DNA of 43,234 bases from a virus. Shown one piece after another: positions 1 to 43,234 of the stretch (within the stretch, counting starts at the first letter, position 1; each line of letters starts with the position of its first letter). The notes under the pieces are model-generated. The model saw nothing but the letters and a program-made list of their open reading frames with translations, ran no database searches and was not told the DNA's origin. Position numbers and translations under genes: made by a program. The DNA is taken from positions 1 through 43,234 of IMG/VR virus record IMGVR_UViG_3300033153_007725; one strand, given 5' to 3'.

Positions 1-105
1 AAGGCCGAAGGTGACGAAAAGGGGTGCATGGATTGCCTATCTACGAATATTCTGGCTGATGCGTTCATGTGCAAAGCCAAGAAGCTCCGCGGGGGGAGAA
101 AATAA
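1..105 (+). CDS. 3' end of Cys-containing coiled-coil protein (partial)
   Basis: These are the last 34 codons plus the TAA of the gene that is complete at 42470-43225; the contig edge cuts it. The visible part contains a Cys-x-x-Cys pair (GCMDC) and ends in a basic tail (LRGGRK). It carries no information beyond the full copy. It is followed after one base by the ATG of the next gene at 107. Confidence 0.9.
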   Translation, partial: KAEGDEKGCMDCLSTNILADAFMCKAKKLRGGRK

Positions 106-114
106 AATGAGCAA
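1..114. repeat. Terminal direct repeat, left copy (contig closure)
   Basis: Bases 1-114 are identical to 43121-43234. The repeat covers the last 35 codons of one gene and the start of the next, so it is ordinary coding sequence seen twice. The simplest reading is that a circular assembly was left with an overlap and the true unit is about 43120 bp. A genuine short terminal redundancy cannot be excluded from sequence alone. Confidence 0.95.
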
Positions 115-496
115 CCTACTCAAACACGCGAAGGAAGAGCTGACCCGGGCCGGACTCTTCAAAAAGGATTCCGACTACGGCGGGATGATGGGACATGCCG
201 TCATGCGGCTGATGGAGGTCCACACCAAAGAGGGCCACAGCGTCTTTAGTAACGGTATGGCTATCCACATATTTTCTAAGCTGGCTGATTTTAAGACACT
301 GACGCCGATCACCAGCGACCCGGCAGAGTGGATGGAAATAGGCGAGGATATGTCATTCACACCCGGGCAGACTCTCTGGCAGAATAGGCGCGATTGCAGC
401 CTATTTTCCAATGACGACGGCAAGACCTACTACAGTGTGGACGACGAGAAGCGCGAGAAGAAGACGGCCGCGCAGCCAGTGCCGAAGGGGGACTGA
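107..496 (+). CDS. Hypothetical phage protein, 129 aa
   Basis: The start at 107 is set by a purine-rich ribosome site (GGGGGGAG) a few bases upstream; a longer frame reaching base 11 has no such site and overlaps the previous gene. The protein is soluble, with no signal or membrane segment. The C-terminal third holds a tryptophan-containing stretch (TLWQNRRDCSLFSNDDGKTY) of a kind seen in short uncharacterised phage early proteins, but I cannot assign a function. Its stop codon shares one base (496) with the ATG of the next gene, so the two are probably translationally coupled in the rightward early operon that crosses the contig junction. Confidence 0.75.
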   Translation: MSNLLKHAKEELTRAGLFKKDSDYGGMMGHAVMRLMEVHTKEGHSVFSNGMAIHIFSKLADFKTLTPITSDPAEWMEIGEDMSFTPGQTLWQNRRDCSLFSNDDGKTYYSVDDEKREKKTAAQPVPKGD

Positions 497-1020
497 TGCC
501 GAACACCAGCCAGATCGGGAACGCATTCGTGAAGAAGATCCGCGAGAAGGCGCTCGAGCCCAACGGCTTCAGGGTCCAGACCGCGGGGAAGCACGTCGTC
601 TGGATCCCGGAGCGCCGCTTTGATCCGCGGGCCGGGAAGGCCGTCCCTGTTTTCGAGAACGGCAAGATGAAGCTCCGGCCGATCACGCGGCAGGAGGACT
701 TCTTCGGCTGCCTGGACCTGATCGCGCTGCACCAAAGCCTCCACCCCTGCACCCATTTCATCCAGGCCACGGTCGGCGGAGATCGTGCGCGCCAGGAGCG
801 CCAGAAGAAGATCGTCGACGCGGCCTGCTGGAACATCGAATTTCAGAAGGTCCATATCTGGCAGCGCGACGACAAGGACAAGCAGCAGGTCTGGATCTAC
901 GAGCTGATTTCTACCGCGAATCCGAGCATCCCCAACGTCATGCGCTGGGTGAAGTTCGGATTCCACTTCAAAAAAGACAAGCTCTTCGACGTGCTTGAGC
1001 ACTCGAAGCAGGAGGCATGA
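496..1020 (+). CDS. Putative PD-(D/E)XK-fold protein, 174 aa
   Basis: A central segment (about residues 68-95) reads DFFGCLDLIAL, then FIQAT after about 13 residues. This resembles the core of restriction-endonuclease-fold proteins, where an Asp in a hydrophobic strand is followed by a second strand carrying the [DE]-x-K pair. Here the second strand has QAT rather than ExK, so it may be a variant active site, inactive, or a false match. The N-terminus is basic and could contact DNA. It overlaps both neighbours by ATG-stop overlaps (496 and 1017-1020). The nuclease-fold call is inference; the gene itself is well supported by coupling and length. Confidence 0.7.
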   Translation: MPNTSQIGNAFVKKIREKALEPNGFRVQTAGKHVVWIPERRFDPRAGKAVPVFENGKMKLRPITRQEDFFGCLDLIALHQSLHPCTHFIQATVGGDRARQERQKKIVDAACWNIEFQKVHIWQRDDKDKQQVWIYELISTANPSIPNVMRWVKFGFHFKKDKLFDVLEHSKQEA

Positions 1021-1316
1021 TGGGCGGAGCGACCGCGACGAAGGAAGGGCCGAAGCAGAAGGAGCTGGACGGAATGCCGACGCGCAGCGGGCTGGGAAAG
1101 CTGTGCTACGACCGGCTGATCATCACCGGCCAGATCCGGAAGAAGAAGGACGATCTTGCCAAGCAGGACGACAAGATCCTATCTTCGATGAAGGAGCAGA
1201 AAAAGGAAGTGGTGAAGTTCCAGGACCCGGACACCAAGGAATACTACGAGTTCAAGGTGAACGTGGGCCACGACAAGGTGGGGGTTCGGAAGATCCCCAA
1301 CAAGCAGGAGACGTAG
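1017..1316 (+). CDS. Hypothetical charged protein, 99 aa
   Basis: The start ATG overlaps the stop of the upstream gene (ATGATG at 1017), indicating coupled translation. The protein is rich in Lys, Asp and Glu, with a predicted helical/coiled-coil middle (about residues 40-70, KKKDDLAKQDDKILSSMKEQ), and no Cys or membrane segment. I do not recognise the family. Such short charged proteins next to nuclease-like genes can be accessory factors, but nothing in the sequence shows that here. Confidence 0.65.
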   Translation: MMGGATATKEGPKQKELDGMPTRSGLGKLCYDRLIITGQIRKKKDDLAKQDDKILSSMKEQKKEVVKFQDPDTKEYYEFKVNVGHDKVGVRKIPNKQET

Positions 1317-1334
1317 AGAACCGCCGGCGCCAGG

Positions 1335-1778
1335 ATGGGCCGGCACGATTTTATGGCAAAGTGGAACGTCGGTCCAAAAAATGGGTTATGGAAGGGTGGT
1401 CGATCTATCGCCTCTAATGGATATGTTCTCGTCAGAGTTGGAACATCGCACCACCTTGCTGATGTGCGTGGATATGCATATGAGCATCGAATCGTAGCCG
1501 AAAAGAAACTTGGCCGCAAACTCAGAAGGGGTGAAATAGCCCACCACAAAAACGGTGTAAAGACCGACAATAAGCCCTCTAATATCGAGGTAATGAAGAC
1601 GATTGCTCACCACCGAAAGAATCATCGTGCAGCTGGATCCAAGCTCAGAAATCCAAATGAGTCTAATCCGTTGGTGCTTTGTCGTTGTCGATGCGGTTCA
1701 TTATTCAGGAAGTTCGACAAATCAGGTAGACCAAGAGTCTTTGTCTCGGGACACAACACTATAAATCGGGGGAAGTGA
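1335..1778 (+). CDS. HNH homing-type endonuclease
   Basis: An HNH nuclease of about 147 residues. The N-terminus has a WKGG motif, followed by an EHRIVAEKKLGR helix, then the core with HH at about residues 70-71, an Asn in the KPSNIEVM segment and a distal AHHRKNH cluster that would bind the catalytic metal and DNA. A C-terminal CRCRCG suggests a small zinc-binding DNA-recognition element. Base composition is clearly more AT-rich than the flanking genes and codon use looks different, as expected for an inserted selfish endonuclease. An in-frame ATG at 1353 (MAKWNVG) is an alternative start; neither start has a strong ribosome site. It ends against the next gene, whose ATG overlaps its TGA. 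Confidence 0.85.
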   Translation: MGRHDFMAKWNVGPKNGLWKGGRSIASNGYVLVRVGTSHHLADVRGYAYEHRIVAEKKLGRKLRRGEIAHHKNGVKTDNKPSNIEVMKTIAHHRKNHRAAGSKLRNPNESNPLVLCRCRCGSLFRKFDKSGRPRVFVSGHNTINRGK

Positions 1779-2722
1779 TGCAGAAAACAGGTATCGAATA
1801 TCTCTCACACGTCTGGAATCCAATCGCCACGAGATGCACGAAGGCGTCTCCTGGGTGCGACAATTGCTGGCATCTAAAGATGGCAAAGCGTCACGCGGCA
1901 AACCCAATGATACGCAAGGAGGTACGTGAGGCCCGCGGCGGCGGGAAGCCGTGGCTTAATGAGAAGGAACTCGCGGCGCCCCTCACGCTTCGCAAGCCAG
2001 CGCGGATCGGCGTGATGTTTATGGGCGACCTCTTCCACGAGTCGGTGCCGGATGAGTGGATCGCTGAGGTTTTTGGTGTCATGGCTGTCGCTGGCGCGAT
2101 GGCCCCAGGGGAGTCATCTCTGGATGGTGCATTCTTTATGGGCTCCGTAAAGCGAAGCGGTGGCCCTCACACATTTCAAGTTCTCACGAAGAGGCCGGGA
2201 AGGATGAAGACCCTCCTGACCTCTGTGGCTTTCCGAAGGAAGATCGCCCGCGCGGCATACAATAGGGCAATGGATAGGCGGGACGCCGGGTATTTGCACG
2301 ACTGCATTTCGGATAAGGATAACCCGAGAGCCCCTTGCCGAGCCGGCAGGATGTGGCCACTCTCGAACGTCCACATCGGCGTCACCGCCGAGAACCAGGA
2401 GCAGGCCGACAAGCGCATCCCGATTCTGCTGGAGACCCCGGCGGCGGTTCGGTTCGTGAGTGTGGAGCCGATGTTGGGTGCTATCGCGTTACCCGGGATT
2501 GGATTTCCACAGAGTCTTCGATTCCGGTGTGGGCCGAGGCTCGATTGGGTAATCTGCGGAGCTGAGACTGGCCCAGGCAAGCGCCCGATGGATCTGGATT
2601 GGGCCAGACACCTGCGCGGCCAATGTGCGGCGGCGGGCGTCCCGTTCTTCTTCAAGAAGGACTCACGGGGAGGGACAACCCTCGACGGTAAGACCCACAA
2701 CGAGTATCCGGTAAAAATCTGA
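1778..2722 (+). CDS. DUF5131 / phage Gp37-Gp68 family protein
   Basis: A 314-residue protein with the hallmark N-terminus of the family: an Asn-Pro-x-x-x-C segment (WNPIATRC) followed by SPGCDNCW, giving a CxxxxxxxCxxC-type cysteine cluster that probably binds a metal or Fe-S cluster. Later conserved pieces include FMGDLFHE (about residues 74-81), FQVLTKRP (about 132-139), NVHIGVTAENQEQAD, RFVSVEPMLG and DWVICGAETG. This family is widespread in phages and mobile elements and distantly resembles radical-SAM-like barrels, but its reaction is not established. The start at 1778 follows a strong GGGGGAAG site and overlaps the HNH stop. It is in the same operon as the GroES and integrase genes. Confidence 0.9.
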   Translation: MQKTGIEYLSHVWNPIATRCTKASPGCDNCWHLKMAKRHAANPMIRKEVREARGGGKPWLNEKELAAPLTLRKPARIGVMFMGDLFHESVPDEWIAEVFGVMAVAGAMAPGESSLDGAFFMGSVKRSGGPHTFQVLTKRPGRMKTLLTSVAFRRKIARAAYNRAMDRRDAGYLHDCISDKDNPRAPCRAGRMWPLSNVHIGVTAENQEQADKRIPILLETPAAVRFVSVEPMLGAIALPGIGFPQSLRFRCGPRLDWVICGAETGPGKRPMDLDWARHLRGQCAAAGVPFFFKKDSRGGTTLDGKTHNEYPVKI

Positions 2723-2735
2723 AGGAGGAATCGAC

Positions 2736-3134
2736 ATGGAAGGACCGAACGTAATCAGGCAGCGCGAGCTGCAGCCGGTTGGCGACAAGATCATGGTCAA
2801 GCCGTTGAAGGCGGAGAAGATAACGAAGGGCGGGATCCACATCCCGGACACCGCGAAGCGCCCGCCGCTCATGGGCCTGGTGCTGGCGGCCGGCCCGGGG
2901 CGGCATTCGGAAGCCGGCACCCTGATCGAAAGCCCGGTTAAGGCCGGCCAGCGCGTTGTCTTCCATCGCTTCAGCGGCACCGAAATCAACGACACGGACG
3001 ACAACACCGTAATCCTCATGACGACAGACGACGTGCTGGCAATCATCGAATCCCCGCCGTCGAGTAAATGTTGCCTATGCGGGAATGATCCCCTCGCAGA
3101 AAGAACAGATAATCGGGACCAGGTAAAAGCCTGA
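2736..3134 (+). CDS. groES: GroES-like co-chaperonin (Cpn10)
   Basis: A 132-residue GroES-family protein. The beta-barrel core is recognisable: LQPVGDKIMVKPL at the N-terminus, KGGIHIPDTAKRPP (the mobile loop that contacts GroEL), GLVLAAGPGRH (roof/core strand) and VKAGQRVVFHRFSGTEI, ending DDVLAIIE. It would cap the host GroEL to fold phage proteins such as the capsid; no GroEL gene is present. The start follows AAGGAGG with good spacing. After the usual C-terminus there is an extra tail of roughly 30 residues containing CCLCG, which normal GroES lacks; it could be a lineage-specific addition. The stop overlaps the integrase ATG. Confidence 0.93.
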   Translation: MEGPNVIRQRELQPVGDKIMVKPLKAEKITKGGIHIPDTAKRPPLMGLVLAAGPGRHSEAGTLIESPVKAGQRVVFHRFSGTEINDTDDNTVILMTTDDVLAIIESPPSSKCCLCGNDPLAERTDNRDQVKA

Positions 3135-4156
3135 TGGTCCCGGACAGATCGCTCGCCCCCGGCCTACCTACAAGCACCCCCAAGGCAGCTAGTAGTAATC
3201 CGGGGGCGGGCCTTCGGTCCGCCTTTCACGCATTCGTCCGGCTCACGGTAGCGGACGGCATGGCAAGCGAGCGCACGGTGAAGAGCTACGCGGCCGGCCT
3301 GGAGCACTTTTTGGCCTGGTGCGTCAGGCAGGATATCAACCCTGAGAAAGCAGGCAGAACCGAGATCGAGAGATACCGGAGCAGGCTGGCGTCCGAGTTC
3401 GCGCGCGCCACGATCAAGCTCCGGCTGATCCCTGTCCGCCTGCTTTATGAGGCGCTCCAGAGATCCGGCCGGCGCCTTGACAACCCGGCCGCATATGTTC
3501 GCGCTCCAAGAGACAGAACGAAACCGGCGCAGGCCGTGACCAGGAAGGCTCTTGAACCCGCGGAGGTAACGCGCTTCGTTTCGGCGCTCTCTGTCCCGGA
3601 CACAATCCACGGATCCAGGGACCGCGCGATTATCCTGCTGATGCTTTTGCAGGGGCTCAGAGCTCATGAAGTGGCCGGGCTGCTGAATGATAATGTGGAC
3701 CTGGACGCCTTCAACCATGTCGAGATCCATGGCAAGGGGAGGAAGTGGCGGACGGTGGTGCTCTGCAGGATGATGCGCGAGGCAATGATCCGGTGGTCCC
3801 GGTATCGCGGCAAGATGGGAATGGCCTGGCCGCTCTTCTACTCGCTCGAGTCCCCTAGGATTGGAGACTCAGACCCGAAGCCCCTGAGCGTCAGGACTAT
3901 CGAGAGGATAACGGACAAGTATCTCCGGGCGGCCGGCCTGAAGCGAAAGGGCCGCTCCGCCCATTCCCTGCGCCACACCTATGCTATTATGGCCGTACTG
4001 GCAGGCGCGAAGAGGGAGAAGATAGGCGAGAGCATGGGGCATGAGAGTTTGAGTACGACGGACATTTACATCCGGGCCGCGGCGATCTGGCAGGACAACC
4101 CGGCCGACGCCGTAAACAACCTGATCGAGAAAGGAGTCAAGGAATGCCGACCATGA
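3134..4156 (+). CDS. int: Tyrosine recombinase / phage integrase
   Basis: A 340-residue tyrosine recombinase. The N-terminal SAM-like core-binding domain lies at about residues 28-120 (LTVADGMASERTVKSYAAGL). The catalytic domain shows the full set: R176 (QGLRAHEV), a Lys in the HGKGRKWRTV hairpin (201 or 204), H277-x-x-R280 (HSLRHTY), H303 (MGHESL) and nucleophile Y312 (DIYIR). It should catalyse site-specific integration/excision or multimer resolution. The start (TGATG) overlaps the GroES stop. It has no obvious adjacent excisionase. An attachment site was not identified; the 4465-4695 non-coding stretch just downstream is the natural place to look. Confidence 0.95.
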   Translation: MVPDRSLAPGLPTSTPKAASSNPGAGLRSAFHAFVRLTVADGMASERTVKSYAAGLEHFLAWCVRQDINPEKAGRTEIERYRSRLASEFARATIKLRLIPVRLLYEALQRSGRRLDNPAAYVRAPRDRTKPAQAVTRKALEPAEVTRFVSALSVPDTIHGSRDRAIILLMLLQGLRAHEVAGLLNDNVDLDAFNHVEIHGKGRKWRTVVLCRMMREAMIRWSRYRGKMGMAWPLFYSLESPRIGDSDPKPLSVRTIERITDKYLRAAGLKRKGRSAHSLRHTYAIMAVLAGAKREKIGESMGHESLSTTDIYIRAAAIWQDNPADAVNNLIEKGVKECRP

Positions 4157-4464
4157 ACGTGACCAAGCTGGGAGACGGAGTAGGACCCGAGGATAAGAAG
4201 GTAACTTTCAACGACGAGAACGGGGCCATCGTGGTCCGCGATTTCGCCACCAAGGAGCAGATCATCCTCTGCGGAACCCTGGCGGGCGCCGCGGAGCAGG
4301 GCTACAAGCTGATGGAGCCGGCCGCCGGCGCCGCGGAGGACAAGGGCGGAGATCAGAATCCCTGCGGCACCGAGGAATCCGGCGAAGGGAAGAGCGACGC
4401 CGGCCCCAGCGAGGGATCCGGGGAAGGGGCCCAGCAGGAGGAAAACACGCCCGAGGCGTCCTAA
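4144..4464 (+). CDS. Hypothetical acidic protein, 106 aa
   Basis: The gene overlaps the end of the integrase by 13 bases and is preceded by AAAGGAG. The N-terminal half (residues 1-60) looks folded, with alternating hydrophobic residues (KVTFNDENGAIVVRDF, IILCGTLAGAAEQGYKL). The C-terminal half is a low-complexity acidic tail rich in Glu, Gly, Ser and Asp, such as GEGKSDAGPSEGSGEG. No family recognised. It is the last gene before the bidirectional terminator, so it closes the rightward operon. Confidence 0.7.
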   Translation: MPTMNVTKLGDGVGPEDKKVTFNDENGAIVVRDFATKEQIILCGTLAGAAEQGYKLMEPAAGAAEDKGGDQNPCGTEESGEGKSDAGPSEGSGEGAQQEENTPEAS

Positions 4465-4488
4465 GAATCGACAGATCCACGAAAAGCA

Positions 4489-4524
4489 ACAGCCCCCGAG
4501 CTTTTGGCCCGGGGGCTGTCTTTT
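4489..4524. terminator. Bidirectional rho-independent terminator
   Basis: A 13-base stem (4489-4501 with 4507-4519, one mismatch) around a 5-base loop, followed by CTTTTG on the + strand. On the - strand the hairpin is followed by GTTGCTTTT, so it can stop transcription in both directions. It sits exactly between the converging rightward (ending 4464) and leftward (ending 4696) operons, which supports the function. Confidence 0.9.
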
Positions 4525-4591
4525 GTCCTGCTGCGCTTGGGGGCGCTGCGATCTGTCTTTTATCCTACGGCTTCAAAGCTGTCTTTTGTCC
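4516..4591. repeat. Three 13-bp direct repeats (iteron-like)
   Basis: CTGTCTTTTGTCC occurs at 4516-4528 and 4579-4591, and CTGTCTTTTATCC (one change) at 4553-4565. Spacings are 37 and 26 bases. The first copy shares its left end with the terminator. Short phased direct repeats next to DnaA boxes are typical of plasmid and phage replication origins, where an initiator binds. No initiator protein is recognisable in the window, so the role is inferred. Confidence 0.6.
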
Positions 4592-4664
4592 GTGAGGTCC
4601 CGCGCTACCGATCGGGGCCGCGGGCCAGGCCGAGCGAAAAAAGTGGCCTGCGATCCACCCCACC

Positions 4665-4694
4665 TGTGGATAACCCCTGTGGATATGTGGATAA
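4665..4694. other. Cluster of three DnaA boxes, candidate replication origin
   Basis: Reading the + strand, TGTGGATAA (4665-4673), TGTGGATAT (4678-4686) and TGTGGATAA (4686-4694). Two are perfect matches to the reverse complement of the DnaA box TTATCCACA and the third differs at its last base; all point the same way within 30 bases. Together with the iteron-like repeats just upstream and the position between convergent operons, this is a good origin candidate. The last box abuts the stop codon of the leftward gene at 4696. Confidence 0.7.
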
Positions 4695-4695
4695 C

Positions 4696-5052
4696 TCAAA
4701 GCGCGGACCTCTCCGAAAGCCGGTCCCGCCAGTCCCGGACGGCCTGCTCTACCTCCGCCCGGGACAGCTCCCGAGCCCCCGCCACAAGCTCCGCCGCCCG
4801 CTTCCGCTCCCTGCGCCGCCGCAGTATGGCCGAGCGCCCGCCAAGCAGCAGCGGCATTTGCTCCCCGGCCCGCGTCCGCTGAAAGCCGCCCCTCCGGCGA
4901 TCAACGCAGACGCAGCAGGAGCAGATCCTAGAGCGCGGCCGGTCCTGCAGCGGGAACGTGACCCGCTCCGGGACCCGGAACCGCTGGCAATGCTTCCCGC
5001 CCTTGTACGGTGACGGGCAGTAGATTATCCGAACCGTAGCCGTGCCCTCCAT
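4696..5052 (-). CDS. Hypothetical Cys-containing basic protein, 118 aa
   Basis: Last gene of the leftward operon. The N-terminal part contains a cluster of cysteines (RICSCCVCVDRRR, about residues 42-54, plus Cys at about 12 and 22) that may bind zinc. The C-terminal half is a long charged helix rich in Arg, Glu and Ala (RRRRERKRAAELVAGARELS). Overlap with the end of the upstream gene is 28 bases. No family recognised. A small DNA-binding protein encoded right beside the DnaA boxes could be a replication or partition factor, but that rests on position only. Confidence 0.6.
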   Translation of the reverse strand: MEGTATVRIIYCPSPYKGGKHCQRFRVPERVTFPLQDRPRSRICSCCVCVDRRRGGFQRTRAGEQMPLLLGGRSAILRRRRERKRAAELVAGARELSRAEVEQAVRDWRDRLSERSAL

Positions 5053-5288
5053 TCCGCGCCCGAGACGCGGACCGGGACGCCGCGCCAGTAGGCGCGCTCG
5101 ATATGGGCCAGGACGAAACGCACCCCAACGCGCTCCAGGCCCTTCAAGACGCAGGCGTCAAGCGCCCGGCGCTCTATGTCGTCCTCGTGCTGGGGCCATT
5201 CAGGCGGGCAGGCGCAGACCTGCGATCCAGTCAATGGGCCGAAGTCTGAGAGCGGACAGCCCTGCTTGTGTGTCAGCTTCGAGCTCAT
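5025..5288 (-). CDS. Hypothetical protein, 87 aa
   Basis: Start chosen at the ATG that overlaps the upstream stop (ATGA, 5285-5288); a longer frame exists but would run deep into the upstream gene. Residues 9-31 carry three cysteines (QGCPLSDFGPLTGSQVCACP), followed by a helical region (DDIERRALDACVLKGLERVG) and an Arg-rich end. Possibly a small metal-binding protein. No recognised family. Translation is probably coupled to the hairpin-led gene before it. Confidence 0.6.
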   Translation of the reverse strand: MSSKLTHKQGCPLSDFGPLTGSQVCACPPEWPQHEDDIERRALDACVLKGLERVGVRFVLAHIERAYWRGVPVRVSGAEWRARLRFG

Positions 5289-5467
5289 GCAGCCGCCACC
5301 GGCCGCCCCTGCGCGCGGTCGAAGTCCGGCCCACACATGAGCCCCCGGCCCGTCATGACCCAGCCCTGCCCCGGGTCTTTGGAGTACGACTTAACCGGCA
5401 GCCTGTGACCTATCGAGAACACGCCGCAAAGCCACGGCGCGCCGCATGATATACAATTCCTGCTCAT
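5285..5467 (-). CDS. Small Cys-containing protein behind leader hairpin, 60 aa
   Basis: The start is the ATG one base after the repeated leader hairpin (5469-5484); the frame opens 4 codons earlier inside the hairpin, but the other copies show the real start follows it. Residues 4-14 read NCISCGAPWLCG, a Cys-x-x-Cys element with a third Cys, suggesting zinc binding; another Cys follows in the GRGLMCGPDFD segment. The ATG and stop overlaps with the following gene (ATGA) indicate coupling. Function unknown. Confidence 0.65.
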   Translation of the reverse strand: MSRNCISCGAPWLCGVFSIGHRLPVKSYSKDPGQGWVMTGRGLMCGPDFDRAQGRPVAAA

Positions 5468-5576
5468 AAGCACCCCCAAGTGCTACGGATTCCCGGGCAG
5501 CTCGCCCGGACCTGGGAGCCCAGCAGGCCCCCGGGACCGGACGCCGAGAGCCCGAAGGCCCCCGGCGCCCCGCGAT
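5468..5576 (-). promoter_or_regulatory. Structured leader, copy 1
   Basis: Intergenic leader read leftward. It holds a GC-rich stem (CCGGGC / GCCCGG with a short loop) and then, directly before the start codon, AGCACTTGGGGGTGCT (5469-5484): a 5-bp stem whose 6-base loop supplies the G-rich ribosome site. The GGGCCTGCTG segment farther upstream is shared with copy 2 and, weakly, copy 3. The same arrangement recurs at 6884 and 7989, and the hairpin alone at 8252. Confidence 0.8.
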
Positions 5577-5666
5577 CTACAGCACGCCGCAGCGCTGCAG
5601 CAGCCAAGCAGCCAGCACCACGGCCGAGAGAAGCGCCCAGGCGATATTGACCGCCCGCCCCGCCAT
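5577..5666 (-). CDS. 29-aa single-pass membrane peptide
   Basis: The ATG overlaps the stop of the DUF932 gene (TAATG at 5664-5668), arguing for translational coupling. The peptide is almost entirely one hydrophobic helix (AVNIAWALLSAVVLAAWLL, about residues 5-23) with short polar ends (MAGR at the N-terminus, QRCGVL at the C-terminus). Such tiny phage membrane peptides may act in lysis or exclusion, but nothing here decides it. It is below usual gene-calling cut-offs. Confidence 0.55.
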   Translation of the reverse strand: MAGRAVNIAWALLSAVVLAAWLLQRCGVL

Positions 5667-6883
5667 TAAGCGGCCGTCCCCGCCGCGACCTTTTCCGGGA
5701 GAGGCTGCTTGAGCAGCTTTCCCGCGAGCGCTTCCATGTCCGCCCCTTCCTCCGCCCCGGGCAGGTCCTGCGCATGGCGCGCGACAGCCTGCGCCAGCCC
5801 GTAGCGGTTCGCGTCGTAATCCTTGACGAAGTACCCCAGCACCGCGTCCCGCGCTGTATCGCTCATTTGATGCGCCTTTGCGATGTTTTCCACGGCCGCC
5901 TGGGGTGCCCGGATCTCCTGGCTTTGGGCGCTCCGGCACACGTCGACGATCCGCTTGAAGACCTCCGGCTTGAAAGCCGCGTTGACAGTATCGCGCGCCT
6001 TCATGTAGATGGCCTTCGACTCCTGCGACAGCGTAGCGTCGGAGAAGATCCCGACATTGAGCCGCTCGCCCAGGTGCACCCGGCCGATAACGTCCTCGAC
6101 CGTCGCAAGGTTAAAGCAGATCGCTTGCACGATCCCGACCCGGACCCAGAACCCACCGTGCCCGGTTTCGCTGTTCCCGATGGTGATGAGAGGGTGCACC
6201 GTGCCCGGCCCGCCCGGAAGCCCGCCTTCCGAATTCGCGCCGACCTTCCCGAGATACTCCTGATTCCCGAGCCCGCCCGCGTACCAGTCCCGCTTGCTGC
6301 CCTGCGCCCGGCGGTAATCGAGCGCGTCATAGATGGCCCGGGACGTGAACTTGATCCGCATACAGGTGTCAGAGAGCGCCGCCTCTATGACCTCGCCCCC
6401 GTTCGCGCGCACCGCGTCGAGCGCCGCAAAGGCGATGTCGTAATTGTCGAGCACCCGGTAACGATCGGACAGGAACGCGCGGACATTCCCATCCAGGCAC
6501 CGGACCAGCCGCCGCGCGGGCCCGTCCTGCATAAGCCCATTCAGCAGCTCCGCCGCGCGCACCGGCCGCTTTTCAACTAGCCGCTGCATGAACTTCGACG
6601 GTATGTCTGGGTCCTGCTTCTGGCCCGCCTGGGTCAGCGCCCCGGGCTTGAGCAGCAGCCCGTTTTTGTCGATCCATTCCCCCGCGCGCGTATCCGCCGC
6701 GTGCAGGTACAGCCGGCCCGGCTGCCCAGCCGGCCCCGACTCCGGCCGAAACTCTAGGCTGCGCGTATCCGCAACGAAGTCCACCTTTGACGCCTTCTGG
6801 CGCTCGAGCTCCGCGACCAGCTTGCCGAGATTGCCCCGGCCCGACCATGCTTTGTTCCGTGCATACTCTGATTTCTGCTCCAT
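5666..6883 (-). CDS. DUF932 phage/plasmid-like protein, 405 aa
   Basis: Matches the DUF932 / phage-plasmid-like (TIGR03299-type) family by its central features: a YLH segment near residue 60, FLSDRYRVLDNYDIAFAALD (about residues 137-156), repeated beta-rich blocks around TCMRIKFTSRAI, and a TIGNSETGHGGFWVRVGIVQAICFN-type block that carries the domain signature (about residues 230-255). These proteins are common on conjugative plasmids, phages and ICEs; their molecular function is unknown. The start follows a leader hairpin (TGCACTTGGGGGTGCA) with zero spacing. The gene is the largest of the leftward operon and couples to a membrane peptide. Confidence 0.85.
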   Translation of the reverse strand: MEQKSEYARNKAWSGRGNLGKLVAELERQKASKVDFVADTRSLEFRPESGPAGQPGRLYLHAADTRAGEWIDKNGLLLKPGALTQAGQKQDPDIPSKFMQRLVEKRPVRAAELLNGLMQDGPARRLVRCLDGNVRAFLSDRYRVLDNYDIAFAALDAVRANGGEVIEAALSDTCMRIKFTSRAIYDALDYRRAQGSKRDWYAGGLGNQEYLGKVGANSEGGLPGGPGTVHPLITIGNSETGHGGFWVRVGIVQAICFNLATVEDVIGRVHLGERLNVGIFSDATLSQESKAIYMKARDTVNAAFKPEVFKRIVDVCRSAQSQEIRAPQAAVENIAKAHQMSDTARDAVLGYFVKDYDANRYGLAQAVARHAQDLPGAEEGADMEALAGKLLKQPLPEKVAAGTAA

Positions 6884-6967
6884 TGCACCCCCAAGTGCAT
6901 TTAATTTCCGGGTAAGGCCCGGACCAGGGACGACGGACCAGCAGGCCCGCCGCCCCGCGTCCGCGTC
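6884..6967 (-). promoter_or_regulatory. Structured leader, copy 2 (covarying stem)
   Basis: Second copy of the leader. The hairpin TGCACTTGGGGGTGCA (6884-6899) ends directly at the DUF932 ATG. Its outer base pair is T-A where the other copies have A-T, a compensatory change that keeps the stem intact. Upstream in the message are the CCGGG/CCCGG stem and the GGGCCTGCTGG segment also found in copy 1. Confidence 0.82.
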
Positions 6968-7162
6968 CTACTTCGGCTCCCCCCCGCCGGTTTGCAGATA
7001 GTGCGTGGCCGCTATGCCGAGCTGAACCCAGGCCGTGACCCTGAGCGCCAGCCGCCCGCCTTCCGGATCAGCGCCGAGAGTCTCGCAGATGTCGCGGAAC
7101 TCGTCGCTTTTCATGTCGGCGGGATAGAGAAGGACCTCTATGGGCTTTCCCACGCTAGGCAC
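6968..7162 (-). CDS. Hypothetical protein, 64 aa (GTG start)
   Basis: The frame extends upstream but the segment beyond 7162 lies inside the better-supported 7155-7457 gene, so a GTG overlapping that gene's stop is chosen; a second GTG at 7153 is possible. The product contains EVLLYPADMKSDEFRDICET and a C-terminal helix (WVQLGIAATHYLQTGG). No family recognised. Its stop is followed by leader copy 2. Confidence 0.55.
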   Translation of the reverse strand: MPSVGKPIEVLLYPADMKSDEFRDICETLGADPEGGRLALRVTAWVQLGIAATHYLQTGGGEPK

Positions 7163-7457
7163 CGGCTGCCCCGTACCGCTCAACCTCCGCCGCGCGCACC
7201 GCCGCGGCCCACGTCGCGCCAGTCCCCCGCGGGAAGAACTGCCCGCCGGATATGAGCCCGACCCAGCACCGGCCCGGCACCCAGTCCAGGGCAGCCGCCG
7301 CCCCGAACATCCCGCGCGCCGACTTGAGCGCCTGAGCAGGCAGCACGCCGCCTTTATGCTCCGCGCGATCCTTGAGCGCCTTGACCGGCTCCGGCCTGGA
7401 CTCCGCCACCGGGACGCTCCCGGCGAAGTGGGCAACCATATCCCCAAGGCTAGACAT
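7155..7457 (-). CDS. Hypothetical protein, 100 aa
   Basis: The ATG lies 8 bases inside the upstream gene, consistent with the operon style. Sequence is globular: an N-terminal helix (SLGDMVAHFAG), then KDRAEHKGGVLPAQALKSAR, and a GRCWVGLISGGQFFPRGTGA segment with aromatic and glycine residues. I do not recognise a family. It belongs to the DUF932 operon, so a plasmid-maintenance or anti-host role is possible but not shown. Confidence 0.6.
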   Translation of the reverse strand: MSSLGDMVAHFAGSVPVAESRPEPVKALKDRAEHKGGVLPAQALKSARGMFGAAAALDWVPGRCWVGLISGGQFFPRGTGATWAAAVRAAEVERYGAAGA

Positions 7458-7860
7458 TTGCCCCCCCGGCCTTATTGATGGCTTTCAGGCAGACCTGCTC
7501 CGCCCTATTCCCTTCCTTGAGCGCAAGCACGAGCGCCTGATAGTCGTCTGGCAGGTTGGATTCCGACAGCTTGCCGGACTCAACCAAGTCCGAAACGATA
7601 TCATGCAGCTTGCCCCAGCCATGCCGAGCAGCCCGGACGGCCCCAAGCAGGTCAGAGGCAGCCGCAGCCAAGACCTGCGCCGCAGCCTGCTTCATTGTCA
7701 GGACAGGATAGCAGAGCGCGCCACAATCCTTATCCGGGCATTGCCCGCTTGGGATGATCCCGCCCGGCTCAGTCCTGGCCCACATGGACGTCACCGGATC
7801 CAGCTTATCCTCACCCCAGTGAGCGCTGCAGCCGTCGCATTGTGTCAGCGGGTTTTTCAT
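7450..7860 (-). CDS. Hypothetical zinc-ribbon-like protein, 136 aa
   Basis: Start set at the ATG overlapping the upstream stop (ATGA, 7857-7860); nine further codons upstream are in frame but unneeded. Residues 8-50 carry CDGC and later CPDKDCGALC, a CxxC...CxxxxCxxxC pattern typical of a zinc ribbon. The C-terminal two thirds are helical (AAAQVLAAAASDLLGAVRAA, then GKLHDIVSDLVESGKL). Similar short zinc-ribbon proteins often accompany DUF932 genes on plasmids and phages. Function unknown. Confidence 0.65.
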   Translation of the reverse strand: MKNPLTQCDGCSAHWGEDKLDPVTSMWARTEPGGIIPSGQCPDKDCGALCYPVLTMKQAAAQVLAAAASDLLGAVRAARHGWGKLHDIVSDLVESGKLSESNLPDDYQALVLALKEGNRAEQVCLKAINKAGGANV

Positions 7861-7988
7861 CGGACCCGGGCCCAGACCCGCCGCCACACCACGCAGCGCC
7901 GAATCTTGTCATACGACGTATGGAAGGCGAACGCGCGCCCACCTTCCAGGCGGAGCACGCAGCGCCCGCCCCATTTTCGTATCTTCAT
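7857..7988 (-). CDS. Small basic protein behind leader hairpin, 43 aa
   Basis: A 43-codon frame too short for usual thresholds. It begins at the ATG immediately after leader hairpin copy 3 and ends in an ATGA overlap with the next gene, both strong signs of a real gene. The product is very basic with several tryptophans (MKIRKWGGRCVLRLEGGRAF, ending WRRVWARVR). It could bind nucleic acid. No recognised family. Confidence 0.6.
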   Translation of the reverse strand: MKIRKWGGRCVLRLEGGRAFAFHTSYDKIRRCVVWRRVWARVR

Positions 7989-8077
7989 AGCACCCCCAAG
8001 TGCTTGGCTTTCCCGGGAGATAGAGCTCCCGGCCCAGGGGAACGGACAGCAGCGCCCGCACCCCTGCGCCGAGCGCC
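7989..8077 (-). promoter_or_regulatory. Structured leader, copy 3
   Basis: Third copy: AGCACTTGGGGGTGCT at 7989-8004 ends at the ATG of the 43-aa gene. Upstream in the message is a CCGGGAG / CTCCCGG stem (7 bp), equivalent to the CCGGG stems of copies 1 and 2 but with different paired bases, and a GCGGGC-CTGCTG-TCCGT stretch. The stretch fills the whole gap between two genes. Confidence 0.8.
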
Positions 8078-8248
8078 CTAATTGCCGGAGCCGTCGGACA
8101 TATCGCCGGACCCGCAGCTATAGCAGGCTGCAGCGCGCCGAGTCTGTAGGGTTTCTGGATCCGTGCGCGTTCTGACGCTGAAGTAACGCATTGCGACGCA
8201 GGACCAGCACCAGCGCCACGCACGGCGAGCGGAATGGTTGCGTTTCAT
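8078..8248 (-). CDS. First gene of leftward operon, 56 aa
   Basis: A short frame that starts 3 bases after hairpin copy 4 and about 24 bases after the predicted transcription start. The N-terminus is basic and Trp-rich (MKRNHSARRAWRWCWSCVAM), the C-terminus has CYSCGSGD, so a C-x-x-C metal site may form. Supported mainly by its position behind the promoter and hairpin. No family recognised. Confidence 0.5.
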   Translation of the reverse strand: MKRNHSARRAWRWCWSCVAMRYFSVRTRTDPETLQTRRAAACYSCGSGDMSDGSGN

Positions 8249-8251
8249 ACG

Positions 8252-8267
8252 AGCACCCCCAAGTGCT
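8252..8267 (-). promoter_or_regulatory. Leader hairpin, copy 4 (promoter-proximal)
   Basis: AGCACTTGGGGGTGCT read leftward, identical to copies 1 and 3, from about +5 to +20 of the predicted transcript and 3 bases before the ATG. Here it lacks the CCGGG stem found in the three internal copies because the promoter takes its place. The loop TTGGGG with following G would be the only ribosome site. Confidence 0.8.
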
Positions 8268-8278
8268 TTGATCCACTC

Positions 8279-8306
8279 ATTATACTCAGGTTTCCCCGGA
8301 TTGCAA
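8279..8306 (-). promoter_or_regulatory. Leftward sigma70-type promoter
   Basis: Read on the - strand: TTGCAA (8306-8301), a 16-base spacer, and a perfect TATAAT (8284-8279). The predicted start is near 8272, just before the leader hairpin. It would drive the whole leftward DUF932 operon. The + strand of the same site also contains TATACT (8281-8286), but without a matching -35. Confidence 0.75.
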
Positions 8307-8562
8307 GGCCCAAAAAGTACCTAGAACAATCGCCCGGAGAGTGTCCCAACCTGGAACTGAGTCAAAGGGCCCACGCGCGCGCCGCCAGCCTTCCGGCCCG
8401 GATCTCCGCGAGCCCCCCGCCATCCCGGCCCGCAGCCAGCCCCGGCCAGAGCCCCGGAGCCCAGCCCGCAGCCCTAGCGCCCCGCCACGATCCGGCCCGC
8501 CAGCGATGCCCAGCCCCCGCGAACCCCCCGGCCCCGCTCAGCCCATCCTCAGCCCCCAGGCA
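8307..8562. other. Non-coding, strongly C-rich divergent region
   Basis: No convincing gene between the two divergent promoters. The + strand is very C-rich with few T. At about 8514-8543 the - strand shows four or more runs of G (GGGG, GGGG, GGGGGG, GGGGG) separated by 2-6 bases, a G-quadruplex pattern. An open frame runs through in the direction of the nuclease gene, but its Pro/Arg/Ala-rich translation simply reflects base composition. Confidence 0.6.
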
Positions 8563-8571
8563 TGGTATACT
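8563..8571 (+). promoter_or_regulatory. Extended -10 promoter (TGGTATACT)
   Basis: TG-N-TATACT is an extended -10 element; the expected -35 position (8543-8548, CCATCC) is poor. The 12-base string TGGTATACTCTG recurs at the promoter at 9468. The downstream gene has a GGAGG site at 8581-8585. Confidence 0.55.
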
Positions 8572-8589
8572 CTGAGCAGCGGAGGCATA

Positions 8590-8901
8590 ATGTCCAAGTT
8601 CAGAACCAAGAACAAGCACGAGATCAAGGTGAAGGCGCAGCTTGACGCCGCGGGCTGGCAGGTCCTCAAGAGAGGCTGGCCCGACTTCCTGGCCATCCGG
8701 GGAGATGAGGTCCGCCTGATCGAAGTCAAGAGCCGCGACCCGAACGCCCACCTAAAGCCCGATCAGCTCGCCATGGCTCACGCCCTGCTCAAAGCAGGCG
8801 TAACCGTTGAGCTCGCCCACGGCACCCTGGAGGACTGTTCAGACTTTAGAGACTCCCTCATTCCCAGCGGAAAGAAGGCAGGGGAACCTACGGAGGGGTA
8901 A
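8590..8901 (+). CDS. VRR-NUC domain nuclease, 103 aa
   Basis: Stand-alone VRR-NUC-type PD-(D/E)XK nuclease of typical length. Visible active-site elements: E11 (KHEIKVK), G29-x-PD32 (RGWPDFLAI) and E45-V-K47 (VRLIEVKSR), followed by KPDQLAMAHALLKAG, the usual helix after the core. Such proteins act as structure-specific nucleases, for example on Holliday junctions or flaps. The start is fixed by GGAGG at 8581 and the nearby -10; a long in-frame extension to 8341 is composition-driven. It faces away from the leftward operon. Confidence 0.9.
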   Translation: MSKFRTKNKHEIKVKAQLDAAGWQVLKRGWPDFLAIRGDEVRLIEVKSRDPNAHLKPDQLAMAHALLKAGVTVELAHGTLEDCSDFRDSLIPSGKKAGEPTEG

Positions 8902-9447
8902 GGTAGTATCTTATAGTAACGGATTGAGATGAGTGTATAGGATAGCCCTTCAGGCAGGTAGTCAGGCAGGCCAGCAGGCACCGGAGAGCAGGACGCGTCC
9001 GGGACGCAGGCAGCAGGGCAGGGACGCAGGTGGCCAGAGATGCAGGGATGGGACAGAGAGCAGCGGATAAGACCTTGACCCTGAGAGCCCGAGCCCCTGA
9101 AATAACCTGATAGCGCGCCGGATCAATACCCCGCAGGGGGGGCTGGCCGGGGGAATGTCGTAGAACGGTAGTTAGACGACACGGCGCAGCGGGCCTATCC
9201 GGCCGAGTTGGGGACAATTCGATCCCGATTAGAAAACGTGGGGCCCCCACCCCCCCTGTCCCGTGCCTCTAATCAAGTCAGGTCCAGAACTTTGTGTAGT
9301 TTTTTTCTACCCCCTCTCCACCTGATACACTTTTGCCAATCCCCACCATCCTTTTTCACATATACCCATGCCGTCCATTCGTGCCCAAGCCGTTGCCCCT
9401 GAGATCTGATACCCCTAAAAAATACCGGCGTGTGATTGCCCCCCCCC
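8902..9447. other. Non-coding stretch with repeats and hairpins
   Basis: I see no convincing gene. It contains a CAGG-rich block (8946-9035), a GGACGCGTCC palindrome (8991-9000), an inverted repeat TGTCGT / ACGACA (9156-9161 and 9176-9181), a near-palindrome GTGGGGCCCCCAC (about 9238-9250) and a T-loop hairpin GTAG-TTTTTTT-CTAC (about 9296-9310). The 3' part is pyrimidine-rich on the + strand. A - strand frame ending at 9273 has a protein-like C-terminus but no plausible start. Confidence 0.55.
8936..9077. repeat. Degenerate duplicated non-coding element, copy A
   Basis: Shares, in the same order and with similar spacing, CTTCAGGCAG (8948-8957), GGACGCAGGCAGCA (9002-9015) and AAGACCTTG (9069-9077) with copy B at 39893-40033. 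It begins near a GTATA motif in both copies. The similarity between these anchors is low, so this is an old duplication or a conserved functional site. Confidence 0.5.
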
Positions 9448-9476
9448 TTGCGCTGCGCACCCCCCGCTGGTATACT
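9448..9476 (+). promoter_or_regulatory. sigma70-type promoter
   Basis: TTGCGC (9448-9453), 17-base spacer, TATACT (9471-9476) with a TG-like GCTGG before the -10. The spacer closely resembles that of the promoter at 9607 (GCTGCGC, then a run of C, then CTGGTATA). Predicted transcription start about 9483. Confidence 0.7.
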
Positions 9477-9482
9477 CTGCGT

Positions 9483-9580
9483 GGATGCTGTGCCGTAGCG
9501 CGAATTCTCAGGACGCCGGGTTAAGTCCCGGAAATCCAGGCAAGGCGTGGCCTGCTCCGGCTTTTGCCGGTATCGTCTAA
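9483..9580 (+). ncRNA. Short structured RNA or 31-aa leader peptide
   Basis: The transcript from the 9448 promoter would fold into CCGGG-TTAAGT-CCCGG (9516-9531) and CCGGC-TTTT-GCCGG (9557-9570). There is no T-run, so it probably reads on into the gene at 9642. An ATG at 9485, two bases after the predicted start, opens a 31-codon frame ending at 9580 (MLCRSANSQDAGLS...). It could therefore be a leaderless peptide gene instead of an RNA; I cannot decide. Confidence 0.4.
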
Positions 9581-9606
9581 ATCGGCACGGCTTCCAATCC
9601 AACCCC

Positions 9607-9635
9607 TTGCGCGCGCTGCGCCCCCCTGGTATAAT
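9607..9635 (+). promoter_or_regulatory. Strong sigma70-type promoter giving a leaderless message
   Basis: TTGCGC (9607-9612), exactly 17 bases, TATAAT (9630-9635) preceded by CTGG. The ATG of the next gene is at 9642, seven bases after the -10, which is where transcription normally starts. No ribosome site can fit. Confidence 0.8.
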
Positions 9636-9641
9636 CCGGCA

Positions 9642-9899
9642 ATGAGCTTCCGCTCCGACATGAAGGCCCTTGGCGCGCTGGTTGGCGACTTCTGGGATTC
9701 GCTGAAAGAGGTCATGTACGGCTACGCGATGCTGGGCTGCCTGCGGGCGATGCTGATCTATCCCTGCGGCCCTGGCTTCAAGACCTTCGTGCGGGGCGCG
9801 ACCTGGCTTTTCGGCAAGCTGGCGGATCGGGCCGCGGCTCTCGAGGCGCGCGAGGCGCTGCTGGCCGAAGCCCGCGGTGATGAAGGCACACCCCCTTGA
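9642..9899 (+). CDS. Hypothetical protein, 85 aa (leaderless)
   Basis: The start is dictated by the promoter: the ATG coincides with the predicted +1. The protein has an amphipathic N-terminus, a central moderately hydrophobic segment (YGYAMLGCLRAMLIYPCG, about residues 26-43), and a helical, Ala/Glu-rich end (ADRAAALEAREALLAEARGD). It may associate with membranes. Family not recognised. Its 3' end overlaps the -35 of the next promoter. Confidence 0.6.
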   Translation: MSFRSDMKALGALVGDFWDSLKEVMYGYAMLGCLRAMLIYPCGPGFKTFVRGATWLFGKLADRAAALEAREALLAEARGDEGTPP

Positions 9900-9924
9900 C
9901 GCCGGCCCAGTCCTAGGCTATACT
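9896..9924 (+). promoter_or_regulatory. Strong sigma70-type promoter (leaderless), GGTCCAGGGCA downstream
   Basis: TTGACG (9896-9901), 17-base spacer containing CCTAGG, TATACT (9919-9924). ATG at 9931 falls on the predicted start. Immediately downstream is GGTCCAGGGCA, which also follows the promoter at 35338; the upstream CCCCCTTGAC is shared too. Confidence 0.82.
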
Positions 9925-9930
9925 CTCCGC

Positions 9931-10326
9931 ATGGTCCAGGGCACCCACGAATTATCGCTGCTCCAATCCGATTCCGATACGCGCGGAATAAGCGCCACGG
10001 CTAAGCAGAAAGCATTCGTTCCTCCCAAGCGCTTTTTCCCGTACACCGAGAAGGGGATCATTCGCAAGCTGCGCAAGGCCGGCTTCCGGCATTATCCGAC
10101 GCGGGCCGCCTGGTGCTTCGAATCTCTGCTCTTCATCATCATATTCCCGGATCAGATCGTAGCGGAGAACGTCGGCCGCACAGAGCTCGAACTGACGATG
10201 TACCGGCTCGACAAAAAGGCGATGCACGAGTCCCTGCAATTCCGCTACGATGATGGCCTGCAGCGTCTATTCTCCGAAGTGTCCAAAGATGGCCACTGGG
10301 AGAGCAGGCAGTTGCCTGTCGTATGA
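9931..10326 (+). CDS. Hypothetical protein, 131 aa (leaderless)
   Basis: Start chosen at the ATG on the predicted +1 of the 9896 promoter rather than the longer frame. The product has a basic N-terminal half (KQKAFVPPKRFFPYTEKGII, KLRKAGFRHYPTRAA), a short hydrophobic stretch (SLLFIIIFP) too short for a sure membrane helix, and a charged C-terminus. No family recognised. It overlaps the following zinc-ribbon gene by ATGA. Confidence 0.65.
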   Translation: MVQGTHELSLLQSDSDTRGISATAKQKAFVPPKRFFPYTEKGIIRKLRKAGFRHYPTRAAWCFESLLFIIIFPDQIVAENVGRTELELTMYRLDKKAMHESLQFRYDDGLQRLFSEVSKDGHWESRQLPVV

Positions 10327-10505
10327 CCTGCCCCACCTGCAACGCCGAGATCCCGAAGGGCTACGGGCCGTGCGGCCGGTGCGGAGAGACGCCGGTCATG
10401 ACGATCAATCTCAGCCAAACAATTTCGAGCGCCGACCGCGGGAACCTGAAAGACCATATCGCCGCCCACATGGAAATGCTGGGCTTCACGGAGAAACCCG
10501 AATGA
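10323..10505 (+). CDS. Small zinc-ribbon protein, 60 aa
   Basis: The N-terminus is a textbook short zinc ribbon: CPTCNAEIPKGYGPCGRCGE, with CxxC at residues 3-6 and again at about 17-20. The remainder (TINLSQTISSADRGNLKDHI) looks like a short domain of beta then helix. It is bracketed by ATGA overlaps with both neighbours, so it is surely translated in the operon. Role unknown; possibly protein- or nucleic-acid-binding. Confidence 0.75.
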   Translation: MTCPTCNAEIPKGYGPCGRCGETPVMTINLSQTISSADRGNLKDHIAAHMEMLGFTEKPE

Positions 10506-10885
10506 GAAAGCACGCCGTCCCGATTCTACTGGCCCTGGCCTACGCCCTGTGCGTGAGCCTGGGCATGGCCGTGGCCGGAAGCCTTGGCACGAATGCAGAT
10601 ATGGTGCTGGAAGAGCGCGAGTGCATGATCGGAGAAATCCCTCCATGCCTGCAGGGCCAGGTGGGTGAGTACCACCAGGCTCCGTTCATGGGTGACTCTC
10701 AGATCACGCTACTGCCCTGCACCCCGGAGACGTGCCCATATGCCGATTGGGCCGATCCGATGCCGCGGATCACGCCGGAGCCCTACGTCTGCGATTGGGC
10801 GCCGACAGACTGGTGGGCTGGATCCGACCGGATAGAGATCGGCTTCTGCAACGATGGGAGGGTGCGATGGCGCACGGAGCAGTAA
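10502..10885 (+). CDS. Exported Cys-rich protein, 127 aa
   Basis: Start at the ATG overlapping the zinc-ribbon stop. The N-terminus is a Sec signal: two basic residues, then a hydrophobic core (AVPILLALAYALCVSLGMAV) and a small-residue cleavage region (AVAGS, about residue 26). The mature part of about 100 residues has seven cysteines (ECMIGEIPPC, LLPCTPETCPY, VCDWAPTDWW, FCNDGR), suggesting disulfides in the periplasm. A secreted phage protein in an early-type operon could alter the cell surface. No family recognised. Confidence 0.7.
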   Translation: MRKHAVPILLALAYALCVSLGMAVAGSLGTNADMVLEERECMIGEIPPCLQGQVGEYHQAPFMGDSQITLLPCTPETCPYADWADPMPRITPEPYVCDWAPTDWWAGSDRIEIGFCNDGRVRWRTEQ

Positions 10886-11094
10886 GGCCGCGGCCGCAGT
10901 TAGAATTCCAGCGGCTTCCGAAGCCGGAGCGCGTCAAGCTGATCGAGCGCGTCCACCGGAACTTCCTGCGCTGGCCGACATTCCCCTACGCCATGATGCA
11001 CGCCAAGGCCACGGACAACCGCACCATCCGGCTGCGCCGCTTCCCATTCGGCCGCGTGGAGACTTGGGCGATCGAGCTCTGGGAGCCGGCTTGA
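10867..11094 (+). CDS. Hypothetical basic protein, 75 aa
   Basis: Start at 10867, preceded by GGGAGG; it overlaps the end of the exported-protein gene by 19 bases. The product is basic and rich in Arg and Pro (PRPQLEFQRLPKPERVKLIE), with a Trp/Phe-containing C-terminal half (RRFPFGRVETWAIELWEP) that looks like beta strands. No recognised family. Stop and next start share TGATG. Confidence 0.6.
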   Translation: MAHGAVRPRPQLEFQRLPKPERVKLIERVHRNFLRWPTFPYAMMHAKATDNRTIRLRRFPFGRVETWAIELWEPA

Positions 11095-11417
11095 TGAAAT
11101 ACTGCCGGCGCTGCATCGAGCTGAAGACCGGCCTTGTCCGGGACCACGACAAGCTGGACCTTCGCCGCGGCAGGAGGCGCCACCTGATCACGCGGAGCAC
11201 CGGGAACCAGCACGGTTATCGGCTGCACTCCTACTGCGGCGTGCGTACCGGCATCCAGCGCACGGCCTGGCAAATGTCGAAGCTGATACAGGCCACATAC
11301 CGTGGGCCGCTGCTGAAGGCGCTGAATGCAAAGATGCCCCAAAGTATGCTCGACAGAATTGCGCGCCCACCGATCGTGCGCGATAGGGGCTTGACACCAG
11401 CAGATCCCCTGGTGTAG
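11094..11417 (+). CDS. Hypothetical basic Cys-containing protein, 107 aa
   Basis: Start at the TGATG overlap. The N-terminus has CRRC (residues 4-7), with a further Cys at about residue 48 in LHSYCGVRTG. The protein is Arg/Lys-rich throughout (DLRRGRRRHLITRSTGNQHG), suggesting nucleic-acid binding. Its last codons overlap the promoter at 11391, so transcription for the next gene starts afresh. Confidence 0.6.
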   Translation: MKYCRRCIELKTGLVRDHDKLDLRRGRRRHLITRSTGNQHGYRLHSYCGVRTGIQRTAWQMSKLIQATYRGPLLKALNAKMPQSMLDRIARPPIVRDRGLTPADPLV

Positions 11418-11420
11418 AAT
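11391..11420 (+). promoter_or_regulatory. sigma70-type promoter (near-leaderless)
   Basis: Consensus TTGACA (11391-11396), 18-base spacer bearing the inverted repeat CCAG...CTGG, TAGAAT (11415-11420). The ATG at 11428 is eight bases after the -10, leaving a leader of at most one base. Confidence 0.75.
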
Positions 11421-11427
11421 CTCACCC

Positions 11428-11769
11428 ATGAGCGACTCACCCCCCAAGAGCGACACACCCAACGAAACGACAGCAGAGGGGGGGCCGGGCCCGCAGAGTC
11501 CGTCGGGACCTCCGGCCGATTTACTGAAGTGCGATCCGCGGGACTACGGCTTCCAGGTCACGACCAACGAGAAAGGCGAATTGGTCTGGCTGCGCCCCTT
11601 CGTGGTGCTGGACAAAGCCTCCGGCGATCGACTCACCCATGACGTTGTGCTGGACATCCTGGAAACGAAGGCCGTCAACGTGCTGCAGAGCGTGATCGAG
11701 CAGCGGCGCAATATCCAGGACAAGATGAAGGCGGCGCTTGTGGCCGACGCCGCGGGGAAGATCCAGTGA
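11428..11769 (+). CDS. Hypothetical protein, 113 aa (leaderless)
   Basis: Residues 1-30 are a disordered Pro/Ser/Gly-rich arm (SDSPPKSDTPNETTAEGGPG). The rest is a compact alpha-beta domain: KCDPRDYGFQVTTNEKGELV, LRPFVVLDKASGDRLTHDVV and a long helix (NVLQSVIEQRRNIQDKMKAA). Acidic overall. No family recognised. Expressed directly from the 11391 promoter, it is the first gene of a two-gene unit with the membrane peptide that follows. Confidence 0.65.
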   Translation: MSDSPPKSDTPNETTAEGGPGPQSPSGPPADLLKCDPRDYGFQVTTNEKGELVWLRPFVVLDKASGDRLTHDVVLDILETKAVNVLQSVIEQRRNIQDKMKAALVADAAGKIQ

Positions 11770-11840
11770 AAACCATGGTCTATTTCGGGCTCTGGGGCTT
11801 CATCGTTTTGGTCGTCGTTCTCGGCTTCAAGCCGTTGTAA
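11766..11840 (+). CDS. 24-aa single-pass membrane peptide
   Basis: A GTG overlaps the stop of the previous gene (GTGA), or an in-frame ATG at 11775 is used. The peptide is one hydrophobic helix (MVYFGLWGFIVLVVVLGF) with a short basic end (KPL). It ends two bases before the next promoter. Too short for routine calling; kept because of coupling and clear membrane character. Confidence 0.45.
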   Translation: MKTMVYFGLWGFIVLVVVLGFKPL

Positions 11841-11841
11841 G

Positions 11842-11870
11842 TTGCGTCAAAAGCAAGACTCTGTTATACT
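11842..11870 (+). promoter_or_regulatory. sigma70-type promoter for a short RNA
   Basis: TTGCGT (11842-11847), 17-base spacer, TATACT (11865-11870); predicted start about 11877. No start codon follows closely; instead a terminator hairpin comes within 55 bases. Confidence 0.7.
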
Positions 11871-11876
11871 CATAGC

Positions 11877-11931
11877 GCGCGCAGGACCCCTGGCAGGGCG
11901 GAAAGGAGCGACCGCTTGGCCAGCTTTTTTT
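11877..11931 (+). ncRNA. Short RNA ending in a terminator hairpin
   Basis: From the predicted start, a hairpin forms: CTGGC (11890-11894) pairs with GCCAG (11919-11923) and GGGCGG (11896-11901) with CCGCTT (11912-11917, two G-T pairs), followed by CTTTTTTT (11924-11931). The loop shows AAAGGAG. CCCCTGGCAG (about 11887-11896) can instead pair with CTGCCAGGGG (about 11967-11976) downstream, so read-through RNA could refold. Either a small RNA or an attenuator controlling the late genes. Confidence 0.55.
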
Positions 11932-11996
11932 ATACTCAGATTTGGGTAGGCCCCAAAAACCTGTCTCTGCCAGGGGACAGAACGCGCAGCCGGACA

Positions 11997-12034
11997 GCCC
12001 CCCGGACCTTGAACACCCGGGGGGCCATCTTTTT
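11997..12034 (+). terminator. Rho-independent terminator
   Basis: GCCCCCCGG (11997-12005) pairs perfectly with CCGGGGGGC (12017-12025), then CATCTTTTT. It stands just before the packaging genes, whose first ribosome site (GGGCGGAGG) follows. With the hairpin at 11890 it makes two terminators in 150 bases, suggesting late expression depends on anti-termination or on a start not recognised here. Confidence 0.8.
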
Positions 12035-12051
12035 GCAGGGCGGAGGCTGAC

Positions 12052-12225
12052 GTGGCAAAGCGCACCGTGATGTGGACGTACCGACCGACCGAGGGCCGCA
12101 AGGTGAAGTGGTACGTCGTCCGCGGCAAGGACGGCCGGATCAAGAAGTGGCAGCGGTACAAGCGGTGTCACGCGCAGGACATCAAGCGCAGCTCGAAGGC
12201 CGAGCGCTCCAGGAAGCGCCGCTGA
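12052..12225 (+). CDS. Small very basic protein, 57 aa (GTG start)
   Basis: GTG start eight bases after a GGGCGGAGG site. The product is dominated by Lys and Arg (MAKRTVMWTYRPTEGRKVKW, KDGRIKKWQRYKRCHAQDIK, ending RSRKRR), consistent with DNA or RNA binding. It overlaps the next gene by TGATG and begins the packaging block. No family recognised. Confidence 0.7.
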   Translation: MAKRTVMWTYRPTEGRKVKWYVVRGKDGRIKKWQRYKRCHAQDIKRSSKAERSRKRR

Positions 12226-12416
12226 TGAAGCATGGGCCCGCGCACGGCGCCTTGCGCCGCAGACTCTCCGGACGCCGCAAGGTCGGCGTCGTCATGGGCG
12301 AGTTCAAGCGCGGGACGCTGCACTCCGGCGGATCCGGCCGGCGCGTCACCAACCCAAAACAGGCTGTCGCTATCGCCATGAGCGAGGCCGGCCTCTCCAG
12401 GAAAAAGCGTGGCTGA
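12225..12416 (+). CDS. DUF6496-like small protein, 63 aa
   Basis: Contains VMGEFKRGTLHSGGSGRR followed by VTNPKQAVAIAMSEAG, the pattern of the short DUF6496 family found in phages and some bacteria (a basic MxEFKxGxLxSG segment followed by a T-x-x-KQA-x-AIA-x-SEA helix). Function unknown. Start at the TGATG overlap; the stop overlaps the GTG of the terminase small subunit. Confidence 0.75.
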   Translation: MKHGPAHGALRRRLSGRRKVGVVMGEFKRGTLHSGGSGRRVTNPKQAVAIAMSEAGLSRKKRG

Positions 12417-12942
12417 GCGTCAGCTAACACCGGCCGAGAGGGTCACGAAAGACGACGGCGTGAAGTTCATGCCGGTCTACCTGGGGGAGCTCAACAAGGA
12501 CGGCACGATCATCCAGCTCAGCCAGCGCGAAGAGCGCTTTGTGAGCTGCTTCACCAAAACCCTGTCCGTCGAAGAGGCGAGCAAGGAAATCGGCGTCAGC
12601 AAAGAGAGCGGCAAGCGCTACCTGAAGCGCCCGAACATCCGGAAGCTGCTCAACCACATGATCGAGAAGGCCGCGATCCGTCAGGGCACCGATCTCGACG
12701 AAACGATCATGTGGATGCGCAAGGCGCGCGATGGCGTCTTCGTGCCGAGCGAAGTCCAGGTGAAATGCGCAAAGGAGCTGGTGAAGATCTTTAAGCCGGC
12801 GTCGGCCGGGATCAGCGTCAACGTGAATACGCAGGTCAATACGTTCGAGTCTCCGTACAAGGGCATGAGCTCAGCGGATCTTGAAAAATCCATGAAGGAG
12901 CGGCTGGATGGCATCCAGGGCGGAAACCCAAGCCCAGCTTGA
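12409..12942 (+). CDS. terS: Terminase small subunit
   Basis: Called from position directly before the large subunit and from a helix-turn-helix-like N-terminal region (SQREERFVSCFTKTLSVEEA, then SKEIGVSKESGKRYLKRPNI, about residues 43-82), typical of small terminases that recognise packaging sites. A central helical oligomerisation region follows (KEIFKPASAG-type segment), and a C-terminal tail (SADLEKSMKERLDGIQGG) would contact the large subunit. GTG start overlapping the previous gene. The overlap with terL is 35 bases. Confidence 0.8.
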   Translation: MAERQLTPAERVTKDDGVKFMPVYLGELNKDGTIIQLSQREERFVSCFTKTLSVEEASKEIGVSKESGKRYLKRPNIRKLLNHMIEKAAIRQGTDLDETIMWMRKARDGVFVPSEVQVKCAKELVKIFKPASAGISVNVNTQVNTFESPYKGMSSADLEKSMKERLDGIQGGNPSPA

Positions 12943-14356
12943 GGAATGCGACCGAAAATGGGGATTAGAATCGCTCTACTACATGGCGCGGTTCAACTTG
13001 GGCTACTCGCTAATGCAGCCCTTCCCGCACAAGGATGTCTGCAACTTCATCCAGCATTCCAAGCAGGGCCTCGACTTGGAGCCCCGCGGTGCATTCAAAA
13101 CCTCGATCATCTCACAGGCGTATCCGGTCCAGCGGATCATCAAAAACCCGGACATCCGGATCCTACTCGATTCCGTGGTGCTCCAGAACTCGCTCGACAA
13201 CTTGGCGGTTATCAAGGCGCACTTCGAGTCGCCAAAGCTCAAGTTTCTATACGGCGATTTCGTGGGGTCGAAGTGGACCAACGAAGAGATCATTGTCTCG
13301 AAGCGGACGATGCGCAATCTCAAAGAGCCGACGGTGCGCTGCGCGTCGGTCGAAAAGGTCCAGGTCGGGCCGCACTACGACCTGATCATTGCGGACGACC
13401 TCGTATCGAAAGAGAATATCGAAACGCCGGAGCAGCGGCAGAAGGTCAAGGATCACTTCAAGCTGCTCTTCTCCCTCCTGGAGCCGGACGGCGAAATCCT
13501 CGTAGTCGGCACGCGCTGGCACTACGAGGATCTCTACAACATGATCATCGAGGACTTCCCGGAGTTCTCGAAGAGGATCATGCACGCGGAGAAATCGGGG
13601 CCGGACGGCGGGCTGTACTTCAAAGAGCGCCTCACGCCGGAGTTTCTCAAAAAGCAGCGGCGCCGGCTTGGCCGCGATCACTATTCCGCGCAGTACGGCA
13701 ACGACCCGGCGCCGGAGGACGAGGACTCGAAGTTTCAGAAAAAGTTTTTCAAGCTGTACAAGGATCTCCCGGAAAAGCCATACGGATTCATCCTGATCGA
13801 CCCCGGCGGCCGGAAGAAGGGCAACGATGAATGGGTCTTTTTTGTCGCCTACGCCGACTCCAACAATGAGTGGTATTTCCACCGGATCGTGCGCGGAAAT
13901 ATGCGGCTCTCGAAGGCTTGGGACACCCTCTTCGAGCTCGTGGACGAAATCCTTCCGATCACGGTTGGGCTCGAGACGACCGGCACGCAGAATCATCTAT
14001 ACGATGGCCTCATGGATGAAATGCGCCGCAGGAACAATTTTTTCCACGTTGAGCAGCTTGCTCACGCGAAGGAATCGAAGACAACGAGGATAGAGCGCCT
14101 CATTCCTCGCTACGAGGCCGGCGCTATCCACCATTCCCGCGGGATGGGCGCCCTTGAGGATCAGCTCCGCCGCTATCCGAAGGGGAAAGACGATATTGCG
14201 GACGCAGCCAGCATGATGTGCGAGGTAGCCGTGGCCCCGCGGAAGAGAAGGCCGAAGCAGAAGCCGATCGGCAGCATCGACGATTTCGTTTGGCAGCAAG
14301 TGCGCAATAACCGCAGGACGCGCACAGTCAACAGCGTTTTGGGGGACCAGTGGTAG
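12908..14356 (+). CDS. terL: Terminase large subunit (ATPase/nuclease)
   Basis: 482 residues, the usual size. ATPase domain: a variant Walker A (PRGAFKTS, residues 59-66), Walker B (YDLIIADD, about 157-164) and a GTRWHYEDLY coupling motif (201-210). Nuclease domain: D298 (ILIDPGG), E356 (GLETTG) and D428/D432 (GKDDIADA), the three acidic positions of the RNase-H-like fold. RDHYSAQYGNDP before the nuclease domain is typical of the family. It packages DNA into the prohead through the portal. Start ATG with GGAG upstream, overlapping terS. Confidence 0.95.
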   Translation: MASRAETQAQLEECDRKWGLESLYYMARFNLGYSLMQPFPHKDVCNFIQHSKQGLDLEPRGAFKTSIISQAYPVQRIIKNPDIRILLDSVVLQNSLDNLAVIKAHFESPKLKFLYGDFVGSKWTNEEIIVSKRTMRNLKEPTVRCASVEKVQVGPHYDLIIADDLVSKENIETPEQRQKVKDHFKLLFSLLEPDGEILVVGTRWHYEDLYNMIIEDFPEFSKRIMHAEKSGPDGGLYFKERLTPEFLKKQRRRLGRDHYSAQYGNDPAPEDEDSKFQKKFFKLYKDLPEKPYGFILIDPGGRKKGNDEWVFFVAYADSNNEWYFHRIVRGNMRLSKAWDTLFELVDEILPITVGLETTGTQNHLYDGLMDEMRRRNNFFHVEQLAHAKESKTTRIERLIPRYEAGAIHHSRGMGALEDQLRRYPKGKDDIADAASMMCEVAVAPRKRRPKQKPIGSIDDFVWQQVRNNRRTRTVNSVLGDQW

Positions 14357-14610
14357 GGGAATATTATCTTTTGATGGCGCTCATGCTCTGCTGCGTCGTG
14401 ATCTTCATGCTCGCCATTGCGATTTTCGTTTTGTGCCGCCACTACGCCAAGATCGAGCGCGATCTCTTGGACCGACTCATGGCGCGCGACTTCGCGGATT
14501 ATTCGGTGCATTCCTCCGTGTCGAAGAAGACTCCGCTGAAGCGGTGGTCGACAAGCGACGAGGCCGCGGCGAAACTTGAGCAATCGCGCGGTGTCGGAGC
14601 GAGAAGCTGA
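14350..14610 (+). CDS. Single-pass membrane protein, 86 aa
   Basis: GTG start overlapping the terL stop. One clear transmembrane segment at residues 6-29 (YLLMALMLCCVVIFMLAIAI, continuing FVLC), then a cytoplasmic-looking, charged helical tail (KIERDLLDRLMARDFADYSV). It sits between terminase and portal, where phages often place small accessory or lysis-related proteins. It could be an Rz/spanin-like or head-associated protein; not decidable. Confidence 0.65.
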   Translation: MVGEYYLLMALMLCCVVIFMLAIAIFVLCRHYAKIERDLLDRLMARDFADYSVHSSVSKKTPLKRWSTSDEAAAKLEQSRGVGARS

Positions 14611-16583
14611 TGCCATCATTTTCCGCAAGAAACATAATCGGATCAACCACCGGGAACACGCCGGCGCGCAACGTCCCGGACCACCTGAAGGAGGCCGAGC
14701 AGTTCTACATCGCCGCGCTCGATGATCAGAAGCAGTACCTCCCGACCTGGTACATGAACATCGCCTATTTCATCGGACTCCATTGGTCCGAGTGGAATAA
14801 CGCATCCAACTGGATGCAGAATAAGCCCCTCGCAACATGGAAGGTTCGCTTCGTGGCCAACCTAATAATGCCCACGATCCGGACGGAGGCCGCCAAGCTG
14901 CTCAAGTCCAACCCCTACATCTCCGTGACCCCGGCCAACAGCACGCAGCCGGCAGAGAGCGCGGCGCGCATGGGCACCAGGATCATGGAGGGCAAGTATT
15001 ACGAGGACAATTTCCAGCGCAAGCTCTACCATCTCGTCATGTGGTTCCTCGTCTGCGGGTCTTCGTTCATGTTCACGCTCTGGGACAAGAACAAGGGCAA
15101 GCGGTGGAGCGAGAAGGTCACGGATCCAGAAACCGGGGAAGAGATAGACAAGCTCTTCACCATGGGCGACGTAGTGGACGAGATCGACGGCCCATTCAAC
15201 GTGCTTCTTGAGCCGGCCGCGCCGGAGGACTTCAACGAGCATCAGCGGATTATGCGCGTCCGCGTCAGGGACGTGGATTTCCTCAAGGACAAGTACGGCG
15301 TTGAGGTTCCCCCGGAGCCGATCGACGAAGCGACCATGTTCCAGTTCCGGGTTGGGAGCCTGATCGGGCTTCAGAGAAGCCATGGGATCATGCCGGCAAC
15401 ACGGAAGCGCGACCTCAAGAATGTCGCCCTGGTGAAGGAGTTCTTCGAGCTGCCGACCGGCAAGCACCCGAACGGCCTGCATCAGATGTACGCCAACGGG
15501 GTCGAGCTGGAGGAATCGGGGAATCTCGACTACTGGTACATGGGCGAGAGAGCGATCCCGGCCTCGAAGTTTGACCACATGACAATACCGGGGCGCGCGT
15601 GGGGCGAGTCAATCATCCCGCACATCGCTCCCGCGAACATCCTTTTCAACAAAATGACGAGCCAGGCCATCGAGAACAGCAACCTCCTTGGCCGGCCGAA
15701 GATCATATCCCCGCAGGGCTCGCTGGACGAGGAAGCCTTCACGGACGAGCCGGGAGAGATTATCGAGTATCGGCCGATCGGCGGCAACAAGCCGGAACCA
15801 TTCAAGCCCCCGGAGATGCCGCAGTACGCCATCCAGCTCCGCGACTCCATGCCGCAGCTCATGGCTGAAATCTCAGGCATCCACGATGTCGCACGCGGCA
15901 AGCTCCCGCGACGCGCGACCTCCGGGAAGGCGATCGACCTCCTGCAGGACGCGGACGACACCAGGATTGGCCTGACCACCAAGAATTTAGGATCCAGCCT
16001 TCAGCGCGCGATGTCGATCAAGCTGGAGCTGATGAAGAAGCACTACACCGAGAACCGCCTGATCAAGAAGCTGGGCCCGGACCACAAGATGGAGATCATC
16101 GAATTTAAGGGGTCCGACCTGAAGGACGCGGATACGGTGATCGTAAAGATGTCCTCCGCCCTAAGCCGCGGCGCAAAGATTCAGATCGCCATGAAGCTCG
16201 CTGAGTCCAAGCTAATCCCGGCGGACATGGTGCTGAAGGTCCTGGAGCTGGGCGAGCTCAACATGATCTACGACCAGGACTCCGATCAGATCAATTACGC
16301 AGGAATCGAGAATTTTGGCATGGCGAAGGGCGAGACGCACGAGGTTATGCCCTTCGAGCCCCACGAGGTACACCTGAAGACGCACCTGCAGTTCGCCAGG
16401 GCCATGGGCCCCAAGATCTCGCAGGAGGCGCACGCGATCCTACAGGAGCACATGGACGCTCATAAAGCCATGTTTGCAGCTTCGGCAGGCCCCACGGTTC
16501 CGCCCGGTGGTGGCCTGCCCTCAGTCGAAGGCGTCGAGCCACCCGCGGAGGGTATGCCCCCTGCGGATCAGGCGGCGCCATAG
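14610..16583 (+). CDS. Portal protein, 657 aa
   Basis: Large portal of the size and style seen in short-tailed phages. Supporting features: position between terL and scaffold; an N-terminal helical/wing region (EAEQFYIAALDDQKQYLPTW, WMQNKPLATWKVRFVANLIM); a membrane-free alpha-beta core with FNVLLEPAAPEDFNEHQRIM; an RAWGESIIPHIAPANILFNK segment; and a long C-terminal helical crown (AMSIKLELMKKHYTENRLIK). It forms the dodecameric entry for DNA and docks terminase and adaptor. ATG overlaps the previous stop. Confidence 0.88.
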   Translation: MPSFSARNIIGSTTGNTPARNVPDHLKEAEQFYIAALDDQKQYLPTWYMNIAYFIGLHWSEWNNASNWMQNKPLATWKVRFVANLIMPTIRTEAAKLLKSNPYISVTPANSTQPAESAARMGTRIMEGKYYEDNFQRKLYHLVMWFLVCGSSFMFTLWDKNKGKRWSEKVTDPETGEEIDKLFTMGDVVDEIDGPFNVLLEPAAPEDFNEHQRIMRVRVRDVDFLKDKYGVEVPPEPIDEATMFQFRVGSLIGLQRSHGIMPATRKRDLKNVALVKEFFELPTGKHPNGLHQMYANGVELEESGNLDYWYMGERAIPASKFDHMTIPGRAWGESIIPHIAPANILFNKMTSQAIENSNLLGRPKIISPQGSLDEEAFTDEPGEIIEYRPIGGNKPEPFKPPEMPQYAIQLRDSMPQLMAEISGIHDVARGKLPRRATSGKAIDLLQDADDTRIGLTTKNLGSSLQRAMSIKLELMKKHYTENRLIKKLGPDHKMEIIEFKGSDLKDADTVIVKMSSALSRGAKIQIAMKLAESKLIPADMVLKVLELGELNMIYDQDSDQINYAGIENFGMAKGETHEVMPFEPHEVHLKTHLQFARAMGPKISQEAHAILQEHMDAHKAMFAASAGPTVPPGGGLPSVEGVEPPAEGMPPADQAAP

Positions 16584-16646
16584 GGCGGAAATCGGGCGGA
16601 GCAGTTTAACCGCCACCAACCCCGACAGGGGAGTGGAGAGAGAGAG

Positions 16647-17468
16647 ATGCTGACTGGAATCATAAAAACGTACCCTTCGTTTGACATAGGCGGGGCCGGG
16701 GAAGGCACCGGAGAAGGCGGTGCCCCGGCCGGAGGCGCTGCCGGCGAACCCGGAGAGGGAGCCGGTGGAGAGGGATCGGAAGGGCAGCCGAGCGGAACAC
16801 CCGGAGATGGATCCGCGGAGGACCCGGAACACGAGATCACGGTGGACGGCCAGGCGCAGCGGGTGAAGCTCTCTGAGCTTCGGGCCGGCTACTCGCGCCA
16901 TGCAGACTACACCCGCAAGACCCAAGCACTCGCTGACAGGCAGCGGCAACTGGAAGATGATTATCGACAGCGCATTTCATCCATCCAGGAGCGGCAGCAA
17001 CGGCAGGGACAGCCCCCAGCCGAAGGTGAGGGCGAAGGCGACCCAAATCCGAGCGCGGAGATTGCCAGCCTGCGTGAGCAGATGGCGGACGACAAGCTCG
17101 AGCGGACCCTTCGGGACTTGAAGTCAGAGTTCCCGACGCTGAACGAGGACCAATTCTGCCTGCTCGCCTCTAAGAGGGGCGTCGAGAGGTTCGAGGACCT
17201 CCGCACGCTCGCCAAGGAGCATTGCGAAGCGATTGGAACCGAACAGAACACGGCCATAGAAGCCGCGTTAAAAAACCCGGACCACCCGCTGACCAAGAAG
17301 TACCGCGACACATGGCTGAAAGAGTATCTCGCCGGCAAGGGGGGGGAGCCGTCGCACGACACCGGAAGCAATGGAGGACCCCAGCCTGGGCAGGTAGCGC
17401 CAGCTAAGAAGCGAATGAGCTTCGACGAAGCGGACGAGGCCGCCCGAGCCGCGCTAGACCGCGCATGA
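16647..17468 (+). CDS. Capsid scaffolding protein, 273 aa
   Basis: Between portal and major capsid, with the usual scaffold layout: a low-complexity Gly/Glu-rich N-terminus (residues 15-60), an ITVDGQAQRVKLSELRAGYS segment (about 70-89) with the following YTRKTQALADRQRQLEDDY coiled coil, and a basic C-terminal helix (AKKRMSFDEADEAARAALDR) that would bind the coat protein. It is expected to leave or be degraded after prohead assembly. The ribosome site is GGAGAGAGAGAG. Confidence 0.85.
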   Translation: MLTGIIKTYPSFDIGGAGEGTGEGGAPAGGAAGEPGEGAGGEGSEGQPSGTPGDGSAEDPEHEITVDGQAQRVKLSELRAGYSRHADYTRKTQALADRQRQLEDDYRQRISSIQERQQRQGQPPAEGEGEGDPNPSAEIASLREQMADDKLERTLRDLKSEFPTLNEDQFCLLASKRGVERFEDLRTLAKEHCEAIGTEQNTAIEAALKNPDHPLTKKYRDTWLKEYLAGKGGEPSHDTGSNGGPQPGQVAPAKKRMSFDEADEAARAALDRA

Positions 17469-17501
17469 CGGTGAGGCTTGCAAAATTGAGAGGATAAAAG
17501 C

Positions 17502-18746
17502 ATGGCTGTCGATTCCGCAACCCTACAAACAGCATCGGGCATCCTGAAGGAGTACTACCTCCCCGGGATTCAGGACCAGGTGAACAACCCCAACGCCTTC
17601 ATGGCGGAGCTTCCGAAGTCCTCGAAGGACATCATCGAGGGGAAGTACGCCGTATTCGCGCTTCGCATGGGCATCTCCCAGGCCATCGGCGCTCGCGCAG
17701 AGCTGGGGACCTTGCCGACCGCGCAGCGCAGCAGGCACGTACAGGCACGTGCGCTCCTGAAGTACCTGTACGGCGTGATCCGCGTCTCCGGGCCCTTCCT
17801 GGAGCAGAGCAAGACCGACCGCGCCTCCTTCATCCGTGGCGTCAGGTCCGAGGCCGAGGGCATCACCGAGAGCATGAAGCTCGACCTAAACAGGCAGGTC
17901 TACGGCGACGTGACCTACAACGGCCGCATTTCAGTCTGCGGCGTGACGTCCGGAGCCCTGATCGTGCAGCTCGCCACCACGGCGAACATGCTGTACTTCG
18001 AGCCCGAGATGCTGGTGGACATCAAGTTGGACACCACGCAGGCGAACATCGCCAACGGCACCAAGCGAGAAGTTGTGGCGATCGACGTGGCGAACAAGCG
18101 CATCACGCTGGACACGGCCGGGGGCAACGTCACGACCTCCGCGCTCAACGGCGTGTACCGCAACGGCAACGCCAGCAACGAGATCACCGGGCTGGAAGCG
18201 ATCGTGGACGACACGTTGACCAACGATATCTACAACATCGACACGTCGGCGGCCGGAAACGAGCGCTGGCGCGGCAACGTCAACGCCGCCATGGGTTCCT
18301 TCACCATCGAGGACTTCCAAGTGGAAGTGGACAACGCCCACGACCTGTCCGGAGACTGGATCAGCCATATCTTCAGCAACTCCTTCGCGCGCAACCTCTA
18401 CCTGAGCAAGCTCCAGGCTGTGAGGCACGCTCTCGCGCAGGAGCCGTCGAAGAAGCTCAATGGCGGGTTCACCGGCCTGGCGTACACCGGCGGCGGCAGG
18501 GAGGCCGTGTGGGTCAAGGACCCCTACGCTCCCGCGGCCACCATCTTCGGGATCACGATGGAGCGCCTGGAGTGGCGGCGGCTGAAGGATTTCGACTTCA
18601 TCCAGGGGATGCAAGGCGAGATCTGGCTGCCTGACGTGTACGGCGCGGCCGCGGCCGACGCCTACAAGGCCGTCCTGCACACATACGCCGAGATGGTGTG
18701 CCTGAAGCGCAACGCGCACTTCAAGCTGCAGGGCGTCACGGCCTGA
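17502..18746 (+). CDS. Major capsid protein, 414 aa
   Basis: Directly follows the scaffold, is of typical coat size and has no repeats or signals. The N-terminus (ATLQTASGILKEYYLPGIQD, then QVNNPNAFMAEL) and the FALRMGISQAIGARAELGTL segment resemble HK97-fold coat proteins of the P22/short-tail group, with an N-arm, an E-loop-like stretch near residues 60-90 and a large insertion in the middle (GNASNEITGLEAIVDDTL). Assignment rests on order and general pattern more than a unique motif. It is the likely main client of the GroES/GroEL system. Confidence 0.88.
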   Translation: MAVDSATLQTASGILKEYYLPGIQDQVNNPNAFMAELPKSSKDIIEGKYAVFALRMGISQAIGARAELGTLPTAQRSRHVQARALLKYLYGVIRVSGPFLEQSKTDRASFIRGVRSEAEGITESMKLDLNRQVYGDVTYNGRISVCGVTSGALIVQLATTANMLYFEPEMLVDIKLDTTQANIANGTKREVVAIDVANKRITLDTAGGNVTTSALNGVYRNGNASNEITGLEAIVDDTLTNDIYNIDTSAAGNERWRGNVNAAMGSFTIEDFQVEVDNAHDLSGDWISHIFSNSFARNLYLSKLQAVRHALAQEPSKKLNGGFTGLAYTGGGREAVWVKDPYAPAATIFGITMERLEWRRLKDFDFIQGMQGEIWLPDVYGAAAADAYKAVLHTYAEMVCLKRNAHFKLQGVTA

Positions 18747-18748
18747 CC

Positions 18749-19099
18749 ATGAGGACGGCACCCGGATGGTTTCGGCGTAAACTGACCGCGATAGATAGGC
18801 GCTTTATTGTCGTCTGGAGCGATCAGAAGAATCGCTGGGCCATCCGGGAGCGCGTCCCGGCCGCAACCTACATCGGCCATTCCGATGGACGCAAGATCTA
18901 CACAACCTACGGCAAGCCCGAGTTGATCGTGTACGCCGAAGAACTTGGCTCGCACGTCCTTGAGTGGGTTAAGCGGGCCTGCATCCGGAGATTCGATTCC
19001 GTTGAAACGATGGTAAAGGAGCTGAAAATAGATGGGGGAGCTACAAGCGGTAGACGACCAGCTGGCTTTCTTGAGAGACTTGCTGGGGGAACCGTCTAG
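18749..19099 (+). CDS. Hypothetical head-associated protein, 116 aa
   Basis: Starts three bases after the capsid stop, with only a weak ribosome site, so coupled translation is likely. Basic, with WFRRKLTAIDRRFIVVWSDQ and repeated beta-like segments (YIGHSDGRKIYTTYGKPELI). It overlaps the next gene by 68 bases, which is unusually long for this genome. Possibly a decoration, closure or adaptor-associated protein. No family recognised. Confidence 0.65.
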   Translation: MRTAPGWFRRKLTAIDRRFIVVWSDQKNRWAIRERVPAATYIGHSDGRKIYTTYGKPELIVYAEELGSHVLEWVKRACIRRFDSVETMVKELKIDGGATSGRRPAGFLERLAGGTV

Positions 19100-19655
19100 C
19101 GCGGACGACAGCCGCTTCACTCCAGCGCAACTTGTCCGTGCCCTCAATGAAGGGCGCCGCTGGTTCTGCGAGAATAGCCACTCCTTCCAGATCAAGGACT
19201 CCCAGGAGACGAACCCTGCCGGCGTGCCGACGAAACTCTACGCAACCCCTTTCGACATAATCGACTTCTACAATATCGAGTGGGATGGACTTCCGCTGGA
19301 TCTCGTCAGACCGCAGCACTGGAGAGACAAAATCGGGGACGACGACGATATCCAGGGCGATCCATACGCCGTCATGTACTTCACCCGCCAGCTCCAGCTT
19401 TTCTACGTCCCGCGGACAGCGAAGACGTTGCGCTACCACGGCTACGGCTACAGCACCACGCTGGTTGCCGGCGGCCAGGACACCCAATTTACTGACCAGC
19501 AGGCCCGCGCCGGGCTCTATAGGGCCTCCTGGAAGCTGAAAGCGATCGACGAACGCGACGTAGCCGAGGATAAGGGAGAGGCCATTCGTCTGGCGGAAGA
19601 GTTCTTGCAGCAGTACAAGCCGAAGGGACCGCGATACGTGCGGACCCGACGCTAA
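19032..19655 (+). CDS. Head-tail adaptor / head completion protein, 207 aa
   Basis: Helical N-terminus (VDDQLAFLRDLLGEPS, then RFTPAQLVRALNEGRRWFC) and position two genes after the coat protein match the phage head-tail adaptor family of short-tailed phages (gp4-like of P22 or the DUF6682-type adaptors). A central beta region follows, then a C-terminal helix (AIRLAEEFLQQYKPKGPRYV) that would extend towards the tail. It would bind under the portal. The start follows GGAG-like purines and lies inside the previous gene. Confidence 0.75.
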   Translation: MGELQAVDDQLAFLRDLLGEPSSADDSRFTPAQLVRALNEGRRWFCENSHSFQIKDSQETNPAGVPTKLYATPFDIIDFYNIEWDGLPLDLVRPQHWRDKIGDDDDIQGDPYAVMYFTRQLQLFYVPRTAKTLRYHGYGYSTTLVAGGQDTQFTDQQARAGLYRASWKLKAIDERDVAEDKGEAIRLAEEFLQQYKPKGPRYVRTRR

Positions 19656-19670
19656 GGATTGAGGTAGGCC

Positions 19671-20540
19671 ATGTCAGAGAACGTGTCGCCATCGAGCAAC
19701 TTCACATCGGAGATCCCGGGAGATCCGCACCACGCGCGGCCCCACGTCTACGGTGTCGGCCGCTTTGGTATCGGCCGATTCGGCGGGAGCAGCGATCGAA
19801 CAAGGAGCTTCTGGAGCCGCATCGTCCAGGGGGTCGGCGCATTTTTGATCATAGCCGGCGCCGCATACTTCGCGCTCGCCGCGGACACCTACACGACAAA
19901 TCTGAATCTCAGGAAGCCGGCGCTGGACGTAGAGGACCCCGTTACTTCGTGGGGTGAAAAGCTCAACAACAATTCCGACCTGATTGATTCGGCCGTTCTG
20001 GACAAGCAGGCTGGCGGCGCAATCACAGGGAACCTCAGCGTTACCGGAACAATCACAGCAGGGACCCTGACCGGGAATACCAGCGTCTACGCCGATTCAC
20101 CGATCCTTGGGGATGGATATCCAAGCGATCATCTGCGCCTTGATTCAAGCAGCGCGACTCTGCTTGGACCATCCATAGGCGCCTCGGAAGTGGATTCGGA
20201 CGTTGCGACCCAGGCCGAGCTAGATTCCCTGGAAGCCACCATTACCTCATCGACCGACTCACTCCAGAGCCAACTTACGCAAGTCGCCGTTGACACCACG
20301 ACACTCAGAACGGACGTGGATGCGAAGCTTCCGCTGGCTGGCGGCACACTCGCCGGCACACTCACGGTGATCGACCTCAATATCTCCGGAACGGCGACCA
20401 ACGCAACGATACGTGGCCTCACCTGTTCCGGCGGCGTGGGGAAGTGCGTTATAGCATCGACAGATGAAGGTGATCTGTACATCTCGACCGGCACTCTTGC
20501 CGGGCAATTCAGAAACGCAAGAACAGGGAAGGGACCATAA
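19671..20540 (+). CDS. Tail-fibre-like protein with N-terminal export/membrane segment, 289 aa
   Basis: Residues 1-45 are polar, then comes a hydrophobic segment (IVQGVGAFLIIAGAAYFALA, about 51-70) followed by a small-residue junction before ADTYTTNL: a signal-anchor or signal peptide with an unusually long n-region. The exported part begins like fibre proteins (TTNLNLRKPALDVEDPVTSW), includes PILGDG...DHLRLDSSS (shared with the 22810 gene), a coiled-coil (QAELDSLEATITSSTDSLQS) and ends with the module DLYISTG...GQFRNARTGKGP shared with three other proteins. A virion fibre should not need export; see findings. Confidence 0.72.
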   Translation: MSENVSPSSNFTSEIPGDPHHARPHVYGVGRFGIGRFGGSSDRTRSFWSRIVQGVGAFLIIAGAAYFALAADTYTTNLNLRKPALDVEDPVTSWGEKLNNNSDLIDSAVLDKQAGGAITGNLSVTGTITAGTLTGNTSVYADSPILGDGYPSDHLRLDSSSATLLGPSIGASEVDSDVATQAELDSLEATITSSTDSLQSQLTQVAVDTTTLRTDVDAKLPLAGGTLAGTLTVIDLNISGTATNATIRGLTCSGGVGKCVIASTDEGDLYISTGTLAGQFRNARTGKGP

Positions 20541-21757
20541 TGAACAAGACACTCGCTCTCGTACTCGCCTTCATCATTCCGGTCGGGCTCGCTCTCGCGG
20601 CAAGCAATCCCGCTTTCGTCCTCACCGATCCGTCAGACGGGCATAGCACCGGGACGATTGACGGAACCACGAATGAATTGAACATGGTCGGAGGTTTCAA
20701 AGAGAACGGGAGCGATACGCTCTCGAACTCCGTGTCGGGCAATTCCGGGACCGCCACGGCTCTCGCTGCCGATCCTACTGATTGTACCGGCGTTAACTTC
20801 GCCAGAGGCGTTAACGCTTCCGGTACTGCGAGCTGCGCACAGCCCTCCGATGTGACAGGAAATGCGGCAACCGCCACAGCGCTTGCAGCAGACGGGGCCA
20901 ACTGCCCCGCGAACCAATTCAATAAAGGCGTGGACGCCAGCGGCGCGGTCCAGTCGTGTGCAGCCCTAGTGGATGCGGACGTACCCGACACAATCACGGT
21001 TGACCTCGCGGCCACCGCTACCGCGCTCGCGGCCAACGGGACGAACTGCTCAGCAGGCAACTACCCGCTTGGGGTAGACGCCTCGGGGAATGTGGAGTCC
21101 TGCACCGCAGAGCCAGTAAATACGAACGCACAGACAATCTGCGGGACTGGAGAGTATCTCGACGGTGACGGAGGCTGTAATGTCTTGTCAGTGGCGGGCG
21201 CTGGATGGGAGGTGATTGCTTACGCCTCCGGAACGTCCGTCACGGCCTTGCCATTAGATGCAGTGCTTGAGTCGTCCAAAACGTATCGCATCAACGGATG
21301 GGTTCGCAATACCCCTGGGCAAGCAACGACATATGCGACTTACTCTTCGTCAATGACGTTCAACGGAGATAACAGTGCTAACTATACTTGGTGGAAGCAA
21401 GGATATCTCACTACCACGGGGATCGGGAGCGGTATAGGCAACGGTACTACGAACTCCACCAGTAATGGTTTTGCTTTATGCGCTGAGAATAACAATGCAG
21501 ATGCCAAGCGTGATGATTGTTATTGTTCGTTTAGGTACACTTTCCGATCTGCGCCGGGGCACGATAATGTTATTTGGTGGGGGGATTCGTTTGGCAATGA
21601 TCCAAGAGCAATCAGGTGGTTGGGTCCCACAATTGTTGCTGGGGTGTTGGAGACATCAAGCGGGTTGACCTCTGTAGAATTTGGCGGCAGAGGGGCAATG
21701 CTGATAGATGCTGAAATCACACTAGAGGAATTAAAACAGACTGTCTATTTCCCATGA
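20540..21757 (+). CDS. Exported repeat protein, tail-fibre-like, 405 aa
   Basis: A clear Sec signal peptide: MNKTLALVLAFIIPVGLALAASN, with cleavage likely after ALA/AAS. Then at least three repeats of a Cys-bearing unit, GTATALAADPTDCTGVNFAR and similar (about 70-195), each about 35-45 residues with the pattern ATALAA-N-C-N-GV-ASG-C; the DADVPDTITVDLAATATALA stretch is almost identical in the 23852 gene. The C-terminal 190 residues (from about 21190) are AT-richer, beta-rich and lack the shared C-terminal module, as if swapped in. Start overlaps the previous stop. Confidence 0.75.
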   Translation: MNKTLALVLAFIIPVGLALAASNPAFVLTDPSDGHSTGTIDGTTNELNMVGGFKENGSDTLSNSVSGNSGTATALAADPTDCTGVNFARGVNASGTASCAQPSDVTGNAATATALAADGANCPANQFNKGVDASGAVQSCAALVDADVPDTITVDLAATATALAANGTNCSAGNYPLGVDASGNVESCTAEPVNTNAQTICGTGEYLDGDGGCNVLSVAGAGWEVIAYASGTSVTALPLDAVLESSKTYRINGWVRNTPGQATTYATYSSSMTFNGDNSANYTWWKQGYLTTTGIGSGIGNGTTNSTSNGFALCAENNNADAKRDDCYCSFRYTFRSAPGHDNVIWWGDSFGNDPRAIRWLGPTIVAGVLETSSGLTSVEFGGRGAMLIDAEITLEELKQTVYFP

Positions 21758-21784
21758 CCGATCACTTCCCCGAGGTCTACAAGA

Positions 21785-22384
21785 ATGATCCATAAACTCG
21801 CGCGCATCAACTGGCCCAAGCTGATCCTCAAGCTCAAAAAGCTCGGCAACCCTGATGTGCGTGAAATCCCAAGGGACTACTGGCCGAAGGAGATGACATC
21901 CGAAGCCGGTATGCCCGGTGGTGGGCGCGAGTGGCACGACGATTGGGGCATCATGCTGAAGGACAAGAGGCCACGGTGGTGGCAACCGTGGCAGTACGTT
22001 CGGAGGATCAAGAACGCTTTCATGATCCCACTTCCGATGAAGCGCATCGCCGGTAACTCGCCATACGAAACCATCCGTGTATCCAACGAACGGTATCCGA
22101 TCCTACCAGAAACGAAGATCGGTCAGGTCAAACATTGGGACGACAAGAAGCAAAAGACGGTTCTGGCTCGAACGTGTAAGACCATGATGAGCATTGCGAA
22201 GCCGGGGAAGTGGTTTGTCTCGGCAGCATATCTCGATGGCGAATGGATTCCCTGCTATTGGGCGTGGACGTTGAAAGTTCCGTTCACCAGCAAGGTCATT
22301 AAAATGTACTCAGGTTTAAAGATCGACGAGGATGGACCTATGGCATGGTTCCCAGAGGTTTCTCTCTCGTATAAGGTTTTTTGA
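21785..22384 (+). CDS. Hypothetical protein, 199 aa
   Basis: Basic, Trp-rich protein without signal or membrane segment (EWHDDWGIMLKDKRPRWWQP, then WQYVRRIKNAFMIPLPMKRI). Pattern of mixed alpha-beta globular fold. It lies within the fibre cluster but has none of the shared modules. Base composition is lower in GC than the head genes. No family recognised; may be a tail accessory or fibre chaperone, from position only. Confidence 0.65.
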   Translation: MIHKLARINWPKLILKLKKLGNPDVREIPRDYWPKEMTSEAGMPGGGREWHDDWGIMLKDKRPRWWQPWQYVRRIKNAFMIPLPMKRIAGNSPYETIRVSNERYPILPETKIGQVKHWDDKKQKTVLARTCKTMMSIAKPGKWFVSAAYLDGEWIPCYWAWTLKVPFTSKVIKMYSGLKIDEDGPMAWFPEVSLSYKVF

Positions 22385-22444
22385 CATGACTTGGACTAAG
22401 ATCAAGACGTGAGCAGGGCGGATTTTTAGACGACAGGAGGCGAT

Positions 22445-22801
22445 ATGCCCGCAGGATCAGTGACTGGAAAGGCGGACATGGGGAACGTCCACGAGGAAGC
22501 AAGCCGCGTGGTCGCTTCCCAGATGAAGAAGGACTACGAGTCCAAAGAGTGGGCGATCGGCGGGGGCGGAGTCGCGGACTACGACTTCAAGGCCGGGCAG
22601 AGCGCATTCGTGAAGTTCCCGCGGGCCCATAACGTGATCGTAAGAACGAGCGCTGACATCTCAATAAAGTTCAACGCGGCCAGCGAAGACGCGATCACGA
22701 TTACCGCCGGCGAGGGTGCATTCAGTATTGGCTCTCTCGAGGTTACAAACATCTTCTTCACGAGCGCAGGCGCGGCAAACGTCAAAGTAGTTCTGTCCTA
22801 G
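22445..22801 (+). CDS. Beta-rich structural protein, 118 aa
   Basis: Preceded by GGAGGCG. The last 60 residues alternate hydrophobic and polar residues (SADISIKFNAASEDAITITA, GEGAFSIGSLEVTNIFFTSA), as in small virion decoration or tail-tip proteins. The N-terminus is helical and charged (ASRVVASQMKKDYESKEW). No signal peptide. Similar proteins occur near tail genes of other phages; exact role unknown. Confidence 0.65.
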   Translation: MPAGSVTGKADMGNVHEEASRVVASQMKKDYESKEWAIGGGGVADYDFKAGQSAFVKFPRAHNVIVRTSADISIKFNAASEDAITITAGEGAFSIGSLEVTNIFFTSAGAANVKVVLS

Positions 22802-22809
22802 GGGCCAAG

Positions 22810-23838
22810 ATGAATAGACTCCTACTTCTATGCGCGCTCCTGGCCGGAATAACAGCGCCGGCCGCGGCCCAATTCGGGTCACGGCTCGGCTTCGGGAAGA
22901 ACCTCCAGTACATCGTGGATCATGGGACGTTCACTCCATCGGGATCGTGGAACTTCTCAGATACCAGCACGGTGATCCTGCCGTCGGGTACGGTGATCAT
23001 CGGGGGTGCTACGGTCTTCGTGGACACGCCGATCCTTGGCGACGGCAGCGAAATTGATCACCTACGCCTCGACAGCTCCAGCGTCACCCTGATCGGCCCA
23101 AACGCGCTCGACAAGACCGGCGATACCATGACGGGAAACCTCACTCTCGATGGGGCATATCTCCAAATGGATACAGACCTCTCCAGTCCCGCTTGGGCTG
23201 AGGGTAGAGTTTTTTGGGATAAAAACGCCAAGACTATTTCGTTATATAATGAAGAATCGGAAACCACCCTGCAACTGGGCCAGGAAAGCACAATTCGAGC
23301 GAGAAATAAGGAACTTGACACGATTCTTAATGGTCAAGTAGTTTACATCTCGGGTGCCGCTGGCTATCAAACCGAAATTAAACGAGCGATAGCGAGCAAC
23401 GTGGATGTTGCTACCACAAGAGCCATCGGTGTGGCGACCCACGATATTGAACAAAATACTATAGGGTATATCACAACTTTAGGCTTGACACATTCCATCG
23501 ACACTTCGGCGTTCTCAGAAGGAGATTACGTTTTTCTTTCAACTTTTACAGCGGGCGGGTTGACGCTTGATCCAGGTGGTGGCAATTACCAAATGTCTAT
23601 TGGTGTAATTGTTAGATCAAGTTTAGTTAACGGAATCATTATGGTGATGCCTGGGCGACATTACAAAAGGCTGCCCACCGTTAACGATTATGGTGCGAAA
23701 ACTGCTGATGAACTCAGAGCCCTTTCTTGCAGTACATTGCCATGTCAGGCTCACAATACCGACGATCACGACATGTACACGGCAACCGGAACCGCCTCCG
23801 GACAATGGCGGAATACTCGGCTCGGCATAGGGCCGTAA
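22810..23838 (+). CDS. Exported tail-fibre-like protein, 342 aa
   Basis: N-terminal Sec signal (MNRLLLLCALLAGITAPAAA, cleavage before QFGSR). Next is the PILGDG...DHLRLDSSS module shared with the 19671 gene, then TGDTMTGNLTLDG typical of fibre repeats. The middle (about residues 180-290) resembles a beta domain common in tail proteins: RAIGVATHDIEQNTIGYITT, then SIDTSAFSEGDYVFLSTFTA. It ends with the shared module MYTATGTASGQWRNTRLGIG. Bases 23160-23700 are markedly AT-richer than the two ends, so the centre was probably acquired separately. Confidence 0.75.
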   Translation: MNRLLLLCALLAGITAPAAAQFGSRLGFGKNLQYIVDHGTFTPSGSWNFSDTSTVILPSGTVIIGGATVFVDTPILGDGSEIDHLRLDSSSVTLIGPNALDKTGDTMTGNLTLDGAYLQMDTDLSSPAWAEGRVFWDKNAKTISLYNEESETTLQLGQESTIRARNKELDTILNGQVVYISGAAGYQTEIKRAIASNVDVATTRAIGVATHDIEQNTIGYITTLGLTHSIDTSAFSEGDYVFLSTFTAGGLTLDPGGGNYQMSIGVIVRSSLVNGIIMVMPGRHYKRLPTVNDYGAKTADELRALSCSTLPCQAHNTDDHDMYTATGTASGQWRNTRLGIGP

Positions 23839-23851
23839 CTAGGAGAACACA

Positions 23852-24781
23852 ATGACGAAAAAGATCATAGCAACGGTTCTCGCTTTCGCTCTGGGCTACG
23901 GCTCCGTGGCGTCGGCGGCGAACCTGTGGGAGCTGCGTGACGGATCGAACGTCATACAGGGCAACATCACGGATGCCGCAACGCCCGTGATCGAGCAGAT
24001 GGACATGTCGGGCAATGCAGGCACGGCCACGGCACTTGCTGCGGACCCCGCCGACTGTTCGGCAGGGCAGTTCGCGAATGCCATTGTAGCGAGCGGGGCT
24101 CTGTCCTGTTCGGCGGATGGCTCCAGCCTGACCGGAGTCGTTTCCGATACGGCGGCAGCTCTGGCGTCGAACCCGTCAGATTGTGGAAGTGGTTTCTACG
24201 CCATCGGGATCGACGCGGACGGGACGGCCGTGTGTTCAGCCGTGGAGGACACCGCGGGCGGAGTCGATGCATCGACCTCTGCTGTCACGGCAAACGTCCT
24301 CTTCGACCACAACGCGAGCGCCTCGGTACACTCGGCCGGGATCGCTGGGAACGCAGTTACGGCCACGGCCCTGGCGGCTAATCCTGCGGATTGTGCGGCC
24401 AATCAGTTCGCCAACACAATCGCGGCCAGCGGGGCATTGTCCTGCGCGGCGATTGCTGATGCGGACGTACCGGATACCATCACCGTGGACCTCGCTGCGA
24501 CCGCTACGGCACTTGCGGCCAACGGGGGCAACTGTTCGGCGGGCCAGTTCGCCGCAGGAGTGGATGCATCCGGAGTCTCCGAGGGCTGTGTGGATGTCAC
24601 CACCGCGACGGAGTTCAGCGCGTGGTTCCAACTGCGCGACACCACGGTGAACATCTGCGCTGCCACTCCCGGCTCTACCGGGAAGATGGCAATCTCAACC
24701 GACAACTTCGATCTCTATACGTCAACTGGTATCGGAATTGGCGACTGGAGGAACGCCCGCACCGGCGTAGGACCCTGCTGA
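23852..24781 (+). CDS. Exported repeat protein with shared C-terminal module, 309 aa
   Basis: Sec signal peptide (MTKKIIATVLAFALGYGSVA, cleavage after SAA). It then contains about five Cys-bearing repeats (for example GTATALAADPADCSAGQFAN, ALASNPSDCGSGFYAIGIDA, ATALAANPADCAANQFANTI), each expected to form disulfides outside the cytoplasm. It is paralogous to the 20540 gene. It ends with the shared module (DLYTSTG...GDWRNARTGVGPC) that 20540 lacks. Ribosome site AGGAG upstream. Likely displayed with the other exported fibre-like proteins. Confidence 0.75.
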   Translation: MTKKIIATVLAFALGYGSVASAANLWELRDGSNVIQGNITDAATPVIEQMDMSGNAGTATALAADPADCSAGQFANAIVASGALSCSADGSSLTGVVSDTAAALASNPSDCGSGFYAIGIDADGTAVCSAVEDTAGGVDASTSAVTANVLFDHNASASVHSAGIAGNAVTATALAANPADCAANQFANTIAASGALSCAAIADADVPDTITVDLAATATALAANGGNCSAGQFAAGVDASGVSEGCVDVTTATEFSAWFQLRDTTVNICAATPGSTGKMAISTDNFDLYTSTGIGIGDWRNARTGVGPC

Positions 24782-24797
24782 CCCAACGCTTTCTAGG

Positions 24798-24824
24798 GGG
24801 CCCGGTCCAATGTGGCCGGGTCCC
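24798..24824 (+). other. Stem-loop before the lysis genes
   Basis: GGGCCCGG (24798-24805) pairs with CCGGG-T-CCC (24816-24824) leaving one bulged T. No T-run follows, so it is not a standard terminator; it lies in the leader of the next gene, just before its AAGGAGG site, and may protect or process the message. Confidence 0.5.
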
Positions 24825-24838
24825 AAAGGAAGGAGGAC

Positions 24839-25183
24839 ATGGAACCGCATCAAGAAGCGAAACTGGACCGCATTCTAGAGGTAGTCTCGGAGCTCAAACC
24901 GCAAGTCGCGGACACCAAAAGCGACGTGCGGTATCTGCGTTCAGAGATGAAAAAAGCAGAGGTTGGGCTCGCAAGGCATGACGAGCGTATAGGCGATCTC
25001 TCCGGAGATGTGGGCGCGATCGGGAAGAAGATCCGTATACATATTGACGACAAGGACGTGCATGGGCCCAAAGAGGATATTTGGGCGGGAGCGACTGTTA
25101 GATGGCGATTTATAGGCGCAGTTTCGGGGGCCATCGTCGGTATGCTGGCACTGGCGTCAGTAATAGCGACGTACGCGCCATAA
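24839..25183 (+). CDS. Coiled-coil plus membrane anchor protein (holin-like), 114 aa
   Basis: Start set by AAGGAGG at 24830. A coiled coil (KLDRILEVVSELKPQVADTK, LRSEMKKAEVGLARHDERIG) is followed by one C-terminal transmembrane helix (AVSGAIVGMLALASVIATYA). This architecture is seen in XhlA-type haemolysin/holin helpers and small lysis proteins. It sits directly before the NlpC/P60 endolysin with TAATG overlap, supporting a lysis role: membrane anchoring or holin accessory. Confidence 0.72.
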   Translation: MEPHQEAKLDRILEVVSELKPQVADTKSDVRYLRSEMKKAEVGLARHDERIGDLSGDVGAIGKKIRIHIDDKDVHGPKEDIWAGATVRWRFIGAVSGAIVGMLALASVIATYAP

Positions 25184-25629
25184 TGAACTCCCCGAAGTTT
25201 TGGACAGCGATGCGGAGAGACATCCTTTCACTGATCAATACGCCGTACCGCTATGGCGTGGAAGTCGATCTTTCCAAGTGGCCCCCAAAGAGCCTCGATT
25301 GCAGCGAATTCATCGAACTACTCTTCTCTCGCCAAGGGGTTGCCTGCCCCGACGGATCCAGATTTCAGCACAGGGCATCGGAGTCGGTTCTTAATGTGCG
25401 CTTTGGGGATCTGGCTTTCTTCGGCAGGCCGGGGAAGAAGTCCGCGGGCAACCCGCACGGAATCTACCATGTCGGCATCGTCTTCAGCAGCACCATGATG
25501 GTCGAGGCGCGCGCCAAGAACAAGAAGGGCGAGTACGGCAAGGTGATCTTCCGGCCGCGCTCGAAGTGGGAGGCGTACGGCCCGTTCAAGAGAGCCGGCG
25601 GATACCGGCGCCTAAAGGTGCTCCTATGA
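25183..25629 (+). CDS. NlpC/P60-family endolysin, 148 aa
   Basis: Catalytic Cys40 in the LDCSEF motif and His96 in YHVGIV are where NlpC/P60 peptidases place their dyad; GDLAFFGR between them is the family signature. The third polar residue is probably in MMVEA. It should cleave peptide cross-links of peptidoglycan (gamma-D-Glu-meso-DAP type) for lysis or entry. No signal peptide, so release depends on a holin, or the enzyme is a virion component. The start overlaps the previous stop (TAATG); a longer frame to 25102 lies in that gene. Confidence 0.9.
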   Translation: MNSPKFWTAMRRDILSLINTPYRYGVEVDLSKWPPKSLDCSEFIELLFSRQGVACPDGSRFQHRASESVLNVRFGDLAFFGRPGKKSAGNPHGIYHVGIVFSSTMMVEARAKNKKGEYGKVIFRPRSKWEAYGPFKRAGGYRRLKVLL

Positions 25630-25805
25630 GCCTAATTGGATTTCTTGACGGTATTATCTTCACGAAGAAGATCCGATTTGGTGGGCCGAGGAAGGCGGAG
25701 AAGGCGGCCTACAAAAAGAAGTGGGACGCCAAGTGCGCGTCCTGCGGAACCATGAGGCGTGATCACATGACGGCGAATCACACCTTCCAGGAGGGCGGAG
25801 AATGA
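25626..25805 (+). CDS. Small Cys/His protein, 59 aa
   Basis: ATGA overlaps at both ends. A CASCG motif at about residues 37-41 and two later His residues (RRDHMTANHTF) suggest a zinc-binding knuckle. The first half is basic (KKIRFGGPRKAEKAAYKKKW). Family not recognised. Being inside the lysis cassette it may be a regulator or spacer gene. Confidence 0.6.
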   Translation: MSLIGFLDGIIFTKKIRFGGPRKAEKAAYKKKWDAKCASCGTMRRDHMTANHTFQEGGE

Positions 25806-26254
25806 GCTTATTCAAAAAGCTGAAGATGCTGTTTAAGGGCCGGAAGGTCCTGAAGGAAGCGATGAAGCAGAAGGGGCTGGTGCAGGAGGTCTACGAGAAG
25901 GCTTCCTGGAAGTCCAGCGAATTCTGGATGGCGGCCCTGACGGGTATCGGCGCGATCGCGGCGCAGGCCGGCGGGCTGGTGCCGGAGCCTTACGGCCCGG
26001 TAATCATGGCCGTGTCCGTCGTCTTCTACACCCTGTCCCGCGGCCTGGCGAAGCACGCCGACCCGCTGGGCGGCCTGAAGTCGAACGCGGCCACCACGGA
26101 ATTCTGGGCCACCGCGGCCACCAACGTCGGCGTGATGATCAGCTCGATCAGCAACACGGTTGAGCCGCAGACCGCCGCGGCGCTCATGTGCGCGGCCAAC
26201 GTGGCCTACGGCGTGAGCAGAGGTCTTGCCAAGGGAGGGGCACAGCCCGAGTGA
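25802..26254 (+). CDS. Holin-like membrane protein with internal duplication, 150 aa
   Basis: Two halves repeat each other: SSEFWMAALTGIGAIAAQAG ... VFYTLSRGLAKHADP and TTEFWATAATNVGVMISSIS ... VAYGVSRGLAKGGAQ, each with two hydrophobic stretches and a small loop, so up to four transmembrane segments. The basic N-terminus (FKKLKMLFKGRKVLKEAMKQ) is cytoplasmic. It is in the lysis cassette next to the endolysin, which makes holin the best guess; it is not a known class by signature. The overlap at both ends indicates a tight operon. Confidence 0.72.
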   Translation: MSLFKKLKMLFKGRKVLKEAMKQKGLVQEVYEKASWKSSEFWMAALTGIGAIAAQAGGLVPEPYGPVIMAVSVVFYTLSRGLAKHADPLGGLKSNAATTEFWATAATNVGVMISSISNTVEPQTAAALMCAANVAYGVSRGLAKGGAQPE

Positions 26255-26506
26255 ATGTACACGATCTTCTTTGGGCGCCGGGTGCACCTTGGGAAGATCT
26301 ATCTTGCTGCACGAATTCTGTACCCCGGCCGGTCGAGCGAGATCCACTATGCGCTCTACCGGCTGGGGCAATGCAGGACCATTCCGCGTGGGATCAGGTA
26401 CGGTAGGATATGGCGATTAGCTACAAAGTCCCAGCCAGACTTCAGCGCGCTACACTTGGCCCTTGGATCGGTGGCATCGACGAGAAGACCGAATCGTCCA
26501 AGATAG
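26255..26506 (+). CDS. Possible small protein, 83 aa (uncertain)
   Basis: An open frame starting one base after the holin stop. The N-terminal 50 residues (MYTIFFGRRVHLGKIYLAAR) look plausible, but the ribosome site is weak and the last third overlaps the start of the 1011-aa tail gene by 97 bases, which is more than usual here. It could be a real basic peptide, or merely a leader to the tail gene. Confidence 0.3.
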   Translation: MYTIFFGRRVHLGKIYLAARILYPGRSSEIHYALYRLGQCRTIPRGIRYGRIWRLATKSQPDFSALHLALGSVASTRRPNRPR

Positions 26507-29445
26507 CCAAGCATAAGTGCGCGGACGCGCAGAACGTCCTGCTTGACGAGGTTCCTGGCTCACTCCTGAAACGCAACGGAAGCCGCGAGCTCTCCCTGCT
26601 GCCATCAGGCAATCCCGCCAGAGATGGGACCGTATTCAAGCGGGCAGACGGGACCAGCTACCTCATGGCCTCTGACGGGGAGAAGCTGTACTACACGGTA
26701 GATCCTGCGGTTCAGGCATCGTGGGTTCTGCTCAAGTCCGGCCTGAATCCGGACGGTTTCCTGGAATTTGAGGTCGCGGAGGATCGTGTCTGGATCTCAA
26801 ACGGAATCAACTACGTTATGTCCTGGGACGCGAACACGCTCAAGATCTATGATCGGGAGCGCTACGCTGAGCAGGACAGCACGGCAGTAGCCGACAACTA
26901 CGTTGAAAACCCGGACTTCGGGGATGTTGACGACCACTGGAACGGCAAGCAGCTTGTCTGGACGACAGGGAACAACGTCGGTATAGTGGTAACGATCACA
27001 GACTTTGACCAATCTTCAAAGCGCCTTACGTTCACTCCGGCCATGCCTTCCGCAACGGTTCAGACCACGGACAGGTTTAAGGTCGGACTGATAATCCCAA
27101 GATTCCGGGCGCTACGGTATTGGGACGGACATCTTTGGGGAGTCTCAACCCCCGATAACCCAGCGGAAACCCGCTGGCATCGAATCGCGGATCCAAACAC
27201 TGGTGCGGATATTGACATTGACCATCCTCTAGCGTGGCCGCCGACCCATCAGCTAGACATATATTCCGCAGACGGTGACAGGGTGTGGGGGATCTCCCCG
27301 GTACTGCGTGACCGGATTCTGATGTTCAAGTCAACTGGCATCTTCCGGATTGAGCGCGATCCGCTGACCCACTACACGGTCGAGGTAGTGGAGAGGGCAA
27401 TCGGATCCAGATTCCCGCGAACATGGCAGGAGAAGAAAAACTTATTCTACTTCATGGGCCAGGACAAGGACGGCCTCCCCGATATTTACAAGACGGACAT
27501 GGTTGAGGTCTCAGTAGTTGACGATGATAGCGGCCTAGAGCCAACTCTAAACAGTCTCCGCCAACCAAACGCTGTCCAGCGGATATCCACGTTTTCGGCC
27601 AAGGCTGATTTTGCTGCCGGAGATCAGTCTGATCTACTCACGCTGCTGACCGGAGATCTTGCGTTAGAATCCATCGACTCCCAAGTGGAGTGGGCGGATA
27701 ACGTCGAGGCATCGAACATCTATATTGACCCCACGCTGCACACCATAGAAGCATCCACACCGGGGCTTATAGAAGACTTTGAATCCTGGAACGGCAACGG
27801 CTGGACTATCTCCGGGAGCATGGGTGTCGAATCTCGGTATGGGTCCATACGCCTCACAAACCGAAGTACGTCCCCCTGGGTCCTAAATGGGTATGTAGAA
27901 ATCAGCCAGAACGATGCATACGGTGAGTGGGAGTTCAATGTCGCAACGATGATGAGCGATTTTAATGTCACCTACGCTGAGTTCTTTTTCGTCTACGATT
28001 CAGCAAATCCATCATCCAATTACTACATACGCATATCCGGCCCAAACGGGACGACCATGAGCCTCTACAAGGGGGCCGCGCTTCTTAGTTCTGTATCGGT
28101 CGGTTCGATGCTCAACAGCCCACAGACGGTCAGGATCACCAGGGACAGCAGCGGCAAGATCGACGTCTACCACGGTGCGGCCCTGAAGATCTCCGTAACC
28201 GACAACACGCACAAAGTATCGACCCACACAAGGATCTATATCGTTTCCAGTAATCAGACCACCAATGGAGTCGCATGGGTTGATGATGTCAAGCTGCCGC
28301 GCCACGTTACGACCAACGACTATATTAAACAGTTCGACTACAAGATTGCGCCAGCGAACTACGGCCGCTTTTGGGTTGACGCAGAGCAGTTCGGAAATGG
28401 GACCTACACGCTTGCGACCCTCTCCAGCGATAGCACTGACTTCACGACCGGCGTGGATCCCGCCGGCTACAAGACCTTCGCCAATGGCGGCCTGATCACT
28501 TCGGCGCTCAAGCGCTACCTGCGGATCAGGATCACCCTAAATGGGGTGAAGATCCACGAATTGATTGGCAGCGCGCTCTGGAGATCCCAGTCCATCTTCA
28601 TCGGCCAGAACATAGCCGATTGGAAAACATTTCTCGCAACCATCGACAGTCCGGGAAACTCGCTGCTCTCCATTTCAATCCGTGCCGCGACCGTCTTGAC
28701 CGCGCCAATCGAGCTGGATTGGGGATCCTGGAATGCGATAGTTGACGGCAACGACATAGGGACGGTGCTGGCGGACGGCGCTCCGCCGGCCTCCCGCTGG
28801 GTCCAGATCAAGGTAGAGCTGGGCCCCACGGACGCGGGCACAAAGCCGATCCTGGAGGCTTTCTCCCTGCAATGGGTTGAGGGGCAGGAGAAGGCCCTCC
28901 CCGTCCATGCCGTAACGCACAAGAAGCGATACATGGTAACGGCCGCATATTCGACAAGCGCTGAGAATGACGTAGTGATCGTGAATGACCGGAACGAGGC
29001 GTGGATAAAATACGCTGGCTGGAACCTGAATCTTATGGTGCACTTTGGAAGTAGGCTAATCGGATTCTGCTCAGTGAATGACAAGATCCTTGAGCTGGAC
29101 TTCGACTCCTATTCCGATCTTGGTCAGGCGATCGACGCCTTCATTATCACGCGCCGGGAAGCCATGGGCGCCAACGAGACGCGCAAGGACCTGCGCTTTT
29201 CCTACCTCCATGTCGGGGATATCGCCGGCACCCTGGAGGTCGGGCTAAAAAAGGTGGGCAATACCGTCTTCTCGCTGCTGAAGAACTTTACCTTGGCAGG
29301 GGACTCCAGGGACCGCCGGCAGAATTTCCCGATTGCGACGATCAGCAAATGGTTCCAGCGGCGCTACCGTAATGCCGTGCTTGGCGAGGGCATGGAGTTA
29401 AATAGCGAGGACATCTACTACACGCACAGGAACCCGAAGCCATGA
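26410..29445 (+). CDS. Large tail protein with carbohydrate-binding-like domain, 1011 aa
   Basis: N-terminus (ATLGPWIGGIDEKTESSKIA, then CADAQNVLLDEVPGSLLKRN) matches the beginning of large central tail/stabilisation proteins of short-tailed phages (a GG-x-D start and the DAQNV-LxD-PG-KR-G motif). Residues about 455-640 form a separate beta-sandwich (DFESWNGNGWTISGSMGVES, ending TTNGVAWVDDVKL) resembling LamG/concanavalin-type sugar-binding domains. It then returns to tail-like sequence (MVTAAYSTSAENDVVIVNDR). Likely the hub or nozzle that contacts the receptor. It ends in an ATGA overlap. Confidence 0.78.
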   Translation: MAISYKVPARLQRATLGPWIGGIDEKTESSKIAKHKCADAQNVLLDEVPGSLLKRNGSRELSLLPSGNPARDGTVFKRADGTSYLMASDGEKLYYTVDPAVQASWVLLKSGLNPDGFLEFEVAEDRVWISNGINYVMSWDANTLKIYDRERYAEQDSTAVADNYVENPDFGDVDDHWNGKQLVWTTGNNVGIVVTITDFDQSSKRLTFTPAMPSATVQTTDRFKVGLIIPRFRALRYWDGHLWGVSTPDNPAETRWHRIADPNTGADIDIDHPLAWPPTHQLDIYSADGDRVWGISPVLRDRILMFKSTGIFRIERDPLTHYTVEVVERAIGSRFPRTWQEKKNLFYFMGQDKDGLPDIYKTDMVEVSVVDDDSGLEPTLNSLRQPNAVQRISTFSAKADFAAGDQSDLLTLLTGDLALESIDSQVEWADNVEASNIYIDPTLHTIEASTPGLIEDFESWNGNGWTISGSMGVESRYGSIRLTNRSTSPWVLNGYVEISQNDAYGEWEFNVATMMSDFNVTYAEFFFVYDSANPSSNYYIRISGPNGTTMSLYKGAALLSSVSVGSMLNSPQTVRITRDSSGKIDVYHGAALKISVTDNTHKVSTHTRIYIVSSNQTTNGVAWVDDVKLPRHVTTNDYIKQFDYKIAPANYGRFWVDAEQFGNGTYTLATLSSDSTDFTTGVDPAGYKTFANGGLITSALKRYLRIRITLNGVKIHELIGSALWRSQSIFIGQNIADWKTFLATIDSPGNSLLSISIRAATVLTAPIELDWGSWNAIVDGNDIGTVLADGAPPASRWVQIKVELGPTDAGTKPILEAFSLQWVEGQEKALPVHAVTHKKRYMVTAAYSTSAENDVVIVNDRNEAWIKYAGWNLNLMVHFGSRLIGFCSVNDKILELDFDSYSDLGQAIDAFIITRREAMGANETRKDLRFSYLHVGDIAGTLEVGLKKVGNTVFSLLKNFTLAGDSRDRRQNFPIATISKWFQRRYRNAVLGEGMELNSEDIYYTHRNPKP

Positions 29446-29660
29446 GCACGCTTCCATCGGATACCCAACCAGCCATAGCGCAAGAGTTCCGGCGCCTGGA
29501 CAGGGAGAAGCAGACGGTGAAGCACCTGACTTTCACGGCCGTTCCATTGCCGGCGCAGGTCCCAGAGAGCGGGATCGTTGTGGCCCGCATCAGCGGGGTG
29601 ACGTACATCTACACCAGGGTCGGGGATCAGCTCTCCCGCGTGGCCCTGACCGACGTTTAG
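29442..29660 (+). CDS. Hypothetical tail-associated protein, 72 aa
   Basis: Starts at an ATGA overlap. N-terminal helix (PAIAQEFRRLDREKQTVKHL), then a beta region (SGIVVARISGVTYIYTRVGD). Short proteins of this design occur after the tail hub in related phages. No signal peptide. Function unknown. Confidence 0.65.
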   Translation: MSTLPSDTQPAIAQEFRRLDREKQTVKHLTFTAVPLPAQVPESGIVVARISGVTYIYTRVGDQLSRVALTDV

Positions 29661-29668
29661 GAGGCGAT

Positions 29669-30091
29669 ATGGCTGCACAATACGGATTCGAGGCCGGCGG
29701 GGAGTTCGCACCCGCTTTCGAGGCTGCCCAGCGCAGGCTCCGCGGGGGTGGCGCGCGCAGGCGCGCGGATCTGACCAGGGCGACTTCCAGGGTCAGGACC
29801 TCCGGAGCTCGCTTCATCCCGCAGGAGACGCTGGAACGCGGTGAGTCGGAAGCAGAGGCCGGTCTTATTGGAGAATTCGGGCTGCGTCAGGCCGGCGAGA
29901 ACATCCAGGACCGCAGACTCAAAGAGGCTTTCGAGCGCCGGCGCCAGCTCATGCGCGAGGGCGGCGAGATGCAGCAGGCCCTTGCCCGCAGGATGTCCCA
30001 GGGGCAGCTCCAGGCCAGCCTGATAAGCGGCGGCTTGGGCGCCATCGGTAATATCGCCGGCGGATATCTTGAGCGACCGAGGACGCCTTAA
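29669..30091 (+). CDS. Ejection (internal virion) protein A, 140 aa
   Basis: GGAGGCGAT before the ATG. The sequence is largely helical and Arg/Glu/Ala-rich (RRLRGGGARRRADLTRATSR, then DRRLKEAFERRRQLMREGGE) with a glycine-rich hydrophobic end (SLISGGLGAIGNIAGGYL) that could insert into membrane. With the next two genes it forms the classical trio of small, medium and very large ejection proteins near the end of late modules in short-tailed phages. Assignment rests on order and composition. Confidence 0.68.
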   Translation: MAAQYGFEAGGEFAPAFEAAQRRLRGGGARRRADLTRATSRVRTSGARFIPQETLERGESEAEAGLIGEFGLRQAGENIQDRRLKEAFERRRQLMREGGEMQQALARRMSQGQLQASLISGGLGAIGNIAGGYLERPRTP

Positions 30092-30093
30092 CC

Positions 30094-30909
30094 ATGGCAC
30101 GCCCAAGAGCAGCCTTCGGTGGGAAGAAGCAGGTCCCGCGGGACCTAAAGGACGCCCCGGCCAACACGCCGATTGAGCGTGCCCTTGAGCGCCGGATGGA
30201 TCCAGGCTTTGAGGGAATCCGGAAGGAGACTCTCGAGCGCGCCGGTGCCATCGCTCCGGAGCCGGTCGACATCGACAAGTTGCTTGAGCAGGCCGGAGCG
30301 GAAGACGTGCCGGAGCGCCAGGGTGGTGCCCGCGGAGCCATCGCGCGCGCCCTGCGCGGATTCGCGGCCGGAGCCCAGGCCACCCCTGCGGGAGCCTACG
30401 CTGATGCCCCACTGGCCGGCCTGGTTGGCGGCTTGACCGGGGTAGGCAAGCTCTCTGAGCGCCGGAGGGCAGAGGGGCTACAGCAGCGCATCAAGAGCCC
30501 CAGGGCCCAGCTCCGGCAGAAGATCATGGAGGCCCAGGCCGGTGAGGCTGTCAAGGAGCCATACCGGAAAGCAAAGACCCTCCGCGGAATCGAGGCAGGA
30601 ATCGGCACCAGGCGCGCGATCACGGCTGGTGGCCTGGCCAGGATGCGGGAGATCGGCAGACTCAAGCCAGAGGGCGTCTCCCCGACCGTGTGGAAGCTGG
30701 CCCGGGAAAGCGCAGTCAGGGCCCTTGAACAGCGCGAGATCGACGAATTCAGCCCGGGGTTTATTGAGGCGCTCTTGCGGGAAACGCAGCGCCAGGTGCT
30801 CCGTCTTGGAGCAGCTGGAGTGAAAGGGGCCGCCGGAGCAGCGGCGCCGGCCGGTGGACAAGAGGCGGAGCGCGCCCGCGGGCGGAGGAATCTCGGTCTG
30901 CAACCATAA
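30094..30909 (+). CDS. Ejection (internal virion) protein B, 271 aa
   Basis: Starts two bases after gene A. A strongly basic, Ala/Gly-rich, helical protein (RGAIARALRGFAAGAQATPA, PLAGLVGGLTGVGKL, RKAKTLRGIEAGIGTRRAIT), with a possible membrane-active Gly segment about residues 105-130. No enzyme motif seen. Position between two other ejection-type genes suggests delivery with the DNA. Its stop shares a base with the next ATG. Confidence 0.68.
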   Translation: MARPRAAFGGKKQVPRDLKDAPANTPIERALERRMDPGFEGIRKETLERAGAIAPEPVDIDKLLEQAGAEDVPERQGGARGAIARALRGFAAGAQATPAGAYADAPLAGLVGGLTGVGKLSERRRAEGLQQRIKSPRAQLRQKIMEAQAGEAVKEPYRKAKTLRGIEAGIGTRRAITAGGLARMREIGRLKPEGVSPTVWKLARESAVRALEQREIDEFSPGFIEALLRETQRQVLRLGAAGVKGAAGAAAPAGGQEAERARGRRNLGLQP

Positions 30910-33900
30910 TGTCAAGAGTCCGCGACGCCAACGAAGCCTTCGAGAAAGGCTGGATTTCTAAGCAAGAATACGCCGGGATTCTCCATAAAGAGGGGCAGCT
31001 CTCCGATCAGGAGTTTGCCGGCTTCCAGCCGAAGCCGCCCCTAGGGGAGCGAGTCCGCGGGGCCGCAAGGAGAGCAGGAGAGCAGATAAGCGAAGGCGCC
31101 GAAGCAATGCAACGCCGTGCCGCCGGAGTCGGCCGCGAAGCGCTTGGTGCAGCGGAGGTCGGGGCCCGCGGGATCCTTGGACCGATCAGGGCCGCGGCAG
31201 AGGATCTTGGCCCAGCCGTGACCAGGCTTGGAGATGTCCCCATTCCCGGCATGAGAAGGCTCCGTGAAGCGCTTGAAATGGGCCCAGGGATGGGTGCCAG
31301 GGCTGCGGAAAGGGCCGCGGCCAGGGGAGAGCGATTCCCCGCTCTCCGAGGGGTTGTCGCTGGGGCGCCGCTTACCGGCGCTGCGGCCGTCACACCTACT
31401 CCAGAAACCTTGAGGGAGCTCACCGTAATGGGTGCCACCCTTGCCGCGCCCCCAGCCGCAAGGGCCGTGCTCCCGAGGGTTTTCCCCATCCTTGGCCGTC
31501 CTGTGAGCGCCGTAGGCCGTGCCCTGCGGCAGTGGATCTTCGGACGCAGACCCATCACTCCTAAGCAGGCGGCCAGGATGAAGGCCGCGGGAGTCACCCC
31601 GGAGGCCGCAGAGCCCATAGAGGTCTTTCCGGGGGCTGTGCCAGCCCCGAGGCGCCCTGGCCTGAGACGCCGAGCCCGGCCCGAGGCTGCCCCAGAACGA
31701 GCTCCGGAGGCCCTGCCCGCCCTACCGGCACCCCCGGGAGCCCCAGCGGGCATCCCAGCCCCGGTAGAGGGCCCAGGATTCAGGATGGTATCCCCCGGGC
31801 AAGCCCCGCCGCGGCGAACCTTCACCCCAGAAATAGGAGAGGGCTTCCTCCCGCCAGAGACAGCGCCGGAGCCGGCCGCGGCCGTCATGCGCCGCTTGGG
31901 CCTGGCCCCGTTCAAGAAGCCGGGAGAGCCGGTGGCGCCGCGCGCGGCCGTGAAGCCCACCAAAAGGCGCGCAAACGAGCTTTTGAAGGACCCTGAGCTG
32001 ATCAACACCCCCGCCAAGGTGGCGGAGGTCAAGGCCCTGGTGGATGCCGGAAAGGTCCCACAGAAGCGCGTCGACGCGCTCCAGACCAGGCTCACGTCCA
32101 AATACGTCACCTTAGCCGAGGCCCTGGGCCCAGAGCACGCGCGCGCGCAGACGGCCCTGCAGAGCCTCCAAGCCTTTGGGCTACGGGCGCCCCGGATCAC
32201 ACAACCACCAGCCGGTGCCGCTCCCGCAGCCCCGATTCAGCCCCCAGCACCAACGTCCGCGCCGCAGCCTGGACCGCTACCGCCAGCCCCGGCGAACGTG
32301 GAGATGGACTTCGCCCCGCCACAGATGGGCCCCGGGAAAGAGGCGGCCCTGGAGGCCAGGTCCCAGCAGATTGACGGCCTGATCCGGAGGATGGAGGCCG
32401 GCGAGAATGTCCCGCAGGCGGAGATCGACCCATTCCCAGAGGTTGAGCGCCACTTCCAGCGGAAGGTTGGGGAAGAGCTCGAGCGCGAGATAGACGCTGA
32501 CCTGAAGGCCCAGGGATTCAGCAACACCCCGATCCTGGATATCTTCCGGAAGCGAAAGGTCAAGCCGGAGAGCTACAACGAATACCGCGGCGAGCTCGAA
32601 TTCCTTGGCAAGGAAGTGATCATCAGCGAGAAGGGGAGCACGGTCCCGGAGATCATGGAGGACGCCTACAACACCGGGCTGCTCGCTGAGTCAACCGAGG
32701 CGGAGCTGTTCAGGCACGGAGAGCACGAGAAGCGAACCGGCCGGCGCGCGCCCTTCGTCCCGCTGCGCGGGGCTGCTGCCGGCGGCCGCGGCGGCTTCCT
32801 TGGGTTTAAGCCGAAGGGCCCGCCTCCGCCGGAAGAGCCGCTGGAGCGGCTGCAGAGTGGATACGAGAAAAATATCCGTGAGTCAACGGGGCAACAGGTC
32901 TGGATGCCTCCTGGTGAATATTTCGACAAGCTCTACACCGATTTCGTTGATCGGACCAACCCGATCAATAACCTGGAGAGATACAAGAAGGAGGCCCCGG
33001 ACTTCATAAACCTGGAAATGCTGACGCGCCGCTGGATGGGTAATGCCGGCATTGCTGAAGCTGGCCTTAGAATGCGGACGAGCCTGCTTGGGAAAGACGC
33101 AAACGCTATCGACACCGGCGAGGGTTTGCAATGGATTTTCAGAGACGCCGAGGCTCGTGGACTATTTCGTCCGCTCCAGACCTACATGGTGGCGCTACGC
33201 GACGTGGAGCTCGCACAGCAGGGGAAGAAAGGGTTGGACGCCGCGAAGGCAGCAGAAATAATTCCGTTTCTGAAGCAGAAACATGGTCCGATTATTCAGG
33301 GGCTTGCCGAGCGATGGTTTGACTGGCGCGTCAGAACCTACCTGGACCCGGTTCTGGATGTCGGCGGCATGACTCAGGGACTATACGATCTTTTCAGAAG
33401 GGGTGGGCAATTCTACGGCCCATTCCAAAGAGTCATGGAGGACCTCGATCAGCATGGCTCAGTGGTTAGCCGCGGCGGGCAGCTCTTCACTCCGACGAGC
33501 ACGCCATTTAAGAAGTTCAAGGGATCCGACAGGCCGATCTATAGCCCGGCGGAAACCGACATCCAGATGGCCTACTTCTTCGCGGACTATGTTGAGCGCG
33601 TGCGAATCGGGAACGCCATCTGGGAGAGTCGGGCCTACTCAAAAGAGTTGGCCAAGGAGATCCAGGAGGTAAAGGCCGGGATCGTGAAGCTCGATCGCTC
33701 AAAGGGTGGAGAGCCCATCTTCGCGCGATCGCTATATCCACCGGAGAAGAACGCGATTCCGTTCCTGAAGAAAGGCAAGCTGCATTGGATGCGAGTCCCC
33801 AGCGACGTGGCAAAAGCAATCCATGAGATGCGCGCGCAGGACATGGGCCTGGGGATGAAGCTCTTCAGCTACCCGGCCAAGTTACTACGGGCCGGCGTCG

Positions 33901-35330
33901 TGCTCGATCCAGCGTTTTCGCTTGGGCGCAACCTTCCGCGCGACATCGTTACGGCAGCCATCCTAACAAAGTATGGCATCACGCCATCGAACCTTGTCAA
34001 GGGACTGTTCAGCGCGATCACCGGAAGCGACGATCTGCATTTTAAGTGGATGGCCTCCGGGGCAGACATGGCCACCATGATGGCGATCGACAGGGCTGGC
34101 GCAAACGTGCGCTTGTCTCAACTTCGCGGAACGCGAGAGCTACAGGAGCTTGGCCCGATAGAGCTGCTCCAGAAGCTCACAGAGATTAGCGAGCAGACCA
34201 CCAGGAAGGGAATTTACGACAGAGCCAAGGGGAAGGGGGCAAGTGATCTCGAGGCCATGTACGAGAGCCGCACCGGAACGGTAGACTTCGGGAACCAAGG
34301 AGCAAGCGCATTCAGCCGCTGGCTAAGGATTGCTGTCCCGTTCCACGGAGCCAGCACGTCAGGTCTTGCAACGCTTGGGAAAGCATTCCGCCGGCGCCCA
34401 TGGACCACCACCAGGCGCGCGATCCTTGGTATCACAATCCCGTCAATCATTCTCTGGGCCGCCCGCCAAGACGACGAAGAGCTGCAGGAGATTCCACAGT
34501 GGGAGAAGGATGCTTTTTGGATTGGCCGCTTCCCCGGCACAGATAGAATATGGCGCCTCCCGAAGCCGCACGAGCTTGGCCTGTTATTCGGAACCAGCAT
34601 CGAGCACATCCTGGACTACATAGCCAAGAACGATCCGGCCGCAATCCGGACGCTTATTCACCGGATCATGGACACCACAGCACCGCCAGTTATCCCGCCA
34701 CTGTTCAAGGTCAGCGCCGAGCTGTGGGCGAATAAGTCCACGTTCACAAACAAGCCGGTTGTCCCAAAGCAGGCTGCCAGGCTGGATCCCGAATTCCAGT
34801 ACGGGGAGTACACGAGCGAGACGGCCAAAGAGATCGGCCGGCGCTTGAAGATTTCCCCGTCGAAGATTGATCACGTTGTCCGCGGGACGGCCGGCACCCT
34901 TGGCCGCACGACCGTCAGCATTTCAGACGCGATGCTGCGCAGGCTAAAGATCGTGGATGCCCCGGAGGCGCCAACGGGTGGCGGGCCGCTCGAAGGGATC
35001 CTCTTCGCAAAGCCACCGATCGGCGCAAGGTCGGAGAGCGTCAACCGCTTCTTCGACCTCTGGGAAGAGCTGGAGCGCGAGCACGCAACGAAGCTGTCGC
35101 AGACGAGCTTCCAGGTGCGCCCATCCCAGCTTCTTTCAAGCATCCGTCGAGCGAAGAAGCGAATGACCGCGCTCCGCGACGCGAATCAGATGGCGCGCAA
35201 GAGCCGCTTCATGAACCCGGAGCAGAAGAAGGAGTTCATCCAGAAGCGCAACGAAAGGATCACGGCCATCGCCCGCCAGGTTGTGAAATCGGTGGAGCGC
35301 CGCCGTCGAGACTTGCGCCAGGCCCCGTAA
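30909..35330 (+). CDS. Giant ejection protein with polyvalent-associated domains, 1473 aa
   Basis: N-terminus (SRVRDANEAFEKGWISKQEY) is followed by a long Pro/Ala/Arg-rich disordered region (about 30-480). The C-terminal half is folded: QQVWMPPGEYFDKLYTDFVD, a KTYLDP-like core, SYPAKLLRAGVVLDPAFSLG followed by RNLPRDIVTA, and SRTGTVDFGNQGASAFSRWL then AVPFHGASTSG. The segment PVVPKQAARLDPEFQYGEYT ... SPSKIDHVVRGTAGTLGR matches large-polyvalent-protein-associated domain 38-type endings. Such proteins are packaged and injected. It is the last late gene, ending seven bases before a promoter. Confidence 0.82.
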   Translation: MSRVRDANEAFEKGWISKQEYAGILHKEGQLSDQEFAGFQPKPPLGERVRGAARRAGEQISEGAEAMQRRAAGVGREALGAAEVGARGILGPIRAAAEDLGPAVTRLGDVPIPGMRRLREALEMGPGMGARAAERAAARGERFPALRGVVAGAPLTGAAAVTPTPETLRELTVMGATLAAPPAARAVLPRVFPILGRPVSAVGRALRQWIFGRRPITPKQAARMKAAGVTPEAAEPIEVFPGAVPAPRRPGLRRRARPEAAPERAPEALPALPAPPGAPAGIPAPVEGPGFRMVSPGQAPPRRTFTPEIGEGFLPPETAPEPAAAVMRRLGLAPFKKPGEPVAPRAAVKPTKRRANELLKDPELINTPAKVAEVKALVDAGKVPQKRVDALQTRLTSKYVTLAEALGPEHARAQTALQSLQAFGLRAPRITQPPAGAAPAAPIQPPAPTSAPQPGPLPPAPANVEMDFAPPQMGPGKEAALEARSQQIDGLIRRMEAGENVPQAEIDPFPEVERHFQRKVGEELEREIDADLKAQGFSNTPILDIFRKRKVKPESYNEYRGELEFLGKEVIISEKGSTVPEIMEDAYNTGLLAESTEAELFRHGEHEKRTGRRAPFVPLRGAAAGGRGGFLGFKPKGPPPPEEPLERLQSGYEKNIRESTGQQVWMPPGEYFDKLYTDFVDRTNPINNLERYKKEAPDFINLEMLTRRWMGNAGIAEAGLRMRTSLLGKDANAIDTGEGLQWIFRDAEARGLFRPLQTYMVALRDVELAQQGKKGLDAAKAAEIIPFLKQKHGPIIQGLAERWFDWRVRTYLDPVLDVGGMTQGLYDLFRRGGQFYGPFQRVMEDLDQHGSVVSRGGQLFTPTSTPFKKFKGSDRPIYSPAETDIQMAYFFADYVERVRIGNAIWESRAYSKELAKEIQEVKAGIVKLDRSKGGEPIFARSLYPPEKNAIPFLKKGKLHWMRVPSDVAKAIHEMRAQDMGLGMKLFSYPAKLLRAGVVLDPAFSLGRNLPRDIVTAAILTKYGITPSNLVKGLFSAITGSDDLHFKWMASGADMATMMAIDRAGANVRLSQLRGTRELQELGPIELLQKLTEISEQTTRKGIYDRAKGKGASDLEAMYESRTGTVDFGNQGASAFSRWLRIAVPFHGASTSGLATLGKAFRRRPWTTTRRAILGITIPSIILWAARQDDEELQEIPQWEKDAFWIGRFPGTDRIWRLPKPHELGLLFGTSIEHILDYIAKNDPAAIRTLIHRIMDTTAPPVIPPLFKVSAELWANKSTFTNKPVVPKQAARLDPEFQYGEYTSETAKEIGRRLKISPSKIDHVVRGTAGTLGRTTVSISDAMLRRLKIVDAPEAPTGGGPLEGILFAKPPIGARSESVNRFFDLWEELEREHATKLSQTSFQVRPSQLLSSIRRAKKRMTALRDANQMARKSRFMNPEQKKEFIQKRNERITAIARQVVKSVERRRRDLRQAP

Positions 35331-35337
35331 TTCCCCC

Positions 35338-35366
35338 TTGACAAAGCCCCTGGCCAGAGCTATACT
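35338..35366 (+). promoter_or_regulatory. Strong early promoter
   Basis: Consensus TTGACA (35338-35343), 17-base spacer with palindromic CTGGCCAG, TATACT (35361-35366). It is followed by GGTCCAGGGCA at 35374-35384, as at the 9896 promoter, and both are preceded by CCCCCTTGAC. It should drive the recombination and early operon. No repressor gene is recognisable nearby. Confidence 0.85.
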
Positions 35367-35383
35367 CCGTGAAGGTCCAGGGC

Positions 35384-35482
35384 ATGGTCCACCACACATC
35401 AAGCTACCTCGTACCTAGGCTTGCCAATTCGGCCGGCTGCTCCTATCCTGCCCTGGACTGGGAGGGGCCGGCCCTACTATGA
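35384..35482 (+). CDS. Possible 32-aa leader peptide
   Basis: A short frame beginning 11 bases after the predicted transcription start and ending in an ATGA overlap with the next gene. In-frame GTG at 35369 lies too close to the -10 to be used. Sequence MVHHTSSYLVPRLANSAGCS continues for 12 residues. The overlap is the main support; it may serve to couple translation of the 35479 gene, which has no strong ribosome site of its own. Confidence 0.4.
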   Translation: MVHHTSSYLVPRLANSAGCSYPALDWEGPALL

Positions 35483-35787
35483 CAACAGACCCAAACGCAC
35501 AGATGAAGTGCTGCATCAAGGAGAAGCACTTCTGGAAGGAGAAGCGCGGGATGCGGCAGAAGTCCCCTGGCCCACCATTCAGATATTCGTGGACCTGCAC
35601 CTTTTGCCAGGCCATCCTCTACAAGATCGTCGGAGAGAAGGTAGACCACAACGGGACGATCTCTCCGTGGAGCCAGGTCTACATGGAGATCTCGGGCAGC
35701 ACCTACAAGATCGACACCAGGATCTGGAGACTCGTCGCAAAGAATATACCGTCGGAAAAGGAGGGCGGAAACAATGGAGAGGGATAA
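35479..35787 (+). CDS. Hypothetical Cys-containing protein, 102 aa
   Basis: Contains CC at residues 11-12 and CTFC (about residues 40-43), a plausible two-part zinc site. The rest is basic with aromatic residues (KEKHFWKEKRGMRQKSPGPP; SPWSQVYMEISGSTYKIDTR). First full-length gene after the strong promoter. It overlaps the annealing-protein gene by 14 bases. Could be a small regulator; not recognised. Confidence 0.65.
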   Translation: MTTDPNAQMKCCIKEKHFWKEKRGMRQKSPGPPFRYSWTCTFCQAILYKIVGEKVDHNGTISPWSQVYMEISGSTYKIDTRIWRLVAKNIPSEKEGGNNGEG

Positions 35788-36736
35788 AGTAATCGACGTG
35801 GTGCCGGAGGGAAAAGAGATCATGTCGCTGGACGGTTGCGGCGATCTGAAGATGGCGGCCAAGGCGCAGCTAGACCTCAATAACTTCATCGCGTCAATGA
35901 TGAAGGAGGGCGTGGACTACGGCATGATACCGGGCACCAAAAAGAAGAGCCTCTACCAGCCCGGAGGCCAGAAGCTCTTATATTTCAACGGTCTGGGCGT
36001 CAAGATGGAGTGCACCGAGAAATCGCAGGACTGGGAGAAGGGCTTCTTTCATTACGAATACAAGGCTATCGCGTTTCATAAGAGGACGGGGATCGTTGTG
36101 GCGGAATGCTTCGGCTCCGCCAACAGCAAGGAGGATCGCTATGCCTGGCGCTGGGTTACGGAGAGGAACATCCCGCGCGGGTTTGACAAGGACTCCCTCC
36201 CGAGCAAGCAGCGCAGCGGAAAGAATGGGGACTACACGGTATACCGCACACCCAACCCGGACCTATTCACCCTGCCAAACACGCTGCAGAAGATGGCGCA
36301 GAAGCGCTCGATGGTCGGCGTTTCAACGCTGGCGTGCCGTGCGTCAGAGAACTTCACGACCCAGTACGACGAAGAGGACGCGCTCGACAGTCATGGAGCA
36401 GCCCCGAAGGAGAAGGAGGGGGCACCGGACCACACCAAGAACGAGAGGCCAAAGAGTGGGCAGGCGGCCAAGCCTCCGGCCGAGAAGCAGGCACCCAAGA
36501 CCGGCGGCTCCGCGGACGACCCCTCCCTGATCTCCGAGAAGCAGAAGAAGCGCCTGTTCGCCATCCAGAAAGGCGCCAACGTGAGCGACGAAGAGCTGCA
36601 GCAATACCTCTTCGAGAAGTACGATTACGTATTCGACGCCGAGGGGAAGATGCACAAGTCGCGGATCAAGAAGGGGGACGACTACAAGGCGATCTGCGAT
36701 TGGGTCGAGTGGAAGGGGCAGCAGGCCCCGGAGTAA
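35774..36736 (+). CDS. Putative single-strand annealing/recombination protein, 320 aa
   Basis: Matches a phage family by GVDYGMIPGTKKKSLYQPGG (residues 46-65), a cytosine-neutral beta core with GIVVAECFGSANSKEDRYAW (106-125) and NTLQKMAQKRSMVGVSTLAC (169-188), the latter characteristic of Rad52/ERF/RecT-like annealing proteins found beside phage nucleases. The middle (200-245) is a disordered linker. The C-terminal domain (ISEKQKKRLFAIQKGANVSD...KGDDYKAICDWVE) resembles the small C-terminal domain of other phage recombination proteins. Its partner would be the nuclease at 37715. Function is by family resemblance, not a direct active site. Confidence 0.65.
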   Translation: MERDKVIDVVPEGKEIMSLDGCGDLKMAAKAQLDLNNFIASMMKEGVDYGMIPGTKKKSLYQPGGQKLLYFNGLGVKMECTEKSQDWEKGFFHYEYKAIAFHKRTGIVVAECFGSANSKEDRYAWRWVTERNIPRGFDKDSLPSKQRSGKNGDYTVYRTPNPDLFTLPNTLQKMAQKRSMVGVSTLACRASENFTTQYDEEDALDSHGAAPKEKEGAPDHTKNERPKSGQAAKPPAEKQAPKTGGSADDPSLISEKQKKRLFAIQKGANVSDEELQQYLFEKYDYVFDAEGKMHKSRIKKGDDYKAICDWVEWKGQQAPE

Positions 36737-36738
36737 TC

Positions 36739-37032
36739 ATGGGGAAAGCCTCACGCCGGAAGAGGGGCGGGAACCGGGGCCGGCGCTTCAGCGTGACTGA
36801 GGCGCCGTACCTGGGCCCCGAGCCACCGACCACCGAGAACGGCACGGAGCTGTGTATCCAGTGTAAAGAGGGCGCCGTGGCCCGAGTGAAAGACGAGTTG
36901 AGCAACAAGACCGTCTACAGGACATCGCCTTTCAGGGTCGTGAACACACCGCACGGCAAGCGCGTTATACACGATTTTTGTTTGTCTCAAAAACAAAAGG
37001 GGCTTAATGGAACAGTGTCGCGGCTGCGGTAG
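36739..37032 (+). CDS. Hypothetical basic Cys-containing protein, 97 aa
   Basis: Start 36739, two bases after the previous stop. Very basic N-terminus (MGKASRRKRGGNRGRRFSVT), then CIQCK (a CxxC) at about residues 39-42 and one further Cys near the end (HDFCLSQKQK). Possibly a zinc-binding nucleic-acid protein. Overlaps the next gene by 26 bases. No family recognised. Confidence 0.6.
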   Translation: MGKASRRKRGGNRGRRFSVTEAPYLGPEPPTTENGTELCIQCKEGAVARVKDELSNKTVYRTSPFRVVNTPHGKRVIHDFCLSQKQKGLNGTVSRLR

Positions 37033-37504
37033 CCCATTTGAGGGCCAATGGAAATGCGCGTTCTGTGGACGCGAATATCCCGAGCTGCGGCCGCGGATAA
37101 TATCTCTTCCACCGGGCGCCACAAACCCAAGGCACAGGCCCGGCGGGATTATCGAGTACGATCCGCCGCCATCCAAAATGCTTGACGGCTGGATTGCGCC
37201 TCTTGTTGGTGGGCCAGCCATATTAGTTGTGGTGGTGTTTTTCCTGCAATGGCTGCTGCCGCTAGGGCGTAGCACCCAGCAAGCGGAAAGAACACAGCAC
37301 GGAAGAGAAAGGTCTACTACCTGGCAGGAGCCGATCGACATGGAGATCTCCCAGGGCGATCCGTGCGAGCTGGCTCCGCCGACCATGAATGGCGGGATGG
37401 TCAGCACGCGCGACCACGACTTTTACATTGCCACCGGAACCTCCGTTGGTTCCTGGATGAACACTAGGACGGGAGTGGGGCCATGCCTAACGCCATCTTC
37501 ATAG
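37007..37504 (+). CDS. Zinc-ribbon/membrane protein carrying the fibre C-terminal module, 165 aa
   Basis: N-terminal zinc ribbon (CRGC at 4-7, CAFC at 17-20), a proline-rich linker, one transmembrane helix (PLVGGPAILVVVVFFLQWLL, about residues 64-83) and, after it, a polar part ending in DFYIATG...GSWMNTRTGVGPC, the same module that closes the exported fibre-like proteins at 20540, 23838 and 24781. With the ribbon inside, the module would lie outside the membrane. This is the only early-region gene with it. Ribosome site AAAAGGGG. Confidence 0.68.
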   Translation: MEQCRGCGSPFEGQWKCAFCGREYPELRPRIISLPPGATNPRHRPGGIIEYDPPPSKMLDGWIAPLVGGPAILVVVVFFLQWLLPLGRSTQQAERTQHGRERSTTWQEPIDMEISQGDPCELAPPTMNGGMVSTRDHDFYIATGTSVGSWMNTRTGVGPCLTPSS

Positions 37505-37725
37505 ACGGCCCTCTCTGCGGGAAGCTGAAGGAGATCCCCTGCCGGCTCCGGGAGATCCGGGTCCGCCCACCTGACGAGATCCCGGACGGCTGCATGATCG
37601 TGACCGACCACCGGCCAGCGCTCCGGCCGAATGACTTGGTATACTTGCTGACGAACGAGAGCACCGACGGCTGCGTGCTCATGTTCAGCACCGACTACGA
37701 CAAGGAGAAACCCCATGCCCGCTGA
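37483..37725 (+). CDS. Hypothetical protein, 80 aa
   Basis: Overlaps both neighbours. Sequence MPNAIFIDGPLCGKLKEIPC has the look of a short phage-accessory fold (an IDGPLxGK start followed by a beta strand), with a conserved-looking YLLTNESTDGCVLMFSTDYD C-terminus. Cys residues at about 12, 20, 37 and 64 do not form a clear zinc pattern. Commonly seen next to recombination genes in phages but without known function. Confidence 0.65.
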   Translation: MPNAIFIDGPLCGKLKEIPCRLREIRVRPPDEIPDGCMIVTDHRPALRPNDLVYLLTNESTDGCVLMFSTDYDKEKPHAR

Positions 37726-38779
37726 AGCCTCTGTTATTGAGCCGGCCCCTCTTGAGGAATTGATCGACGAGATCGTGGAGGTACGCAAGCAGCGTATGCT
37801 CGCCAAGATCCGGAAGCAGGAGAAGCGGAATTATATGTACCTCTCCGACATCCACAAATGCACCCGCCACAACTACTACAGCATGGTGGAGGGCGACAAG
37901 CGCCGGCCGATCAATGAGTGGCTCCAGTCCCTCTTCGATGCCGGGAACATTTTCGAGGACGAGGTTGTGCGGGAGCTGCTGGCCATGCGCTTCCGCGTGG
38001 TGAAGGCGCAGCAGAGCATCCGGGTCATGTACGGCGGCCGGGTTGAGAAGCTCCGCGGGCAGATCATTGGCAGCGGGAAGATCGACGGCATGATCTCCTA
38101 CAAGGGCCATGAGTTCCCGCTCGAAATCAAGAGCCTGGATTCAAACGTCTACCGGGCGATCAACACGATCGAGGATCTCTTCAAGCACGAGTACACCGAG
38201 AAATATCTGCGCCAGCTTCTCATGTACCTGTACGGGAACAACATGGAGGCCGGCTTCTTCCTGATCAACGACCGCGGCGGCCACTGGAAGCTGATCCCGG
38301 TCTACCTGGGCAACCACCTGGACTACTGCGAGAAGGTCCTGCGCACCATGGAGGCGGCCTTTGAGGCGAAGGCGAAGGGCGAGGTCCCGGACAGGATCAC
38401 CTACAACCACCGGACCTGCGGCAACTGCCAATTCAACGCCGTCTGCTGCCCGGAGACGATCCTTGAGGGCGCCGACGTTCTGGACGACCCGGATCTCGAG
38501 GCGGAGATCGCGCGCCACGAAGAGCTCAAGCCCAAGGCCAAGGAATACGACGAGGTTCACGCCAGCCTAAAGATGCTCTTCAGGGAGAAGCCGCAGACCA
38601 CCATCGGCCACTTCATCGTGGTGCCGAAGAAGACCTCCCGCCGCGGGTCGCTCGCATTCAGCAACCTCCCGGACAAGCTGAAGAAGCTGTGCGAAGAGCA
38701 CCGCGGGGAGCCCACGGAGTCGTGGTCATTCAAGGTGGACGACATCAACAAGAAGCCGGAGAAGGAGCCGGCCGCGTAA
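37715..38779 (+). CDS. Cas4/RecB-like PD-(D/E)XK exonuclease with Fe-S cysteines, 354 aa
   Basis: Nuclease core: GSGKIDGMI (D124) and PLEIKSL (E137, K139), followed by the YLRQLLMYLY helix with the family's Gln. Four cysteines match an iron-sulfur cluster as in Cas4 and AddB: C49 (IHKCTRHNYY) at the N-terminus and CGNCQFNAVC (C235, C238, C244) towards the C-terminus. Such enzymes resect DNA ends. Next to a likely annealing protein it would form the phage recombination pair. There is no CRISPR array or Cas1 here, so an adaptation role is unlikely. A charged C-terminal extension follows. Confidence 0.85.
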   Translation: MPAEASVIEPAPLEELIDEIVEVRKQRMLAKIRKQEKRNYMYLSDIHKCTRHNYYSMVEGDKRRPINEWLQSLFDAGNIFEDEVVRELLAMRFRVVKAQQSIRVMYGGRVEKLRGQIIGSGKIDGMISYKGHEFPLEIKSLDSNVYRAINTIEDLFKHEYTEKYLRQLLMYLYGNNMEAGFFLINDRGGHWKLIPVYLGNHLDYCEKVLRTMEAAFEAKAKGEVPDRITYNHRTCGNCQFNAVCCPETILEGADVLDDPDLEAEIARHEELKPKAKEYDEVHASLKMLFREKPQTTIGHFIVVPKKTSRRGSLAFSNLPDKLKKLCEEHRGEPTESWSFKVDDINKKPEKEPAA

Positions 38780-38784
38780 ACGCC

Positions 38785-38982
38785 ATGAGTGTAGATCAGG
38801 CCGACAAATTTCTCGACGACAAACTCAAGTCTTTGGCGCGCGAGTACCCGCTCATGGATGAAAACAATATGATGCCGCGCGTAGACAAGTTTGCCGTCGG
38901 GGTTGAGTCATTTCAACGAATCCTCGCCACACTCAACGCCTGCGCGCTGATATCCCACTTCGAGAACGGCGGCCACGCATGA
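38785..38982 (+). CDS. Hypothetical protein, 65 aa
   Basis: Start five bases after the nuclease stop. Small helical acidic protein (DQADKFLDDKLKSLAREYPL, ... SFQRILATLNACALISHFEN). No motif. ATGA overlap with the following gene supports translation. Not recognised. Confidence 0.6.
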   Translation: MSVDQADKFLDDKLKSLAREYPLMDENNMMPRVDKFAVGVESFQRILATLNACALISHFENGGHA

Positions 38983-39179
38983 AGCTGCTGCGCTGGATAA
39001 ACGCGCCGCGCACGGCGATCCCATGGATCGTTGCGCCGACCAAGGCGAGGGCCGTCTCGCTGCTAAAGACGCTCTACCCGCGATCCGCCAAGAAGATGAA
39101 GACACCCGCGCTGCGCGAGATCCACGCGCACTTCGCCGGCAACAGCGCGATCCGGTGCCCAAGGGGCCCGCTGCTTTGA
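38979..39179 (+). CDS. Hypothetical basic protein, 66 aa
   Basis: Starts at the ATGA overlap. Basic (LLRWINAPRTAIPWIVAPTK, ARAVSLLKTLYPRSAKKMKT) with a single Cys near the end. It might bind nucleic acid; no family recognised. Its end overlaps the start region of the HNH gene by up to 25 bases. Confidence 0.6.
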   Translation: MKLLRWINAPRTAIPWIVAPTKARAVSLLKTLYPRSAKKMKTPALREIHAHFAGNSAIRCPRGPLL

Positions 39180-39439
39180 TCGGCATATCTCCAAAGCGCA
39201 GGGACGAGCTGCTCGCCCGGTGCCGCGGGCTTTGCGAGGCGCAGCTCCCGCGCTGCACCAACCTGGCTACGGCGCCGCACCACAAGAAGCTGAAGAGCCG
39301 CGGCGGGTCCGACGACATGATCAACATACTCGCCACCTGTCAGAAGTGCCACAACGACATCCACCTATACGAGGCCGGCACGGCCAAGTTCCGCACCCAT
39401 TCTTGGCAGGAAGAAGGGCAGACCGAGGCGGACGCTTGA
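39155..39439 (+). CDS. HNH endonuclease, about 94 aa
   Basis: A compact HNH nuclease: CEAQLPRCTN (two Cys of a zinc knuckle), APHHKKLKSRGGSDD (first His pair), MINILATCQKCHNDIHLY (Asn and distal His, with CxxC). This is the ordinary phage HNH arrangement used in packaging or DNA modification and differs from the inserted homing type at 1335. Start is uncertain: GTG 39155 is given; TTG at 39176 (LIGISPKRR), after AAGGGG, is the alternative. Its last codons overlap the -35 of the next promoter. Confidence 0.82.
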   Translation: MPKGPAALIGISPKRRDELLARCRGLCEAQLPRCTNLATAPHHKKLKSRGGSDDMINILATCQKCHNDIHLYEAGTAKFRTHSWQEEGQTEADA

Positions 39440-39464
39440 CAATGATTCGGAACCGTGATATGAT
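39436..39464 (+). promoter_or_regulatory. Consensus promoter of a small RNA
   Basis: TTGACA (39436-39441), exactly 17 bases, TATGAT (39459-39464); predicted start about 39471. An ATG stands at 39472, but the unit ends in a strong terminator about 110 bases later, so the RNA itself may be the product. Confidence 0.82.
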
Positions 39465-39470
39465 CTCAGC

Positions 39471-39588
39471 CATGGCCCCGCGAAAAACACCCAACACCTA
39501 TTTGTGTCCCTCTTCCCTTCGCGGGGTCCTCGGGGGGCACTTTTTTGCAGCCGTCTTAATCCTCCTTGGCGGCTGCTTTTTTCGGCAG
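39471..39588 (+). ncRNA. Candidate regulatory small RNA with anti-SD loop
   Basis: About 115 nt from a consensus promoter to a perfect terminator. Hairpin 1: CCCCGCGAA (39476-39484) pairs with TTCGCGGGG (39518-39526) around a loop ending in CCCTCTTCCC. A middle stretch TCCTCGGGGGGCACTTTTTT may act as a weaker stop. Hairpin 2 is the terminator; its 16-base loop presents CCTCCTT (39561-39567), the complement of AAGGAGG ribosome sites. It looks like a trans-acting RNA that blocks Shine-Dalgarno sequences. A leaderless open frame from 39472 runs through it, but its sequence is not protein-like. Confidence 0.65.
39547..39582 (+). terminator. Rho-independent terminator of the small RNA
   Basis: GCAGCCG (39547-39553) pairs with CGGCTGC (39570-39576) around a 16-base loop, followed by six T (39577-39582). 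A textbook terminator; it ends the 39436 transcript. Confidence 0.9.
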
Positions 39589-39892
39589 CAACATATCGGC
39601 AACCTGGACAAGACCCGCGGACAGCGGGCAACAAGGGAGAGCGTGGAATCCCTTCAGGCATCCTGGTGTGTGGCCAGCGGGCGGATTAACACGCGCGCCT
39701 GCCGGGCCTGCTGCCTTAAATTTTTGCGCGGCCGGAAGTCGCGCCGAAGCACGTTCATATTCCCTGGCGTCAGTGTCAAACAAATAGCTCCGGCTTGGGT
39801 TAAGGTTCCCAAAGATCAAGAAAAACCATACCGATCCTCGAAAACTGCGCTGGTGACGACTACCAACAGGCAAATAGGGCATGATGCTCCGG

Positions 39893-40033
39893 TATAAAGG
39901 GCAGCTTCAGGCAGACAGAAGAGCGGACTGAAGCAAGCCGACTGAGGCCGGCGGGGATAGGGTGGACGCAGGCAGCAAGAGCGTATCTGAGGGCATATGC
40001 CCTGAGAAATGGTCGGGACATAAAAAGACCTTG
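39893..40033. repeat. Degenerate duplicated non-coding element, copy B
   Basis: Shares CTTCAGGCAG (39905-39914), GGACGCAGGCAGCA (39964-39977) and AAGACCTTG (40025-40033) in order with copy A at 8936-9077, with spacing within 7 bases of it. Copy B lies immediately before a gene whereas copy A does not. Confidence 0.5.
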
Positions 40034-40042
40034 GGGGTGTAC
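40028..40042 (+). promoter_or_regulatory. Degenerate leader motif CTTGGGGGTG before a rightward gene
   Basis: ACCTTGGGGGTGTAC precedes the ATG at 40043. Its ten-base core CTTGGGGGTG is identical to the loop and inner stem of the four leftward leader hairpins, but the outer stem is reduced to ACC/GGT. It supplies the ribosome site here too. Confidence 0.5.
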
Positions 40043-40453
40043 ATGACTCAGAAGACCTTGGCAGCATTCGTTCATAAGATCGCCTTCGATTGCCCGTCGT
40101 GCAAGCAGGCGCTCACGTTCAAGCTCGACCTATCCACCATGAAGCACGAGATCCGGGAGGTCCCGGCCTCCACGTTCGGTGAGAAGATGCGGCTGATCAC
40201 CCACTTCAAGCGCCTAAAGGGCTACGACAAGCTGCCCAACTGGGACCAGCAGTACCGCGGCCGGGCAATGAGCGCCGCCACGAAGATCCTGAAGTTCTTC
40301 GCCATGCTCGACGACAAGGTGGGGATTGCGATCGAGTGCCTAAACGACATCCACCGGATAGCGGAGAAGGACGGCTGGGACTGGACGCTGGAGACGGTTG
40401 CGAAGAGGGCGCCGGACTGGCTGATTAGGAAGCAGGGGGGGGTGCGCAAATGA
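40043..40453 (+). CDS. Hypothetical protein, 136 aa
   Basis: Start chosen after the TTGGGGG site; an in-frame extension to 39962 crosses the palindrome and duplicated element and is unlikely coding. A CPSC motif (about residues 17-20) may hold zinc with another site. The rest is helical and basic (FGEKMRLITHFKRLKGYDKL, SAATKILKFFAMLDDKVGIA). No family recognised. First gene of the rightward block that crosses the contig end. It overlaps the next gene by ATGA. Confidence 0.68.
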   Translation: MTQKTLAAFVHKIAFDCPSCKQALTFKLDLSTMKHEIREVPASTFGEKMRLITHFKRLKGYDKLPNWDQQYRGRAMSAATKILKFFAMLDDKVGIAIECLNDIHRIAEKDGWDWTLETVAKRAPDWLIRKQGGVRK

Positions 40454-40716
40454 AACCCGATATTTTTAAGCCGCGAGTGATACTAGAAAGAATTGGCACC
40501 GCAGGCATGGTCTACGTTGAAAGCAGCAGCGGGATGGGCGTAAAGTTCGAGGTCAATGGAGGCTGCCCATTTCAGCACGCATACAATGAAGCCTTCGCGC
40601 TCGCAATATCTTCAAGCCTTCCGCTTTGGACCAGGAAGGGCCTGGGCTACGAGCTGCTCTACCACCCGGACCTAGAATCGCTTGACTTGAATGCGCTGAA
40701 AGAGGAAGAAGGCTGA
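40450..40716 (+). CDS. Hypothetical protein, 88 aa
   Basis: Starts at the ATGA overlap and ends in TGATG with the next. N-terminal beta region (RVILERIGTAGMVYVESSSG, then MGVKFEVNGGC), C-terminal helix (YNEAFALAISSSLPLW) and an acidic end. Not recognised. The two overlaps show it belongs to the same translational unit. Confidence 0.65.
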   Translation: MKPDIFKPRVILERIGTAGMVYVESSSGMGVKFEVNGGCPFQHAYNEAFALAISSSLPLWTRKGLGYELLYHPDLESLDLNALKEEEG

Positions 40717-41261
40717 TGCCCACGGTAGACGAGATCACCTTCACCACCAAGCGCGAGACGTTCGACATCTACGACGAGCGCCTGGAGATCGTGTACCGCA
40801 AGGAGATGGATCGGCTCGCCGGCCAGGACAACGCCAGCGGGATCGCCATGAAGATCGCTAAAGACACCATCGGGCCGCCCCGCTGCATGAAGCAGCTAAA
40901 GTCCATCTGCAACGGAGCGATCAGCTACGTCGTGATCGAGTCGAAGAGGGACCTACGCAAGCGCTTTTGGTGGATCGGCCTAATTCAGGGCATGGAGATC
41001 TTCCACCACAAGCGCAAGATTTTCGCGTCCACCAATATATGCTCTTTCTGCGCGACATACATGGACGCGAAGGGCGCCGGCTACCGCGGCGAAAAGATCG
41101 AAGAGACACTGGAGACTATCCAGCGCGGCTGCTCAACCGAGGAAGAGAAGGAGAGGATGCGCTTTCTAGCGAAGAAGGCGCACGCCCACGGAGTGGGCAA
41201 CCGGAAGAAGGCGGAGGCCGAGCACGGCGCGCTGCGCTACCGGCCGAGGAAACGAAAATGA
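40716..41261 (+). CDS. Hypothetical protein, 181 aa
   Basis: TGATG start. Positively charged helical protein: KRETFDIYDERLEIVYRKEM, then MKQLKSICNGAISYVVIESK and KRFWWIGLIQGMEIFHHKRK. Cys at CSFC (about residues 108-111) may bind metal. The C-terminus is basic (GVGNRKKAEAEHGALRYRPR). No known family seen. Coupled by ATGA to the coiled-coil gene that follows. Confidence 0.65.
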   Translation: MPTVDEITFTTKRETFDIYDERLEIVYRKEMDRLAGQDNASGIAMKIAKDTIGPPRCMKQLKSICNGAISYVVIESKRDLRKRFWWIGLIQGMEIFHHKRKIFASTNICSFCATYMDAKGAGYRGEKIEETLETIQRGCSTEEEKERMRFLAKKAHAHGVGNRKKAEAEHGALRYRPRKRK

Positions 41262-42196
41262 CCTACACACCGGAAGAGGCCGCGGAGCACCTAGCAGCCG
41301 GCCGCTGCGTGCCTGACGAGGATGCGCAGGCGCTTGGTGTGGACTACATAAAAACCAAAGAGAGCCTTGCCGCAGCTTTTGGGCGATGCTGGAATCTAAA
41401 CGACGAGATATGTAGGGCAATGGGCGACGATTTATCGCAGCCCGGCATCACGGTTTATGGCGGAGGACTCGGCAAAATGGTCGAGCAGATGAAGCAGAAG
41501 ATCGAGGACCTACAGCTCCAGCGCGACACCCCAACCGACACCAACCACAAATTGCTGGGGGAGTTGGATGGGGCGAGGCTCAAGGCCGTTGAGTGGGGGG
41601 ATCACGCCAAGGAATCCCAGGCGGCGGCCCGAGAACTAGAAACCCAGCGCGACCGCCTGACCGATGACCTGCATGAGATGGCGGGGAAGCTGGACGAGGC
41701 GAGGAAGTATATGGACGGCGCGTTGGATATGCGCGATGAAGAACTTGACAGGGCAGATGCCCTTGAAAAAGAGCGCGACACCGCGCTTGCGGATGCGGCA
41801 ATGAAGGGGAGGGTGATACAGAAGATTATTAATGAAACCCAACATAATGACGATTGTCGCAATGATTCGGATGGGGACGGTGCGCCGGATTCGTACTGTG
41901 AGGGGTGCGGGGAAATTGAATTGCTACGCAAAGCCCTTGCTCCCGACGCCTCCCGCCAGTGGCTCAGGGATCGGGATCAGAAGCTCTGGAGAGAGGCAAT
42001 AGCTGAGGCCGGACAGGAACGCCTCATGTTCTTGACGCATAAGAATCTCGACGAGGAAGGAATTGAAATGGAGCGTACTCGCAGGATTCGTAAGCAGGTG
42101 CGCAAGGAAATCTGTGACGCATTCCAGAAGCGGGTTGATGCTCTTACCCCTCCCAAGCCCAAGGAACCCAGAAGCGCAGACGAGAGGGGGAGGTAA
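41258..42196 (+). CDS. Coiled-coil protein with Cys-x-x-Cys, 312 aa
   Basis: Start at ATGA overlap; an upstream in-frame extension to 40967 lies in the previous gene. Long coiled coil (MVEQMKQKIEDLQLQRDTPT to KERDTALADAAMKGR), then CRNDSDGDGAPDSYCEGCGE, a calcium-loop-like acidic stretch with three Cys, and a helical end. A GELDGARLKAVEWGDHAKES segment corresponds to GELKDARIRTLLWGEHAGES in the gene at 42470, so the two are distant paralogues. Role unknown; a structural or regulatory scaffold is possible. Confidence 0.7.
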   Translation: MTYTPEEAAEHLAAGRCVPDEDAQALGVDYIKTKESLAAAFGRCWNLNDEICRAMGDDLSQPGITVYGGGLGKMVEQMKQKIEDLQLQRDTPTDTNHKLLGELDGARLKAVEWGDHAKESQAAARELETQRDRLTDDLHEMAGKLDEARKYMDGALDMRDEELDRADALEKERDTALADAAMKGRVIQKIINETQHNDDCRNDSDGDGAPDSYCEGCGEIELLRKALAPDASRQWLRDRDQKLWREAIAEAGQERLMFLTHKNLDEEGIEMERTRRIRKQVRKEICDAFQKRVDALTPPKPKEPRSADERGR

Positions 42197-42477
42197 TGAG
42201 ACTATGCACCTGTTGCTGTAGGTGCGAGAAGCATTGCTTGTGTTTTCAAGATTGTTTTGACCATGGGGCCACATTCGAGCGTGAAGATAACAGAAATTGT
42301 TGTGATTGCGGCCACCCCACCCCACCGAAGCGGAGACAACCCATGGCTGACATGATCCGCTGTCCGGGGTGTCTAGTCAACGTAGTCCCAGAGCCGGAGC
42401 AAACTACGTCGGTAACTACGATTACATATCTATGCGCTTCCTGCATGGCGCGGAGACGGAGGCGGGACAATGAGTGA
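42196..42477 (+). CDS. Cys-rich protein with zinc-knuckle pattern, 93 aa
   Basis: Fifteen cysteines in 93 residues: CTCCCRCEKHCLCFQDC, then CCDCGH, CPGC and CASC near the C-terminus, consistent with two or three zinc-binding sites. Basic end (ARRRRRDN). An internal ATG (MADMIRCPGC) might give a shorter form of about 43 residues carrying only the last ribbon. Starts in a TAATG overlap. Function unknown. Confidence 0.65.
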   Translation: MRLCTCCCRCEKHCLCFQDCFDHGATFEREDNRNCCDCGHPTPPKRRQPMADMIRCPGCLVNVVPEPEQTTSVTTITYLCASCMARRRRRDNE

Positions 42478-43225
42478 ATGTACCTGTGGGATATTCAGCG
42501 GCGGGCCATGTGACGCTTGTTCGTCTAGCGGAGACGAACCCATGACTGACTACGAAGCCATGTACAACGCCGTCAGGGCCGATCTCGCGGCATCCGAGGC
42601 CGCCCGCAATCGGCTGGACGGGGAGCTAAAGGATGCAAGGATTAGGACCCTGTTGTGGGGTGAACACGCCGGGGAATCCCAGAAGGTTGCAAGGGGGATT
42701 AAGAAACAGCTCAAAGCCTCCCAGGACTATGTAAAGAAGTTGGAGGAAGAACTTTCTGAGGCCCAGATGCTTCGCGTATTGAGGCCGGATGAGAAGGAGT
42801 GTTACGAGCAAGTCTTGTCCGATCTCCGCGCCCAACTCGCATCCAAAGAGCCCGCCAAGGAGTGCCAGCGGTGCGGGGAGTTGGAGAAGATAGGCGGGCT
42901 TTTACGCGATCAAGTTATTCGCCTAGGGGAGCTTGTCGGGTGCGATACAAATTGTAGCTCTATGTTCGCCTATGACGCACCTTGTGATTGCAGAATTGGA
43001 GAATTGAAAAAGTACACTCGCCAAGCAGCAAAACTACTAGCCAAACCCCCCAACCAGAAGCCCGCCAAGTCTGAGGGGGAGATTAGGGCTGAGTGCTGGG
43101 ATGAGGCGGCAAAATTAGCCAAGGCCGAAGGTGACGAAAAGGGGTGCATGGATTGCCTATCTACGAATATTCTGGCTGATGCGTTCATGTGCAAAGCCAA
43201 GAAGCTCCGCGGGGGGAGAAAATAA
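42470..43225 (+). CDS. Cys-containing coiled-coil protein, 251 aa
   Basis: Starts eight bases inside the previous gene. N-terminal Cys cluster (CTCGIFSGGPCDACSS), an in-frame ATG after it (MTDYEAMYNAV) as an alternative start, a long coiled coil (SEAARNRLDGELKDARIRTL; KKQLKASQDYVKKLEEELSE), two further Cys clusters (CQRCGE; CDTNC, CDCR) and a basic end. Paralogous in part to the 41258 gene. Its last 105 bases are repeated at the contig start. Function unknown. Confidence 0.7.
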   Translation: MSECTCGIFSGGPCDACSSSGDEPMTDYEAMYNAVRADLAASEAARNRLDGELKDARIRTLLWGEHAGESQKVARGIKKQLKASQDYVKKLEEELSEAQMLRVLRPDEKECYEQVLSDLRAQLASKEPAKECQRCGELEKIGGLLRDQVIRLGELVGCDTNCSSMFAYDAPCDCRIGELKKYTRQAAKLLAKPPNQKPAKSEGEIRAECWDEAAKLAKAEGDEKGCMDCLSTNILADAFMCKAKKLRGGRK

Positions 43226-43234
43226 AATGAGCAA
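43121..43234. repeat. Terminal direct repeat, right copy
   Basis: Identical to bases 1-114. It contains the end of the 42470 gene and the first 8 bases (from ATG 43227) of the gene that continues at 107. The two copies together close the circle. Confidence 0.95.

Follow-up and report, generated by a model that had tools for sequence, protein, structure and literature searches.

A repeated Shine-Dalgarno hairpin heads the four gene blocks of a leftward phage operon

We describe here a hairpin, P2, that is found four times on one strand of a virus genome from IMG/VR, each time at the head of one of the four blocks of open reading frames (ORFs) that make up a leftward operon. On balance, we think it probable that the P2 hairpins are coordinate translation-initiation cassettes, which give the four blocks of the one operon the same controllable start. 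The window, by which we mean the whole stretch of DNA analysed, is 43,234 bp long, has a 114-bp terminal repeat, and carries genes for a terminase, portal, scaffold, capsid, integrase and a Cas4/RecE-like exonuclease; the proteins in phage records that are related to those of this virus share less than 60% identity with them.

Four hairpins and the organization of the leftward operon

A preliminary description of this DNA had reported four near-identical leftward hairpins lying 0-3 nt before an ATG, and the present analysis bears this out: the 14-nt core GCACTTGGGGGTGC is present without mismatch at four places, every one of them on the minus strand (5470-5483, 6885-6898, 7990-8003 and 8253-8266). 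Read on the leftward strand, the 16-nt form of P2 is AGCACTTGGGGGTGCT in three copies and TGCACTTGGGGGTGCA in the fourth. The stem has five base pairs, the outermost of which is A-T except in H3, where both sides of the pair are altered together to give T-A; the covariation in P2 amounts to this one swap, seen among four copies and no relatives. The features of the operon, all on the minus strand, are as follows.

8279..8306, minus strand: sigma-70-like promoter TTGCAA-16-TATAAT, 10/12 matches, just before H1
8252..8267, minus strand: P2 hairpin H1, AGCACTTGGGGGTGCT, 3 nt before the ATG at 8248; heads block A
8248-8078, minus strand: block A, an ORF of 56 aa
8013..8032, minus strand: P1 upstream of H2, CCGGGAG-CTCTAT-CTCCCGG, 8 nt before P2
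7989..8004, minus strand: P2 hairpin H2, AGCACTTGGGGGTGCT, 0 nt before the ATG at 7988; heads block B
7988-6968, minus strand: block B, four overlapping ORFs
6908..6922, minus strand: P1 upstream of H3, CCGGG-CCTTA-CCCGG, 8 nt before P2
6884..6899, minus strand: P2 hairpin H3, TGCACTTGGGGGTGCA, outer pair swapped, 0 nt before the ATG at 6883; heads block C
6883-5577, minus strand: block C, a DUF932-like gene (6883-5666) and a 29-aa ORF ending at 5577
5493..5509, minus strand: P1 upstream of H4, CCGGGC-GAGCT-GCCCGG, 8 nt before P2
5469..5484, minus strand: P2 hairpin H4, AGCACTTGGGGGTGCT, 1 nt before the ATG at 5467; heads block D
5467-4696, minus strand: block D, three overlapping ORFs
4533..4546, minus strand: hairpin GCGC-CCCCAA-GCGC in the operon 3' untranslated region, picked out post hoc and of uncertain role
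4488..4520, minus strand: intrinsic terminator with a 14-pair stem, closing the leftward operon

Matches to the 14-nt core with up to three mismatches number 16, against 6.15 expected, and in 100 shuffles that count was never attained. In the entire window, with both strands counted, five hairpins have a TTGGGG or CCCCAA loop and four or more Watson-Crick pairs, where 0.17 would be expected. Aligned on the hairpin, the four copies have a mean pairwise identity of 0.94 within the 16-mer and of 0.22-0.37 across all flanks; P2 has thus been kept and its surroundings have not, and simple duplication was rejected on this basis. Lone hairpins that enclose a Shine-Dalgarno (SD) sequence before an ATG are fairly common in other, background loci (2.7 per 43 kb), and because such single cases are not rare we place weight on the shared sequence and position of the copies and not on the presence of a hairpin as such.

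The ORFs of the operon form four blocks, neighbouring ORFs within a block overlapping (through ATGA, ATGTCTAG, GTGCCTAG, TAATG or longer overlaps), which we take as a sign of probable translational coupling. One P2 stands at the head of each block and none is found elsewhere. The DUF932-like protein of block C falls in phrog_1362 and has plasmid homologues annotated as DUF932; the other three of the four block-leading ORFs are short (56, 43 and 60 aa) and have a weak coding signal. The three internal copies of P2 are separated from the preceding gene by ~73, 68 and 92 nt, and H1 follows the promoter. This promoter, at 8306-8279, is the sole promoter-like site in a scan of 4400-9700, a number near chance level since 0.7 would be expected; no such site accompanies the internal hairpins in the same scan, in keeping with the earlier claim that three copies lie far from any promoter. 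With the start position read from the hexamer spacing, the transcript would begin near 8272, placing H1 ~5 nt from the 5' end of the message.

A second hairpin, P1 (CCGGG...CCCGG), lies exactly 8 nt upstream of P2 at all three internal copies. Its loops and inner pairs differ among the three and its repeats span 5-7 bp; 20,000 shuffles produced no case in which the copies had any inverted repeat in common at a common distance. H1 has no P1, and the promoter occupies that place instead. The repeats, their positions, the SD complementarity, the P1 distance and the presence of one cassette per block can all be read directly in the DNA. Both P1 at its fixed 8 nt and the arrangement of one P2 per block had been overlooked in the preliminary description.

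Predicted folding and proposed control of initiation

P2 carries the only good SD of the genes that it precedes. This SD, GGGGGUG, is the G-for-A form of AAGGAGGUG, to which it is equivalent if one G-U pair is allowed. The usual anti-SD being assumed, its predicted duplex with the 16S tail is the strongest among the phage genes examined, at -12.1 kcal/mol; the next best gene has -11.7 and the median is -6.6 kcal/mol. The isolated 16-mer has a minimum-energy fold of AGCACU-UGGG-GGUGCU (-6.0 kcal/mol), and in the predicted fold three or four G residues of GGGGGUG are in the loop and the remainder in the 3' arm. The earlier proposal that the SD bases lie only in the loop therefore needs amending, as the SD begins in the loop and ends, with half of its length, in the 3' arm. 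Averaged across several context lengths, the predicted cost of opening the GGGG core is 1.3-1.9 kcal/mol with P2 and 2.9-4.4 kcal/mol without it, while opening the full 7-nt SD costs 6.3-7.7 kcal/mol with P2 and 4.5-6.7 kcal/mol without it, the median for other genes being 4.2 kcal/mol. The predicted probability of P2 itself depends on context and runs from 0.02 to 1.00. These modelled energetics fit an SD site that is presented yet incompletely open.

Beyond the SD, the 5' arm GCAC and the U residues of the loop are invariant among the copies, though the SD has no need of them. The SD alone would not call for the conservation of the 5' arm and outer bases, and for this reason a putative regulator acting on P2 is likely. 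In the model that we favour, the RNA would run from the 5' end (block A) or P1 (blocks B-D) through a linker, 8 nt long after P1 and ~5 nt after the predicted 5' end, to P2 and then the ATG. P1, or the message 5' end, would leave the upstream side of P2 free; the ribosome would contact the G residues of the P2 loop, and full SD pairing would need the stem to melt. A candidate phage- or host-encoded factor recognising the invariant P2 would set the ease of opening, and all four blocks would thereby be translated in step. Folding in vivo, coupling within blocks and coordinate control are the parts of this model that we infer. The context dependence of the predicted P2 fold, covariation limited to one swap and the weak coding signal of three block-leading ORFs weigh against it.

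The main rival dispenses with a regulator and sees P2 as a constitutive, structure-insulated strong ribosome-binding site (RBS), in which P1 and P2 together prevent mispairing of the G-run in a GC-rich message and display it to ribosomes, with the identity of the copies maintained by selection or by gene conversion. The predicted costs cut both ways here, as the loop GGGG is more accessible with P2 than without it but the opening cost of the full SD is increased. The site is always bordered by P1 or by the message 5' end, as insulation would have it, and no regulator is known; against this, all 14 core bases are identical, including those of the 5' arm, which is more than insulation requires, and unrepeated SDs of the ordinary type serve most other genes of the phage. 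We regard a purely constitutive site as unlikely, if still a serious competitor.

A different source of control is suggested by the hairpin at the tail of the operon, whose CCCCAA loop is exactly complementary to that of P2 (predicted duplex -28.7 kcal/mol). As an antisense element it would pair with the UUGGGG loops and block the SD, and as a kissing loop, carried by the one message or by a small RNA processed from the tail of that message, it could set the translation of the four blocks at once. Its placement after the last gene and ahead of the terminator suits such a role, and close to zero such hairpins are expected on the operon strand (400 shuffles); however, it was spotted post hoc, and with a chance expectation of 0.17 for both strands of the full window it could be a chance occurrence. 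A site in the integrase gene that is not a hairpin pairs nearly as well (-28.2 kcal/mol), and no promoter or processing site for such an RNA is known. We hold the antisense reading to be improbable, and rate its kissing-loop version no higher.

P2 might instead act in the DNA, as a dyad bound by a phage repressor, either an operator or a stoperator-like silencer. Arms of 5 bp would make such a dyad, H1 is directly downstream of the promoter, and a single orientation is also a property of the stoperators of cluster A phages (PMC4351075). Yet the asymmetric centre TTGGGG is invariant, three of the copies are internal to the operon, an ATG follows each copy within 0-3 nt, and the one good SD that these genes have is inside P2. 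A DNA site is accordingly very improbable in our estimation, and RNA-level control, the earlier preference, is better supported than a DNA operator by the one orientation, the fixed position relative to the ATG, the strong internal SD, and the location of three copies away from the promoter with one copy per overlapping block. Chance, or the recent duplication of a gene cassette, deserves almost no credence, for although SD hairpins before an ATG do arise singly in background DNA, here four identical 14-mers stand between flanks just 22-37% identical and the downstream proteins are visibly dissimilar.

Searches for relatives and further copies

No close relative was found among viral contigs scanned with the DUF932-like protein, terminase, capsid, integrase and block B protein, and the operon DNA had no match among phage or plasmid records, in collections that may omit records very near this virus. 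The exact motif followed by ATG gave two matches in IMG/VR, both within genes, while 84,980 prokaryote genomes yielded 82, never more than one to a contig and for the most part within ORFs; as a repeated family before ATG it was not found elsewhere in either collection. A recurrent coding match in Flavobacteriaceae was seen among the 82. With looser patterns, no IMG/VR contig had a repeated motif among the matches listed. A CACAC-TTGGGG-GTGTG hairpin before a small ORF in four contigs is present as a single copy and was judged a chance parallel. A comparable repeat family is absent from Roos, Jasmine and ctEqG8, phages related through DUF932 or the capsid. A search of Rfam gave no family at the gathering threshold, nor did any come up in 4400-8400 at E values as high as 5; a tRNA or known riboregulator was also rejected.

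Comparison with known start-site elements

A hairpin overlapping the SD can control initiation, as in the translational operators exemplified by the MS2 coat-protein site and the CsrA sites. The MS2 site takes in the AUG, whereas P2 leaves it outside. CsrA/RsmA sites have a GGA in a loop that overlaps the SD; the P2 loop is UUGGGG, loop and 3' arm together supply GGGGG, and GGA is confined to the sequence that precedes P2.

The closest parallels are found in the start-associated repeats of other phages. Cluster K mycobacteriophages carry 11-19 copies of a Start-Associated Sequence (SAS) with the 13-bp consensus GGGATAGGAGCCC, from which up to two deviations occur, and at about half of the sites an inverted repeat, the Extended SAS (ESAS), lies just upstream (Pope et al., 2011, PMC3203893). 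P2 resembles the cluster K SAS in being repeated in one orientation a few nt before starts, which are mostly ATG for the SAS and ATG for P2 in 4/4 cases (0-3 nt away), in including the SD between complementary outer arms, which in P2 are 5 bp, in its association with non-structural genes that have a gap of >50 bp to the upstream gene, and in conservation that exceeds the needs of the SD, the property from which Pope et al. argued for a regulator of SAS (PMC3203893). The CCGGG...CCCGG repeat immediately upstream of three of the four P2 copies is the counterpart of the ESAS. The differences are equally clear: the P2 core departs from the SAS consensus in both arms and SD; its stem is 5 bp with -6.0 kcal/mol, against 3 bp and -1.9 kcal/mol for the cluster K SAS (recomputed here for TM4); and its four copies are all in one leftward operon of a phage unrelated to cluster K. 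The ESAS of Adephagia consists of 17-bp imperfect repeats that hold SigA-like promoters (PMC11373665), unlike P1, which is promoterless, stands at a fixed 8 nt and has repeats of 5-7 bp. Judged by its sequence, P2 is not a member of the cluster K SAS; it is an element of the same anatomical kind, with a different sequence, a stronger stem and a promoterless upstream hairpin. The earlier statement that no named element has this sequence thus holds for the sequence, given the zero matches in Rfam, but not for the anatomy, as the SAS/ESAS class has been named (PMC3203893; PMC7302621).

Comparable elements occur in further phages. In cluster EF Microbacterium phages, ten copies of the SAS GGGAAAGGACCCC are linked to an upstream conserved sequence (PMC7302621); like P2 these are repeats in the RBS position with complementary ends, tied to a conserved sequence upstream, but the SAS differs in sequence and the upstream element is centred on GTAGAG and is not a CCGGG-type inverted repeat. 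The Arthrobacter phage Kitkat has a repeated RBS of its own, GGCGAAAGGAA, several copies of which have an inverted repeat just upstream. This too is a repeated, start-associated SD, and one copy precedes a DUF932-like gene, although its SD is not enclosed by a hairpin and its sequence is unrelated to P2.

The present case suggests that phages have arrived more than once, with unrelated sequences, at a hairpin RBS in several copies accompanied by an inverted repeat upstream; such elements would then not be peculiar to the actinobacterial clusters from which SAS were reported. To the known cases P2 adds a stronger stem, a defined upstream hairpin and one copy per overlapping block. SAS have been described since 2011, the papers cited here establishing no function for them, and a compact operon with four copies makes this question directly testable.

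Ends of the record, and the leftward operon with its flanks

The record probably represents a complete genome, circular or terminally redundant, as judged from a direct repeat at its ends.

1-114 and 43121-43234: terminal direct repeat, 114 bp
4533-4546, minus strand: hairpin GCGC-CCCCAA-GCGC, 3' untranslated region of the leftward operon
8590-8901, plus strand: divergent gene matching VRR-NUC nuclease / Holliday junction resolvase

The divergent gene points away from the leftward operon. The loop of the GCGC-CCCCAA-GCGC hairpin is exactly complementary to the loops of all four near-identical ribosome-binding-site (RBS) hairpins, with which it shares one operon. Three spaced, iteron-like direct repeats CTGTCTTTTRTCC and two DnaA-box-like sites TTATCCACA lie at 4485-4710, adjoined by a bidirectional terminator; together these sequence features look like a candidate replication origin. 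The phage has an integrase as well.

Weaker look-alikes before rightward genes

Two neighbouring rightward genes are preceded by look-alikes that share the Shine-Dalgarno GGGGGTG with the RBS hairpins and are weaker, with 3 mismatches and without an equal stem.

40027-40050, plus strand: GACCTTGGGGGTGT-AC-ATG
40432-40452, plus strand: GCAGGGGGGGGTGC-GCAA-ATG

Ribosome-binding sites in other viruses

Four IMG/VR contigs have in common a single RBS hairpin, CACAC-TTGGGG-GTGTG, just 5' of a 76-aa ORF whose putative product appears, by eye, hydrophobic and holin-like. Arthrobacter phage Kitkat carries the RBS GGCGAAAGGAA in repeated copies a few nucleotides 5' of ATGs (for example at 8268, 10674, 14953 and 21565, Kitkat coordinates), several with an inverted repeat directly 5'. 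This looks like a further system of the type of the Start-Associated Sequences and Extended Start-Associated Sequences (SAS/ESAS) of cluster K mycobacteriophages and cluster EF Microbacterium phages.
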